From positions 1-43,771 of IMG/VR virus record IMGVR_UViG_3300010392_000788: 43,771 nucleotides of DNA. One strand, given 5' to 3'. The position numbers and the translations under genes were made by a program. Origin of the DNA: a virus. Of this stretch, positions 1-43,771 are shown piece after piece (the stretch's first letter is position 1; the number at the start of each line of letters is the position of its first letter). Below the pieces are notes generated by a model. It was not told the origin of the DNA and did no database searches. It saw nothing but the letters and a program-made list of their open reading frames with translations.

Positions 1-113
1 CCACGCTGGCCCCTCTGGCCCACGCTGGCCCCTCTGGCCCACGCTGGCCCCTCTGGCCCACGCTGGCCCCTCTGGCCCACGCTGGCCCCTCTGGCCCACG
101 CTGGCCCTCTGCT
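1..113. repeat. Left-end 19-bp tandem repeat array
   Basis: Five perfect copies of the 19-bp unit CCACGCTGGCCCCTCTGGC start at 1, 20, 39, 58 and 77; a sixth, shortened copy starts at 96. Each unit is built from two similar halves sharing CTGGCCC. The same unit fills the right end of the window. The array is cut by the window edge, so its true copy number is unknown. Both ends lying in the same repeat suggests a circular or terminally redundant molecule. Confidence 0.95.
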
Positions 114-151
114 GGGGGGGCCGATGCCCCAACCCCTCTGCTGGGGGGGCC
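106..151. repeat. G-run direct repeat beside the array
   Basis: A 17-bp element, CCTCTGCTGGGGGGGCC, occurs twice, at 106-122 and 135-151, and a further G-rich stretch follows to 167. The copies look like diverged repeat units in which the GGCC core has become a run of seven G. The intervening CCCC runs could pair with the G runs. Function unknown. Confidence 0.8.
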
Positions 152-186
152 TCTGGTGGGGGGGTGTGAGTTATTCTGCAGTGCGA

Positions 187-203
187 TTTCAGGGATCCTG
201 AAA
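187..203. other. Perfect inverted repeat between array and HNH gene
   Basis: TTTCAGG (187-193) and CCTGAAA (197-203) form a perfect 7-bp inverted repeat around a 3-nt centre. No U tract follows on either strand, so it does not look like an intrinsic terminator. A short palindrome, TTTTGCAAAA, lies at about 223-232. The position between the end array and an HNH gene would suit a packaging or regulatory site, but that is a guess. Confidence 0.5.
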
Positions 204-240
204 ACCTCCCTTGTAGGGGCACTTTTGCAAAAAATTTTTT

Positions 241-570
241 CTATTCTCGCCAGGCCATTTGGTCCCCAAATGTAACCATACAGTAGTGGCGGCGGCGATG
301 GCATTTGCTGCATAGCGATACCAAGTTAGACCAAACAAGCCTCAGGTCTGGCCCGTCTTCGATTGTTTTTTTGTGATGCACTTCAGTCGCTGGCTCAGTT
401 CGTCCTTCGATGTCACAATCGTGGCAAAGCGGGTTCTCAGTCCGGAAATCCTCAGAAAGTCGGCGCCATTGATGGTCATACAAATCACTTTTCGGCCTTC
501 GGTCCCTGCATTTGCACCGATCGCATGGGACTTTCTTTGAAACTGTACCGCAAAAACAAATCTTTTTCAT
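241..570 (-). CDS. HNH endonuclease
   Basis: A protein of about 109 residues with the layout of phage HNH nucleases. An N-terminal cysteine cluster is followed by a basic helix (HQWRRLSEDF), PLCHDC, the catalytic VHHKK segment, an N before VSLC, and SKCHRRRH. The paired CxxC motifs should bind a structural zinc and the two His residues the catalytic metal. In HK97-type phages such proteins usually sit next to the terminase and assist cos cleavage. Here the gene lies at the opposite end of the leftward genes, after a terminator, so it may have its own promoter. I chose the ATG at 570; an in-frame TTG at 579 is possible. Confidence 0.85.
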   Translation of the reverse strand: MKKICFCGTVSKKVPCDRCKCRDRRPKSDLYDHQWRRLSEDFRTENPLCHDCDIEGRTEPATEVHHKKTIEDGPDLRLVWSNLVSLCSKCHRRRHYCMVTFGDQMAWRE

Positions 571-617
571 AGTTGGCAAAAATTTCCAGATAGGTATCAG
601 CAGATACGCATTAGCAC

Positions 618-654
618 AAAAAAACGCCCGAGAGCAGATACCTCTCGAGCGTTT
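618..654 (-). terminator. Rho-independent terminator of the leftward late operon
   Basis: AAACGCCCGAGAG (622-634) pairs with CTCTCGAGCGTTT (642-654) with a single mismatch. On the minus strand the hairpin is followed by seven U (618-624). It lies just after the stop codon of the last fibre gene and before the HNH gene, so it should end the long leftward transcript. Confidence 0.9.
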
Positions 655-671
655 CGTGTTTTAATACTGGC

Positions 672-1505
672 TTATCCTGGCCACGGGATAGTGCCGCCAC
701 TGGACTCTGTTAGCGTGACAGAACTCGACTGATTTGATGCAGCCATATCGACCACAATTGGAGTCGGTGTATCGTATCCAGCAGGCGGGGAAATCACAAC
801 CGTATAGGTTCCGTCATCGACACCAAACACGACGCTGCCGAGCGAGTCGGTGGTTCCACCTAGCGACGTCCCTGCGAGCGAGACGCGAGACCCTTGGAGG
901 CCATTTGCTCCCGAATCTTGTGTCGTTATCGTGAGCGTATAGATTCCGGTTCCAGTGCCTGATCCGCCACCACCAGCAGACACCACCAGGCTCAGGTTCT
1001 TTTGATAAGTTCCGTCCGTCAGGACGTACCCTACGGTGCCAGCAACAGAAGGGACGTCATCCGCATCGTATGCAATTCTATACCAGTGCAGCGAGCCCTC
1101 TGTCTGCAGAAAGCTAATAGCTCCCTGGAGAGGTGTACCGTCCCCTTTCGTGCCCGTGATGGTAGCACCAGTCACAGGCCATACAAAGTCGATCGGAACT
1201 GTGCTACCGATGTCTCGTTCTGCTACCCCAAGCGATGCGGTATTGGTCGACGGTGTGTCCAGCTGAATCACAGAAAAGAGCGAGTCGGCAATGCTTGATG
1301 GTTGACCCGACCCCTCGAAGATTCGCCAAAGTGTATCAATCGAGTCATCTAGGCTCGCTTGGTAGTTTTCGCTTGACGCTGGCGTTTCAACCAGCTCCAC
1401 TTTATACGTGTCCCAGTCTGCAAGAACAGAGATGTCTTGCGTGAATGGGAATGCGTACAGTGATCTTCCAGTTGAATCTCGATGGTATGCGGTCTGGAGT
1501 GTCAT
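672..1505 (-). CDS. Tail fibre / virion surface protein with Ig-like C-terminal domain
   Basis: This 277-residue protein is the last of four adjoining leftward genes that resemble fibre or tail-appendage proteins. It has a central Gly/Ser/Thr linker (GGGGSGTGTG, about residues 179-188). The C-terminal part has the spacing of a carboxypeptidase-regulatory or Ig-like beta-sandwich (G..V.L.GTS.GG.TDS.G.V.F), a fold common in phage surface proteins that bind carbohydrate. Its ATG shares bases with the upstream stop (TAATG), which implies translational coupling. No enzymatic motif is visible. The family is not firmly identified; the fibre role is inferred from neighbours and composition. Confidence 0.6.
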   Translation of the reverse strand: MTLQTAYHRDSTGRSLYAFPFTQDISVLADWDTYKVELVETPASSENYQASLDDSIDTLWRIFEGSGQPSSIADSLFSVIQLDTPSTNTASLGVAERDIGSTVPIDFVWPVTGATITGTKGDGTPLQGAISFLQTEGSLHWYRIAYDADDVPSVAGTVGYVLTDGTYQKNLSLVVSAGGGGSGTGTGIYTLTITTQDSGANGLQGSRVSLAGTSLGGTTDSLGSVVFGVDDGTYTVVISPPAGYDTPTPIVVDMAASNQSSSVTLTESSGGTIPWPG

Positions 1506-3055
1506 TAGTCGTTAAGTCCTGTTTGGTCGCCATCGTCCAGCCAGTAGTTACCGTATCGCACCAGATTGCTTGACGTTCCCGTTTCCGTAAACGTTCCAGA
1601 CGAGTACGCTGGGTAGAAAAGGCTGTTCGAAATCCTCACAAATGCTGCGTCATCAGTTTCAACTTCCGACACTACCTCACAGTGGTCAATACTCACACCT
1701 GCGCTTCCGACGAATCGCAACGGGGCTTCCCAAAACTGGCAGTTAGAGAACAGGAATCCAAGCGAAATGTTTGCGACGTAAATGCCGTAAAGGTCGCAGT
1801 GATTGACGATGCCATTGATTAAGCTGCTGTGGGAATCATTTCCACCGCTTTGTACAACCATGCCGATTCGATTTTCTGAAAAGTTGACATTATTCAAGCC
1901 AGTGTTTCCAGCTCCGTTAGCGCAGCCGATCAGGCAGTTGCTCGCAGCAAGGTTCTGGAACAGTGAAAACTCGGCACCTGACGGAATTTCAAATCCGATT
2001 CCGCAATTGTAGGCTGTAAGGTTCGATACAGAGATTCCACGACGAATAGCACTGTTGCTGAGAAGAAATTCAAAGGCTGTGCTGTCGACATCCTGGATTC
2101 GGATATTGTCCAAGCGAACATTTTCCACGCCGGTTCCCTGGACGCGAATGCCATAGAACGTGGAAGGCGAACCAATGTTTAGTGACTCAATGTCCGCATC
2201 AGATGACAGGCCCAGCGACGTGTCGATAACAGATGTCTGCCCGCCCTTAACAGTAAAATTCGCAAGCGTAATGTCAGCGGGATTGCTCAAGAATAAACCG
2301 GCAGAGGACCCGCTCATATCGATCACAGAGCCGTTCCCGGAGCCGATGATTGACTTCCCGGAGGCTACCGTGACCACCGAACTGATCGAAACCGGGTAAG
2401 GTGGCAGCGTGACCCGATTGGATCTCGCTAGCTCACCCGCCAAATCAAAGTTGGCTGGGTTCGATGTCCCGGTGACTACGCTGACCCTGTCAAAGAACTC
2501 CAGGTCTGTCGTTGGTCGAATCAGATGGTAGTCGAGGATCAGGTTGTTTGCATATGCAATTGCACCTGAAGAAGTCGACGCATACCAGACAGATCGCGTG
2601 CCCCCACCTGAACCGACGTACCCAAGCGGGCCGGTTGCAGTTTGGCGAACTCCCACGTAGACCGGAGGCCCGCTGCCATCAACACTACTCGTATCGAGCA
2701 GGATTTTGTTCTCGCCAGCGACAAGGCTGACCGCTTGTGTTTTCAGCAACTCAAGATTGCCAGACGTTTGCCTGCCGTAAACAACCTGCGCGGCGCCATC
2801 GGCCTTTGCTGTGATCACTATCCACTTTGCCGTCGTCGGAAGCGACAACGGCGAATCAGACATAAACCAGTAGATATTATTCGCCAGGTTTAGCTGCGAC
2901 GACAGACCGCGCGCGGAGGCGATCGCAGGCTCAAAGGTCGCCGCACCATCGGAAACCTGAACATCATATGAGTCAGGCAGGTCGATTTCCGTGAAACCGC
3001 CAACGCTCGACCCATCTTTCTTTGCTCGAATCGCCTGTAGCTGGCTAACGCTCAC
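1505..3055 (-). CDS. Predicted right-handed beta-helix tail fibre/tailspike
   Basis: A 516-residue protein. Its second half carries short hydrophobic/Asn repeats (for example VENVRLDNIRIQDVDS, ISVSNLTAYNCGIGFE, LNNVNFSENRIGMVV, LINGIVNHCDLYGIYV), the signature of pectate-lyase-like parallel beta-helices. The N-terminal 180 residues look like a separate beta-rich domain, possibly for virion attachment. The start is a GTG overlapping the upstream stop. Beta-helix tailspikes often bind or cleave surface polysaccharide; no catalytic residues can be assigned here. Position among the other fibre genes supports a receptor-binding role. Confidence 0.7.
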   Translation of the reverse strand: MSVSQLQAIRAKKDGSSVGGFTEIDLPDSYDVQVSDGAATFEPAIASARGLSSQLNLANNIYWFMSDSPLSLPTTAKWIVITAKADGAAQVVYGRQTSGNLELLKTQAVSLVAGENKILLDTSSVDGSGPPVYVGVRQTATGPLGYVGSGGGTRSVWYASTSSGAIAYANNLILDYHLIRPTTDLEFFDRVSVVTGTSNPANFDLAGELARSNRVTLPPYPVSISSVVTVASGKSIIGSGNGSVIDMSGSSAGLFLSNPADITLANFTVKGGQTSVIDTSLGLSSDADIESLNIGSPSTFYGIRVQGTGVENVRLDNIRIQDVDSTAFEFLLSNSAIRRGISVSNLTAYNCGIGFEIPSGAEFSLFQNLAASNCLIGCANGAGNTGLNNVNFSENRIGMVVQSGGNDSHSSLINGIVNHCDLYGIYVANISLGFLFSNCQFWEAPLRFVGSAGVSIDHCEVVSEVETDDAAFVRISNSLFYPAYSSGTFTETGTSSNLVRYGNYWLDDGDQTGLND

Positions 3056-4224
3056 TATCGTACTCCCGTAATCTGCACAGCCGAGTTAGTGGCTGCAAGG
3101 TTTTCCAGCGATGCTGCACTGGTCCAGCCAGAACCCTTAATATCGGTCAAGTGCGTGACAATGATTGCCTGGTTAGCCAGCGTTGCGTCTCCTCCTCCAC
3201 CGCCGCCAGAGGGTGCGTTGGCCAAGGCCAGCGTTGTGAACTGCCAGCCAGCTGCGCCGTCACCCTCAAGTGCCGTGTCAAGCTTGTCAGCAATCGCCTT
3301 GGTTGCTGCCGCTACGATCGCTGCTGCGTCGAGCGACGCTTGTGCTGAAGCCAGTGCCGTCGCCGATGCGGCAGTCTTTGCTGAGTCGTATGCCACGGTC
3401 AAAGTCTTTGCCGCAGAAACGTTTTCGTCGATTCGTGCGAGTTCGGTTGCCAGAGCGGTTCGGACCGCTGTCCCAATCGCTGCTAGTGTTGCCTGCGAAT
3501 CCCCGTCGTTGAGAATGAACTGCTCGACCGTGTTGGCGATCGCGGTCAACAATGCTGTTGAGTCACCATCATCAAAGATTGCTGCCTCAGTTGCGGTAGC
3601 GATCGCGTCAATCGCTCCTGAAGTAAGCGTTTTTGCTGCCGAGACGTTTTCATCGATCCGCCCGAGCTCGGTCGCAAGATTGGTCCGCACTGCCGTCGCG
3701 ATGCTTGATCGCTCGCTAGTAGTCAACGTCTTTGCCGCTGAGATGTTTTCGTCGATTCTCGCGAGTTCAACAGCAAGATTGGTCCGCACCGCCGCCGCGA
3801 CACTCGACCGTTCACCGGACGTCAACGTCTTTGCCGCTGAAACCGCTTCATCTAAGTACGCCATGCCGCCCGCGTCGGCATCCTCGGGGTCGATCGCAAC
3901 AACGCGGAATTTCGGTGCGGCATCGATCGCCCCAGACGCTCGAAACGAGAACCCGGTTTCGCCAAAAGTGTCCCAGCAACCGTTTGGATAGTGATAGAAG
4001 TAGAAGCCGTTGCCAATCTCCGCCCACTTTCCGGATGAATACGCATCGCCAACCGAACCGGTAGCGAATGACAATGCAACGTCTGCACTATTATCGTCTT
4101 TGCAGTAGTCTCCAGACATTGACGCGGCAGCAACGCCAGTCTTACCAAGCCCTGTCGTCGAATCACGCAAGAAAACTTTGCCGATAAATGACGTGGTGTC
4201 TTTCAGGATGTCTCGCTGTGCCAT
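3055..4224 (-). CDS. Repeat-containing tail fibre shaft protein
   Basis: This 389-residue protein begins with a beta-rich domain (about 1-125) containing aromatic motifs such as FYFYHYPNGCW. Alanine-rich helical repeats follow: ENxSAAKTLTxxERSSxxxAVRTNLAxELxRID recurs about three times between residues 125 and 275, with degenerate copies nearby. Such repeats are typical of trimeric fibre shafts. Near the C-terminus a GGGGGG linker leads to a small final domain. The ATG overlaps the preceding stop (TAATG). The sequence is very Ala-rich, which produces long spurious frames on the opposite strand. The fibre role is inferred. Confidence 0.65.
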   Translation of the reverse strand: MAQRDILKDTTSFIGKVFLRDSTTGLGKTGVAAASMSGDYCKDDNSADVALSFATGSVGDAYSSGKWAEIGNGFYFYHYPNGCWDTFGETGFSFRASGAIDAAPKFRVVAIDPEDADAGGMAYLDEAVSAAKTLTSGERSSVAAAVRTNLAVELARIDENISAAKTLTTSERSSIATAVRTNLATELGRIDENVSAAKTLTSGAIDAIATATEAAIFDDGDSTALLTAIANTVEQFILNDGDSQATLAAIGTAVRTALATELARIDENVSAAKTLTVAYDSAKTAASATALASAQASLDAAAIVAAATKAIADKLDTALEGDGAAGWQFTTLALANAPSGGGGGGDATLANQAIIVTHLTDIKGSGWTSAASLENLAATNSAVQITGVR

Positions 4225-5297
4225 TAGTCGTCTACCACGATTAGAGTTGAGCCGCCGCCGCCGGACGCAGGAGCGATGGCGCCTTTGTGCTGACCGAATG
4301 TCCCACCCGTTAAAACATTGTCAACGTTCTGCGGGGCAAAGTAAGTCAACACGTCTGCCGGGTCGGTCGGGTCACCGACTGCCGCAAATGGATTGCTGCC
4401 AATCGACTCGTTTGCATAATCATCGGTCAACCCGCCGCCATAGCTGATATCCGTGTCATTGTCCCAAAATGCGTTTCGCATAATTGCGGTGTCGTAACTT
4501 GCAGCATCGATGTTGATTGCCTTGCCGCCGGTCAATGAGAACCCAGCAAAAATGTTATCGAATATTGTTGCGGCTCTCGACCCGGAAGGAGAAAAAACGC
4601 CGGCCTTCGCGCTGCCAGCGCTCGCAAAGAACGTGTTCGAATGGATTGCGTTGACAAAGCCGTCGAGTTCAACGATAGCTTGCATGGCTCCGGTATCACC
4701 GGAAAGCACAATCACGTTCTTGATCAACTTTCCACCACTAGACATCCCAATCAACCCGCTTGCGCTTGAACCGCCATCACACTCCAAAAAATTGCCATAC
4801 GCGTAGCTATAGGCACCTGTTGTCAAAAGGTCTTGAGGACCGCTGCCACCAAAGATTGAGCACCCTGCAACGTATCCGTAATTCGATACCCTGAATCCAT
4901 ACGATGCACCGCCCGACATATCAGCCGAACACCGTAGGATTCGACAATCGGAGCCCGCATTAAACCACGCGCCGGACAGCGTGCCTGAAAAGCCAAGGTC
5001 AACAAACGCTATGTAGTTTGCGCCCGTCCCGACGAACGAAAACCCGTTTGGCAAAATGCTTGCGTGTCCGCCATCGTTTTCAGTTGTCGTGTATCCCCTA
5101 ACGATAACCGGCGCGTCAACCGTACCGTCTGTCCACGTTGGTGCCGAGTCAAGTGTGTGAGGGTTGTTGCTTCGGACGTTCAAAGCATCGCCGGGCGAAT
5201 ACTGCGTGATCGCAAAGTTGATATCGGCCCACGGGTCGCCGATACCACCGCTATCAAGGTCGTTGCCTCCAGCAGAGTCCACGAAATAGCTTGTCAT
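4224..5297 (-). CDS. Predicted beta-helix virion protein
   Basis: A 357-residue protein opening with YFVDSAGGNDLDSGG and PWADINFAI. This start is typical of secreted right-handed beta-helix proteins, which often read xYYVdxxxGnDxxxGxxxxPW.ti..A. Repeating coils with Asn and small residues follow, such as NYIAFVDLGFSG, CRILRCSADMSGG and KLIKNVIVLSG. The C-terminus is a GGGG linker plus a short hydrophobic tail. It lies directly upstream of two other fibre candidates. Polysaccharide binding or depolymerisation is possible, but no catalytic residues are identifiable. Confidence 0.65.
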   Translation of the reverse strand: MTSYFVDSAGGNDLDSGGIGDPWADINFAITQYSPGDALNVRSNNPHTLDSAPTWTDGTVDAPVIVRGYTTTENDGGHASILPNGFSFVGTGANYIAFVDLGFSGTLSGAWFNAGSDCRILRCSADMSGGASYGFRVSNYGYVAGCSIFGGSGPQDLLTTGAYSYAYGNFLECDGGSSASGLIGMSSGGKLIKNVIVLSGDTGAMQAIVELDGFVNAIHSNTFFASAGSAKAGVFSPSGSRAATIFDNIFAGFSLTGGKAINIDAASYDTAIMRNAFWDNDTDISYGGGLTDDYANESIGSNPFAAVGDPTDPADVLTYFAPQNVDNVLTGGTFGQHKGAIAPASGGGGSTLIVVDD

Positions 5298-5300
5298 TGA

Positions 5301-5930
5301 TCACAGCCCCGCCTTAATTGCCGCGATAAGTTCAGCCGGAGTGGTCACGCCGTCAGCTATAGCTGGGTTAATCCAAGTGTTCTCGATGTTGGCACGTACT
5401 GATCCGATGTCTTGTTGCCGCGTCTCTTCAGCCACGCGAACGGCTTCAGCATCAATCGCTGCCTGGACTTCAATGTCGGTCACGCCATCGGGATATTTCA
5501 ACCCCCCGCCCAACGCTAGAAAGTCGTCGACTTGCGATTGTGTCATGTGCGTCCCATCGTTTGCGAAACGTTGCAACGCTTTGACCAATCGCCCGCCCTC
5601 TTGAAAAGATCTCGCGATGCCGTTAGGTCTGACCTGAGTTGTCGTCGCGCAGTCAGCGCGGCCTTGCTGAACAGCTGCAACCCACAACAGTTCAATGGCT
5701 TTTTGGTTGCCTGGTTGTGCCGGAAGAGTGGCGTCATCGTAGGCAGCTTGAAGCGTTCCGCCCGGCCCCGCGTATCCGTCAAAAAGCAAGTCCTCTTCAA
5801 CCAGGAACTTACGCGCGTCGGCTGACAAAATCGGCCGCACGGTAATGTTTGACAAGTCGTCAGCGATGTCGGCCAAAGCATCGCCGTTGTCGAGATACGG
5901 TTTAACGTCGGCGTATACGGGTTGTGTCAT
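5301..5930 (-). CDS. Unknown protein upstream of the fibre genes
   Basis: A soluble, acidic protein of 209 residues with no signal peptide or membrane segment. The C-terminal half is mostly helical and Ala/Glu-rich (EVQAAIDAEAVRVAEETRQQ). The start codon overlaps the stop of the upstream membrane-protein gene by 4 bases (ATGA), implying co-translation. It is followed after 3 bases by the first beta-helix gene. I do not recognise the family. A fibre-assembly or virion role is suggested only by position. Confidence 0.6.
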   Translation of the reverse strand: MTQPVYADVKPYLDNGDALADIADDLSNITVRPILSADARKFLVEEDLLFDGYAGPGGTLQAAYDDATLPAQPGNQKAIELLWVAAVQQGRADCATTTQVRPNGIARSFQEGGRLVKALQRFANDGTHMTQSQVDDFLALGGGLKYPDGVTDIEVQAAIDAEAVRVAEETRQQDIGSVRANIENTWINPAIADGVTTPAELIAAIKAGL

Positions 5931-6232
5931 TGTTGCTCTGAGGTTTGCGATTCACTGGTACACTTCATTAGCCGGATCTCAGTCTTCAACACCGCGTTCT
6001 CGGTGTGAGCCTCTGCCAATTGCTGGGACAGAAGGTCCCTCTCGGCCTTATACTTGTCGGCCATCTTGGCGAGAGCATGGGACTCATCCTCAAGATTCTT
6101 TAGCCGAATAGACAGCTGCTTCGACAGAAGGCGAAACAGGAACGTGATTGCAGCAGCGCCACCAGCGGCAATGGCTGTTATCCATCGCTGCAACCATTCA
6201 GGAATGTTAAGAAGATCGCCTTCGCCTATCAC
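5927..6232 (-). CDS. Membrane protein with coiled coil; holin- or spanin-like candidate
   Basis: A 101-residue protein with a short N-terminal segment, one membrane helix (about residues 17-36, WITAIAAGGAAAITFLF), then a long charged coiled coil (KNLEDESHALAKMADKYKAERDLLSQQLAEAHTEN, quoted here only as its composition between residues 45 and 80). One anchor plus a coiled coil is the plan of phage inner-membrane spanins and of some small holins. It lies at the end of a cassette encoding membrane and secreted proteins. No lipoprotein partner was recognised, so the spanin label is tentative. Confidence 0.55.
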   Translation of the reverse strand: MIGEGDLLNIPEWLQRWITAIAAGGAAAITFLFRLLSKQLSIRLKNLEDESHALAKMADKYKAERDLLSQQLAEAHTENAVLKTEIRLMKCTSESQTSEQQ

Positions 6233-6339
6233 CGGTATTTTCGCCTTCGTCTTGCTTCTGTGATATGGCCTGGACCTTCATCCTTGCCAACTCTTGAGAC
6301 TGCTTGGCGTAGTGCTTTCGCAGTCTTTCCAGGTGTCCG

Positions 6340-6762
6340 CTACTGCTTATGTTTAGCGACGAAACCCCTAACCCAGTCATAGAACTGTTTCTTTCCGACG
6401 TATCCGGCATGGTTATCAATACCCCCATTGGCTTTCAAAGTGAACCTTGGAATCGGCCCGCCTTCCTGTCCCTTGATCGTCACTTTCCAGCCGGACTTCC
6501 GCATGGCTTCAACGACTCCATCTGCCTCAAACAGTCGGCAAGGGATGCAGAACTTCGGCTCAGTGTAGACCACAAGCTCGCTAGGCTCGGCAGCGACTGC
6601 AGCGCGGCCGACAGGCTTAGCGGAATCGGTGTTCGCATCTCTACGCGAAGACGCCCTTGCGTGCTGCGGCTGGCTAATATCAACGGTGCTTGTCTGAGCG
6701 GAATTGTCCGCCAATGGGACAAGCGACAACGCAAGCACTACAACGGCTAAAAGCTTTTTCAT
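6340..6762 (-). CDS. Exported thioredoxin/glutaredoxin-like protein
   Basis: A 140-residue protein with a clear signal peptide (MKKLLAVVVLALSLVPLA) and a linker to about residue 60. A small thioredoxin-fold domain follows: VVYTEPKFCIPCRLFEADG holds a CxxC redox motif, and GPIPRFTL fits the cis-proline loop. It should act outside the cytoplasmic membrane, reducing or exchanging disulfides. Its ATG overlaps the stop of the papain-like protease gene (TAATG), so the two are probably translated together. An exported thioredoxin is unusual for a phage. One possible job is to open disulfide-linked envelope proteins for the neighbouring proteases; that is inference. Confidence 0.75.
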   Translation of the reverse strand: MKKLLAVVVLALSLVPLADNSAQTSTVDISQPQHARASSRRDANTDSAKPVGRAAVAAEPSELVVYTEPKFCIPCRLFEADGVVEAMRKSGWKVTIKGQEGGPIPRFTLKANGGIDNHAGYVGKKQFYDWVRGFVAKHKQ

Positions 6763-7508
6763 TATTCTTTCCTTGCTAGAACAGTCCCCACCGCAACAGA
6801 CTCAAACGGGACCGCTTTTCGGCCCCAAAGGATTCCGTATCCGTTTTTCTCTCCGCCAGCAGAGTACTGCGTGCCATGGCTGTTGGCGATGATAATCCCG
6901 TAGTCTCTGCCGTTGTATGCAACGCCAAGGCCGCATACAAGGTGCCTCCACCACGATAACGCCAGCGTCACCGGCCTGGGGTCGACATCGTCAATTAGTG
7001 CAGATACCGCACCCTCGAAGTCATTTCTGCCCAGTTCGTTGAACGAGACGATTTTATTGGCCGACGATGAAGCGATCACCTCTGGTCGCTTCCAGAGGGA
7101 CATATCCTTACTGAAATTGGGATACACCTTGCAGTCGGGGATACCAAATTGGTCGATGTACCTGCATGCCTCTACCCCATATCCGCCGCGATTTCTCCCT
7201 TGCTTTCCACGGTATGCGGTCGCAAATGCACAAAGGTCTACACCTGAGATCCCTTGGTGGGCTAGCCTGTTTTCGACACAAGCCACCGTCCCGAACATCC
7301 AGCAATAGTTTGTTCGCTTCTGGGACTTGATCTTGCAGTATTTTTTGTGCCAGTGGACTGGCATGGATTGATTTGCGTTGTGCATATCAATCAATTGCTT
7401 CCACTGCGACCGATCATGCCTACGGCCCGAATACTCGGGGTAAGCAGAGAACTCAGGAACAGACTTATAGTCCCTGAGGATGTAGCCTTTACCTAGCAAT
7501 CTTGGCAA
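6762..7508 (-). CDS. Papain-like cysteine protease
   Basis: The protein has the C1-peptidase signature. QKRTNYCWMFGTV gives an oxyanion Gln six residues before the catalytic Cys, which is followed by Trp as in papain. The later SWWRHLVCGLGV supplies the His, and IANSHGTQY followed by NGYGIL supplies the Asn. Length is about 248 residues. No signal peptide is visible, so export would need a holin or another route. I chose a TTG at 7508 because GGAG lies 7 nt upstream; a TTG at 7556 or later starts are possible. The gene sits between two membrane-protein genes and the exported thioredoxin gene. A lytic, endolysin-replacing role is plausible but unproven; virion maturation is an alternative. Confidence 0.75.
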   Translation of the reverse strand: MPRLLGKGYILRDYKSVPEFSAYPEYSGRRHDRSQWKQLIDMHNANQSMPVHWHKKYCKIKSQKRTNYCWMFGTVACVENRLAHQGISGVDLCAFATAYRGKQGRNRGGYGVEACRYIDQFGIPDCKVYPNFSKDMSLWKRPEVIASSSANKIVSFNELGRNDFEGAVSALIDDVDPRPVTLALSWWRHLVCGLGVAYNGRDYGIIIANSHGTQYSAGGEKNGYGILWGRKAVPFESVAVGTVLARKE

Positions 7509-8271
7509 TGTACCGCTCCATTTCGGACACACTGGACGGGATGTCCCGCACTTCAATTAAGCTTCCGTTAGCACCCACAACAAGCATCGCTGACCGCTTC
7601 GGCGGCGCCCGGCTCATTGCGTTGCGAAGCCATGGCTCACTGGATGTGACATCCTGTGATGCGGCGATGCGGCGGCGCTCGATTCCGTTCGATTCAAGCA
7701 TTGCGGCAACCATCGCTGAGTAAACCACAGAGGATTCATCGGAATCCAGATCATCATCCGTAACGAATATAATCGAAGACACATCCAGCTGCACGACAGG
7801 ATCTTCCTCTTCGTCAATGACCTGATCGACGGAGATGACTTCACGTACTTTACTGATGATACCAGGCAAGACGCCCGAGTTGATGGACCACCAAATCACA
7901 AGCACCGCTGCTAGCGGCTTCCAGTTCCAGGACTGTCCATCGGAAGCAGGTTCGCCCTTTTTCAGCAGCTTAGGAACATTTTCCTTTGCGTATTCGGTTG
8001 CTCCCTTAAGTAAGATAGTGGCCGCAGAAACCGCATCCTCAACCCTTGGCAGCAACCCGGACACGATGCCAATTGTTGCGATACCGACCATCTGAGTGAA
8101 TGACAGGATTGCCGCAACGACTCCAAGCCATAGCTCAGGGCCAGAAAACCCCTCCTCCTGGCCATTAAACAGGTCCACAACCGAGCCGATCCATCCGTCC
8201 CGCCACAGAACAAAGGTCAGGTACATCACCCCGGCGCCGACAATCGTCTGAAACGTCTTGTTCTCTTTCAT
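7489..8271 (-). CDS. Three-helix membrane protein with soluble C-terminal domain
   Basis: A 260-residue protein with three predicted membrane helices: about residues 8-24, 46-74 and 117-140. An acidic stretch (VIDEEEDPVVQ) and a soluble alpha/beta domain (IIFVTDDDLDSDESS to the C-terminus) follow. It precedes and slightly overlaps the papain-like protease gene. Topology and place are compatible with a holin or an anchor for lysis enzymes, but it is longer than usual holins. No family recognised. Confidence 0.6.
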   Translation of the reverse strand: MKENKTFQTIVGAGVMYLTFVLWRDGWIGSVVDLFNGQEEGFSGPELWLGVVAAILSFTQMVGIATIGIVSGLLPRVEDAVSAATILLKGATEYAKENVPKLLKKGEPASDGQSWNWKPLAAVLVIWWSINSGVLPGIISKVREVISVDQVIDEEEDPVVQLDVSSIIFVTDDDLDSDESSVVYSAMVAAMLESNGIERRRIAASQDVTSSEPWLRNAMSRAPPKRSAMLVVGANGSLIEVRDIPSSVSEMERYIAKIAR

Positions 8272-8280
8272 GGTCTGTTC

Positions 8281-8547
8281 TTAAAGGTATTTTTCGGCGA
8301 GCTTTTTCAGCATGTACTCGATGGCGTACTTAATAACCATAGAGAAAAGCATTGCCACGATCGGGTTGCCAAAATTGCGATCGCCAAGCAGGCGACGGCG
8401 ATCACGCAAGAGAATGGTCTCAAGCTCAGCAACAGCGGCTTTCTCTCGCTCTCGCGGGTCAGTGTACGATTCCGTTGCCTCAATAGCCCTGGCAGCTGCC
8501 CGCCGAGCCAGAACTCTTTGCCCTGATGTCATTCTATTTGGATGCAC
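8281..8547 (-). CDS. Small basic protein with amphipathic or membrane C-terminal helix
   Basis: An 88-residue protein: a basic, Ala/Arg-rich helical N-terminus (QRVLARRAAARAIEATESY), then a hydrophobic C-terminal helix (NPIVAMLFSMVIKYAIEYML) ending in a Lys-rich tail. The GTG at 8547 has GAGG six nt upstream and overlaps the end of the protease gene by 14 bases; an ATG at 8532 is the alternative. It lies between a secreted protease and a three-helix membrane protein. It could be a small holin-like or pinholin-like peptide, but this is only suggested by size and place. Confidence 0.55.
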   Translation of the reverse strand: MHPNRMTSGQRVLARRAAARAIEATESYTDPREREKAAVAELETILLRDRRRLLGDRNFGNPIVAMLFSMVIKYAIEYMLKKLAEKYL

Positions 8548-9277
8548 GCTTCACCTCTGCTACCAGCTTCCGCAGCTTGGCGTTACTGGTGGTAAATGTA
8601 TTGTAAGGATTAACACCGCTGATAGTTGCAACCAGCTCTCCACTTTCTGTGAAAAATCCGCACCCGCTGTCGCCTGTCACTGCTAGCTGACCAACCAACA
8701 TAAGCCCATTCGGCTCCATTGCAGCCCCTGGAGAAAAGGACTGCTCCAGGGAATCTTGGTCGTGCTGCACAGAGATCTCTTCAACGACTCTGCCTGAAAA
8801 CTTGCGGCGATCTGGAAAAATCACCTTTCCAGACATAGAAGGCGTGAAGATTGAATGATACCCCTGCCCGTACCCAAATGCCGAAACTCGCTGCCCAATA
8901 GGCTTCTGCAGCGTGGCGATCACCACTGGCTCAGCCTCAACATCCTGAGAGGTTTTTACCACTGCAAGGTCGCAGTCCTTGTACCCCCCAGCGAACTCCG
9001 CTTCGTAGCAGATACCGCGATCGTAATCGGTAACGATAATTGCACCACTCCGCTGCGCCACGCAGTGGTAGCACGTGGTAAACAACCCGTCGCCGATGTA
9101 GGTACAAGAACTGTAAGCTGGATACGTGCCGTTTTCGTTGACGCTCTCAACAAACAGGCCGTGAGACGCATCTTCTGGATCGCCTGCCAAGCTGGCAGTT
9201 GCAAAAAAAGAAAGCAGCACGGCAGCGACGACTAGCCTAGAGAATACCAGCCAAGGCGACGATCGTAAGGAAAACAT
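8534..9277 (-). CDS. Secreted trypsin-like serine protease
   Basis: About 247 residues with an N-terminal hydrophobic export signal (LVFSRLVVAAVLLSFFATASLA). The mature part carries the chymotrypsin-fold triad: TTCYHCV (His), KDCDLAVVK (Asp) and TGDSGCGFF (nucleophile Ser in GDSG). Paired cysteines fit extracytoplasmic disulfides. It should act in the periplasm or outside the cell. The ATG at 9277 was preferred to an in-frame TTG at 9289; neither has a clear Shine-Dalgarno sequence. Signal-bearing trypsin-like proteases are rare in phages, and this one is encoded close to a papain-like protease and an exported thioredoxin. Confidence 0.8.
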   Translation of the reverse strand: MFSLRSSPWLVFSRLVVAAVLLSFFATASLAGDPEDASHGLFVESVNENGTYPAYSSCTYIGDGLFTTCYHCVAQRSGAIIVTDYDRGICYEAEFAGGYKDCDLAVVKTSQDVEAEPVVIATLQKPIGQRVSAFGYGQGYHSIFTPSMSGKVIFPDRRKFSGRVVEEISVQHDQDSLEQSFSPGAAMEPNGLMLVGQLAVTGDSGCGFFTESGELVATISGVNPYNTFTTSNAKLRKLVAEVKRASK

Positions 9278-9323
9278 AGAAAATCGCAACTATTTCTGTT
9301 TGAGTTTGAAGTTTCTTTGACAT
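9237..9323 (-). CDS. Possible 28-residue single-span membrane peptide
   Basis: A short frame, starting MSKKLQTQTE and continuing into a hydrophobic helix (VAIFYVFLTIVALAGIL), lies in the 215-bp gap after the helicase gene. It overlaps the start of the secreted protease gene. Positive N-terminus plus one membrane helix is a normal plan for tiny phage membrane proteins. No good Shine-Dalgarno sequence precedes it, so it is uncertain. Confidence 0.3.
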   Translation of the reverse strand: MSKKLQTQTEIVAIFYVFLTIVALAGIL

Positions 9324-9504
9324 TGCAAGAGCAGTGCGGGGGCTGGAGTCGGGCACCTGCGGACTTTAGACTCCCTAGATAAACCAGCCCACACCGCACA
9401 ATGCCGCAAAAAAAGCAAAGCACACGGAAGCCGCCTCAGTTGCAGGGCCAGCTCGCTCAATGTGCATTGCTTGGTGCTGATTTTACCATGAAAATGGAAA
9501 TAGG

Positions 9505-11373
9505 TCAAAACGGCGGGGGCGGTGCCATTTCGATCGTCGACAGCCCCTTGCAAGAGCCCTCCGGAAACGTTCCAGACACGATTCGCCAAAAGTGGCCATC
9601 TTTGGTCACTGTGATAGTGTCGGGCTCCATAAGGGCCCCGCTGGACGCCAGCTCGACGGCTTCATAGCAATTCTCTGGGAATTCATTCAGCGACCGCCTT
9701 TCCCACCACGACTTGGCCTTTTGCTTTGCAAACCCGTCATGCTCAATGCAAATCCACTCCGGTATACGCTTTCTGGTCAGATTCCCCGCCTCTTCAGGGT
9801 CGATGTGATTACACAGGTAGGTCGCCTTGAGGGACGGGGACTTCGCTGCATCCTTGGGGTTGTGGATTTCGTAGCTGACATTTTCCACCCTGTAGGCATA
9901 CTGCTTCTGCGGACCCAGCACATGACAGTTTGAGTTGAATTTACCGTGCTTGCGCCTTTCAACCTCGGCGTTGCAGACGCTGCACCTTTCGTCGCCAGGG
10001 CCGATAGGGGCATCACACTTCTCTTCGCCTCCACCTGCGTCCGTAACGCCAGCACATCGCCTGACCGCAAGGTCTCGCCCGCACTCTTCCGGGAAGAGTG
10101 ATCCAGACTTGATAACACCTGGGCAGATCTTAGTATCTGCTGGCACGACAGTTTTACATATTGGGCATTCCTTGGTTCGCATGACGCACCCGCAATCTCC
10201 GCACCGAACATCCTCGGCGTCAACATACTCTCCACAGTCTGTGCAGTGGACGCGTTTGGCCTCTTCCTTAGGTCGTCCGTAGTTCGGATCGTCTGGAGAC
10301 CCCAGCCTGTCAAAGTTGCCCCCGAAATCAAGCACAAGAAAGTCTTTCTTGCCGGGGCACTTTCTCATTCCACGACCAATAATCTGGTAGAAGAGTGAGT
10401 GCGAGTGGGTTCCTCGGCAAATTGCAATGGCGTCAACGTTTTTAGCGTCAAACCCTGTTGTGAGCACCCCGCAATTGACAATCCATCTTAAGCTTCCGTT
10501 CAGGAAGTCCACGGTTGTTTGGGATCGCGACACCGCCCCGGTGTCGCCGGTGATGATCCTTACATCCTCATGGGTGGCCTGTATGAGTGCATGCTTCAGG
10601 CAATCGGCATGGAGTACCGTTGTTGCAAACACCAGTATCTTCTTGCGGTCCACAGTAGCGGAGAGGATCTCTTTGACATTCTCCTCGACCTTGGTCATAA
10701 ACTCGATGCTCATCAAGCCTTCGTCGAAATCGCTCCCCACTTTAGGAATATCCGAGAGATTGACTTCCGTTACGTGTGGAATCCGCCATCCTGTGACGGC
10801 GCCGTCTTGCAGCATCTTTGCAAGCGGTACGGCGTAGATGCAATCATCGAACACCTTCCCCTCGCCATAGATCAATCCAGAGCTGAGGCGAAACGGAGTA
10901 GCTGTGAGCCCGAGCATGACGCATCGCGGATTGTATTTCCGGATCTCGCTCACGAGCGATCCGTATTCGCTACTTTCACGAGGCGGAACCTGGTGAGCCT
11001 CGTCTACAATGATGAGATTCACCTGGCCCAGCTTGTGAGGGTCTTTTGCAATGCTCTGGATCGTTCCGAAGGTCACCGATCGCCCAACGTCATAGCGGTT
11101 AAGCCCTCCGCAATACTGGCCAATGTCTATGCCTGGATCCAGCCTATGCAAGGCCATAGAGTTTTGAGAGACAATCTCTTTCTGTCGGCACAGGACAAGA
11201 GTCTTTAACCCAAGCTCAGCAAGCTTAGTAGCGATCATCGCAATGACGACTGACTTCCCGCTGCCGGTGGGCATTTCAATAACGGGATTGCCACCAGGAT
11301 TATCCTTGCAGAAATTGAAGAAGCAGCTCACTGCCTCTTCCTGGTACGCATAAGGTTTTAATGTCAAACTCAC
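9505..11373 (-). CDS. SF2 DEAH-box helicase with zinc-ribbon region
   Basis: A 622-residue helicase. Motifs in order: Q-like YAYQEEAV, motif I MPTGSGKS, TLVLCRQ (Ia), motif II VDEAH, motif III LTATPF, motif V GFDAKNVDAI, and motif VI QIIGRGMR. Residues of about 375-480 hold several CxxC pairs (CTDCGEYV, CGDCGCV, CPICKTVV, CSVC) forming zinc ribbons. The C-terminal 120 residues are unassigned. ATP-driven DNA remodelling in replication or recombination is expected. GTG start; the motif set needs this start even though it overlaps the upstream gene by 74 bases. It follows the Sak4/SSB genes in one operon. Confidence 0.9.
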   Translation of the reverse strand: MSLTLKPYAYQEEAVSCFFNFCKDNPGGNPVIEMPTGSGKSVVIAMIATKLAELGLKTLVLCRQKEIVSQNSMALHRLDPGIDIGQYCGGLNRYDVGRSVTFGTIQSIAKDPHKLGQVNLIIVDEAHQVPPRESSEYGSLVSEIRKYNPRCVMLGLTATPFRLSSGLIYGEGKVFDDCIYAVPLAKMLQDGAVTGWRIPHVTEVNLSDIPKVGSDFDEGLMSIEFMTKVEENVKEILSATVDRKKILVFATTVLHADCLKHALIQATHEDVRIITGDTGAVSRSQTTVDFLNGSLRWIVNCGVLTTGFDAKNVDAIAICRGTHSHSLFYQIIGRGMRKCPGKKDFLVLDFGGNFDRLGSPDDPNYGRPKEEAKRVHCTDCGEYVDAEDVRCGDCGCVMRTKECPICKTVVPADTKICPGVIKSGSLFPEECGRDLAVRRCAGVTDAGGGEEKCDAPIGPGDERCSVCNAEVERRKHGKFNSNCHVLGPQKQYAYRVENVSYEIHNPKDAAKSPSLKATYLCNHIDPEEAGNLTRKRIPEWICIEHDGFAKQKAKSWWERRSLNEFPENCYEAVELASSGALMEPDTITVTKDGHFWRIVSGTFPEGSCKGLSTIEMAPPPPF

Positions 11374-11623
11374 CGCTTTTGGCCCTCAGCTCAATGTCGC
11401 GTTCTATGTCTGCAATGCAATCCAACACTCCGAATCGCCATCTCCACAGGTCATGCTTTAGCCCAACCGCTGCAAATACTTGACGACCTTGAATGCGATG
11501 AAATGGTCGTATCACATATTCGCCGTCCCTGATACGTCTAACAGCCTCCGCAAAGTACTGATCGTCGCTTGGGAATTCGCATCGGCTGAAACATTCAGGT
11601 AAGTCGCCAGCATCGCAATTCAT
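11300..11623 (-). CDS. Unknown small protein of the recombination operon
   Basis: A 107-residue protein with an N-terminal Cys-containing segment (MNCDAGDLPECFSRC) and a mixed alpha/beta middle (YVIRPFHRIQGRQVFAAVGL). AAGGAG lies 10 nt before the ATG. It overlaps the upstream gene by 29 bases and the helicase gene by 74 bases. The second overlap is unusually long, so one of the two boundaries could be wrong. Family not recognised. Confidence 0.5.
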   Translation of the reverse strand: MNCDAGDLPECFSRCEFPSDDQYFAEAVRRIRDGEYVIRPFHRIQGRQVFAAVGLKHDLWRWRFGVLDCIADIERDIELRAKSGEFDIKTLCVPGRGSELLLQFLQG

Positions 11624-11855
11624 TCTCGCTACTCTCCTTGACCAGCCAGTCGTGTGTGGATGTCACCACCTTAAAGTATTTCCCATTCGTGTCAAGCTGC
11701 TCTACTGCAATTATATCGAGTTCGACAGGCTTGGCCATCTCAACGAAAAGCTTTATGGTCCTCGGCAGCTCTTGGCCGAACCTGTGAATAAAAATCCCAC
11801 GACAGACTCGGTCTGCCGTGGGACACGGTTGCTTCTTAATCTCGGAAATCCGCAT
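11595..11855 (-). CDS. Unknown small protein of the recombination operon
   Basis: An 86-residue protein with a beta-rich centre (KPVELDIIAVEQLDTNGKYF, KVVTSTHDWLV). The ATG overlaps the stop of the SSB-like gene (TGATG), so it is translated with it. No motif identifies it; a role in replication or recombination is suggested only by its neighbours. Confidence 0.55.
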   Translation of the reverse strand: MRISEIKKQPCPTADRVCRGIFIHRFGQELPRTIKLFVEMAKPVELDIIAVEQLDTNGKYFKVVTSTHDWLVKESSENELRCWRLT

Positions 11856-12352
11856 CAGAACCAGCCTTTAACCTCTTCTTCAGATGCGTTGACAGTTCCG
11901 CCGCTTCCTTCGGCGATGGTCTTTTCGGCGGTTACCTCACCGGTATATTTCCGGAACTTCTTGGCACGGTTCTTGTCCTTGTAGCCATCTTGGCCAGGCT
12001 CAACATAGACCGCTGCCACGCAGTGAACGCCGACGATGTCAGAAGTGTCAGACAAGCGATTACGCCCATTGAATACAGCCAGGTCGTTTAGCTGTCGCAT
12101 GCTAATCGCCACCGATCGCTCGTTCCCTTCGAGCATGAACTTCTCGAAAATTCGCCGGTTGTCATACCGACCGCCGATGATCCGAAACTGAACGTCGACA
12201 TACTGATTTCCAGTGGCGGACTTCTTCAGATCCGCCGCAATGCCCTCAAGGTGATAGTCCGCAGGAGGCACTGGCGAGAACTCGCCCGCAGGCACATCGC
12301 TCTCTACGGCGTGTTCAATTTGTCCGCTAAGGTGTGAAAGGTTACCGCTCAA
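11855..12352 (-). CDS. SSB-like protein (DUF669-type)
   Basis: A 165-residue protein resembling the DUF669 group of phage single-strand-binding proteins. It has a beta-barrel-like middle (GIAADLKKSATGNQYVDVQF, RRIFEKFMLEGN) followed by a basic strand region (GQDGYKDKNRAKKFRKY). The acidic tail ends EEEVKGWF, resembling the protein-recruiting tip of bacterial SSB. Start is TTG with GGAG 7 nt upstream, overlapping the ATPase stop. An AAA ATPase gene directly before an SSB-like gene is the usual Sak4/SSB recombination pair. It should coat phage single strands and load recombination partners. Confidence 0.7.
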   Translation of the reverse strand: MSGNLSHLSGQIEHAVESDVPAGEFSPVPPADYHLEGIAADLKKSATGNQYVDVQFRIIGGRYDNRRIFEKFMLEGNERSVAISMRQLNDLAVFNGRNRLSDTSDIVGVHCVAAVYVEPGQDGYKDKNRAKKFRKYTGEVTAEKTIAEGSGGTVNASEEEVKGWF

Positions 12353-13077
12353 TTCTCTGCTCCATTATAAAGGTAGGTTGCAAGGTCTTCCATGCTTATC
12401 GTATCTGGCAGGTCTCGCCTACGTGACGCAACGTAGCTTGGATGACTTTGTGTTCGCAAAATGCGTCGGCCCGAAGTGGACGCAACGCTGGTTTTCTTTC
12501 CGAAATCTGACTTCTCTGTTCTGACGTAATCTTCTCGGCATGCGTAAAGACATTCGTCAGCCCACTCCATCGTGAGCGAACAGGCTTTCTTGGACAACTT
12601 CGGCTGAATTTGGTCCCAGCTGTTACCGAGGAAGTCAGTCGCTGTACGCCCTTCGTGGTGAGCCAGTATAACAACTGTTTTGCCAGCGTCAACAGCGTCA
12701 TCGAGAAGTTCTAAAAACTTTCCCCAGCGTCGAGCAATTTCCAGAGACCCCTTGCCCCACGACCGATCAAATCCAGACTTGTCTAGATCGTCTTCGATCA
12801 TCTTCTCAAACCAGTCGCCAGAGTCGACGACGATTGTCTCAAATGGTCCGGACACTAACTCGCTAATAGCAGACATAACGTCTGACGCAGACTGTAGAAC
12901 CTCTGACGGGATTCTTGCACAGTCAATGTCGCCGGACCCGTCCTCAACTTCAACGATGATAGGATTCTTCAGCTTTTTCGCCGCCCAAGTTGTCTTGCCG
13001 ACACCATGCTCTCCATAGACCATAACCTTCCTTGGCCTTGGTTTTTTTCCGCTGATAATGCTGTCAAGAAATGACAT
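12349..13077 (-). CDS. Sak4-like RecA-fold ATPase (AAA_24)
   Basis: A 242-residue P-loop protein. Walker A is YGEHGVGKTT (about residues 22-31) and Walker B is ETIVVDSGDW, with ILAHHEG further on in the position of sensor or catalytic residues. Length and order match the Sak4/AAA_24 phage ATPases, Rad51/RecA-core proteins that promote single-strand annealing. The gene is followed by the SSB-like gene, the normal partner. ATG at 13077 chosen; the preceding TTG is an in-frame alternative. The C-terminus contains a basic stretch (YVASRRRDLP) that could contact DNA. Confidence 0.8.
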   Translation of the reverse strand: MSFLDSIISGKKPRPRKVMVYGEHGVGKTTWAAKKLKNPIIVEVEDGSGDIDCARIPSEVLQSASDVMSAISELVSGPFETIVVDSGDWFEKMIEDDLDKSGFDRSWGKGSLEIARRWGKFLELLDDAVDAGKTVVILAHHEGRTATDFLGNSWDQIQPKLSKKACSLTMEWADECLYACREDYVRTEKSDFGKKTSVASTSGRRILRTQSHPSYVASRRRDLPDTISMEDLATYLYNGAEN

Positions 13078-13519
13078 CAAGCTGACCTCTCTTGCTTAAT
13101 TCTTTAGCTTCATTACACCGCTCCAGAAGCTCGCCTCTCGTGAAAATCTCGGTGCTTGACATAGCCTCACGCTGGGAATAGCACAGACAGTCATCGGCAA
13201 CATACAAGAACTCACATTCAACGTCGCCGCCGCGAGAGGTGACTTCAGCAACACGCATTATAGGCTTTACCCCGATCTTGTCAAGCCCTGGGCAGGCAAT
13301 GTCATGCAGCTTTGACTCAAAAAATGACCGAAGCCTTGCTGAGAACTTCCTAAGTGTCTTGATGGTCGACTGCTCTGGCTTCGACCTGGTGTATGCACCC
13401 TCCTCAGCTTCCTTGATTCGCAGCTCAAAGTAATTGTAAAACCGCATCCAATCATCGTCGGTGATGCGAACGCACGTTTCGTCGGCCTCTTCGCGAGACC
13501 GGAACTCTACTGAATTCAT
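13064..13519 (-). CDS. Unknown protein upstream of the Sak4-like gene
   Basis: A 151-residue soluble protein. The first part is helical and acidic (FRSREEADETCVRITDDDW). The middle is charged and helical (IKTLRKFSARLRSFFESKL), and the C-terminal half is beta-rich with scattered Cys. The ATG at 13519 has GGGAAG just upstream; longer in-frame starts lack this. It overlaps the ATPase gene by 14 bases. Function unknown; the operon suggests DNA metabolism. Confidence 0.55.
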   Translation of the reverse strand: MNSVEFRSREEADETCVRITDDDWMRFYNYFELRIKEAEEGAYTRSKPEQSTIKTLRKFSARLRSFFESKLHDIACPGLDKIGVKPIMRVAEVTSRGGDVECEFLYVADDCLCYSQREAMSSTEIFTRGELLERCNEAKELSKRGQLDVIS

Positions 13520-13709
13520 GGATCTTCCCGTTGTCAGGATGTTTGATAAGCATGGCGGCATAGACAACCGCCAATGTCGATACGACACATCCTAACATAG
13601 GGTCGGTGGTTAACGCAACCCCTAGACCACCAATAAACAGAAAAATTGTCACGGCGTTTCCGCCAGCACTGCTAGTTAGTAATCGATACAGGAATGACTT
13701 TCTGGACAT
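13452..13709 (-). CDS. Small two-helix membrane protein next to the SPFH gene
   Basis: An 85-residue protein: positive N-terminus (MSRKSFLYRLL), two hydrophobic helices (about 18-36 and 40-60, TIFLFIGGLGVALTT and GCVVSTLAVVYAAMLI), then a very basic C-terminal tail (SRRGRRNVRSHHRR). AAGG lies six nt before the ATG. It overlaps the SPFH gene upstream by 38 bases and the next gene by 68. Adjacency to an SPFH protein suggests a membrane complex; no family recognised. Confidence 0.55.
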   Translation of the reverse strand: MSRKSFLYRLLTSSAGGNAVTIFLFIGGLGVALTTDPMLGCVVSTLAVVYAAMLIKHPDNGKIHEFSRVPVSRRGRRNVRSHHRR

Positions 13710-14175
13710 CTTCAACCTTAAACCTCGCAATCTTTAACCCGAAGTCAGCCATATCGTCAGAGAATTTCTGGCTGACGCGATGTGACACAATGTCGCCGAC
13801 TGACTTTGCCTTGGAGACGATTTCGCAGACTTCTGCTCTTGCCACTAAGGCAATAGCATTCTCCCAGTCCCCAGATGCTCGCGTCCGCAACTGGACAGGA
13901 TTGTCTATCGAGATAAGTAGTGTTGCATTGACGATTACCGGATCCCCTCCCCCGGTCGTAAGTTTCTGTATTCCGCAATCGAGTGGATACTCATACCTCG
14001 GGAGATATTCGACCTGAGTGAGAGCTGGGCAGTACAGCCTTGGCCACCGCCTTTCCGATACGCCAAGCGGACAGTCAACAACCATATACTCGATAGATGT
14101 AGGGCGTCTGGCAATCTGCGGAAGAAGCTGTATGAACGGTTCTATGAAATTTCCCAGCATATCAAGAATATTCAC
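13672..14175 (-). CDS. SPFH/band-7 (stomatin-prohibitin) domain protein
   Basis: A 167-residue protein resembling the SPFH core: EYMVVDCPLGVSERR, then alternating strands leading to IQKLTTGGGDPVIVNATLLI, then NPVQLRT and a helix ending in AEVCEIVSKAKS. The C-terminal part (MADFGLKIARFKVEDVQKV) matches the end of band-7 domains. No long membrane helix or coiled coil follows, so it is shorter than typical stomatins. The start is GTG with GAGG seven nt upstream. SPFH proteins build membrane-associated rings or cages. Phage copies are uncommon; a membrane-associated role with the following two-helix protein is inferred. Confidence 0.65.
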   Translation of the reverse strand: MNILDMLGNFIEPFIQLLPQIARRPTSIEYMVVDCPLGVSERRWPRLYCPALTQVEYLPRYEYPLDCGIQKLTTGGGDPVIVNATLLISIDNPVQLRTRASGDWENAIALVARAEVCEIVSKAKSVGDIVSHRVSQKFSDDMADFGLKIARFKVEDVQKVIPVSITN

Positions 14176-14464
14176 AGATGAACCTCGCCATTAAGTTTCT
14201 TTCTTGCCGAAGATTTCGCCCAGCTGTCTCTTTCATTGCTTCCCACGGCGTGATTGTGCCTGCCGCAAGCCTCCGGGCCATCGCCTCGTTGCCACGCGAC
14301 AGGCAGAACACGATCTTGATCGTCTTTGGCGCAATCCCAGTCCTGCTAGCAATGTCGGCAACCAGAGCAGCGCACTGCTTGGACCGTGAGTTTTCCGGTA
14401 TGCTTGCCCCAAGCTTTTCCAGCTCTGCGAAAATTACCCTGCTTACGCCGTTGTTTTTTGACAT
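14162..14464 (-). CDS. Small helical protein, possible DNA-binding
   Basis: A 100-residue, basic, mostly helical protein. The segment SRTGIAPKTIKIVFCLSRGNEAMARRL has the spacing of a helix-turn-helix followed by a helix, recalling ParB-type or adaptor DNA-binding modules; the match is weak. It overlaps the SPFH gene by 14 bases. Regulator or DNA-binding factor is possible, not established. Confidence 0.5.
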   Translation of the reverse strand: MSKNNGVSRVIFAELEKLGASIPENSRSKQCAALVADIASRTGIAPKTIKIVFCLSRGNEAMARRLAAGTITPWEAMKETAGRNLRQERNLMARFICEYS

Positions 14465-14470
14465 ATCTGC

Positions 14471-15151
14471 TCACAGTAACATTGGTTCAAAAATTGGCGT
14501 CTTGCCGCCAAGAACGATCCCGCAACCGATCATAGGCTTGCCTGAGTATTTGACACCATACTCCTGTTGGTGATGCTCCCAGTCAACCCCGCATCCAACC
14601 TGCATTCCAAACACACGGTTCCGCAGGTTGGCACAAAATTCAACGCCAGCTTGGGCATGATGATGGCCCTGCACTACGCTATTGAATTCGGCCTTTGCGT
14701 TGTTGAATGCAGCAATCCTTTGCCCGCCTTTGCCGCGATCGCCATGCTGGTATATTACACCATCAATAACGATTTGTCCATACCGATAATGGACATTCCA
14801 GCCCTTTGGAAGTAGGAATATTTCTCCAAATTTTCTAAGCATCTCTTCCGGTATGCCAACCTCCTGGGCCCACCTGTACGGTAGCACGTCATGGTTCCCC
14901 AGCATAAGGTCAGCCTTGGGAAACGCCTTAACCAGCTTCCGGATCTGCTTCATTGCCTGCGAATATTCCCCGAGAGGATTCTTCTGCTGTGGCTTTTTTG
15001 TGTGAAACGAGAGCGCACAGTTGTCGACAATGTCACCGATATGGACAACTCGGTTGCACTTCCACTTGCGGTAGGTTGCTCTGAGGAAGGTGATATACCC
15101 TGGGAGCATGCACGGGCAGTGGGTGTCGCCGATTATCAGTACGTTACTCAC
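14471..15151 (-). CDS. Calcineurin-like metallophosphoesterase (first copy)
   Basis: A 226-residue protein with the full metallophosphoesterase motif series: GDTH (D9, H11), HIGDIVD (D40), GNHD (N86-D88), a later QHGDRG, and GHHH. These residues bind two metal ions and hydrolyse phosphomonoesters or diesters; the substrate cannot be told. The GTG start at 15151 overlaps the RusA stop (GTGA) and has GAGGG six nt upstream. An upstream in-frame extension runs antisense-like through RusA and was rejected. The phage carries a second, different metallophosphoesterase on the plus strand. Confidence 0.85.
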   Translation of the reverse strand: MSNVLIIGDTHCPCMLPGYITFLRATYRKWKCNRVVHIGDIVDNCALSFHTKKPQQKNPLGEYSQAMKQIRKLVKAFPKADLMLGNHDVLPYRWAQEVGIPEEMLRKFGEIFLLPKGWNVHYRYGQIVIDGVIYQHGDRGKGGQRIAAFNNAKAEFNSVVQGHHHAQAGVEFCANLRNRVFGMQVGCGVDWEHHQQEYGVKYSGKPMIGCGIVLGGKTPIFEPMLL

Positions 15152-15567
15152 AGGCCACCCTCTGAAATTTGGACAGACACACGCGCACCCCTGGGGTCGC
15201 TCGATGGACAAATGTGCTTGGTGGCCACTAGCCGACATACCTGGCCGTCGTCCTTCCAGCAAATCCCATTGAGAGCGTCCATGACCGCCTTGGCAACGTT
15301 ATCGATGTCCGGACGCTTGCAGTGCATTCTGATGGGGTATGGGGACTTCCGCTGTTGCTCTCGCTTAGTCAGCGGAAACCAAGCACAGATATGCAAAGTG
15401 ACTGGACCATCAAAAAAAGAGCCGGAATGCTTGCCTGCTTCGGCAATCTTCCGGCGAAAGTCATCGATTGGGCCAGACGGGTTATAGGCCCAGCCCCCCG
15501 GCCCGAATCGAGCCCGAGGCTGGGCGATTGGAGTCCCTAGAATTGTGAATTGCACTGGCTTTGGCAT
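15148..15567 (-). CDS. rusA: RusA-like Holliday junction resolvase
   Basis: A protein of about 139 residues with the RusA hallmarks. GTPIAQPRAR near the start is the usual RusA opening (G.P..K.R.R). KRPDIDNVAKAVMDALNGI then supplies the catalytic acidic residues, followed by WKDDGQV with further Asp residues. RusA dimers cleave four-way DNA junctions and debranch phage DNA before packaging. It is the first gene after the strong leftward promoter at 15606-15634. ATG at 15567 chosen; a GTG at 15579 has an AGGA too close to work well. Confidence 0.85.
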   Translation of the reverse strand: MPKPVQFTILGTPIAQPRARFGPGGWAYNPSGPIDDFRRKIAEAGKHSGSFFDGPVTLHICAWFPLTKREQQRKSPYPIRMHCKRPDIDNVAKAVMDALNGICWKDDGQVCRLVATKHICPSSDPRGARVSVQISEGGL

Positions 15568-15580
15568 TGTTCGGCTCACA

Positions 15581-15617
15581 TCCTGGTAAGATAGCTGGAG
15601 CGACTATAATACCAGGA
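15581..15617. promoter_or_regulatory. Inverted repeat over the RusA promoter, likely operator
   Basis: TCCTGGTA (15581-15588) and TACCAGGA (15610-15617) are perfect 8-bp inverted arms 21 bp apart. One arm overlaps the -10 box and the other lies in the first transcribed bases. A dimeric regulator bound here would block the promoter. The regulator gene was not identified. Confidence 0.6.
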
Positions 15618-15634
15618 CGCTCGCCGAATGTCAA
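15606..15634 (-). promoter_or_regulatory. Sigma70-type promoter of the RusA-to-fibre operon
   Basis: On the minus strand TTGACA (15629-15634, perfect -35) is followed by 17 nt and TATTAT (15606-15611, 5 of 6), with TG one base before the -10. Transcription should begin near 15599, about 20-30 nt before the RusA start. Confidence 0.85.
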
Positions 15635-15635
15635 T

Positions 15636-16043
15636 TTAGTACACGTATCCTGTTACCCACGGGGAAAATTCAATCTCCGTGGTTGACGCGCCGACGCCGA
15701 CAACAACAACATTGTCTAGGCTTGCAAGGTCTGCCGATGGCGCAATTGCGCCACCCTCGGACAAAACATAGAGACCGCCTTTGACTATTGCGGCACCAAT
15801 CTGGAAAATTGCACCCGGTTTGATTGCCGGAATGCTATCGTCGAGAATGCCAGATACCATAGCCACTCTCTGGGCATTTATCTTGTCGGCGTCAGTGCAG
15901 TCGCAGACATACCATTTCTCTAGAGAAGAGTCGTAATAGAGCACGTCACCATCGGACACTGTCTCTCCAATGACGACCATCTCCATAGATGATCCAACAG
16001 CGGTCGGATAAACGTCGCCAGCGACGGGAACAAGATCAGGCAT
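15636..16043 (-). CDS. Predicted capsid decoration/cement-like protein
   Basis: A 135-residue beta-rich protein with DUF2190-like features: MVVIGETVSDGDVLYYD, later AMVSGILDD, PGAIFQIGAAIVKGG and VVVVGVGAST. This pattern (added value, mode switched on, valine/glycine strands) is common to small head-decoration proteins. Its place at the end of the structural operon rather than beside the capsid gene is unusual. It could instead be a small tail-tip protein. The next gene downstream has its own promoter. Confidence 0.5.
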   Translation of the reverse strand: MPDLVPVAGDVYPTAVGSSMEMVVIGETVSDGDVLYYDSSLEKWYVCDCTDADKINAQRVAMVSGILDDSIPAIKPGAIFQIGAAIVKGGLYVLSEGGAIAPSADLASLDNVVVVGVGASTTEIEFSPWVTGYVY

Positions 16044-16057
16044 ATTTTCCTCTCAGT

Positions 16058-16399
16058 TTAGTTGTTGTTTTCCAGGCTGCTAGCAACAGCGTCAAACCTC
16101 GGATTGTCAGTGTCGAAGCAGCCGGAGCCAGCAAGTATCTCTCTTACTGATTGGCACGTTGATCCACTGAACTTCGTACACCCCTGTTTGCATGTAGACT
16201 GGCTCCTTGCGCCCCAGTGCTCACACAGTTTGCAGTGTCTGATCAGATTGTGCTGGGCTTGCCTCATCGATTGCGAAATCTGGCTTTCTGGTTTCGTTCC
16301 AGACACAACAATCCTCAGGGGCTGCCCACAACACTCGACCTTAGCCGAGCGGTCTACAATGTGAGTTCTCCCGCACGTTACACACTTTCGGGAACTCAC
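16058..16399 (-). CDS. Cysteine-rich zinc-ribbon-like protein
   Basis: A 113-residue protein with many Cys: CVTCGRTH, VECCGQPL, HCKLCEHWG, and CKQGCTKF. The first two pairs form a rubredoxin/zinc-ribbon-like knuckle; the others could make a second metal site. The ATG overlaps the preceding tail-protein stop by 4 bases. It may be a small tail-tip or maturation factor. The partner gene upstream also starts with a CxxC cluster (CLCCGQC), which suggests the two proteins work together. Confidence 0.6.
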   Translation of the reverse strand: MSSRKCVTCGRTHIVDRSAKVECCGQPLRIVVSGTKPESQISQSMRQAQHNLIRHCKLCEHWGARSQSTCKQGCTKFSGSTCQSVREILAGSGCFDTDNPRFDAVASSLENNN

Positions 16400-17694
16400 C
16401 AGGCCCAGCTCCCGCTAACGACGCCAATATCTGCATACCATTCGGCCTGCGTGATAACGATCGGAGTAACGCAATCCTCGTCTAACCCGGAGATGCTGCT
16501 TGTGCATCCAGATCCAATGTCGTACTCGGACTTCGCACCGGTGATCGTTAGAGTAAACCCATCCTCGAAGTCATTCGGGTCGAGCGATGACGAAGCCGAC
16601 CCCCCAGACTCAAATACGTGCTTGTTGAGTGAACTGCATGATATAGTGTACGTGAACTCTAGGCCGAATGATGCGTCGTAGTATGGTTTTCCGTATGGAG
16701 CTGCCTGAGTTTGTGTCTCCCACTCCAGCGTCATATTGTAACTGTACGAATAGAATGCCGGTCCAAAATTCCAGTCAGCGCAGTCATAGTCTTCGCCTCC
16801 AAACGGCGAGTCATACCATCGCACCAACTGTCCACTTGACGCACACAACGAACTAATGCGGTGCGTGTAGTATGGCTCAAGCGGATCGTCACCGTCCCCG
16901 GTTGATGGAGATTGATTGCACCGAAGCACCGTCCCTGTGGCCCACGGCGCCGACCCGCTTCCTGCTGTGCTGCACCTGTAGATCAAATCCCACGGCTCCC
17001 ACCCGCTGATCGTGAAATCTGGCATCCAGTAATCATCTAGAAACGACGGGTCATCTTGATAGAGATGGTTTCGCGAAAGTTTCTTGACAACCTTGTATGC
17101 GCAGTTGGTTGCTGGTGCTGTCCAACACTGCTTAGTAAACACGGGCGTCTCGCCGCTTTCATCAACCGCAACCTCAGAGCTGCCAATAGTGAAATCTTCT
17201 ACCGTGGCGCTTGTCCATTCTGCCGAGAATGAGTTTGGTGCGTTAGACGACCTAGATACCGTCAGGATAGCGTGTGCTCGGCCAACGGCGCCGGACAGCA
17301 GATAATTGCCAAATCCAAGCAGGTAGGCGTGTGTTGGCGTAACACGCAGCTCAAACGAGAACAGCTCGCTAGAGGGCAAGTGGCGACTCGGTTGCCCAAT
17401 CTCTGCCGTTGTTCCGTCTAGCGTTATTGTCTGCAGGTCGGTGTCAATGACATAATCGACCGAGTCGATCGTAAACGTGACCTCCCCTTTCATCTTGAAA
17501 CGAAGGTGCCACGCCTCTTTCCCGGTGATGAAAGACGATGGATCAACTGGACCGTCAAGGTCGACTTGATTAGAGCCGGACCCATTCGATGCTGACCCGC
17601 CAATTCCTGCCGACCAACTTCCAGCAGAGAATAGCTCGATTTCAGAGCACTGGCCACAGCACAGACAAGAGCCTGCCCTATTTTTAGCTGGCAC
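16396..17694 (-). CDS. Tail-tip / minor tail protein, unknown family
   Basis: A 432-residue protein with a cysteine cluster near the start (GSCLCCGQCSE), then mainly beta-rich, Ser/Gly/Trp-rich sequence (AWHLRFKMKGEVTFTIDSVD) with many aromatic residues. It lies in the tape-measure-to-decoration part of the structural operon, so a tail-tip or baseplate role is likely. The GTG at 17694 has an excellent GGGAGG six nt upstream and overlaps the previous stop by 11 bases; longer ATG starts at 17727 and 17736 lack this. No catalytic motif seen. Confidence 0.6.
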   Translation of the reverse strand: MPAKNRAGSCLCCGQCSEIELFSAGSWSAGIGGSASNGSGSNQVDLDGPVDPSSFITGKEAWHLRFKMKGEVTFTIDSVDYVIDTDLQTITLDGTTAEIGQPSRHLPSSELFSFELRVTPTHAYLLGFGNYLLSGAVGRAHAILTVSRSSNAPNSFSAEWTSATVEDFTIGSSEVAVDESGETPVFTKQCWTAPATNCAYKVVKKLSRNHLYQDDPSFLDDYWMPDFTISGWEPWDLIYRCSTAGSGSAPWATGTVLRCNQSPSTGDGDDPLEPYYTHRISSLCASSGQLVRWYDSPFGGEDYDCADWNFGPAFYSYSYNMTLEWETQTQAAPYGKPYYDASFGLEFTYTISCSSLNKHVFESGGSASSSLDPNDFEDGFTLTITGAKSEYDIGSGCTSSISGLDEDCVTPIVITQAEWYADIGVVSGSWAW

Positions 17695-18397
17695 CGCAAT
17701 CCTCCCAGTTGGCAACGTAGAGACCATTGATTGCAACGGCTTGCGTATAAGAGCTACCGTTGACAGCTTCTAGCCCCATGTTAAAGACAGTTGCCGTGAT
17801 GCCGCTGCTTTCAGCATCTAGTGCAGCCGCAAGCGTTGCGTCAGTTCCGTCAAAACTAAGGTAGTAAAGCGTGCAAGTGGCCTTGCCAAGAGTCGTACCA
17901 GACCTGGCCGGAATCCCGCCAGAAGGCGTCAAAAATATGCGGAATGGAGAGCCCTTGTCCGCAAACACATAGTTGCCGTCGCACCAGACCGCAAAGTAGA
18001 AGGCGTCATTTTCGATATGAATTCTGTTCGGGTTGTGCACCAGAACCTTCATGTCGGCTAATGACTTCCAGTCGTTGATCTCGCTTGGTGTCGCGTCAAG
18101 GATGTCTTCCGCTGCTGGTCGGTTGACGGTCCGGACTTCATCCGAGTCCAGTCGATTAACATCCGAGCCTGGAGTATAAGTAGAAACAACATTGCACTCA
18201 ACAGAAGGAGCGATAAACTCATTGTATGCAGATCCGTCAGGGGATGTGTTGGTACGAGCGAGCCCAGCGTGGGACGGTGTCGCAACAAGGATGATCTTAT
18301 TGAAGTCAAGGTCCACGCTGTTCCGGCCAACGCCCATGCCATTCATGGCAAAGTTGCGTAGGTCGACAGCGACTTTCCTGCTTTTGAATCCGTACAT
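17684..18397 (-). CDS. Tail-tip protein, unknown family
   Basis: A 237-residue beta-rich soluble protein without signal or membrane segments. Its ATG overlaps the stop of the preceding gene (TAATG). It is the second of three genes of unknown family between the tape measure and the cysteine-rich protein. Siphophages normally encode distal tail and tail-associated proteins here, but I cannot match it to a known one by motif. Confidence 0.6.
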   Translation of the reverse strand: MYGFKSRKVAVDLRNFAMNGMGVGRNSVDLDFNKIILVATPSHAGLARTNTSPDGSAYNEFIAPSVECNVVSTYTPGSDVNRLDSDEVRTVNRPAAEDILDATPSEINDWKSLADMKVLVHNPNRIHIENDAFYFAVWCDGNYVFADKGSPFRIFLTPSGGIPARSGTTLGKATCTLYYLSFDGTDATLAAALDAESSGITATVFNMGLEAVNGSSYTQAVAINGLYVANWEDCGAS

Positions 18398-19407
18398 TAG
18401 ACCCTCAGAAACTTTCCGGTTCCGGTCTTAAAGTTGATTTGCGGATCACTCCTGAAGAAGTCAAGCGGCGGGATGCCTCCCTGCTTACTCTTCTGATGTG
18501 GAAGGCCGTTCGACTTCATATAAATAGGCCCTACCGAAGCAGGGTTCTTAGGGATAAGAAGGACGCGAGAAGTGGGGTCGTCCGCGATGGTGTTCACTAC
18601 TGAGTCAGCCCGAATCCTCACCTGTTCCCAGCCGACAGTCCTATCCTCAACTGTTCCGTCATCCTTAAGATTTTTCAGCTCATATTGCTTGCACTTAATC
18701 GTGTATGCAATCTTGTACGTGTACTGGAACCCGCCGCCAGATAGCGGCATTCGCACGTACTGCCAGTCGATATTCGCAATCTGAGCCTGATAGGGATCAA
18801 AGCCCTGCCAGATATCCTTGTTGCATCCGTAGATTCGCTCTCGTATCTTGTTCAGGTTGAAGGAGTTTTCGTACTGAGTAACCGTTGCGACGTAGGCACA
18901 GGACTTGCGAGTAGTGGGCGAAGCGTATAGCATGCCGGTTGGCAACACACACTCCTCGGGACCAGGGTCTTCAACAGACGGATCTTCTGACCATGCCGTC
19001 TCTGTCGACTCTTCGATCGCCCATGAAATTAACGGGTCAAGCTCTTCTGGATCAGTGGGCGGGGCCACCTCACCGGCATCTGTCGGAGACTCGTCGGTAT
19101 AGTCGACGGTAACGACGTACCGGTATGGGTTAATTGAGTCCCGTTCCGCAGACTTAGAGGTAGCTATCAGGTATGGCCGAATGAATCCGCTAACCGGGTT
19201 GACATAAACCGTCTCGCCAATTACCGGGACGCCGGTTTGAGACATCGCCTGCATTGCGTCAACGTCAGATGGTACGGTTGCACCATCGAAGATGACCTGG
19301 AACTCAGTTTGCCACGACCGAGAAAGCCTCGGTGTTGCAGACGACAGGTCCAGCGTTTCGCTGCCGGTCTCATTTCGAATCTGGCACACTGTTGACGTAA
19401 TGGGCAC
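18397..19407 (-). CDS. Minor tail protein downstream of tape measure
   Basis: A 336-residue protein with a beta-rich N-terminal domain (about 1-115), a Pro/Glu/Ser-rich acidic linker (about 115-155, with PPTDPEELDP), and a second domain from about 160 to the end. The second domain includes KIRERIYGCNKDIWQGF and GGGFQYTYKIAYTIKCKQYE. GTG start overlapping the tape-measure stop (TAGTG). Place immediately after the tape measure is where distal-tail or hub proteins are found; similarity itself is not recognised. Confidence 0.6.
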   Translation of the reverse strand: MPITSTVCQIRNETGSETLDLSSATPRLSRSWQTEFQVIFDGATVPSDVDAMQAMSQTGVPVIGETVYVNPVSGFIRPYLIATSKSAERDSINPYRYVVTVDYTDESPTDAGEVAPPTDPEELDPLISWAIEESTETAWSEDPSVEDPGPEECVLPTGMLYASPTTRKSCAYVATVTQYENSFNLNKIRERIYGCNKDIWQGFDPYQAQIANIDWQYVRMPLSGGGFQYTYKIAYTIKCKQYELKNLKDDGTVEDRTVGWEQVRIRADSVVNTIADDPTSRVLLIPKNPASVGPIYMKSNGLPHQKSKQGGIPPLDFFRSDPQINFKTGTGKFLRV

Positions 19408-21440
19408 TAAACAGCCCTCCCTTGGATAGCTTTGATCATTTGATCGGCTTTCTTATCTACCTTTCGCTGCCGCTCTCTCGCTTCCTGCCGAATGGCCTCA
19501 AGCTTAGCGTTGCGTGCCCGGTCTAGACGCTCTTGGACAATCGCTTCCTTCCTGGCTTGCTGACGCACCTGGATAAACCTGTAATCTTCACCGCCTTTTG
19601 AAAGGTCGGCTTCAGGAGATCTCTGAGATGCTTGGGCCTGAACCGTTTGCGTAAACTGCTTAACACCAGCAACACGGGCGTCGGCGGCATCCTTGATTGA
19701 ACGCTTAATAGCATCGGCACGGTCCTTGATGGACGACACCTTGCTGTCAATTGCGTCCTGTCGATCTCGCTTAGCCTGAGCCGCAGACAGCCTTGACTTT
19801 TCTTTGATCAGCTCAGACTCCTTCCTGGCTGCAAGTAGACGATCCTTCAAGAACTTAGGCCCATTGAAGTAGACTTGCCCCGGATTCCTTGACGCAGCGT
19901 TCTCGGCCTCCTGCTCGATGATCTCCTTGATGATCGATTCGGTAGTCATGATGCGGCTGTTCTTGTAGTCAAGCGAAGCACGATCAAGCATTTGCTGAGC
20001 CTTCTGCTGCTCTGTCATTGTATCTAACAGCTTCGCCTCGGACTCGGCACGCTCTTTGGCAGCTTCGGCAAGTCGCTTCTCTTCATGTGTCTGGAATCCC
20101 AGCAGCTTCGCCTGTTTATCAAGGACATCCTTGATCCTCAGTTGAGCCTCATACTCAGTGGAAGTCCCGTTGAGCATTGCGTTCCATTCGTCCTTCCTTC
20201 GGTTGATCCAGTTGTCCTCACGCCCTCCTTCTCCCTTCTGAGACCAAACCTCATTTGCGTACTGCAGACGCTTTAGGTCATCTCCAATAAGGTCGAATGC
20301 GTACTTCAGTGAAGGTGCAAGGTCTTCGCCGATATTGATCATCAGCTCGTTCATGTCGTTCATCATAACACCCCATTTGCCCTCCAGGGTGTTAGCTCCG
20401 TCTTCAAGGCGATTCGCGAACATGCCGCCCTCGCTAGTCATGTTCTCCAGCGCTTTCAGGACGTGAGCCGACGAGATCTTGCCTGCTTCCATGGCATCCA
20501 GGAATTCGCTCATATCGACCCCTGCTACCTTTGCAATCTCGGACAAGCCAAACCCGGCATTGATGAGCTGGTTTTTCTCCTGGCCCATCAGCTTTCCGTT
20601 GGCCTGGATCTGAGCAATAGCCTCGGTCAATCGCATCATCTTCTCGCTATTGCCACCGGCGACAGTGCCGATCTGCTTCATGATTGGGACGATCCCTTCA
20701 ATGCCATGGCCGTAGCTCACCCACTTGCCAGCACTGTCCGTCAGCTGCTTTGTCGTTAATGCCGACTCCCTAGCGATGGCTCGGAACTGCTCAACAATCA
20801 TTCCGCCCTCCCACTTGCCGACAACCGACTGCAAGTCAACAAGCTGGGTTTCAAACTCAGCAAATGCGGTGGCTGACTTCCCGGCTAATGCGGCTGCCGA
20901 TATAACAATGCCTACTCCAGTTGCAGCACCGACTGCTCCACCAGTGGACAGCCCGCCGAAGCCAGCTGCCAAGCCAGCCAATCGTCCAGCTGCACCGTAC
21001 CGAGCACCACCAACAAGCGAACCCGCAGCGCCGCCAACGTTGCCAGGCATCTTTGAAAATGCGTTGCTCCGCCTCTGTGCGTCAAGCTTCATCCGCTCAC
21101 GAGTGATTCGGGAAATTGACGAAGAGTGGGAGCGGTTTGCAGCCGTTGCTGCTTTAACGGCAGTGGTCTCCCGCTTGATAGATGCGGCCGACTTCTCGTG
21201 CTCGATCCTCGCCTTTTCAGCGAGTCGGTTGTGCTGACCCTTGGTAATCAAACCCTTTTTCAGAAGCAGCTCAAGCTGCTTCATCCGTAGGTTATATGTG
21301 CCAAGCGGTGACAGCGAGTCCTTGAAGGTCTTCTTTAGAAAGTTGGCCTGCCTAGCACTGCCCTTTACGCCCTTGACAAACCCGGCAGTGTCCGCCATGA
21401 TGTCATAGCGAAGCTTTCCGATTGTGATTGTTCTTGGCAT
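19407..21440 (-). CDS. Tail tape measure protein
   Basis: The largest structural protein after the primase (677 residues). The N-terminus (LRYDIMADTAGFVKGVKGSA) is typical of tape measures (v.f..D.s.f..gl..a). Long charged helices follow, then a Gly/Ala-rich hydrophobic stretch (about 145-190). The tape-measure core domain comes next: FAEFETQLVDLQSVVGKWEG, ALTTKQLTDSAGKW, LINAGFGLSEIAKVAG and LEGKWGVMMNDMNELM. The C-terminal 250 residues are coiled coil. At about 0.15 nm per residue the tail would be roughly 100 nm. It directly follows the chaperone pair, the standard order. Confidence 0.9.
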   Translation of the reverse strand: MPRTITIGKLRYDIMADTAGFVKGVKGSARQANFLKKTFKDSLSPLGTYNLRMKQLELLLKKGLITKGQHNRLAEKARIEHEKSAASIKRETTAVKAATAANRSHSSSISRITRERMKLDAQRRSNAFSKMPGNVGGAAGSLVGGARYGAAGRLAGLAAGFGGLSTGGAVGAATGVGIVISAAALAGKSATAFAEFETQLVDLQSVVGKWEGGMIVEQFRAIARESALTTKQLTDSAGKWVSYGHGIEGIVPIMKQIGTVAGGNSEKMMRLTEAIAQIQANGKLMGQEKNQLINAGFGLSEIAKVAGVDMSEFLDAMEAGKISSAHVLKALENMTSEGGMFANRLEDGANTLEGKWGVMMNDMNELMINIGEDLAPSLKYAFDLIGDDLKRLQYANEVWSQKGEGGREDNWINRRKDEWNAMLNGTSTEYEAQLRIKDVLDKQAKLLGFQTHEEKRLAEAAKERAESEAKLLDTMTEQQKAQQMLDRASLDYKNSRIMTTESIIKEIIEQEAENAASRNPGQVYFNGPKFLKDRLLAARKESELIKEKSRLSAAQAKRDRQDAIDSKVSSIKDRADAIKRSIKDAADARVAGVKQFTQTVQAQASQRSPEADLSKGGEDYRFIQVRQQARKEAIVQERLDRARNAKLEAIRQEARERQRKVDKKADQMIKAIQGRAV

Positions 21441-21995
21441 TTTCGTTCAGGCGTGCTAGCGCAACTTCGGGAGAGACCATTTCAGACTGTTGCTCTTCCA
21501 TCTCTGAAAGCTCAAAGGCGATCCACTGGTCTATGATAACGGGGCTTACAGTGTTCATCCAATAGCAAGGGTCATCGATGCCGAGACCCTTGCATATCTT
21601 GAAGACCATTCTCAACACGTGGTTGCTCTGGAACTGCTTTATCAGCCGCTCTACTCGCCCGTGTCGTTTTTTTCAAGCTCGTTGTTTACTACAGCGATCG
21701 CTTCCATGATTGGATCAAGCGACTCACTGGCTAAAGAGAGAACCTCATCGAGATCAGATTCTTTGAAGAGATTGTTGCCTTCACTGTCGCATAGCTGGTC
21801 GATCAGTGAATAGGCTCGACGGCGTGCATGCTGCTCGGGAATTGCGTTTCCGCTTTTGTCCCACAGCGCACCGATGCGTCGACATCGCAGCAATTCCGTT
21901 CGCTGCTTGATGTAAAACTTGCCCAAGAGTTCATGCTCAAACTCTTGGACTTTCGGCTTGAACCGATCAACTAACGTCGCTTTCGTCAAAGTCAT
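21403..21995 (-). CDS. Tail assembly chaperone fusion made by -1 frameshift (GT-like)
   Basis: The upstream frame (start 21995) and the downstream frame (ending 21403) join if ribosomes slip back one base at 21666-21672. The re-read frame is open from there to 21403, giving a fused product of about 197 residues. The downstream part adds VFKICKGLGIDDPCYWM and a helical tail. This is the standard arrangement for siphophage chaperones that keep tape measure and tail protein in assembly, as in lambda G/GT. The fusion is inferred from the slip site, the open frame and the position before the tape measure; an independent start at about 21609-21618 is the alternative for the downstream part. Confidence 0.75.
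21651..21995 (-). CDS. Tail assembly chaperone (G-like)
   Basis: A 114-residue protein, helical and acidic at its end (ESDLDEVLSLASESLDPIME, VVNNELEKNDTGE). It is the unshifted product of the chaperone pair. I chose the ATG at 21995 (MTLTKATLVDRFKP), which overlaps the upstream gene by 29 bases; a start at 22061 is possible but would overlap more. The function is assigned from gene order (major tail protein, chaperones, tape measure) and the frameshift signal, not from a strong family match. Confidence 0.7.
   Translation of the reverse strand: MTLTKATLVDRFKPKVQEFEHELLGKFYIKQRTELLRCRRIGALWDKSGNAIPEQHARRRAYSLIDQLCDSEGNNLFKESDLDEVLSLASESLDPIMEAIAVVNNELEKNDTGE
21666..21672 (-). promoter_or_regulatory. 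Programmed -1 frameshift slippery site A AAA AAC
   Basis: On the minus strand the heptamer A AAA AAC sits in the correct phase (GAA AAA AAC) ten codons before the end of the chaperone gene... counting the stop, only five codons follow it (GAC ACG GGC GAG, stop). A slip of one base back opens the frame CGA CAC GGG CGA, which continues without stop to 21403. This is one of the most efficient bacterial -1 heptamers. Confidence 0.85.
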
Positions 21996-22275
21996 CTTGA
22001 AAATCTTGCTCCAGGGAGTCGAGCGTATCCTTGTCAGGATCATAATCGGCAGGCTCGACACTGCTCACTTTTGATCCTAAGATTACTTCGACCTGTTTTT
22101 CAATCTCCGCCTTATCTAGTGGCGAGATTCGAGCAATAAAGCAGACTTTCGAACCATCCTTCCACGACTTGTAGCCAACAGTCGTGCCATCCACGACAAC
22201 CTTGTACTGCGGGAGCGTCTCCCGCTTTCCAGTGGCAAAGTTGGCTGCTTCGTGTGAAAGTAATTGAACTTGCAT
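21967..22275 (-). CDS. Small protein between major tail protein and chaperones
   Basis: A 102-residue protein with beta-strand-rich N-terminal half (PQYKVVVDGTTVGYKSWKDG) and an acidic tail (SLEQDFQDDFDESDVS). It lies between the major tail protein and the chaperone gene and overlaps the latter by 29 bases. Could be a further chaperone component or small tail protein. No firm family. Confidence 0.6.
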   Translation of the reverse strand: MQVQLLSHEAANFATGKRETLPQYKVVVDGTTVGYKSWKDGSKVCFIARISPLDKAEIEKQVEVILGSKVSSVEPADYDPDKDTLDSLEQDFQDDFDESDVS

Positions 22276-22301
22276 TTTTGCTCCAGGTTAAATGTGTTCG
22301 C

Positions 22302-22745
22302 TTACGCTTCCGCTGTCCAAGTTGGCCCAGTGTCACCATCGAATGCGAACGTGACGTTCACAATCGCCAGCTCATTATTGGCAAGGTCAGGAAGGTTAAA
22401 GTCGGTGACAAATCCGGTGCCAGCCAGGATTGCACCAGCCGCGCTTCCGGTGTTTTGCTTGACGAACGTGACAGTCAAGGTGTCAATCGACCCCATGATG
22501 CCAGTGCCGGTTGCAAGGTCTGCACCGAAGTCGTAAGTCGGATCAAAGATGATCTCAAGCTGACACTCTCCTGGGTCAGTTAGATCACCTGGAATGTACT
22601 TCATGAAGCCAGCGCTGTCAAGACAGCTCGCGTCAATCTTCTCAAGCACAAAGTCGGGCAGGCTAATCGACCGGACGCATCCAGTGATACCATTGGTGGT
22701 GAGCACGGCAGTAGTGCCGTTCCCGGTCATACCTTGATAGGCCAC
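22302..22745 (-). CDS. Major tail (tube) protein
   Basis: A 147-residue beta-rich protein. It opens MAYQGMTGNGTTAVLTTNG, and has GDLTDPGECQLEIIFDPTYD in the middle, close to the loop and strand pattern of phage tail tube subunits. The C-terminus NVTFAFDGDTGPTWTAEA resembles the end of siphophage tube proteins. It lies between the tail-terminator-like gene and the chaperones, exactly where the tube gene belongs. Polymerises into the tail tube around the tape measure. Confidence 0.8.
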   Translation of the reverse strand: MAYQGMTGNGTTAVLTTNGITGCVRSISLPDFVLEKIDASCLDSAGFMKYIPGDLTDPGECQLEIIFDPTYDFGADLATGTGIMGSIDTLTVTFVKQNTGSAAGAILAGTGFVTDFNLPDLANNELAIVNVTFAFDGDTGPTWTAEA

Positions 22746-22747
22746 TT

Positions 22748-23167
22748 CTAAGCACCTTCAAAAGAGTTGTAAGAAACATCAAAACTTTGAACAGACCTGA
22801 ATTGCCATTGGTCTGTTCCATCGTTTGGCTTATCCACTAGGTGGATGATGCCGGTATTTTGGCTAATACCTCGAATTGGCGTACCGGATACAACGCCGAT
22901 CAGCCCATTCAGTGATTCTTTAATTGCTTGCATGACGAGATCGGCTTCAAGCCGTGACCTCCCATATGCTTCAATCCTGACAGTTGCGGTCTCGAATCCC
23001 ACAAAACCGTTGAGGCAGTTTTCAGCACGTTCCGTCACAACATACATCAATGCAGCTGGACGTTGCGAATCCTGATTGATTACGTCTGTGTGGAGCCTCT
23101 GTCCGATCAGGTCAGTGACCGCTGTGCTGCCAAGCAGCGTTGTCGACAATGCTCCAAGTACCGTCAC
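22748..23167 (-). CDS. Tail terminator / completion protein (DUF3168-like)
   Basis: A 139-residue protein resembling DUF3168 tail-completion proteins: ALSTTLLGSTAVTDLIGQRL at the start, RPAALMYVVTERAENC (the usual PyivYq segment), ATVRIEAYGRSRLEADLVMQ in the middle, and WQFRSVQSFDVSYN near the end. It should cap the tail tube and join it to the head connector. The GTG start overlaps the preceding stop by 4 bases (GTGA). Confidence 0.8.
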   Translation of the reverse strand: MTVLGALSTTLLGSTAVTDLIGQRLHTDVINQDSQRPAALMYVVTERAENCLNGFVGFETATVRIEAYGRSRLEADLVMQAIKESLNGLIGVVSGTPIRGISQNTGIIHLVDKPNDGTDQWQFRSVQSFDVSYNSFEGA

Positions 23168-23784
23168 GCCTTAGGCCACCTTTCTTTAATGACTCGAACG
23201 ATTGCAGCAACCTGCTGTGTAGCGGTCTCCTTAGCTGCTGGCTCAAGAAACGGCATCGGCTGGATCCTGTCGATGTCATTCACGCCGCCCCACAAATAGT
23301 GAGCAGCAGGCTTCGGGTATGAGGCTGCCCCAAACTCAAGCAGGTGACCGAATCCAAACTTCTTCGCCTCTGGCCCGACAATCACGACAACAGGAGACTT
23401 CTTCCTGCGAATAGTTGGGAGAGACTTAATCTTAATAGAACGTGACAGGTCGTCGTGGTTGCCCGAGGCCCTCTTGGCGGCTGCCTTGTTGCTCCACTTT
23501 TCCCTAGTTCCAGTGTTTCGCGAGTTACCTGGGGTGCCGCCTGAATATGGCTGCCGACTCTTAATCGCTCTGACATTGGCAGCAGCTTTCTTCTGAACAA
23601 TCTTTGCAGCGGCAGTCAAGGCAGGTTTGACGACCTTGGCCTTCATGCTGTTGTCAAGTGCCCCGAGGGACTTGATGATTTTTGCCAGGTTATCCTTAAC
23701 CTCACCGTCAATCAGCTTCGACGACTTCTTGCGGCCTTTTTTAACTGACTTCGCAGACTGCTCAAGGTTTTTAAGAATTCCCAT
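23164..23784 (-). CDS. HK97 gp10-like tail completion / head-tail joining protein
   Basis: A 206-residue, very basic protein with a Lys-rich coiled N-terminus. The HK97-gp10-like core follows: a helix (VVKPALTAAAKIVQKKAAAN), TGTREKWSN, SRSIKIKSLP and a final GPEAKKFGFGHLLEFGAASY before PMPFLEPA. This LEFG...P..PF pattern is a hallmark of the family. It overlaps the previous gene by 14 bases. Between the head closure protein and the tail terminator, it fits a neck role. Confidence 0.8.
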   Translation of the reverse strand: MGILKNLEQSAKSVKKGRKKSSKLIDGEVKDNLAKIIKSLGALDNSMKAKVVKPALTAAAKIVQKKAAANVRAIKSRQPYSGGTPGNSRNTGTREKWSNKAAAKRASGNHDDLSRSIKIKSLPTIRRKKSPVVVIVGPEAKKFGFGHLLEFGAASYPKPAAHYLWGGVNDIDRIQPMPFLEPAAKETATQQVAAIVRVIKERWPKA

Positions 23785-24133
23785 CGTTCTCGCCGCGAAG
23801 CTCTATCCTTCGCTCTGATTGCAATCCATCTGTGTCAATGATCGCTACTATTCCGTACTTCTTGCCATCAATGGTGCATCGGTCGCGGACTGTAATGTCA
23901 GCAGCGCCATAGAACTCACCAAAAGCAACATGAGTGGTCTTTTCGTTGACCATTCTACCGCGAAGAACCTCACCGCCGACAGTGGTTACGACTTCGCAAG
24001 GCCAGGTGTTGCCAACCACGTCCCAGTCGCCGTCTGTTTCGTATGTGGGGCGATTGAGGGCGTCAACGGTTCCGTCGTGGCGAGTAAACACCGCCGTCCA
24101 TCGCCGTTGACCGATTCGCTTTCGATATGCCAT
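23771..24133 (-). CDS. Head-tail adaptor / stopper protein
   Basis: A 120-residue beta-barrel-like protein. It opens with RIGQRRWTAVFTR and continues through WPCEVVTTVGGEVLRGRMVN and RCTIDGKKYGIVAIIDTDG to ERRIELRGE. This matches the phage head-tail adaptor group (SPP1 gp16/HK97 head closure), which closes the portal channel after packaging. The start overlaps the upstream stop (TAATG). Confidence 0.8.
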   Translation of the reverse strand: MAYRKRIGQRRWTAVFTRHDGTVDALNRPTYETDGDWDVVGNTWPCEVVTTVGGEVLRGRMVNEKTTHVAFGEFYGAADITVRDRCTIDGKKYGIVAIIDTDGLQSERRIELRGENDGNS

Positions 24134-24729
24134 TAGTAAGCTGCCCGCTCAAAGAGACTGATGATTCGATCGTAGGCGACTTCCTGGCTATGCAGTGCGG
24201 ACCCCTCTTGCGCTGGATCGAAGAACCACTTACCGATGCAGAGCAGTATCGCTTGCTTAAAGATTCGTGGGACGGTTGTTGGCCCGCCGTATCCTGCAAC
24301 AAACGTGACCTGAACAGCGTTCGGGTTGTCTGGCTGCACAGGAGGCCACTCAACCTCTGGGGCCCTGAACACCACACCGCGTCCTGCGTCGAATACATAC
24401 TCACTCGTAGCCAACGTCTGGGTGGACCCGTCCGTGTCGACATATTGGATGAGCGAAACCGACTGCACCGCATCCTTGTGCAATACTATGCCTTCAGAGT
24501 GGTCACAAGTCTCTGCCCAGTCAAACTGGGTTTGCTTGTATGTAGCTGTAACAACCTGCTTGTCCAGGTCGTGCTCAACGCGGTCCGTGGCTGCCTCCAT
24601 AAGCAGAGTCAGGCCATCGTCATGCGTGGTGTCGTCAGGCGACAGTCTCAGGTGAGACTTCACTTCCGCCAGTGTCACCGGTAGCGACGCTGGCTGGCTC
24701 GTTCTCTGCAATGTCCAGTGTACTGTCAT
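24133..24729 (-). CDS. Head-tail connector (phiE125 gp8 / gp6-like)
   Basis: A 198-residue protein starting with SLPVTLAEVKSHLRLSPDD, then LMEAATDRVEHDLDKQVV, and later VQVTFVAGYGG. The PVTLAEvKxHLR start and vtfvAGYG are characteristic of the phiE125 gp8 connector family that attaches under the portal as an adaptor ring. The helical C-terminus (RIFKQAILLCIGKWFFDPAQ) is also typical. It overlaps the gene before it by 95 bases, which is long but consistent with the conserved N-terminus. Confidence 0.85.
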   Translation of the reverse strand: MTVHWTLQRTSQPASLPVTLAEVKSHLRLSPDDTTHDDGLTLLMEAATDRVEHDLDKQVVTATYKQTQFDWAETCDHSEGIVLHKDAVQSVSLIQYVDTDGSTQTLATSEYVFDAGRGVVFRAPEVEWPPVQPDNPNAVQVTFVAGYGGPTTVPRIFKQAILLCIGKWFFDPAQEGSALHSQEVAYDRIISLFERAAY

Positions 24730-25003
24730 CTACAGATTCATCCTCAGGACTCTCGACAACTCTTGGTGCAAGTTCGCCACTCTTCAAACGCTTCGTGTTT
24801 GGCTTGATTTTTGACGCTGCACTTTCGAGCTTCTCTTGAAGTTCCTTAGACTGTCTTGCAACAAGCGATTTGTATTTCTTTTGCGGAACAAGCACGCCAA
24901 ACTTCACGAGGGTCTTGAAGACACCCTCTTTCAAGTCAGCCTGCTCTACCGCTTGGCCCACCTGGTATCCAGAGCGGGCCTTTGTGAAGCAGTATTTAGC
25001 CAT
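24635..25003 (-). CDS. Unknown protein between capsid and connector genes
   Basis: A 122-residue protein: a small N-terminal domain (about 1-45, YQVGQAVEQADLKEGVF), a Lys-rich helix, then an acidic, disordered C-terminal tail (DESVDDSTLDIAENEPAS). The ATG overlaps the capsid stop (TAATG). Size and place suit a head-tail or head-decorating component, but no family is recognised. The tail-encoding part overlaps the connector gene. Confidence 0.6.
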   Translation of the reverse strand: MAKYCFTKARSGYQVGQAVEQADLKEGVFKTLVKFGVLVPQKKYKSLVARQSKELQEKLESAASKIKPNTKRLKSGELAPRVVESPEDESVDDSTLDIAENEPASVATGDTGGSEVSPETVA

Positions 25004-26244
25004 TAGCCAGTGATGGTAATCTTTCCGAGTACTTCGGGGTTGGCGACCTTGAGATCGATACGCTCAGTGCCGATGACGCCAACTTGGTCGTTTTCCGCGT
25101 AAAGCTCGTTCAGAACCTTGAAGGACCATTGGCGACGATCACCAAGGTAGCAGCCGATTCCAAGGTCTCCGAAGACAGCCAGCAAGTCGCCAGCGGTCGA
25201 CGCCGTCGATCCTGACATCACGTTTACGAAGTTCACTGGATACCCGAGCAGCATGGGACGCTGCGCGCCCTCCAGGTTTGCGATCGTGTTTCCGCCCGCT
25301 GCGTTCAGAAGGTCGCGGATTGGCCCATGAAGCAGGGTTGGGTTCATGTACCATTCGTTGACCGCACCGACGATTGGGTTGCCGATCGAAACCGTGCATG
25401 CCGTCAGGTCGTCCAGGCCCAGGGCGGCGACGGAGGCGACGTTAGTGTCGCTGACGTTTGAATCACCCTCGATTCCCGTAGTGTTTACGCCACCGCTGAC
25501 TCCCAAGAACAGGTTGGTGTCCTCAGCGGTTGCCACCGAATAGGCGATGGACTCAACAACCGTATCCATGATCGAAATCACAGAATCCTCGCCAACTTCG
25601 CTGGACATCTTGACCAACGCAGCGATCTTCTTGGCGGTCAGATTGATCTGAGCGAACGTAACGTCGCTCTCGGTAATTGCTGCGGCTTCCGCAGGGTAGT
25701 AGACGGTAGCGTGCGCCGTCAACTTTGGAATGTCCTGCGTCAGGGCGGTCATCACGATGCGACGACACTTTTGGCGAGCAATGCCGCGTGTCTCAAGCAA
25801 GTTGATGAGCGTGTTCGCCAACGGCGCCGGAACGGTGAACCCGCCCTTTGCGTCAGTGCCGACGCTTTGAGCAGCCAAGATCTCACCGGCCTTGGTATCG
25901 CCATTGATGTAGGCCAGATAGCGGCTCGCCAGATACGCATCCTCTGCACTGGCAAAGTGCCGCGACTTCTGCCCCGATAGGACTCGCGGAAGCTTCACTG
26001 AATCATTCACAACCACGCCCTGAACCCCCGGAGTATCTTTGTCTTTCGTTCTTCGTGCGATGACTTCAGCGCGAGCCTTCGCGTATGCTTCAGCAGACTC
26101 AAGCTCTGCCTCAAATTCCTTAACCTTCGCGTTCAACTCCACAACGCGGTCGCCGCTGTCATCGTTGTCAAGCTCGACAAGCGTTTCCAGTTCAACGGTG
26201 ACTTCTTCCAGCGATGCCTTGATTTCTTCAACAGTGCGAGCCAT
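25003..26244 (-). CDS. HK97-fold major capsid protein
   Basis: A 413-residue capsid protein. The N-terminal 70 residues are a charged coiled coil (the delta domain, normally removed by the prohead protease). The HK97 body starts at about residue 130: GTDAKGGFTVPAPLANTLIN, then TESDVTFAQINLTAKKIAAL (E-loop and spine region), VKMSSEVGEDS, and NEWYMNPTLLHGPIRDLLNA. The C-terminus GTERIDLKVANPEVLGKI is typical. ATG at 26244 chosen; an in-frame TTG at 26262 has no Shine-Dalgarno. It has its own promoter and a hairpin leader. Confidence 0.95.
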   Translation of the reverse strand: MARTVEEIKASLEEVTVELETLVELDNDDSGDRVVELNAKVKEFEAELESAEAYAKARAEVIARRTKDKDTPGVQGVVVNDSVKLPRVLSGQKSRHFASAEDAYLASRYLAYINGDTKAGEILAAQSVGTDAKGGFTVPAPLANTLINLLETRGIARQKCRRIVMTALTQDIPKLTAHATVYYPAEAAAITESDVTFAQINLTAKKIAALVKMSSEVGEDSVISIMDTVVESIAYSVATAEDTNLFLGVSGGVNTTGIEGDSNVSDTNVASVAALGLDDLTACTVSIGNPIVGAVNEWYMNPTLLHGPIRDLLNAAGGNTIANLEGAQRPMLLGYPVNFVNVMSGSTASTAGDLLAVFGDLGIGCYLGDRRQWSFKVLNELYAENDQVGVIGTERIDLKVANPEVLGKITITG

Positions 26245-26283
26245 CTCTCTTTTTTCTCTCAAAGGGCTGTGTGTTTGCTAAAT

Positions 26284-26316
26284 CTGCGTGTTACCACCAT
26301 TCTTAGTGACACGCAG
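26284..26316 (-). other. Hairpin in the capsid mRNA leader
   Basis: CTGCGTGTTAC (26284-26294) and GTGACACGCAG (26306-26316) form an 11-bp stem with one wobble pair and an 11-nt loop. It lies in the 5' leader of the capsid transcript, with no U tract. It could protect the abundant capsid mRNA from decay. Confidence 0.65.
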
Positions 26317-26342
26317 GCCACCGAAAGAGGGGTTAGCTGGCA

Positions 26343-26371
26343 ATTATAGCATAAATTGGAAAATAGTAAAA
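26343..26371 (-). promoter_or_regulatory. Extended -10 promoter of the capsid gene
   Basis: On the minus strand TGCTATAAT gives a perfect -10 (26343-26348) with the extended TG. The -35 region at about 26366-26371 (TTTTAC) is poor, so activation or the extended element must compensate. TTTTCCA, also found in the small-terminase promoter, lies 8 nt before the -10. Transcription should start near 26336, about 92 nt before the capsid ATG. Confidence 0.65.
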
Positions 26372-27013
26372 CTAACCGCCCAAATGGCGTCTTGCTCGCT
26401 GGATTGACATCCTGGCGAGGGCTGCGAGGGCAGGATTCATGCCAAAGGTGGCGACAGGAGTAGCCTGTTTGGCCTGGTGGCCAGCAGTATCGGCCCCTGG
26501 GTCAGTCACGGAGTCCACGAAACCAGCTTCTAACGCCTGCGGGGCGTCGTACCAGGTCTCGTTGGTCATTGCCTCCAGCAGCTCAGCCTGGTCCATGCCA
26601 GTCTTCTCCGAGTAGACTTCGGCCAGATCCCTGTCCATCATCTCCATTAGATCGGCAGTGTGCTTAAAGTCGCGGCAGTTGCCTACGGCCACGGTCCACG
26701 CACGGTGGATCATGTACTTCGCATTCTTGAACATCGAGACGGTGTCGGCTGCACATGCTATCAGTGTGGCGCCAGAGGCGCACAGTGCGTCAATATGCAC
26801 ATGAACCTTATGTGGGAACGCTTTAATTGCGTTGTATGCCGAAATGCTTTCAGTGACAACGCCACCTGGAGAATTAAGGTTGATCGTCACAGGCCCATCG
26901 TGGTCGCTCAGCGCCTCGGCTAGCATATCCGATGAGATCATGGTTTCCTCATCGGTGCCGATGACACCTCTAAACGTAATTACGCCGTTTTCGACATCAT
27001 TTTTGAACCGCAT
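26372..27013 (-). CDS. ClpP-like prohead protease
   Basis: A 213-residue S14-type peptidase. GVIGTDEET, then PVTINLNSPGGVVTESISAY (oxyanion loop), HIDALCASGATLIA (nucleophile Ser) and KYMIHRAWTVAVG (His) mark the ClpP fold; an Asp further on (MDRDLAEVY region) can complete the triad. It trims scaffolding and the capsid delta domain during head maturation. ATG at 27013 with GGAG nine nt upstream, overlapping the portal stop by 17 bases. Portal, protease, capsid is the normal order. Confidence 0.9.
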   Translation of the reverse strand: MRFKNDVENGVITFRGVIGTDEETMISSDMLAEALSDHDGPVTINLNSPGGVVTESISAYNAIKAFPHKVHVHIDALCASGATLIACAADTVSMFKNAKYMIHRAWTVAVGNCRDFKHTADLMEMMDRDLAEVYSEKTGMDQAELLEAMTNETWYDAPQALEAGFVDSVTDPGADTAGHQAKQATPVATFGMNPALAALARMSIQRARRHLGG

Positions 27014-28304
27014 TACTGTCGTCTCCCTCGCTTTCGCTTGCTTCCGGTTTCTCTTCCGCCTCTGGCTTGCCGCCAACGGCGTGGTAATCGTCTTTCAGGT
27101 CATCCACGGGTTGGAGCCCGTGCATTTCACGCACATCATTGCCGCTCACCGCTTGCTGCTGGCGAAGCTTTGACGTGTATTCAGCCAGAGAGATCTTGTC
27201 GTGAACATACAACACTGACGTATTTAGCTTATACTTGTAGCGCCCAGTGATACGCTGCTGCGGGCTCAGCATTTTCTTGTCCGCCTCGGCTTCGATCTTT
27301 CCGATCCATCGCCCGAGGCAGTTTGTCAGATACGCTGAGTTCCTCTCCGTGACGGACTTATACGTCGACCCGGTATTGTCGCCAAACACAGACTCAAGCA
27401 GGAAGATCATTGCCATTCCTTCACGCTGGAACTGGCGTTGCTCAACGTATCCACTGTTGTTTGTATCATTTGGAAGCACATGGGCGGTCATCCCGCTGTG
27501 GATTAGCGCGGTCTTTCCGGCCTTGTCCAATCCCCGGTGTGCCTTGTTAAATCCATCCATAAATTCCTGTCGATCCTTCTCGGCCTTAAATGCACCTCGC
27601 GGCGCCTCAAGGATCAGTCCAGGTCGCCCCGCATTGCGAAACATCGAGCCGGAAGCTTCTTGGCCAGCAATTGCAAGACCAAAGGCATCTTTCAGCAGAT
27701 CAATCGGGCTATCGCCCCACAACCCGTTAGATGACAGGCCCATAACATAGAAAACTTCCTTGTCTTCTAGGACATACATCTGGCCATTGCTCAACTCGCG
27801 GTCTTTGAGCGGTCCAACCTCAGTCCCTGTATTAAGAGTGACAACATGATACCGCTCGCCGTCGTGGATGACGGTCTGTGCATTTGCGGCTTGGATCGGG
27901 TACAGTGCAACTGGAACTCCACGGGCGTTTCTTTCGATATAAAGTCGACCATTCCCATGCACAAGTGCGTCAAACATCAACTTCTCCATCACCGTGAAGC
28001 GATTGAAGAACTGCGACCCACTCGAAAACGCGACAGCACCAGGATCGCCAACAACCTTGGTCGTTACTGTTCCGCCATCAGACACAAGCTGCCTGCACTC
28101 GACTTCCATCTGAGCGATATGGCCAGTGATCTTTTGGATCGCCATATTGACTTCTGGGATGCCGAGAATCGTCCTGTAGGTTACCGGGATTCCAGCGGCG
28201 GAGTTCGCTGAGATGCCCAGCGCCTGCATGAGCCATGCCGCAGGACTCTTCAACCCGGATGTCGCGGTTGCGAACATCGTTCCGATATTGCTGATAGCTG
28301 ACAT
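26997..28304 (-). CDS. HK97-type portal protein
   Basis: A 435-residue portal. Hallmarks are YRTILGIPEVNMAIQKITGHIAQMEVECRQ at the start (only its position, residues 43-73, matters), FNRFTVMEKLMFDALVHGNG, MFRNAGRPGLILEAP, and FLLESVFGDNTGSTYKSVTE, followed by a helical stem region. Twelve copies form the ring through which DNA enters. The acidic, Glu/Ser-rich tail is unstructured. The gene begins two bases after the large-terminase stop. Confidence 0.9.
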   Translation of the reverse strand: MSAISNIGTMFATATSGLKSPAAWLMQALGISANSAAGIPVTYRTILGIPEVNMAIQKITGHIAQMEVECRQLVSDGGTVTTKVVGDPGAVAFSSGSQFFNRFTVMEKLMFDALVHGNGRLYIERNARGVPVALYPIQAANAQTVIHDGERYHVVTLNTGTEVGPLKDRELSNGQMYVLEDKEVFYVMGLSSNGLWGDSPIDLLKDAFGLAIAGQEASGSMFRNAGRPGLILEAPRGAFKAEKDRQEFMDGFNKAHRGLDKAGKTALIHSGMTAHVLPNDTNNSGYVEQRQFQREGMAMIFLLESVFGDNTGSTYKSVTERNSAYLTNCLGRWIGKIEAEADKKMLSPQQRITGRYKYKLNTSVLYVHDKISLAEYTSKLRQQQAVSGNDVREMHGLQPVDDLKDDYHAVGGKPEAEEKPEASESEGDDSNAVQK

Positions 28305-28305
28305 A

Positions 28306-30063
28306 TTAGTAGGTTAGAAATCCTGTGGTTCTTCCTGGCGACACCATGGCTCGGCTAAAAGCCATAGTTAAAGCCACGACTGGGTCAATCTTTTCAGCAC
28401 ACTCAGCCTTGGCATACATGACACGATCATTGCGGTCGGAAACCAGGACTGCGTTCTGGATACACCACCTAAGAAGCCTGTCGCCGTCGTGCGTGAACCG
28501 GCCATCGGCAATGGCTTGGCGCAGTTCACATATAGGCTCGTTGAAGTGCCTTGTGGACTGTGCCATGGTGACAGCCTCCAGCCCTTCGCTTTCCAGCCTT
28601 TCGCCAGTTGCTTGTGCCTGGTACGGGTCAAATGCGACTTGGTAGCATCCGTGCTCGCTGCACTGCTCCATGACGTCACGTTCGAGATCGGATAGCGGGT
28701 ACTTCGACTGCCTGATGAGCCCCGAGTCGATGAAGTCGACAAACGGCTTCGCCGATGTGTCTCTCACTGTGTCGTGGGCAAGGTACGCAAACACCCTTCC
28801 TTCGTAGCGGTACACAGGGTGCTCATCACCGTGATCATCTTCCGCAATGTCACCAGTGTCAAAGCGAGCAACAATAGCAAATGCAGCCAAATCATCGCGG
28901 CTTCCAAGGTCAATGCCGCATCCGAAAGCGTCCGCTTCCGACCAGTCGCTAAGTTCACCTTCACATTTGTCATACTGGTCAATATCAAATGCACTGTCTA
29001 GATTGCTCACCAGGCGATTGCCATGATACCTGGTGAATCTGTTGAGTGCGACTTTGTCTACCCGAGCTGGCTTAGCCTGACTCTCCAGGTACTCTTCGGT
29101 CATCGTGACCCCGAGGCACGGATTGGCCTTCAGCCAGTTCGCTGGATCAAGCGGGTCGTCATCTTCGTCGAGTTCGTAGCTCAGCGTGAAGTATGATTCG
29201 TCGATATGATCGCCTACTGCAACGCCAGTTGCGTAACTCCACTCGGACTTCCACACCTCGGAGGAAGTTGACCCTGCCGTTGTAGTCACAATAAAAAGCG
29301 GCTGAGAGCGAGACCCGGAGCCGGTTTTCATGGTATTGATAAACTCCATTTGGTTGCCCTGCGAGCGAAACGCATGAAGTTCGTCGATCTGTACGATACT
29401 TGGGTTCAGGCCATCAAACGCCTTGTCGGAACCAACCGTAACAATGTGGCCTCCGTTGTGCCTGTATGTGATCTGCTTATTTTTGTGATCGCTCATCGAG
29501 GCAATATGCGGAGACTGCGCTCGCATACGGATGCACTCGGCCATCGTCACCTTGTCGGCCTGCTCTTTCTTGGAGGCGGCCAAGACAACCTGTGCGACAG
29601 ACTCAAATACCCCGGTGATCGGGTTGCGATCGAATCCAGCCCCAAAAATACACAACGCAGCTGCGAGAGTTGACTTCCCGTTCTTTCTTGCTACGGAGAT
29701 GTAAGCCTTGGTGAACCTTCGGCAGTGGTTGTCGACACGCTTCCACCCAAAGATAGAGGCGATCGCAAACGCCTGCCATGGCTGCAAAACGAACGGCTTG
29801 CCAACATCCTTGCCGATCGAATGTTTGATCATCGTCGGATAGAAGTCGCAAACGGCCCTCGCGTGATCGGCGTCAAAGTAATACGGAAATTCATCCGTAT
29901 GCTGCCTTCGAAGGTCATTGATAAAGCGTCTGCAAGACCCGATCACCGAATTGCAGGCCGTGATTCTGCCGCCTAAGACGCCGTCAACGTAGTCGTTAAT
30001 TACCCAAATGGGGTCATCACGGTCCACTGCCAAGCCTCGCCAAAAGATCGGCAACCTCATCAT
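28306..30063 (-). CDS. Terminase large subunit
   Basis: About 585 residues. The ATPase has Walker A SVARKNGKST and Walker B PSIVQIDELHAF, followed by the coupling region VTTTAGSTSSEVW. The nuclease domain has GCGIDLGSRDDLAAF, QVAFDPYQA and the final KIDPVVALTMAFSRAM, giving the three acidic metal ligands. This is the HK97-like Terminase_1 pattern that pumps and cuts the concatemer. The ATG at 30063 has AGGA five nt upstream. A GTG at 30027, also with AGG, is a shorter alternative, and the frame stays open to 30126. Confidence 0.9.
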   Translation of the reverse strand: MMRLPIFWRGLAVDRDDPIWVINDYVDGVLGGRITACNSVIGSCRRFINDLRRQHTDEFPYYFDADHARAVCDFYPTMIKHSIGKDVGKPFVLQPWQAFAIASIFGWKRVDNHCRRFTKAYISVARKNGKSTLAAALCIFGAGFDRNPITGVFESVAQVVLAASKKEQADKVTMAECIRMRAQSPHIASMSDHKNKQITYRHNGGHIVTVGSDKAFDGLNPSIVQIDELHAFRSQGNQMEFINTMKTGSGSRSQPLFIVTTTAGSTSSEVWKSEWSYATGVAVGDHIDESYFTLSYELDEDDDPLDPANWLKANPCLGVTMTEEYLESQAKPARVDKVALNRFTRYHGNRLVSNLDSAFDIDQYDKCEGELSDWSEADAFGCGIDLGSRDDLAAFAIVARFDTGDIAEDDHGDEHPVYRYEGRVFAYLAHDTVRDTSAKPFVDFIDSGLIRQSKYPLSDLERDVMEQCSEHGCYQVAFDPYQAQATGERLESEGLEAVTMAQSTRHFNEPICELRQAIADGRFTHDGDRLLRWCIQNAVLVSDRNDRVMYAKAECAEKIDPVVALTMAFSRAMVSPGRTTGFLTY

Positions 30064-30502
30064 CAGAATCCTGACTACGGTCCACTGGCTTTGCAAGCGA
30101 AGCCCTTGCGGACGGCGTGAGGCCAAGCTCGGACATCAACTTCACGTGCAGCTGCGCATATCTCTGGTAGTTTGTCGCAGACCCGCTTGCCTTCTGGCCA
30201 CCATCCCGCGTTATCGAGGTGTCGCCATTATCCTGAAGATCTTTTGCGCACAGCAGTAGCTGCCTGTAGTTTAGCACGTAGGCGGTCAACAAGTGTGCAT
30301 CCTGTGTGCAAATGAGGCCCATCGATTGCAGCTTTTTGACAGTGTCGTCCCACAAATCTGACGACATCTTGTCGCCTTCGATAATGCTCGGCTTAGGCGG
30401 ACAATCATCGTCCACGGGGATAATTTCCCTAACCCGCTCTGGATGCTTCTTTGCCGAGCCATCAATTGCGGCCAGCTTCTGGTTCTTTGGTCTAGGTGCC
30501 AT
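30017..30502 (-). CDS. Terminase small subunit (P27 family)
   Basis: A 161-residue protein with a basic N-terminus, PPKPSIIEGDKMSSDLWDDT, LNYRQLLLCAKDLQDNG, and the family hallmark MSELGLTPSARASL near the end. It recognises the packaging site and delivers DNA to the large subunit. The perfect -10 box of its promoter lies only seven nt before the ATG, so its mRNA may be leaderless; no Shine-Dalgarno is present. It overlaps the large-terminase gene. Confidence 0.85.
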   Translation of the reverse strand: MAPRPKNQKLAAIDGSAKKHPERVREIIPVDDDCPPKPSIIEGDKMSSDLWDDTVKKLQSMGLICTQDAHLLTAYVLNYRQLLLCAKDLQDNGDTSITRDGGQKASGSATNYQRYAQLHVKLMSELGLTPSARASLAKPVDRSQDSDDEVADLLARLGSGP

Positions 30503-30509
30503 CGATCAA

Positions 30510-30540
30510 ATTATACCAGATTTTCCACGAAATGGAAAAT
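30510..30540 (-). promoter_or_regulatory. Small-terminase promoter with overlapping inverted repeat
   Basis: Minus strand: TTTCCA (30533-30538, 4 of 6 for -35), 17 nt, then TATAAT (30510-30515) preceded by TGG. ATTTTCCA (30520-30527) and TGGAAAAT (30533-30540) are perfect inverted arms within the promoter, a probable regulator site. Transcription should start at about 30502-30503, on or beside the ATG. Confidence 0.7.
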
Positions 30541-30544
30541 ATGA

Positions 30545-30940
30545 CTAGCAGCGAATCCGATACGGGATCCCGAACACCCATCCGTGCATGACCTGGAGCC
30601 TTGGTGGGAGGTTTAGCCTCTTCCACTCGCCGCCAGTGAAGTGCTCGGTATAGGGCTTTTTGTTGACATTTTCCGTGAACGGGTCAATAAATCGCCACCC
30701 ATCGCCAGGATGCGGCGGAGCTGATCTAGGAACAGCAGCCGGTCGATTCCTTGCCAGACCGCTGGGGATTTCGCTGGCTGGTGTCCAGGTTCCTGCGACA
30801 TCGCATATCATATGGGGGAGATGTGCATCGAAGTCGTCAACGTCAGGGTCGACAAACCGAAAGCCGATTGGCGGATTGTTGTCAAAACTGGGACCGTTGC
30901 TTGCGGTTGTCAGTTCCCTTAATAGGTCGCGATGATCCAT
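30545..30940 (-). CDS. Unknown protein with duplicated motif
   Basis: A 131-residue protein with two related segments: GFRFVDPDVDDFDAHLPHMI followed by a W, and GWRFIDPFTENVNKKPYTEH followed by GGEWKRL. The shared pattern (G.RF.DP, then an aromatic/charged stretch and W) indicates an internal duplication of about 30-45 residues. It sits between two unknown genes and the terminase promoter and overlaps the upstream gene by 59 bases. Function unknown. Confidence 0.6.
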   Translation of the reverse strand: MDHRDLLRELTTASNGPSFDNNPPIGFRFVDPDVDDFDAHLPHMICDVAGTWTPASEIPSGLARNRPAAVPRSAPPHPGDGWRFIDPFTENVNKKPYTEHFTGGEWKRLNLPPRLQVMHGWVFGIPYRIRC

Positions 30941-31220
30941 GGAAGATTAGCCCTGGTGACTCGTTGCTGTCTGTTGGTTGGAAATATGCACCACTTTCGC
31001 TTGGGTTCATGAACTCAAACATCAGGAAGTTCGCAGCATCGACGAGAAATTCGGTGTTTTTGGTTTCATGATATTTGTTGATCCGCAACTGAACATTCCG
31101 CAGGAAGTCGCTAGTTGCTTCCTTCACTGGACCGTATTTATGATAGCTGACGGCAACGCGATGTAGCATTCCGTCTAGGAATTGTTGCGAGTACTCGCTC
31201 TTTGGCGCATGGTGGCTCAT
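30882..31220 (-). CDS. Unknown conserved-looking phage protein
   Basis: A 112-residue soluble protein: SQQFLDGMLHRVAVSYHKYG, a charged helix (LRINKYHETKNTEFLVDAAN), then FLMFEFMNPSESGAYFQPTD. The helical layout with conserved Glu/Asp/His near the Asn-rich part recalls small MazG-type helical proteins, but I cannot confirm that. The ATG overlaps the stop of the gene before it (TAATG). Confidence 0.6.
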   Translation of the reverse strand: MSHHAPKSEYSQQFLDGMLHRVAVSYHKYGPVKEATSDFLRNVQLRINKYHETKNTEFLVDAANFLMFEFMNPSESGAYFQPTDSNESPGLIFHGSSRPIKGTDNRKQRSQF

Positions 31221-31675
31221 TAGTAGATTGGCTCCAATTCGTAAGTTTCGGACGCTTCTTCGTGGCCATCTTCAAACAATACCGCGTACATCGTGAATGC
31301 GGTTACGCCACGTTCGCCGTCTGTGTACTCCCTAACGGCTTTCTGAAAAGCGTCGATGACAGCATTCATAAACTCAGCCATTGAGGCAGTTTCGTCAGTT
31401 ACCGGAACAGTAGGGTCCCTAACCAGTCCAGTCGACTCCAGAAACGTGGACGGCGTCAGCTTTCCGGCCCAGTTTTGTATATTTGGCCTCTTGCAGGTCT
31501 TTCCGCGCGCTCCTGGCGGCAATGGCTGCCCAACAAGGAAGTCCACCGGCAGCAGCCCGTTCACGGCCATTATGTCGGCTGAGATTTGACTTCCTGCTGG
31601 GGTGAATAGCGAGGCCACCGGCTTGATTTGTCCGTCCCGGCACTCGTTAACGGTGATTTTCAAGGTTTTTGCCAT
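31220..31675 (-). CDS. First leftward gene, unknown
   Basis: A 151-residue soluble protein, beta-rich at the start (TLKITVNECRDGQIKPVAS), with a middle LVGQPLPPGARGKTCKRP and a helical part (SMAEFMNAVIDAFQKAVREY). The ATG at 31675 has GGAG six nt upstream; further upstream ATGs at 31687 and 31729 are less well placed. It is the first gene left of the divergent control region, so probably early expressed. No family recognised. Confidence 0.6.
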   Translation of the reverse strand: MAKTLKITVNECRDGQIKPVASLFTPAGSQISADIMAVNGLLPVDFLVGQPLPPGARGKTCKRPNIQNWAGKLTPSTFLESTGLVRDPTVPVTDETASMAEFMNAVIDAFQKAVREYTDGERGVTAFTMYAVLFEDGHEEASETYELEPIY

Positions 31676-31701
31676 AATTTGCTCCATTTGTGACGCATTC
31701 C

Positions 31702-31730
31702 ATGATAGCACGGTTGACAAAAAAAACAAA
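31702..31730 (-). promoter_or_regulatory. Leftward extended -10 promoter
   Basis: Minus strand TGCTATCAT: TATCAT (31702-31707, 5 of 6) with extended TG. The -35 region (TTTGTT at 31725-31730) is weak. It overlaps the -35 box of the rightward promoter, so the two probably compete. Confidence 0.5.
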
Positions 31731-31741
31731 CATCCTATACT
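31714..31741 (+). promoter_or_regulatory. Rightward sigma70 promoter
   Basis: TTGACA (31714-31719, perfect) and TATACT (31736-31741, 5 of 6) are separated by 16 nt of A-rich DNA. Transcription should start near 31748 and run through a leader of about 280 nt to the primase gene. Confidence 0.8.
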
Positions 31742-32028
31742 TCCGCCTCATTCCCAATCGCCTAGGGAATTTTTGAGCAGGGCAGAAATGCGGTTTCGCT
31801 TATAAGGAATAATATAATAATATAATATATATATGATATATATATGTGTTATTCACATTATTCCTGTAGGGGGGGTTGTTTTATACTGTTCTACTCTTAG
31901 TATATTAGGGGTGGGGCCCTACCTGGGTGCAAAACAGGGAATTTCGGGAAAAAATCTAAAAAAGCCGCAAAACGCGGCATTTTCTACAAAAGTTGATACC
32001 AATCTACTCGGAGTAAAACAGGGAACGC
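31742..32028 (+). promoter_or_regulatory. Structured divergent control region / leader
   Basis: Contents of the noncoding stretch: an AT-rich block (31800-31850) of TA steps between inverted arms GGAATAAT (31806-31813) and ATTATTCC (31857-31864). A second inverted pair, TATACT (31882-31887) and AGTATA (31899-31904), follows. A direct repeat, AAAACAGGGAA, occurs at 31931-31941 and 32015-32025; the second copy supplies the Shine-Dalgarno of the primase gene. Regulator sites or a replication origin are both possible. Confidence 0.6.
31958..31985. terminator. Leader hairpin, terminator or attenuator
   Basis: GCCGC (31964-31968), loop AAAAC, GCGGC (31974-31978), followed on plus by ATTTTCT and on minus by six U. 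It is a stronger terminator leftwards; rightwards it lies in the leader of the primase mRNA and could act as a weak attenuator. Confidence 0.6.
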
Positions 32029-34197
32029 ATGGAAATCGATCGATTTAAGGACGTGCCAAGCGAAATGATGGCAGAGAGACGGTGGGTGAATTGGGGAAAA
32101 TTCCTTAGAAACGGGGGAATGACCAAAGCGCCTTTCAAGCCTTGCCCATCTAGCCCATCTTTACAGATGGCTAGATCGAATGATAGCTCGACGTGGGGCA
32201 CTTTCGAGGAAGCGATCAAGACGATCGCCTCTCACGAAGCGGACGAACTCGGAATTGGGTTCATGCTTGGAGATGGATGGTGCGGCATTGATCTGGATCA
32301 CGTCGCCCCAGAAGGCGAAGTACTCGGCCAAGCTCAGGAAATCATCAACATGACCGCAGGAGGGGGGTACATGGAGAGATCTCCTGGTGGGGACGGCATT
32401 CACATCATCTTCAACTGCGACAAACCTGCCGGGTACACCTCGGTGAGAAAACTAGACATCGGATCTGCGGAATTCTACGGCAAAGGCCGGTTTTTTACCG
32501 TTACGGGTGAAAAATTAGACGAAAACAGGTCTGTGTGCGAAGGTGGCGGGGGCCTATACAGGGTCGCGGAATCGTTCTTCACAAAGGGTCCAGTGCCGCA
32601 AAACAAGCCAGTTGTGGCAACTAAACTGCCACTAAATGCCTCTCAGGCAGAAATATATGCCCAAACTATCATTGATAGCGAGTCATTTGGCGAGGGAAGC
32701 CGAAACTCATCCATGTTCAGGATTGCCGGGCACCTGTGGAAGAAGTGTCAAGATGAATCTGAGGTGAAAAGGCTCTGCCTGAGGGTTAACGATGCTGTTT
32801 TTTCGCCGCCGCTGAGCGAGCACGAGGTTATGCGTTGCGCCTATAATGGCATCACAAAAGGAACCCCAAGAAACGACAACTACAACGCCGCTGAAGTCTA
32901 CACAGAAGATCAGATTGAGTTTACGTTTGATAAAGACGCCTTTATCAAGCACTGCAAGGCGTTGGCCAAGGAACAGGTTCCAATCAGCGAATTTGAGTCA
33001 CTTGGCGGGCTGATTGGCGAGTATGTGCGAAATTACAAAGACCTGTCGCCTGAGTATTTGCCGGAGCTTGGTGTTGCCTCGGCGTTGAACCTGATGTCCA
33101 CACTGATTGGCGGCTCTGTGGAGTGTGAGGGGTGCGTGCCAAACCTGTTTACAGTTGGCTTAGCCCCTTCAGGTGCTGGCAAAGACTACTGCCGTCGCCT
33201 CACATCGGCCACCCTGGAGCAGTCCGGAATGGGTAATCGCAACGGGCCAACTGGGCTCTCTTCTGGTGAAGGAATGGTGTCGCGGCTTGCCGACCAAAAT
33301 ATTACACTTTTTCAGCTTGATGAGGCTGGTGAGTTACTGGCAGAATCAGGAAACGCCAAGAATGCTGTAGCCGCACGCATCGGGAAGTTCTTGAAAGAGG
33401 CTTACTCTACGTCCGGTAGCGTATGGAGACCCAATTGCAAAGCCGATTCGAAGTCAAACATCACTATTCAATACCCTTACCCTGTGGTGTACTTCACGAC
33501 GACGCACGAAAGATTCTGGCAGTCGTTTTCGGAAGAATCGGTGGAAGATGGGTTCCTGGGTCGATTGCTGGTGTTTGAGCAGGCTGGGTACACGCTTCCA
33601 AGGCGAGGGACAGTATATAAACCACCGGTTCCGTCTGATAAGCTCATTAGGCTTGCCTCGGCTTGGGCAGATGCAAGAGGTGCGGGAGACCTCCCTCCTG
33701 AGCTGTTTGCTGGCAACCGATTGCACTGGACCGTTGGACCGAATGCCAGAAAATGCCTTGACGACTTCTTTTATGAAGTGGACTACAACGCATGGTCGCC
33801 GCGAAAGAATAACGGTGACTCAGCGTTATGGAAGCGAACCAAAGACAAGATCATGAAGGTTGCTACAGTCTTAGCGGCATCAAGGCAGGGCCCTACCGAG
33901 GACGGAGTCATCGAGGAAGTCGATGCAGTGCTCGCAATTAACCTAGTTAAGTCGCTGACGTATAGGGTGCTAAGAAGGGTCAAAGACGACCTTGTCTCTG
34001 GCGAGCATGACCGTGCCCAGAAGAAAATTATGACCGCAATCGAGAGACTGGGTGGTTTTCGGGAGGGGGTGATCTCCCGCCATGTAAGGGGGCTCGATAA
34101 AAGAATCAGAAATTTAGCGTTAGAGGACTTGATTCAAGCAGGACAGCTTGTTAGAATCATGAAATCAGACGGAAAGGTGTGGCTCATAAAACCATAG
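32029..34197 (+). CDS. Primase-polymerase / helicase-like ATPase fusion
   Basis: A 722-residue protein. The N-terminal archaeo-eukaryotic primase domain has CGIDLDHV (D88, D90), SPGGDGIHIIF (H125) and YGKGRFFTVTG (R154). A helical linker (about 200-285) follows. The second half is a DUF3987-like P-loop ATPase: Walker A GLAPSGAGKDY (377-387), Walker B LFQLDEAGE (427-435), and VYFTTTHERFW. It should prime and unwind phage DNA at the fork. AGGG lies five nt upstream of the ATG. It is the first gene of the rightward operon; no separate DNA polymerase was found. Confidence 0.85.
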   Translation: MEIDRFKDVPSEMMAERRWVNWGKFLRNGGMTKAPFKPCPSSPSLQMARSNDSSTWGTFEEAIKTIASHEADELGIGFMLGDGWCGIDLDHVAPEGEVLGQAQEIINMTAGGGYMERSPGGDGIHIIFNCDKPAGYTSVRKLDIGSAEFYGKGRFFTVTGEKLDENRSVCEGGGGLYRVAESFFTKGPVPQNKPVVATKLPLNASQAEIYAQTIIDSESFGEGSRNSSMFRIAGHLWKKCQDESEVKRLCLRVNDAVFSPPLSEHEVMRCAYNGITKGTPRNDNYNAAEVYTEDQIEFTFDKDAFIKHCKALAKEQVPISEFESLGGLIGEYVRNYKDLSPEYLPELGVASALNLMSTLIGGSVECEGCVPNLFTVGLAPSGAGKDYCRRLTSATLEQSGMGNRNGPTGLSSGEGMVSRLADQNITLFQLDEAGELLAESGNAKNAVAARIGKFLKEAYSTSGSVWRPNCKADSKSNITIQYPYPVVYFTTTHERFWQSFSEESVEDGFLGRLLVFEQAGYTLPRRGTVYKPPVPSDKLIRLASAWADARGAGDLPPELFAGNRLHWTVGPNARKCLDDFFYEVDYNAWSPRKNNGDSALWKRTKDKIMKVATVLAASRQGPTEDGVIEEVDAVLAINLVKSLTYRVLRRVKDDLVSGEHDRAQKKIMTAIERLGGFREGVISRHVRGLDKRIRNLALEDLIQAGQLVRIMKSDGKVWLIKP

Positions 34198-34205
34198 GAA
34201 CAGAT

Positions 34206-34823
34206 ATGCCAGTTACATTTACAGCAGACTATATTGACAGAGTTCGCGAGATGGTGAGGGGGATACCATATAACAGAACTGAGATAACCGCACCAAGGCG
34301 ACTTCGCAGTCCAATGCGATTTAACGGCAGAGACTACTGGACGCTGGATGAGTTTAGGGATGCCGTTGACGACAAGATTGAACATCGAGAAGACATGCAC
34401 AGGAGGTACAGAGAACGCAACGTGTCCGAGGCAGTAAGGCGGGCCAGGGCTGGAATGGAAAATATGAGGGGAGCAGCACGAATCATCTCCAACGGCTTAC
34501 ACAGTCGATTTAGGTCGCCACTCTCATTCCACTACTACATGGAAACAACTGGTGGCAGGATTAACCCTCGTGAAGCATATTTCGCTGTATCTGCCTGTGA
34601 CGATCGAGAAGTAAGGTCTCAACACGCAGAGTTAACCCTAGCCTCCGCAGTGGAGGCAGAAAGCCACACTCAGCTAGCAATGGCTGTGTTAGGTTTACTC
34701 CCGATGCTTGCTGGCGTTGTTCACACTGACCAGCCATTGCAGACCCATCGCACAACAACGCCAGGTCGCATTGTTCCTCGCGTGAATTACCAGTGTACGG
34801 ACCCACAGTCAATCGACTTCTGA
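34206..34823 (+). CDS. Unknown basic protein after the primase
   Basis: A 205-residue protein, Arg-rich and helical (DDKIEHREDMHRRYRERNVS, VRRARAGMENMRGAARI), with a later hydrophobic stretch (TQLAMAVLGLLPMLAGVV) that may be a membrane helix or buried core. AGGA is placed six nt before the ATG at 34206, eight bases after the primase stop. An in-frame ATG at 34179 overlaps the primase end. No family recognised. Confidence 0.6.
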   Translation: MPVTFTADYIDRVREMVRGIPYNRTEITAPRRLRSPMRFNGRDYWTLDEFRDAVDDKIEHREDMHRRYRERNVSEAVRRARAGMENMRGAARIISNGLHSRFRSPLSFHYYMETTGGRINPREAYFAVSACDDREVRSQHAELTLASAVEAESHTQLAMAVLGLLPMLAGVVHTDQPLQTHRTTTPGRIVPRVNYQCTDPQSIDF

Positions 34824-34828
34824 ATGAA

Positions 34829-35389
34829 ATGACGAAACGAACTGAAAATACTTTGTTATTGATCTCTTGCGTTATCATGGCAGCCATGGTATCATCAGCA
34901 GCGGTTGGATCAATCAAGCCTCAAAAGACACTGGAGATGGGTATGGATTGGAATAAAAGGTTCTATATGGAATACAATGCCATCAGGGTGTACCCGGACA
35001 GGGTTGCCTTTTTTGTAAATGGTGGTTTTGCCGGTGAAACTGTCTCTGAAGGTGCATGTGTACATGACGGAGACAGGAGGATCTCAGAATCAAGTGCCCG
35101 CAGGTGGGTTTCAAATCACTGTCCAGACCATCTCGTGAAGTTTGACGAAATCGTTAGTTCAGGGCCAGGCCCTAAGCATCGCAAAGCATCAGACAAACAG
35201 GCCGAATCTCTAAGTTGGTTTTCTGAAGACGATGCCGCCCAGTGGCCTACCGGATGTAAGGTTCTAATTCGAAAGACGATTCTCCATGACGACACAGTAA
35301 GCTATGAAGCGGACAATTGTCATCGGCCCGACTGGGTTCGCAGTAGCAGTCGCGTCGGGACGACTCGGGAGTATGCCAGGATGGAGTGA
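34829..35389 (+). CDS. Unknown exported or membrane-anchored protein
   Basis: A 186-residue protein with a positively charged start and one hydrophobic segment (about residues 8-28, TLLLISCVIMAAMVSSAAVG), a signal peptide or anchor. The outer domain is mixed alpha/beta (MEYNAIRVYPDRVAFFVNGG) with a basic C-terminus. The ATG at 34829 follows the previous stop by 3 bases; its Shine-Dalgarno is poor. Function unknown. Confidence 0.55.
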   Translation: MTKRTENTLLLISCVIMAAMVSSAAVGSIKPQKTLEMGMDWNKRFYMEYNAIRVYPDRVAFFVNGGFAGETVSEGACVHDGDRRISESSARRWVSNHCPDHLVKFDEIVSSGPGPKHRKASDKQAESLSWFSEDDAAQWPTGCKVLIRKTILHDDTVSYEADNCHRPDWVRSSSRVGTTREYARME

Positions 35390-35393
35390 TCAG

Positions 35394-35645
35394 ATGAGCA
35401 TTGGAGGCATTTCTTACGAAGCATTTGGGTGCAAAATATCGTTTGTGCCACACGCAATAGAACGGGTTCGCCAGAGATTTGGGTTTACAAGCGACATAAT
35501 GATCCCCAACAGGATGATAGTAAAGGCAAGCCAAAAGGTCGTAGACGGCGACGAGTTTCACATTAAAACCCCGCTCTGCACATTCGTTTGCAAGCGAGAT
35601 TCTGAGAATGAGATCGCAATTGTGACAGTGCTTTTCTCACGTTAG
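35394..35645 (+). CDS. Small unknown protein, DUF4258-like
   Basis: An 83-residue protein: ISFVPHAIERVRQRFGF, then MIVKASQKVVDGDEFHIKTP, and TFVCKRDSENEIAIVTVLF. The order, HA.ER..QR then beta strands ending in hydrophobics, recalls small DUF4258/BECR-type proteins, including some RNase toxins; catalytic residues cannot be confirmed. GGAG seven nt before the ATG at 35394, just after the previous stop. Confidence 0.5.
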   Translation: MSIGGISYEAFGCKISFVPHAIERVRQRFGFTSDIMIPNRMIVKASQKVVDGDEFHIKTPLCTFVCKRDSENEIAIVTVLFSR

Positions 35646-35688
35646 TGATGTCGCAACACCTAACAGCGAATTAACAGCGAGTGCTGCA

Positions 35689-36297
35689 ATGAGACGATTT
35701 TTTACATCTGACTGGCACATAGACCATCGCGATGACAGGCCGATGCCAGGCTATCGCAGGCATTTTTTCACTGCTGCGGAGTGGCGAAAGCATTTGCCAG
35801 CAATCACCAAAAGCATGATGCGGCCAGGTGACAGGTTGTATATGCTTGGAGATCTCAGCTCATATGGAAAGGTAGGCAAGTGCATGAAGCACGTCCCTAG
35901 AGGAACTTGGTTCATTCGTGGCAACCATGACGGAAGCGACGAGAAATGTCAGCGATGCTTTGGTGGTGCGTTCAGGCAGTGTATGGAGATCAAGCTCAGC
36001 AAGACGCATAAGTGTTGGTTGTCGCACTACTGCCACATGGTGTGGCCGTCCAGCCACTACGGGTCGATGCACCTGTATGGGCATACGCATGATCTTTTGG
36101 AGGGGAGGATGGATACGCTTTTCCCGAACCGCAAGTCAATGGATGTGTCGCCAGAGACTGCCTACAGGCTTTTGGGTGAGTTCAGGCCCTTTACAGAGGA
36201 AGAGATCCTTGATATACTTGGCGATCGGAGTGGGCACGACTGTGTGTCCAACTACCGCAAGCAAGAGGCAATCAATCTAATCAACCTTGGCCAATAA
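35689..36297 (+). CDS. Calcineurin-like metallophosphoesterase (second copy)
   Basis: A 202-residue protein with SDWHIDH (D8, H10), GDLSS (D55), RGNHDGS (N79-D81), SHYCH (H113) and YGHTH (H132, H134). All metal-binding positions of the phosphoesterase core are present. It is most like the short YfcE-like/phage enzymes with a phosphodiester or nucleotide substrate; the exact substrate is unknown. It differs strongly from the leftward copy, so it is not a recent duplicate. Confidence 0.85.
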   Translation: MRRFFTSDWHIDHRDDRPMPGYRRHFFTAAEWRKHLPAITKSMMRPGDRLYMLGDLSSYGKVGKCMKHVPRGTWFIRGNHDGSDEKCQRCFGGAFRQCMEIKLSKTHKCWLSHYCHMVWPSSHYGSMHLYGHTHDLLEGRMDTLFPNRKSMDVSPETAYRLLGEFRPFTEEEILDILGDRSGHDCVSNYRKQEAINLINLGQ

Positions 36298-36321
36298 TTG
36301 GCCGCAATTTGGAGCTATGTT

Positions 36322-36687
36322 ATGGAAAATCTTGTAGAGTATGTGTCACACGCGACTGCTGTCTTTAGTGGAGCCAGGGAGCTTGGGGAGACCTACGCAA
36401 AGGAATATGTCGTCAGGGAGCTAGCTGTCGGAAGCTTCTGGGCGGCGATCGGCGCCACCTTGTCTATCTTTGTTGTTTTGATATTGGCTAGATGCTGGGT
36501 TGACGTAATCAAGGACCGCCGCTACAATCCAGTGGAAGATACGTTTATCATGCTGATCCTTGCACTGGCTTTCACTGCTCCCCCGCTTGCGTTAATGCTG
36601 TTTAACGCTGAGAGAGTGATCAAGGCTAAAACCGCACCGACTGTCGTTGTGGTGGATCATGTAGTTACTGAAGTCCTTGGTAAATAA
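36322..36687 (+). CDS. Two-helix membrane protein
   Basis: A 121-residue protein: N-terminal amphipathic segment, two membrane helices (about residues 38-58, FWAAIGATLSIFVVLILARC, and 77-96, FIMLILALAFTAPPLALMLF) joined by a charged loop (DVIKDRRYNPVED), and a short tail. GGAG seven nt upstream of the ATG. Between a phosphoesterase and the four paralogues; it could be a holin-like or superinfection-related protein, but nothing proves it. Confidence 0.6.
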   Translation: MENLVEYVSHATAVFSGARELGETYAKEYVVRELAVGSFWAAIGATLSIFVVLILARCWVDVIKDRRYNPVEDTFIMLILALAFTAPPLALMLFNAERVIKAKTAPTVVVVDHVVTEVLGK

Positions 36688-36700
36688 TTGGAGAGAAGTG

Positions 36701-37039
36701 ATGAGCAAGACTGTAGGAATTTCCATTGATGATGTTTTTTCGATCGAAGTGCCAGATGGGTACGTTGTGGTTGGTGTCAGGACGCCGAAAGCCGGAGAGT
36801 GGTATGTCGAATCCCGGGGAGAGATATCCCGGTGTGGTGTGTCGTGGCGTTCGCTTCCGTGCGCTCCGTGGGCGCTTCATCGTGTCATTGTAAAGCAGAA
36901 GCCAGCTGGCATTGACAAGGCTATTGAGATGGTATCGAAATGCGCTTGCGATGCTGTGTATACTCACGTCCGGCAAGACCTGCGTGATGCTGTGCGAATC
37001 CTGGAAGAATTTCAAGAAAAGAATAATCCCGGAGAATAA
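36701..37039 (+). CDS. Tandem paralogue 1, unknown
   Basis: A 112-residue protein, first of four neighbours with the same plan: a beta strand region, then PDGYVVVGVRTPKAGEWYVE, a G.I..C...W segment, and a HRVIVK strand, followed by a helical tail. This copy has extra cysteines (CGVSW, PCAPW, KCACDA). GGAGAGAAGTG precedes the ATG. Small beta domain with variable tail; role unknown. Confidence 0.7.
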   Translation: MSKTVGISIDDVFSIEVPDGYVVVGVRTPKAGEWYVESRGEISRCGVSWRSLPCAPWALHRVIVKQKPAGIDKAIEMVSKCACDAVYTHVRQDLRDAVRILEEFQEKNNPGE

Positions 37040-37040
37040 G

Positions 37041-37421
37041 ATGAGCAAGACTGTTGACGTTGTGTTTCCTGTAAAGTTTACAACTGTCATCCCGGAGGGG
37101 TATGAATTGGTTCGGATTGGTGTTCCTGATACTGGAGAGCTGTTCGTTGATGGCACTGGCGAGATTCTGGAATGTCAGTGGGTCTGGAGGCATGGCGGGT
37201 CAGCCGCATGGGTACAGCACCGGGCCATTGTGGAGAAAGTGGAGACGCTATCTCCGACTGATAAGGCAATACGGGAAGTTGAACTTATACTGGGTACGTC
37301 TCTCATGGAATTACATCGCTGGCGTCTAGAGGGAATTATTGAGTTACTGAAGTCAGCTAAGAAACATAACAAGGGGGGAAGTGATGCCAGCGGTAAAGGA
37401 AACAGTGAATGCCACGTTTGA
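37041..37421 (+). CDS. Tandem paralogue 2, unknown
   Basis: A 126-residue protein with the shared core: PEGYELVRIGVPDTGELFVD, GEILECQWVW, HRAIVEK, then a helical segment and a His/Lys/Gly-rich end. It starts one base after paralogue 1 (GGAG upstream) and begins with the same five residues, MSKTV. Its end overlaps paralogue 3 by 38 bases. Confidence 0.7.
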   Translation: MSKTVDVVFPVKFTTVIPEGYELVRIGVPDTGELFVDGTGEILECQWVWRHGGSAAWVQHRAIVEKVETLSPTDKAIREVELILGTSLMELHRWRLEGIIELLKSAKKHNKGGSDASGKGNSECHV

Positions 37422-37701
37422 AGTAGAAATTCCAAGCGGGTGGGAGTTTTTGAGATTTGGGGTCCCAAAGGCTGGTGAATGCTACCTTTCAAATCGCGGT
37501 GGTGGGGTATTAAAATGCGAGGTCGGATGGGCTGTACCTAGAAATCGTCCATTGACGCGGCACAGGGTGATACTGAAAAGGCACCGCTCGTTAGACCAGA
37601 TTGAACAAGTGGCAAGCAAGGGCATTGAGGAAGCCTACTGTCCGCGAGATCTGGAGCGATTTGAAAAGATAGTTCAGTTGGTTAAGGCATTAAAACAATA
37701 G
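37384..37701 (+). CDS. Tandem paralogue 3, unknown
   Basis: A 105-residue protein: EVEIPSGWEFLRFGVPKAGE, CYLSNRGG, VLKCEVGWAVP, RHRVILKRH, then a charged helical tail. Closest to paralogue 4 in the core. GGGGGAAGTG precedes the ATG; the in-frame GTG three bases earlier is possible. Confidence 0.7.
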   Translation: MPAVKETVNATFEVEIPSGWEFLRFGVPKAGECYLSNRGGGVLKCEVGWAVPRNRPLTRHRVILKRHRSLDQIEQVASKGIEEAYCPRDLERFEKIVQLVKALKQ

Positions 37702-37717
37702 ACAAGGAGATTAAGCG

Positions 37718-38038
37718 ATGACAAAGATAAACGCAAAAATTCACGTTGAGTTTGAAGTTGAAATTCCAGATGGGTGGGAGTTTGTCAGACTTGCTGTTCC
37801 ACAGGATGGTGAATACTACCTTTCAGAAGATGGGCGGGTGTTGGAATGTGAGAGTGGATGGGCTACGCCGACAGTGCGACCATGGATGCGGTATAGGGCG
37901 ATAGTGAGGAAGGACGACTTGCTTGCGAAGATTGAAAGCAAGGCAAGGGAGTACGCAAAGAGTGGAGCCTACCAGTTCGATCGAACCAGATTCCTTGAGA
38001 TCGCGGATCTGGCCAAAAAACTGAGAAACCAAAATTAG
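37718..38038 (+). CDS. Tandem paralogue 4, unknown
   Basis: A 106-residue protein: EVEIPDGWEFVRLAVPQDGE, YYLSEDGRVLECESGWATP, RYRAIVRKDD, and a Lys/Ala-rich helical tail. AAGGAG is placed well before the ATG. Four different but clearly related genes in a row suggest repeated duplication, perhaps for alternate partners or to counter host defences; function unknown. Confidence 0.7.
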   Translation: MTKINAKIHVEFEVEIPDGWEFVRLAVPQDGEYYLSEDGRVLECESGWATPTVRPWMRYRAIVRKDDLLAKIESKAREYAKSGAYQFDRTRFLEIADLAKKLRNQN

Positions 38039-38080
38039 TCCGATATGGGCTATTTTTGCAAACTAGGCCGCCTGTGGTCG

Positions 38081-38247
38081 CCCCCCTACCTGGGGGGTAT
38101 AAAAACCCCACCCCCCGATGGGGGTAAATCTGACTGGGGGGGTGGTATAGGCGAACCACCCAGTAGGGGGCCATGGCTGTGCTGTAGCCCCAGACGGGGG
38201 GGGAAGCTCCCGCCGTAGCGGTGCGGCAGCCGCTCGAAAACGGCTGC
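38081..38247 (+). ncRNA. Cluster of strong G/C hairpins, possible structured RNA
   Basis: The 327-bp stretch 38039-38365 has no convincing gene. It contains CCCCCC/GGGGGG (38081-38097), ACCCCC/GGGGGT (38110-38125), ACTGGG/CCCAGT plus TGGT/ACCA with a G bulge (38133-38164), GGCT/AGCC (38175-38189) and GCAGCCG/CGGCTGC (38226-38247). GGGGT (38094-38098) can also pair with ACCCC (38105-38109), excluding the first two stems. The label ncRNA is inference from structure. Confidence 0.45.
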
Positions 38248-38302
38248 GGTAATCGCCCCGCTGCGATGCGATTGGCCAGTAGATTGCTCTGACGGATTGC
38301 CG

Positions 38303-38331
38303 TTGACTGCACCCGCACGACTCGCTAGCCT
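38303..38331 (+). promoter_or_regulatory. Possible weak promoter of the accessory segment
   Basis: TTGACT (38303-38308, 5 of 6) is followed by 17 nt and TAGCCT (38326-38331, 3 of 6). It would start transcription just before the gene at 38366. The -10 is poor. Confidence 0.25.
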
Positions 38332-38365
38332 ATCGCTGGGCGACCATTGCCCCATTCACCATCAC

Positions 38366-38899
38366 ATGCCAGAGACCAAAACCATGCAAGCAATCAGAAA
38401 GTCAATCAGCTACGTCACCCCAGACGGCGAAGCATTCTCGGCTAGGTCCGACGCTAACGCGCACCTTCGCCGACAGATGCTTTCGCTATCCGATTTAATC
38501 GTGAGAAACTATGCGGTACAGCAGGCCACAACATCCGCTATCCGCGTAACAATCAGGGGCGCAATCAACAAGCACCATGCAGCTATGGTCGCAATCTACA
38601 ATTCGGTCGCTCCCATCTTCGGTGCCGACCAGAGGGATAGCCTCATCGAGGAGCGCACATGCTACATCACCCCAGACGGGTCCGAATTCGCATCCGAACC
38701 GCTCGCAAGGGAGCACCTAACAAAACAACTAGGCCAATTAGCGGAATTGATTGTGCTGCGAGTGACAAACACAATGAACCTCAACCCGTCAGAATGTAAC
38801 GTTATCCGGACATCATTCTGCACCAGCGGGGGCCTCGATGAGATCGTCCGATATATTGCTCCAGTTTTCGGGGTAACGTCGACCGATACTGACGAATAG
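38366..38899 (+). CDS. Protein with internal twofold repeat
   Basis: A 177-residue protein made of two similar halves. The first has SYVTPDGEAFSARSDANAHL and ends SVAPIFGAD; the second has CYITPDGSEFASEPLAREHL and ends YIAPVFGV. The Y.TPDG..F....A..HL motif resembles short motifs found in other phage proteins. The rest is helical. ATG at 38366 or 38384; neither has a Shine-Dalgarno. A terminator follows. Function unknown. Confidence 0.7.
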   Translation: MPETKTMQAIRKSISYVTPDGEAFSARSDANAHLRRQMLSLSDLIVRNYAVQQATTSAIRVTIRGAINKHHAAMVAIYNSVAPIFGADQRDSLIEERTCYITPDGSEFASEPLAREHLTKQLGQLAELIVLRVTNTMNLNPSECNVIRTSFCTSGGLDEIVRYIAPVFGVTSTDTDE

Positions 38900-38930
38900 C
38901 CACCAGCACACACCCCCCAGTCAACGCACC

Positions 38931-38960
38931 AACCCCAGCCCCATAGGCTGGGGTTTTTTT
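38931..38960 (+). terminator. Rho-independent terminator
   Basis: AACCCCAGCC (38931-38940), loop CCATA, GGCTGGGGTT (38946-38955), with a run of seven T ending at 38960. It isolates the upstream genes from the amidoligase cassette. Confidence 0.95.
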
Positions 38961-39122
38961 GCAATCACGCACTCCGCCAACATAAAGAAAAATATATTTT
39001 CATTTTTATCGCCAATATCACTTGATTTACTAAAGAAAATCCGTCATGCTGCCGACGCCAACGCACTCAGCGTGGGCCGGATCTGCCAGCCGTTTCTGGC
39101 TACCTGAAAATGAGAATACAAC

Positions 39123-40946
39123 ATGTCTCGTTATTTAATGACGATCGGGTTCGACCGCTCGCCCGTTCTGTCCGCCCTATCTAGCCTCAGTGACCGATAC
39201 CTCATAGTGGGTCTGGAACAGATTTTTCTTGGCTGCCGGGGAGTTGCCTTTTCAAAGGCAGGGAACGAACTAAAGGTCTTTTTCCACGGCTCGATACTGG
39301 GCAGTGATCTCGCCTCTGGGGTCCGAGACTTTTTTCCTGATGCCCGGGGCCGTTGCATGGAAAGGCTTTCACGGCACTTGAGTTACCGCGATTTGGATGA
39401 CAGCATCCGATTAAATGAATATCGCATCACTGACCCCGACCCTGCCATTGGGTATCTAAATTCACACCGCATCGACTGTCGGAGCCGTAGTTTCTTTACA
39501 ATCGAGGGGTACGGCAGCCAGTTAGCCCCGGCGCTGCCCGATTTGTCGATCGCTGAAATCCTCACTGGCCAGATCGGATTCAGGTCTGATTGGGACGAAA
39601 ACGGTAACGTTGTTGCTGTGATGAACGCGAAGACGTATCGTACAGTGCGCGCAAGCATCGAACCCCATCAACTCGTATGCCAAATCGACGGTGATCTTGC
39701 GTCGCCGGTACAGTCGTCGAATAATCCCGAAAGGGCACGCATGTTTCGCGAGGATGCGTATAGACTACTCAATCCGGCTCAATCGACGTCGACTAGCGGC
39801 AGCCTGGCTACCCCTGCCGGGCATGCCCCAGTGTTGGGCCAGCATGTCGCCACGTCACCCCAAGCCGCCCCTGAGCCAGTGTATACATTTGCTGGCGACA
39901 GTGACCGATTCTCGCCTCTCATTGACCGCTGCACTTTTTACGAGCGATGCAACAGAGACCGTTACCGTCCTGCGCTATCGTTAGAGAGAAACGCAACCGA
40001 CGGCGATCTTCTGTCAGACGGATGCGAAATCAATATATGCTTAGCATGCGGATCGCAGCTACCAGGTTCAGATTCAGGATATAGGCTTCCGCATGGGGGA
40101 CGCACCTGCTGTACGAGCTGCCTGAATTGCGTCGGGCTTGGCGTGCATGACGATCGCGTAGTCCCACTGAACACGATACCGGTTTTAGGGTCCGCATCCC
40201 TGAATCGCTACAACCATGCGAACCCCACCATGTATTCCGCGAGTGGACAGAAGCCTTATCGGATCGGATACGAAGTGGAAAAAGAAGATCCGGATTTTTT
40301 GAGCGCCCACGATATGTCGTCTTATGCTGGCAAAGTGGATTGGATCGCGGTCTCTGATGGTTCACTGGAACACGGTGGATTTGAGTTAGTTAGCCCCGCG
40401 TACAATCTCGCCAACAGGGACGCTATCAATCGATCGTTTCGTGAACTGGGGGACGCAATTAACGCGAGAGTGACTAAGCGATGTGGCGGGCACATTACAG
40501 TTAGCCAAGCCAACGTATCCGGTGAAACTCTAGCCGATCGTTTAGGCGACTTCCACTGTTTACTGTTCGCACTATACCCCAATCGCCTACTAGGCAATTG
40601 GGCGAAGATTCGCCGAGCGGATCAGATGGAAGCCGGTGCGCAAAAGTATCGGGCGATCAACGTCAAGAGAGAATGCGTAGAATTCCGCATTTTCTCAGCC
40701 GTGCGCAACGTTGCCATGCTTGAATGGCGAACCGATTTAGTTAAATGGGGGCTCAGCCGAAAGCGTAAGAAAGTCGAAAAAGCGATTGACGACCAGAGCG
40801 GTTTTCTCATTCGGCACTTGCGAAAAAGATACGCCCCGGAAAAGTTAGCCCGGCGGTTGGAATTGTTTGCGGGATTCCAAACGTGGTACTACGGCGATGA
40901 ATTGCCGGAAGACCACCCAGCCGCCCGATACTGCCCCGCTCGTTAG
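39123..40946 (+). CDS. GS-like amidoligase (COOH-NH2 ligase) with zinc ribbon
   Basis: A 607-residue protein in three parts. Residues 1-200 are an unassigned N-terminal domain, followed by a Ser/Pro/Ala linker (about 215-255). A zinc ribbon lies at 306-336 (CLACG, CCTSCLNC). The amidoligase domain, about 378-545, has IGYEVEKE (ExE metal site), DGSLEHGGFELVSP, CGGHITVS and YRAINVK..CVEFRIF. These are the conserved motifs of the glutamine-synthetase-like ligase family that joins amines or amino acids to carboxyl groups using ATP. No Shine-Dalgarno. It is followed by a small gene and by a glutamine amidotransferase/cyclotransferase fusion gene, the partners expected for this family. Substrate unknown. 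Confidence 0.85.
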   Translation: MSRYLMTIGFDRSPVLSALSSLSDRYLIVGLEQIFLGCRGVAFSKAGNELKVFFHGSILGSDLASGVRDFFPDARGRCMERLSRHLSYRDLDDSIRLNEYRITDPDPAIGYLNSHRIDCRSRSFFTIEGYGSQLAPALPDLSIAEILTGQIGFRSDWDENGNVVAVMNAKTYRTVRASIEPHQLVCQIDGDLASPVQSSNNPERARMFREDAYRLLNPAQSTSTSGSLATPAGHAPVLGQHVATSPQAAPEPVYTFAGDSDRFSPLIDRCTFYERCNRDRYRPALSLERNATDGDLLSDGCEINICLACGSQLPGSDSGYRLPHGGRTCCTSCLNCVGLGVHDDRVVPLNTIPVLGSASLNRYNHANPTMYSASGQKPYRIGYEVEKEDPDFLSAHDMSSYAGKVDWIAVSDGSLEHGGFELVSPAYNLANRDAINRSFRELGDAINARVTKRCGGHITVSQANVSGETLADRLGDFHCLLFALYPNRLLGNWAKIRRADQMEAGAQKYRAINVKRECVEFRIFSAVRNVAMLEWRTDLVKWGLSRKRKKVEKAIDDQSGFLIRHLRKRYAPEKLARRLELFAGFQTWYYGDELPEDHPAARYCPAR

Positions 40947-41011
40947 CGTATCACCCATCACCATCCATTGAAAACACTCTGTCTATTTACTTCCAAACAA
41001 TAGGTTTAGCT

Positions 41012-41326
41012 ATGAATTTCTTTGTCGTAGACTTCCGTTCGTCTCGTGAACGATACTCCGCACTAGACGCAATTGCGGATTCCGATGTGAGTATCAATAA
41101 CGTAGCCACATGCTCGGGCACGCGATTGCAGAGGCAACAATCAATTGGAGCAATCGGGATGCCCTCTCCTAGTGGTTGTAACGTTTACTGCCGGTTGGGG
41201 ATCTACGGGCAGCCACAGCCACTTGAAAAAGTAAAATCGGCTATCAAAACGTCCCTGATGCAATATCGCAGCGGGTCCGAACTTGAGGCAGAATTCAGTA
41301 TCGGCCCAGTCTGTGTTTGCCGCTAA
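41012..41326 (+). CDS. Small unknown protein between the amidoligase and GATase genes
   Basis: A 104-residue protein without signal or membrane segment, rich in Ser and Arg and ending GPVCVCR. It sits between the two enzymes of the cassette with gaps of 65 and 54 bases, and, like them, lacks a Shine-Dalgarno. It could be the peptide that is modified, a chaperone or an unrelated factor; the sequence does not tell. Confidence 0.6.
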   Translation: MNFFVVDFRSSRERYSALDAIADSDVSINNVATCSGTRLQRQQSIGAIGMPSPSGCNVYCRLGIYGQPQPLEKVKSAIKTSLMQYRSGSELEAEFSIGPVCVCR

Positions 41327-41380
41327 AAACAGACACCTCACCACACTATTTCAACATCACTTAATTACTGGAAAAACACA

Positions 41381-43093
41381 ATGTGTATCATCATTCACAA
41401 GCCTAAAAATATCCGCATCAGCAAAGACGTGGCAGCCAACTCTGTCAGAATCAACGGCGACGGGTTCGGCATCCTTTATCTGGATTCGATGAAAGTCGTC
41501 CGAACGATGGATATGGAGCACGCCAAGAAGCTGCTGAGGACAAAGCGACCTTACGTAGCGCATTGCAGATGGGCGACCAATGGCCCTGTGTGCTTGGAAA
41601 ACACGCACCCATTCCCTCTAAAGGATGGTTCGTGGCTATTCCACAATGGGGTAGTCGGATCCCTGCAAGACAGCCAAGAAAACGACTCTCGCCAAGTGGC
41701 CTTTATGCTCGATATGCTACCGCGTGGAAAATGGGAAACGTTTCTATCAATGTTTGACTCGCGTTTTTTGATCGCGAAGCCAGACGGTGAAATCATCAAG
41801 ACCGGGGGCTGGGTAGACCATGAAGGTGCTTGCTACTCAAAAGCAAACGTATTAACCAAGCAATATGGCCGGTACAGCACGTCTGGCGGGTGCGGCACGC
41901 GATACGGGAACGTGATGGACTACGGCGACGACTGGACGTGGCGAGATTATGACGCAGCCCGGCGGGCACGCGGGGTCAATACGACCGCAAAAAAGAACCC
42001 GGCTCAAAAGTCGGATAACATAGCCGGAAAACTGAAAAAGAAGGTATGCGCCGCAACCGATAAATACGTAGTGGATGGAGCGTCACTGATTGCCGTATAC
42101 GGCACTCTAAAAAGGGGTCTCGGCAACCACCGATGCCTGGCTGGCGCCACGTTAGTGGGCACTGGCGTAACTTTTTCACGGCATCGATTGTGCGTCCAGG
42201 GGCTACCGTATTTGATCCAGGGGGCGAACGACAGAAACCAGGGACGCCGGGTAGATGTCGAAGTGTACTCGGTGCCTGACAAGGTGTTGGAGGACGTTGA
42301 CGCACTGGAGGGGCACCCACACTTGTATTGCAGGAAATCTTGCTGCGTTACCCTGGACGACACAAAAGAGACAATCTTTACGCAGGCCTACTTTGCAAGT
42401 GAGTCACGCGACAGTGGACGCTACGCTTTAAGATACCCAATCGGTGGTGACTCTGTGATGGTATGTAGCAAGAACGGCGGCGTAGTCTTCGAAAGCTCTA
42501 TTGCCCCAGCCAAGCTAAGCGACGAGAAGAAAAAGACGCTCGACGATGTCAGTATGCCGGACGATTGGTCAGTGATCCTAGCCTCAGTCGACGAAGCCGC
42601 ACTCGCGGATGGATGGAAAGGCTGGGAAGAGTGGCACGCTTACGACTCTGATACTTTCTTGGAATACGTCGACGAGCAGGGCCACTCATCGATCTGTTTT
42701 GAGGCCGAAGCGTACAGGAACGGATCCATCGAAGCCCCAACGCAGCCTGAGAGGGATCTCCGTTTATGGCAGATCACGGAATTTATCGCTGACCGCGAGG
42801 GGGCCGCGATGGGTTGGGGAGACTGGCGGGGTTGGTTTGATAATGGAGTCACCGAAGCCCTTGACGTCTTGTCATTCACCAACGCCAACACCGAGAGGCT
42901 GCGCAAGCAATACGAGATTGAGGCAGTGTTTTTGAGCCGTGACGAGCAACCCGACACGGACGCTATCAGCGACGAAGCTATCCAGGCCGCTATTGCGAAG
43001 GATTTAGCGGATCACCCAGAGCTAGGGGAGGAATACGGCGACGATGAGTATGTGTGTGTGAACGGTGTTTGGCAGCGAGGACTAGACGTATAA
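41381..43093 (+). CDS. Class-II glutamine amidotransferase fused to gamma-glutamylcyclotransferase-like domain
   Basis: A 570-residue fusion. Residues 1-190 are an Ntn-type GATase: Cys2 right after the start Met, HCRWATNG (61-68) and FHNGVVGS (87-94) for glutamine binding and the oxyanion hole. Residues 235-370 are AIG2/GGCT-like: VYGTLKRGLGNH (239-250) and DVDALEGHPHLYCR (305-318), with E310 the likely catalytic acid. Residues 390-570 contain two similar acidic W-rich segments (GWKGWEEW, GWGDWRGW) of unknown role. The first domain should release ammonia from glutamine; the second should cleave gamma-glutamyl bonds. No Shine-Dalgarno; start fixed by Cys2. Confidence 0.85.
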   Translation: MCIIIHKPKNIRISKDVAANSVRINGDGFGILYLDSMKVVRTMDMEHAKKLLRTKRPYVAHCRWATNGPVCLENTHPFPLKDGSWLFHNGVVGSLQDSQENDSRQVAFMLDMLPRGKWETFLSMFDSRFLIAKPDGEIIKTGGWVDHEGACYSKANVLTKQYGRYSTSGGCGTRYGNVMDYGDDWTWRDYDAARRARGVNTTAKKNPAQKSDNIAGKLKKKVCAATDKYVVDGASLIAVYGTLKRGLGNHRCLAGATLVGTGVTFSRHRLCVQGLPYLIQGANDRNQGRRVDVEVYSVPDKVLEDVDALEGHPHLYCRKSCCVTLDDTKETIFTQAYFASESRDSGRYALRYPIGGDSVMVCSKNGGVVFESSIAPAKLSDEKKKTLDDVSMPDDWSVILASVDEAALADGWKGWEEWHAYDSDTFLEYVDEQGHSSICFEAEAYRNGSIEAPTQPERDLRLWQITEFIADREGAAMGWGDWRGWFDNGVTEALDVLSFTNANTERLRKQYEIEAVFLSRDEQPDTDAISDEAIQAAIAKDLADHPELGEEYGDDEYVCVNGVWQRGLDV

Positions 43094-43103
43094 AGGAGGG
43101 ACT

Positions 43104-43192
43104 ATGAAAAACGAATCTTCGTGATTGACTTGGTTTATTGCGGGATGCTGGTGATAATGCTTTCATTGGCATTCCGCAGAAAACCGAACTAA
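43104..43192 (+). CDS. Tiny membrane peptide, split or coupled frames
   Basis: After GGAGG, the best Shine-Dalgarno of this segment, an ATG at 43104 opens six codons (MKNESS) ending in TGA at 43122-43124. A GTG at 43121, overlapping that stop, opens a 23-residue frame ending at 43192 with one membrane helix (VYCGMLVIMLSLAF) and a basic tail. Either the second is coupled to the first, or a single lost base has split a peptide of about 30 residues. Confidence 0.4.
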
Positions 43193-43217
43193 TTTACAAG
43201 CCTAGGCTTGATCTGAT

Positions 43218-43258
43218 CCGATACCACTCGTAAGTTACTTGTGGTGTCGGTTTTTTTT
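43218..43258 (+). terminator. Rho-independent terminator after the cassette
   Basis: CCGATACCAC (43218-43227) and GTGGTGTCGG (43241-43250) pair with a single wobble, followed by eight T (43251-43258). It ends the amidoligase cassette transcript. Confidence 0.95.
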
Positions 43259-43282
43259 CGTTCATCGCAGAGAGTTAGTTTA

Positions 43283-43498
43283 ATGAGTTCTATTGTTGGT
43301 AGTGCCGATTTAAACGGCCCGCAACGCAGCCTTGTCGAGTTCGCCGAATCCTATGGTCATCGCTGTGACGTGGTTAGCACCCCAAGGGCTAACTATTTCC
43401 GGGTGGCCATTGCTGAATACCAGGGCGGGGAATTCATTGGATACAGAATCGAACACTGCGAAACACGCCGCGATGTTCGCTTGACGCTGTGTGGCTGA
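43283..43498 (+). CDS. Small unknown protein
   Basis: A 71-residue protein (starts MSSIVGSADLNG) with a helix, then strands (NYFRVAIAEYQGGEFIGYRI) and Cys/Arg-rich end. It lies between two terminators and begins 25 bases after the first, so it would need read-through or a local promoter. GAGAG eight nt before the ATG is a weak Shine-Dalgarno. An upstream in-frame start at 43241 lies within the terminator and was not used. Confidence 0.55.
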   Translation: MSSIVGSADLNGPQRSLVEFAESYGHRCDVVSTPRANYFRVAIAEYQGGEFIGYRIEHCETRRDVRLTLCG

Positions 43499-43557
43499 CT
43501 TACAAACAACAACAAAGGATAAGTAAATAAAAACTGCAACACTGCAACCCACTACCT

Positions 43558-43585
43558 AACCCCGCTTTAATCAGGCGGGGTTTTT
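43558..43585 (+). terminator. Rho-independent terminator at the right end
   Basis: AACCCCGC (43558-43565) pairs with GCGGGGTT (43575-43582) around a 9-nt loop, and T 43581-43585 follow. It closes the rightward genes just before the repeat array. Confidence 0.9.
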
Positions 43586-43594
43586 CATACGCTG

Positions 43595-43771
43595 ACGCTG
43601 GCCCACGCTGGCCCCTCTGGCCCACGCTGGCCCCTCTGGCCCACGCTGGCCCCCTCTGGCCCACGCTGGCCCCCTCTGGCCCACGCTGGCCCCCTCTGGC
43701 CCACGCTGGCCCCTCTGGCCCACGCTGGCCCCCTCTGGCCCACGCTGGCCCCTCTGGCCCACGCTGGCCCC
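43595..43771. repeat. Right-end 19/20-bp tandem repeat array
   Basis: Copies of CCACGCTGG start at 43603, 43622, 43641, 43661, 43681, 43701, 43720, 43740 and 43759. The spacing alternates between 19 and 20 because the C run is four or five long. The unit is the same as at the left end. The array stops at the window edge mid-unit. Confidence 0.95.

Follow-up and report, generated by a model that had tools for sequence, protein, structure and literature searches.

Genomic setting of the cassette

Three open reading frames (ORFs) lie side by side on the plus strand of IMG/VR virus record IMGVR_UViG_3300010392_000788, which we analysed over its whole length of 43,771 bases (hereafter the window). 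They encode a divergent protein predicted to be a glutamine synthetase (GS)-like amidoligase (P1), a small orphan protein (P2), and a fusion of a class-II glutamine amidotransferase (GATase) with a gamma-glutamylamine cyclotransferase (GGACT)-like domain (P3), P2 being encoded between the two enzymes (Table 1). A preliminary description of this DNA had placed the three genes between two terminators, and both are present: an intrinsic terminator upstream and a terminator-like hairpin downstream, the latter missed by the terminator scan because its loop is too long. The annotated frame is the best of six by codon usage for all three genes, most weakly for P2, in a scoring whose training set contained P1 and P3.

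The two ends of the window (1-111 and 43598-43771) have a 19-20-base tandem repeat in common, so the window could represent an almost complete circular genome that was opened within the repeat. The virus is a tailed phage, as its minus strand encodes portal, major head, terminase, tape-measure and tail-connector proteins. The cassette closes a plus-strand block that starts with a primase/helicase gene (32029-34197), and its neighbours give no pointer to a substrate. Host assignment was unsuccessful, the terminase showing about 31% identity to those of phages that infect many different hosts, and a search with a defence-system library found no defence system in the window.

Table 1. Coordinates of the cassette, its domains and its boundaries in the window
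Feature	Position	Strand	Basis
Upstream intrinsic terminator	38931-38955	+	Terminator scan; RNA fold -21.6 kcal/mol, z -4.7
P1, 607 aa, divergent GS-like amidoligase (predicted)	39123-40946	+	ORF; amidoligase-family HMM, i-E about 1e-57 after iteration (profile included P1, so the score is not independent)
P1 residues 1-300	39123-40022	+	No homologue detected; low-confidence model
P1 residues 306-336, CxxC cluster (CLAC, CTSC, CLNC), candidate zinc ribbon	40038-40130	+	Motif
P1 residues 376-600, GS-like amidoligase domain (predicted)	40248-40922	+	Alignment of 54 sequences; AlphaFold2; Foldseek
P2, 104 aa, orphan small protein	41012-41326	+	ORF; codon usage mildly favours the frame
P3, 570 aa, GATase-GGACT fusion with extended tail	41381-43093	+	ORF; Pfam; AlphaFold2; Foldseek
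P3 residues 1-160, class-II (Ntn) glutaminase domain	41381-41860	+	C2 nucleophile, R63, N89-G90, D102
P3 residues 161-232, linker and helix	41861-42076	+	Low-confidence model
P3 residues 233-350, gamma-glutamylamine cyclotransferase-like domain	42077-42430	+	YGTL 240-243, E310
P3 residues 396-418, Trp-rich repeat copy 1	42566-42634	+	W396/412/415/418
P3 residues 463-485, Trp-rich repeat copy 2	42767-42835	+	W463/479/482/485
Downstream terminator-like hairpin and T8	43218-43258	+	By eye; RNA fold z -3.9

Predicted domains of P1, P2 and P3

P1 belongs to no Pfam family, its sole match being a chance-level one to an unrelated family (E=0.25), and the Amidoligase_2 model (PF12224) does not match it at E<=1. 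PHROGs and a tblastn search of annotated phages returned no match, and a search of solved structures with P1-family sequences returned no credible one. Alignment of P1 with a distant protein of Podoviridae ctfjg026 led to 78 viral loci, and iterated profiles, with the window's own copy among their sequences, united the divergent amidoligases with Pfam-positive ones. PF12224 itself, at E<=0.001, recognises only 6 of the 54 aligned proteins of the family. When two small profiles of the divergent and the Pfam-positive ligases were compared by hhalign, the match had a probability of 94.7%.

The AlphaFold2 model of the ligase domain has a pLDDT mostly above 90. Its best solved match in Foldseek is a gamma-glutamyl-methylamide synthetase (GmaS; PDB 9qur, E=1.7e-4); glutamine synthetases come next, and unrelated folds begin at E about 0.005; the match to GS structures is modest and its TM low, partly because the roughly 375 residues ahead of the domain were modelled without confidence. 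Viral matches include named phage amidoligases, among them I2FLP2 of Pseudomonas phage tf, with E values down to 4e-12. Nine residues are invariant among the 54 aligned sequences (E384, E386, D412, S414, E421, H457, R488, E520, and R522), and they supply the acidic, His and Arg positions conserved in the active site. P1 resembles Amidoligase_2 proteins in its ExE, DxS, E, GGH, and EFR blocks and in a fold that matches annotated phage amidoligases, but differs in its HxH motif, where Thr (T459) replaces the second His, a change shared by a third of its relatives. Predicted fold and residue conservation agree on a GS-like amidoligase, in line with the preliminary description.

That description had also assigned a zinc ribbon to P1, and had marked the N-terminal region of P1 and the tail of P3 as places where relatives or folds might be sought. 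The cluster of CxxC motifs next to the ligase domain is real, and at least two CxxC-type pairs occur there in 11 of 61 N-terminally extended proteins (the window's own copy counted), but a folded ribbon is not borne out by the model, in which the region has a pLDDT below 50. Residues 1-300 have no relatives in Pfam, PHROGs or the fetched loci and no confident fold; the P3 tail likewise has neither a confident fold nor relatives in Pfam or the fetched loci, and P2 has no match in Pfam, PHROGs or the fetched viral loci. The tryptophan-rich repeats that had been noticed in the tail do exist, as two degenerate copies with the same Trp spacing of 16-3-3, a pattern that 5 of 200 shuffles score equally well.

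The joining of a class-II GATase to a GGCT-like domain in one polypeptide, and the presence of catalytic motifs of all three families, hold up well. The first domain of P3 matches Pfam GATase_4 just below the curated cut-off (E=4.7e-5), and Foldseek aligns its model with GlmS glutaminases (3ooj, E=1.1e-6; 1xff, E=4.9e-6); like GlmS it has an Ntn glutaminase fold and an N-terminal Cys, but no sugar-isomerase domain was detected in P3. Beyond the linker, which is absent from most fused relatives, the second domain scores 60.6 bits with Pfam GGACT (E=2.9e-16) against a cut-off of 22.8 bits, and its model finds human and mouse GGACT (1vkb, E=7e-8). The domain shares with these enzymes (3jub, 1vkb) the YGTL loop and the catalytic Glu, E310 falling on E82 of human GGACT in the 3jub alignment, the residue mutated in PDB 3jud; in P3, unlike in them, the domain is phage-encoded and fused to a glutaminase. 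R63, N89, G90, D102, Y240-L243, and E310 are present in all 40 fused proteins compared, and C2 in 39, the remaining one having a gap. A glutathione-type (ChaC) cyclotransferase ranks lower, as GGACT entries score far better. The cyclotransferase is thus predicted to be of the GGACT type rather than the ChaC or GGCT-proper type, which makes gamma-glutamyl-amines a better fit than glutathione.

Relatives of the cassette in phages and bacteria

The founding paper on such gene sets is reportedly that of Iyer et al. 2009. RIO-1-like podoviruses are described as carrying a seven-gene 'peptidoglycan modification cassette' of amidoligases, ATP-grasp, GGCT, and GATase, for which a block of superinfection has been hypothesised (PMC5498523), and the same gene set is described in LUZ24-like phages (PMC3890496; PMC3517423). 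OM43 phages have an amidoligase and a GATase, classed as auxiliary metabolic genes (PMC10580990). In these papers peptidoglycan as the target is itself a hypothesis (PMC10580990, PMC5498523), and the literature consulted reports neither a tested substrate nor biochemistry of any phage member. This agrees with the preliminary statement that amidoligase, GATase-II and AIG2/GGCT genes cluster in phages without a proven substrate (PMC5498523, PMC10580990, PMC3890496). Our literature search, whose coverage of subscription journals was thin, found no paper on the GATase-GGCT fusion.

The window cassette is a divergent variant of this known phage gene set. Like the cassettes of RIO-1/PSA-HP1, phiEco32, LUZ24, PaP3, and tf, it combines an amidoligase, a class-II GATase and a GGCT near replication genes. 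Those podoviruses encode the enzymes in separate genes, together with a second amidoligase and an ATP-grasp ligase, whereas here one ORF holds both GATase and GGCT and neither additional ligase was detected: only P1 matches amidoligase models in the window, and no ORF matches the ATP-grasp protein of phage tf, used as a single-sequence query. Peculiar to the window are the very divergent ligase, the orphan P1 N-terminus and P2, and the two-copy Trp-rich tail.

The fusion itself had been thought unusual, a view that does not survive comparison: we found it in 62 fetched viral loci and two annotated phages, which rules out rarity. Single-sequence scans of viral contigs with P1 or P3 found no relative, and alignments were needed. 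Among loci picked by the GATase-GGCT alignment only, 37 of 42 have an amidoligase (25 of 25 where at least 4 kb of upstream sequence is available); among those picked by amidoligase only, a GATase is present in 69 of 78 (60 of 61 where the downstream sequence reaches at least 3.5 kb), these counts being of records, some of them near-copies, and not of independent events. Linkage of amidoligase and GATase, on the same strand throughout, is near-universal. In 39 viral loci, some of them truncated, the GATase has no detected GGCT. Ten others have GATase and GGCT in two same-frame ORFs split by an in-frame TGA; reassignment of the whole code is judged unlikely in these relatives, as the adjoining amidoligase uses TGA as its stop codon and the available stretches yielded no tRNA. 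Bacterial genomes gave 80 loci, selected by GATase-GGCT patterns located in the GGCT portion, with an amidoligase nearby in 32, a GATase in 8 and the fusion in 3, two of which fall within the viral fusion clade. Many bacterial loci, mostly of Myxococcota, have an amidoligase and a GGCT with no GATase detected in the flanks.

Other fused viral cassettes, including those of Phage C75C1 (OQ984151) and Podoviridae ctfjg026 (MW202828), have the same fusion order and a same-strand upstream amidoligase. They differ from the window in that most lack its 70-residue linker and that 33 of 56 non-redundant fusions carry CxxC pairs at their end, where P3 has the Trp-rich tail. In a GATase tree the fused proteins group together, except for a MAG sequence on a long branch and a single unfused row (3 label changes, against 14 in shuffles), and the window forms a deep branch with no close sister. 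An amidoligase tree, with support open at several forks and P1 on a long branch, places P1 with the ligases of unfused cassettes and apart from the main clade of fused ones. The two trees hint that partners may have been exchanged.

Proposed function and alternatives

GS-like ligases phosphorylate a carboxylate, which is then attacked by an amine or ammonia; class-II GATases free ammonia from glutamine; and GGACT splits gamma-glutamyl-amines into 5-oxoproline and the amine. For the cassette, its enzyme activities, ammonia transfer, substrate and biological role are inferred. P1 would use ATP to activate a carboxylate, most likely a gamma-glutamyl or similar side-chain one, and convert it to an amide. 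In P3, the glutaminase domain would convert glutamine to ammonia, probably feeding P1, and the GGACT domain would cut gamma-glutamyl-amine bonds to yield 5-oxoproline and a free amine. Since the fusion joins two openers of gamma-glutamyl-N bonds beside a maker of such bonds, P1 and P3 would together make up a writer/eraser module for gamma-glutamyl-type amides. The likeliest setting would be a host component remodelled during infection, with envelope peptide as the leading candidate in the literature. Both ammonia feeding and gamma-glutamyl editing are plausible. The many cassettes with no detected GGCT imply that the eraser is not obligatory, and the many bacterial loci with no detected GATase imply the same for ammonia feeding. 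On balance we favour, as the probable reading, a reduced, divergent amidoligase cassette in which P1 and P3 write and erase gamma-glutamyl-type amides, with host-component remodelling the likeliest role. A bolder version appears unlikely: glutaminase and eraser of P3 would act as one unit with P1 in a two-protein, reversible gamma-glutamyl tagging system, its target chosen by the Trp-rich tail or the N-terminal half of P1.

Butirosin biosynthesis offers a different precedent, as its BtrJ/BtrG pair puts on and removes a temporary gamma-glutamyl protecting group. By analogy, the ligase could attach glutamate or ammonia to an amine or to a peptide, which might be P2, and the GGACT domain could remove the protecting group. 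The position of P2 between the two enzymes fits such a scheme, as do the naming of the nearest solved relative as a gamma-glutamylamine cyclotransferase and the GGCT of phage tf, which is annotated as BtrG-like and adjoins an ATP-grasp gene. But the phage tf query detected no ATP-grasp gene in the window, P2 has no homologue in the fetched loci, and the gap between ligase and GATase is below 100 bp in 45 of 106 cassettes, which leaves no conserved substrate gene there; we consider peptide or small-molecule modification rather unlikely.

The cassette might instead modify no specific target and salvage glutamine and gamma-glutamyl-amines to supply the synthesis of nucleotides and proteins. This would accord with the listing of the OM43 genes as auxiliary metabolic genes (PMC10580990), and the GATase and GGACT domains each break gamma-glutamyl amide bonds. 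An ATP-spending ligase that is almost always present would, however, be costly for pure salvage, and Pfam and PHROGs recognised no nucleotide-biosynthesis genes near the cassette, so that we regard salvage as quite unlikely. Hypermodification of DNA or virion, for example to an amine-bearing base or amidated capsid residues, seems very improbable: the cassette does lie near replication genes in the window, with its primase, and in several relatives, but no DNA-modification enzymes were recognised by Pfam or PHROGs among the about 40 window proteins scanned.

The favoured reading, a writer/eraser of gamma-glutamyl-type amides, concerns a cassette that is widespread in phages, and P1 illustrates that annotation libraries miss many phage amidoligases. 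The fused form, with one ligase and one fused glutaminase-cyclotransferase, is the most compact set that we found, which makes it the easiest one to express and assay. Near-perfect linkage and the predicted GGACT-type cyclotransferase narrow the chemistry of the cassette to gamma-glutamyl-amine or amide bonds.

In-frame TGA in the GATase–GGCT gene

In the relatives L026, L028, L029, L036–L038, L040–L042, L044 and L047 (viral loci), the gene that joins a class-II glutamine amidotransferase (GATase) to a γ-glutamylcyclotransferase-like (GGCT) domain has a TGA within its reading frame. The TGA falls precisely at Trp118, a nearly invariant residue, and is retained across lineages that differ in more than half of their codons. 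Where the contig is long enough, the same frame runs on downstream through the GGCT domain and the C-terminal zinc-ribbon motif. We consider UGA readthrough or a split gene to be candidate explanations, because five other Trp codons are TGG and the partner amidoligase terminates on TGA.

Variation among related cassettes

Two amidoligases flank or accompany the GATase in L053, L057, L058, L068, L075, L080, L081, L085 and L089, and an ATP-grasp relative adjoins this arrangement in L075 and L089. The GATase of L053 has a C-terminal half that resembles GGCT by eye, lacks both the YGTL motif and the catalytic Glu, and reads LDRFHAG at the site where other proteins have LDALEGHP. From its sequence, this half is apparently a dead cyclotransferase domain.

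Bacterial loci, mostly from Myxococcota (L163, L166, L167, L171, L176, L184, L190 and similar), carry an amidoligase, one ORF that matches GGCT more weakly, and another GGCT in the adjoining ORF. No GATase was detected in their examined flanks.

Other features of the window

Two tandem 106-aa ORFs (VEIPxGWEF...) look like paralogues by eye, and a 200-aa ORF upstream of the cassette, with the repeated pattern YxTPDGxxF...L...LIV, seems to contain an internal duplication. A GC-rich tandem repeat with a unit of 19–20 bases is common to both contig ends, and the genome is probably circular or broken within this repeat. The phage encodes two calcineurin-like phosphoesterases. Genes of this kind are also reported from OM43 phages that encode amidoligase and GATase (PMC10580990).

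Locations of features in the window and in relatives
Feature	Location	Strand	Remark
GATase–GGCT gene with in-frame TGA, example	L037:6001-7083		TGA is codon 118
GATase with GGCT-like C-terminal half	L053:6928-8007
Tandem 106-aa ORFs	window 37381-38038
200-aa ORF	window 38297-38899
Calcineurin-like phosphoesterases	window 35689-36297 and 14471-15262
Papain-like peptidase	window 6762-7556	minus	weak match
Trypsin-like peptidase	window 8534-9289	minus	clear match
End repeat	window 1-111 and 43598-43771
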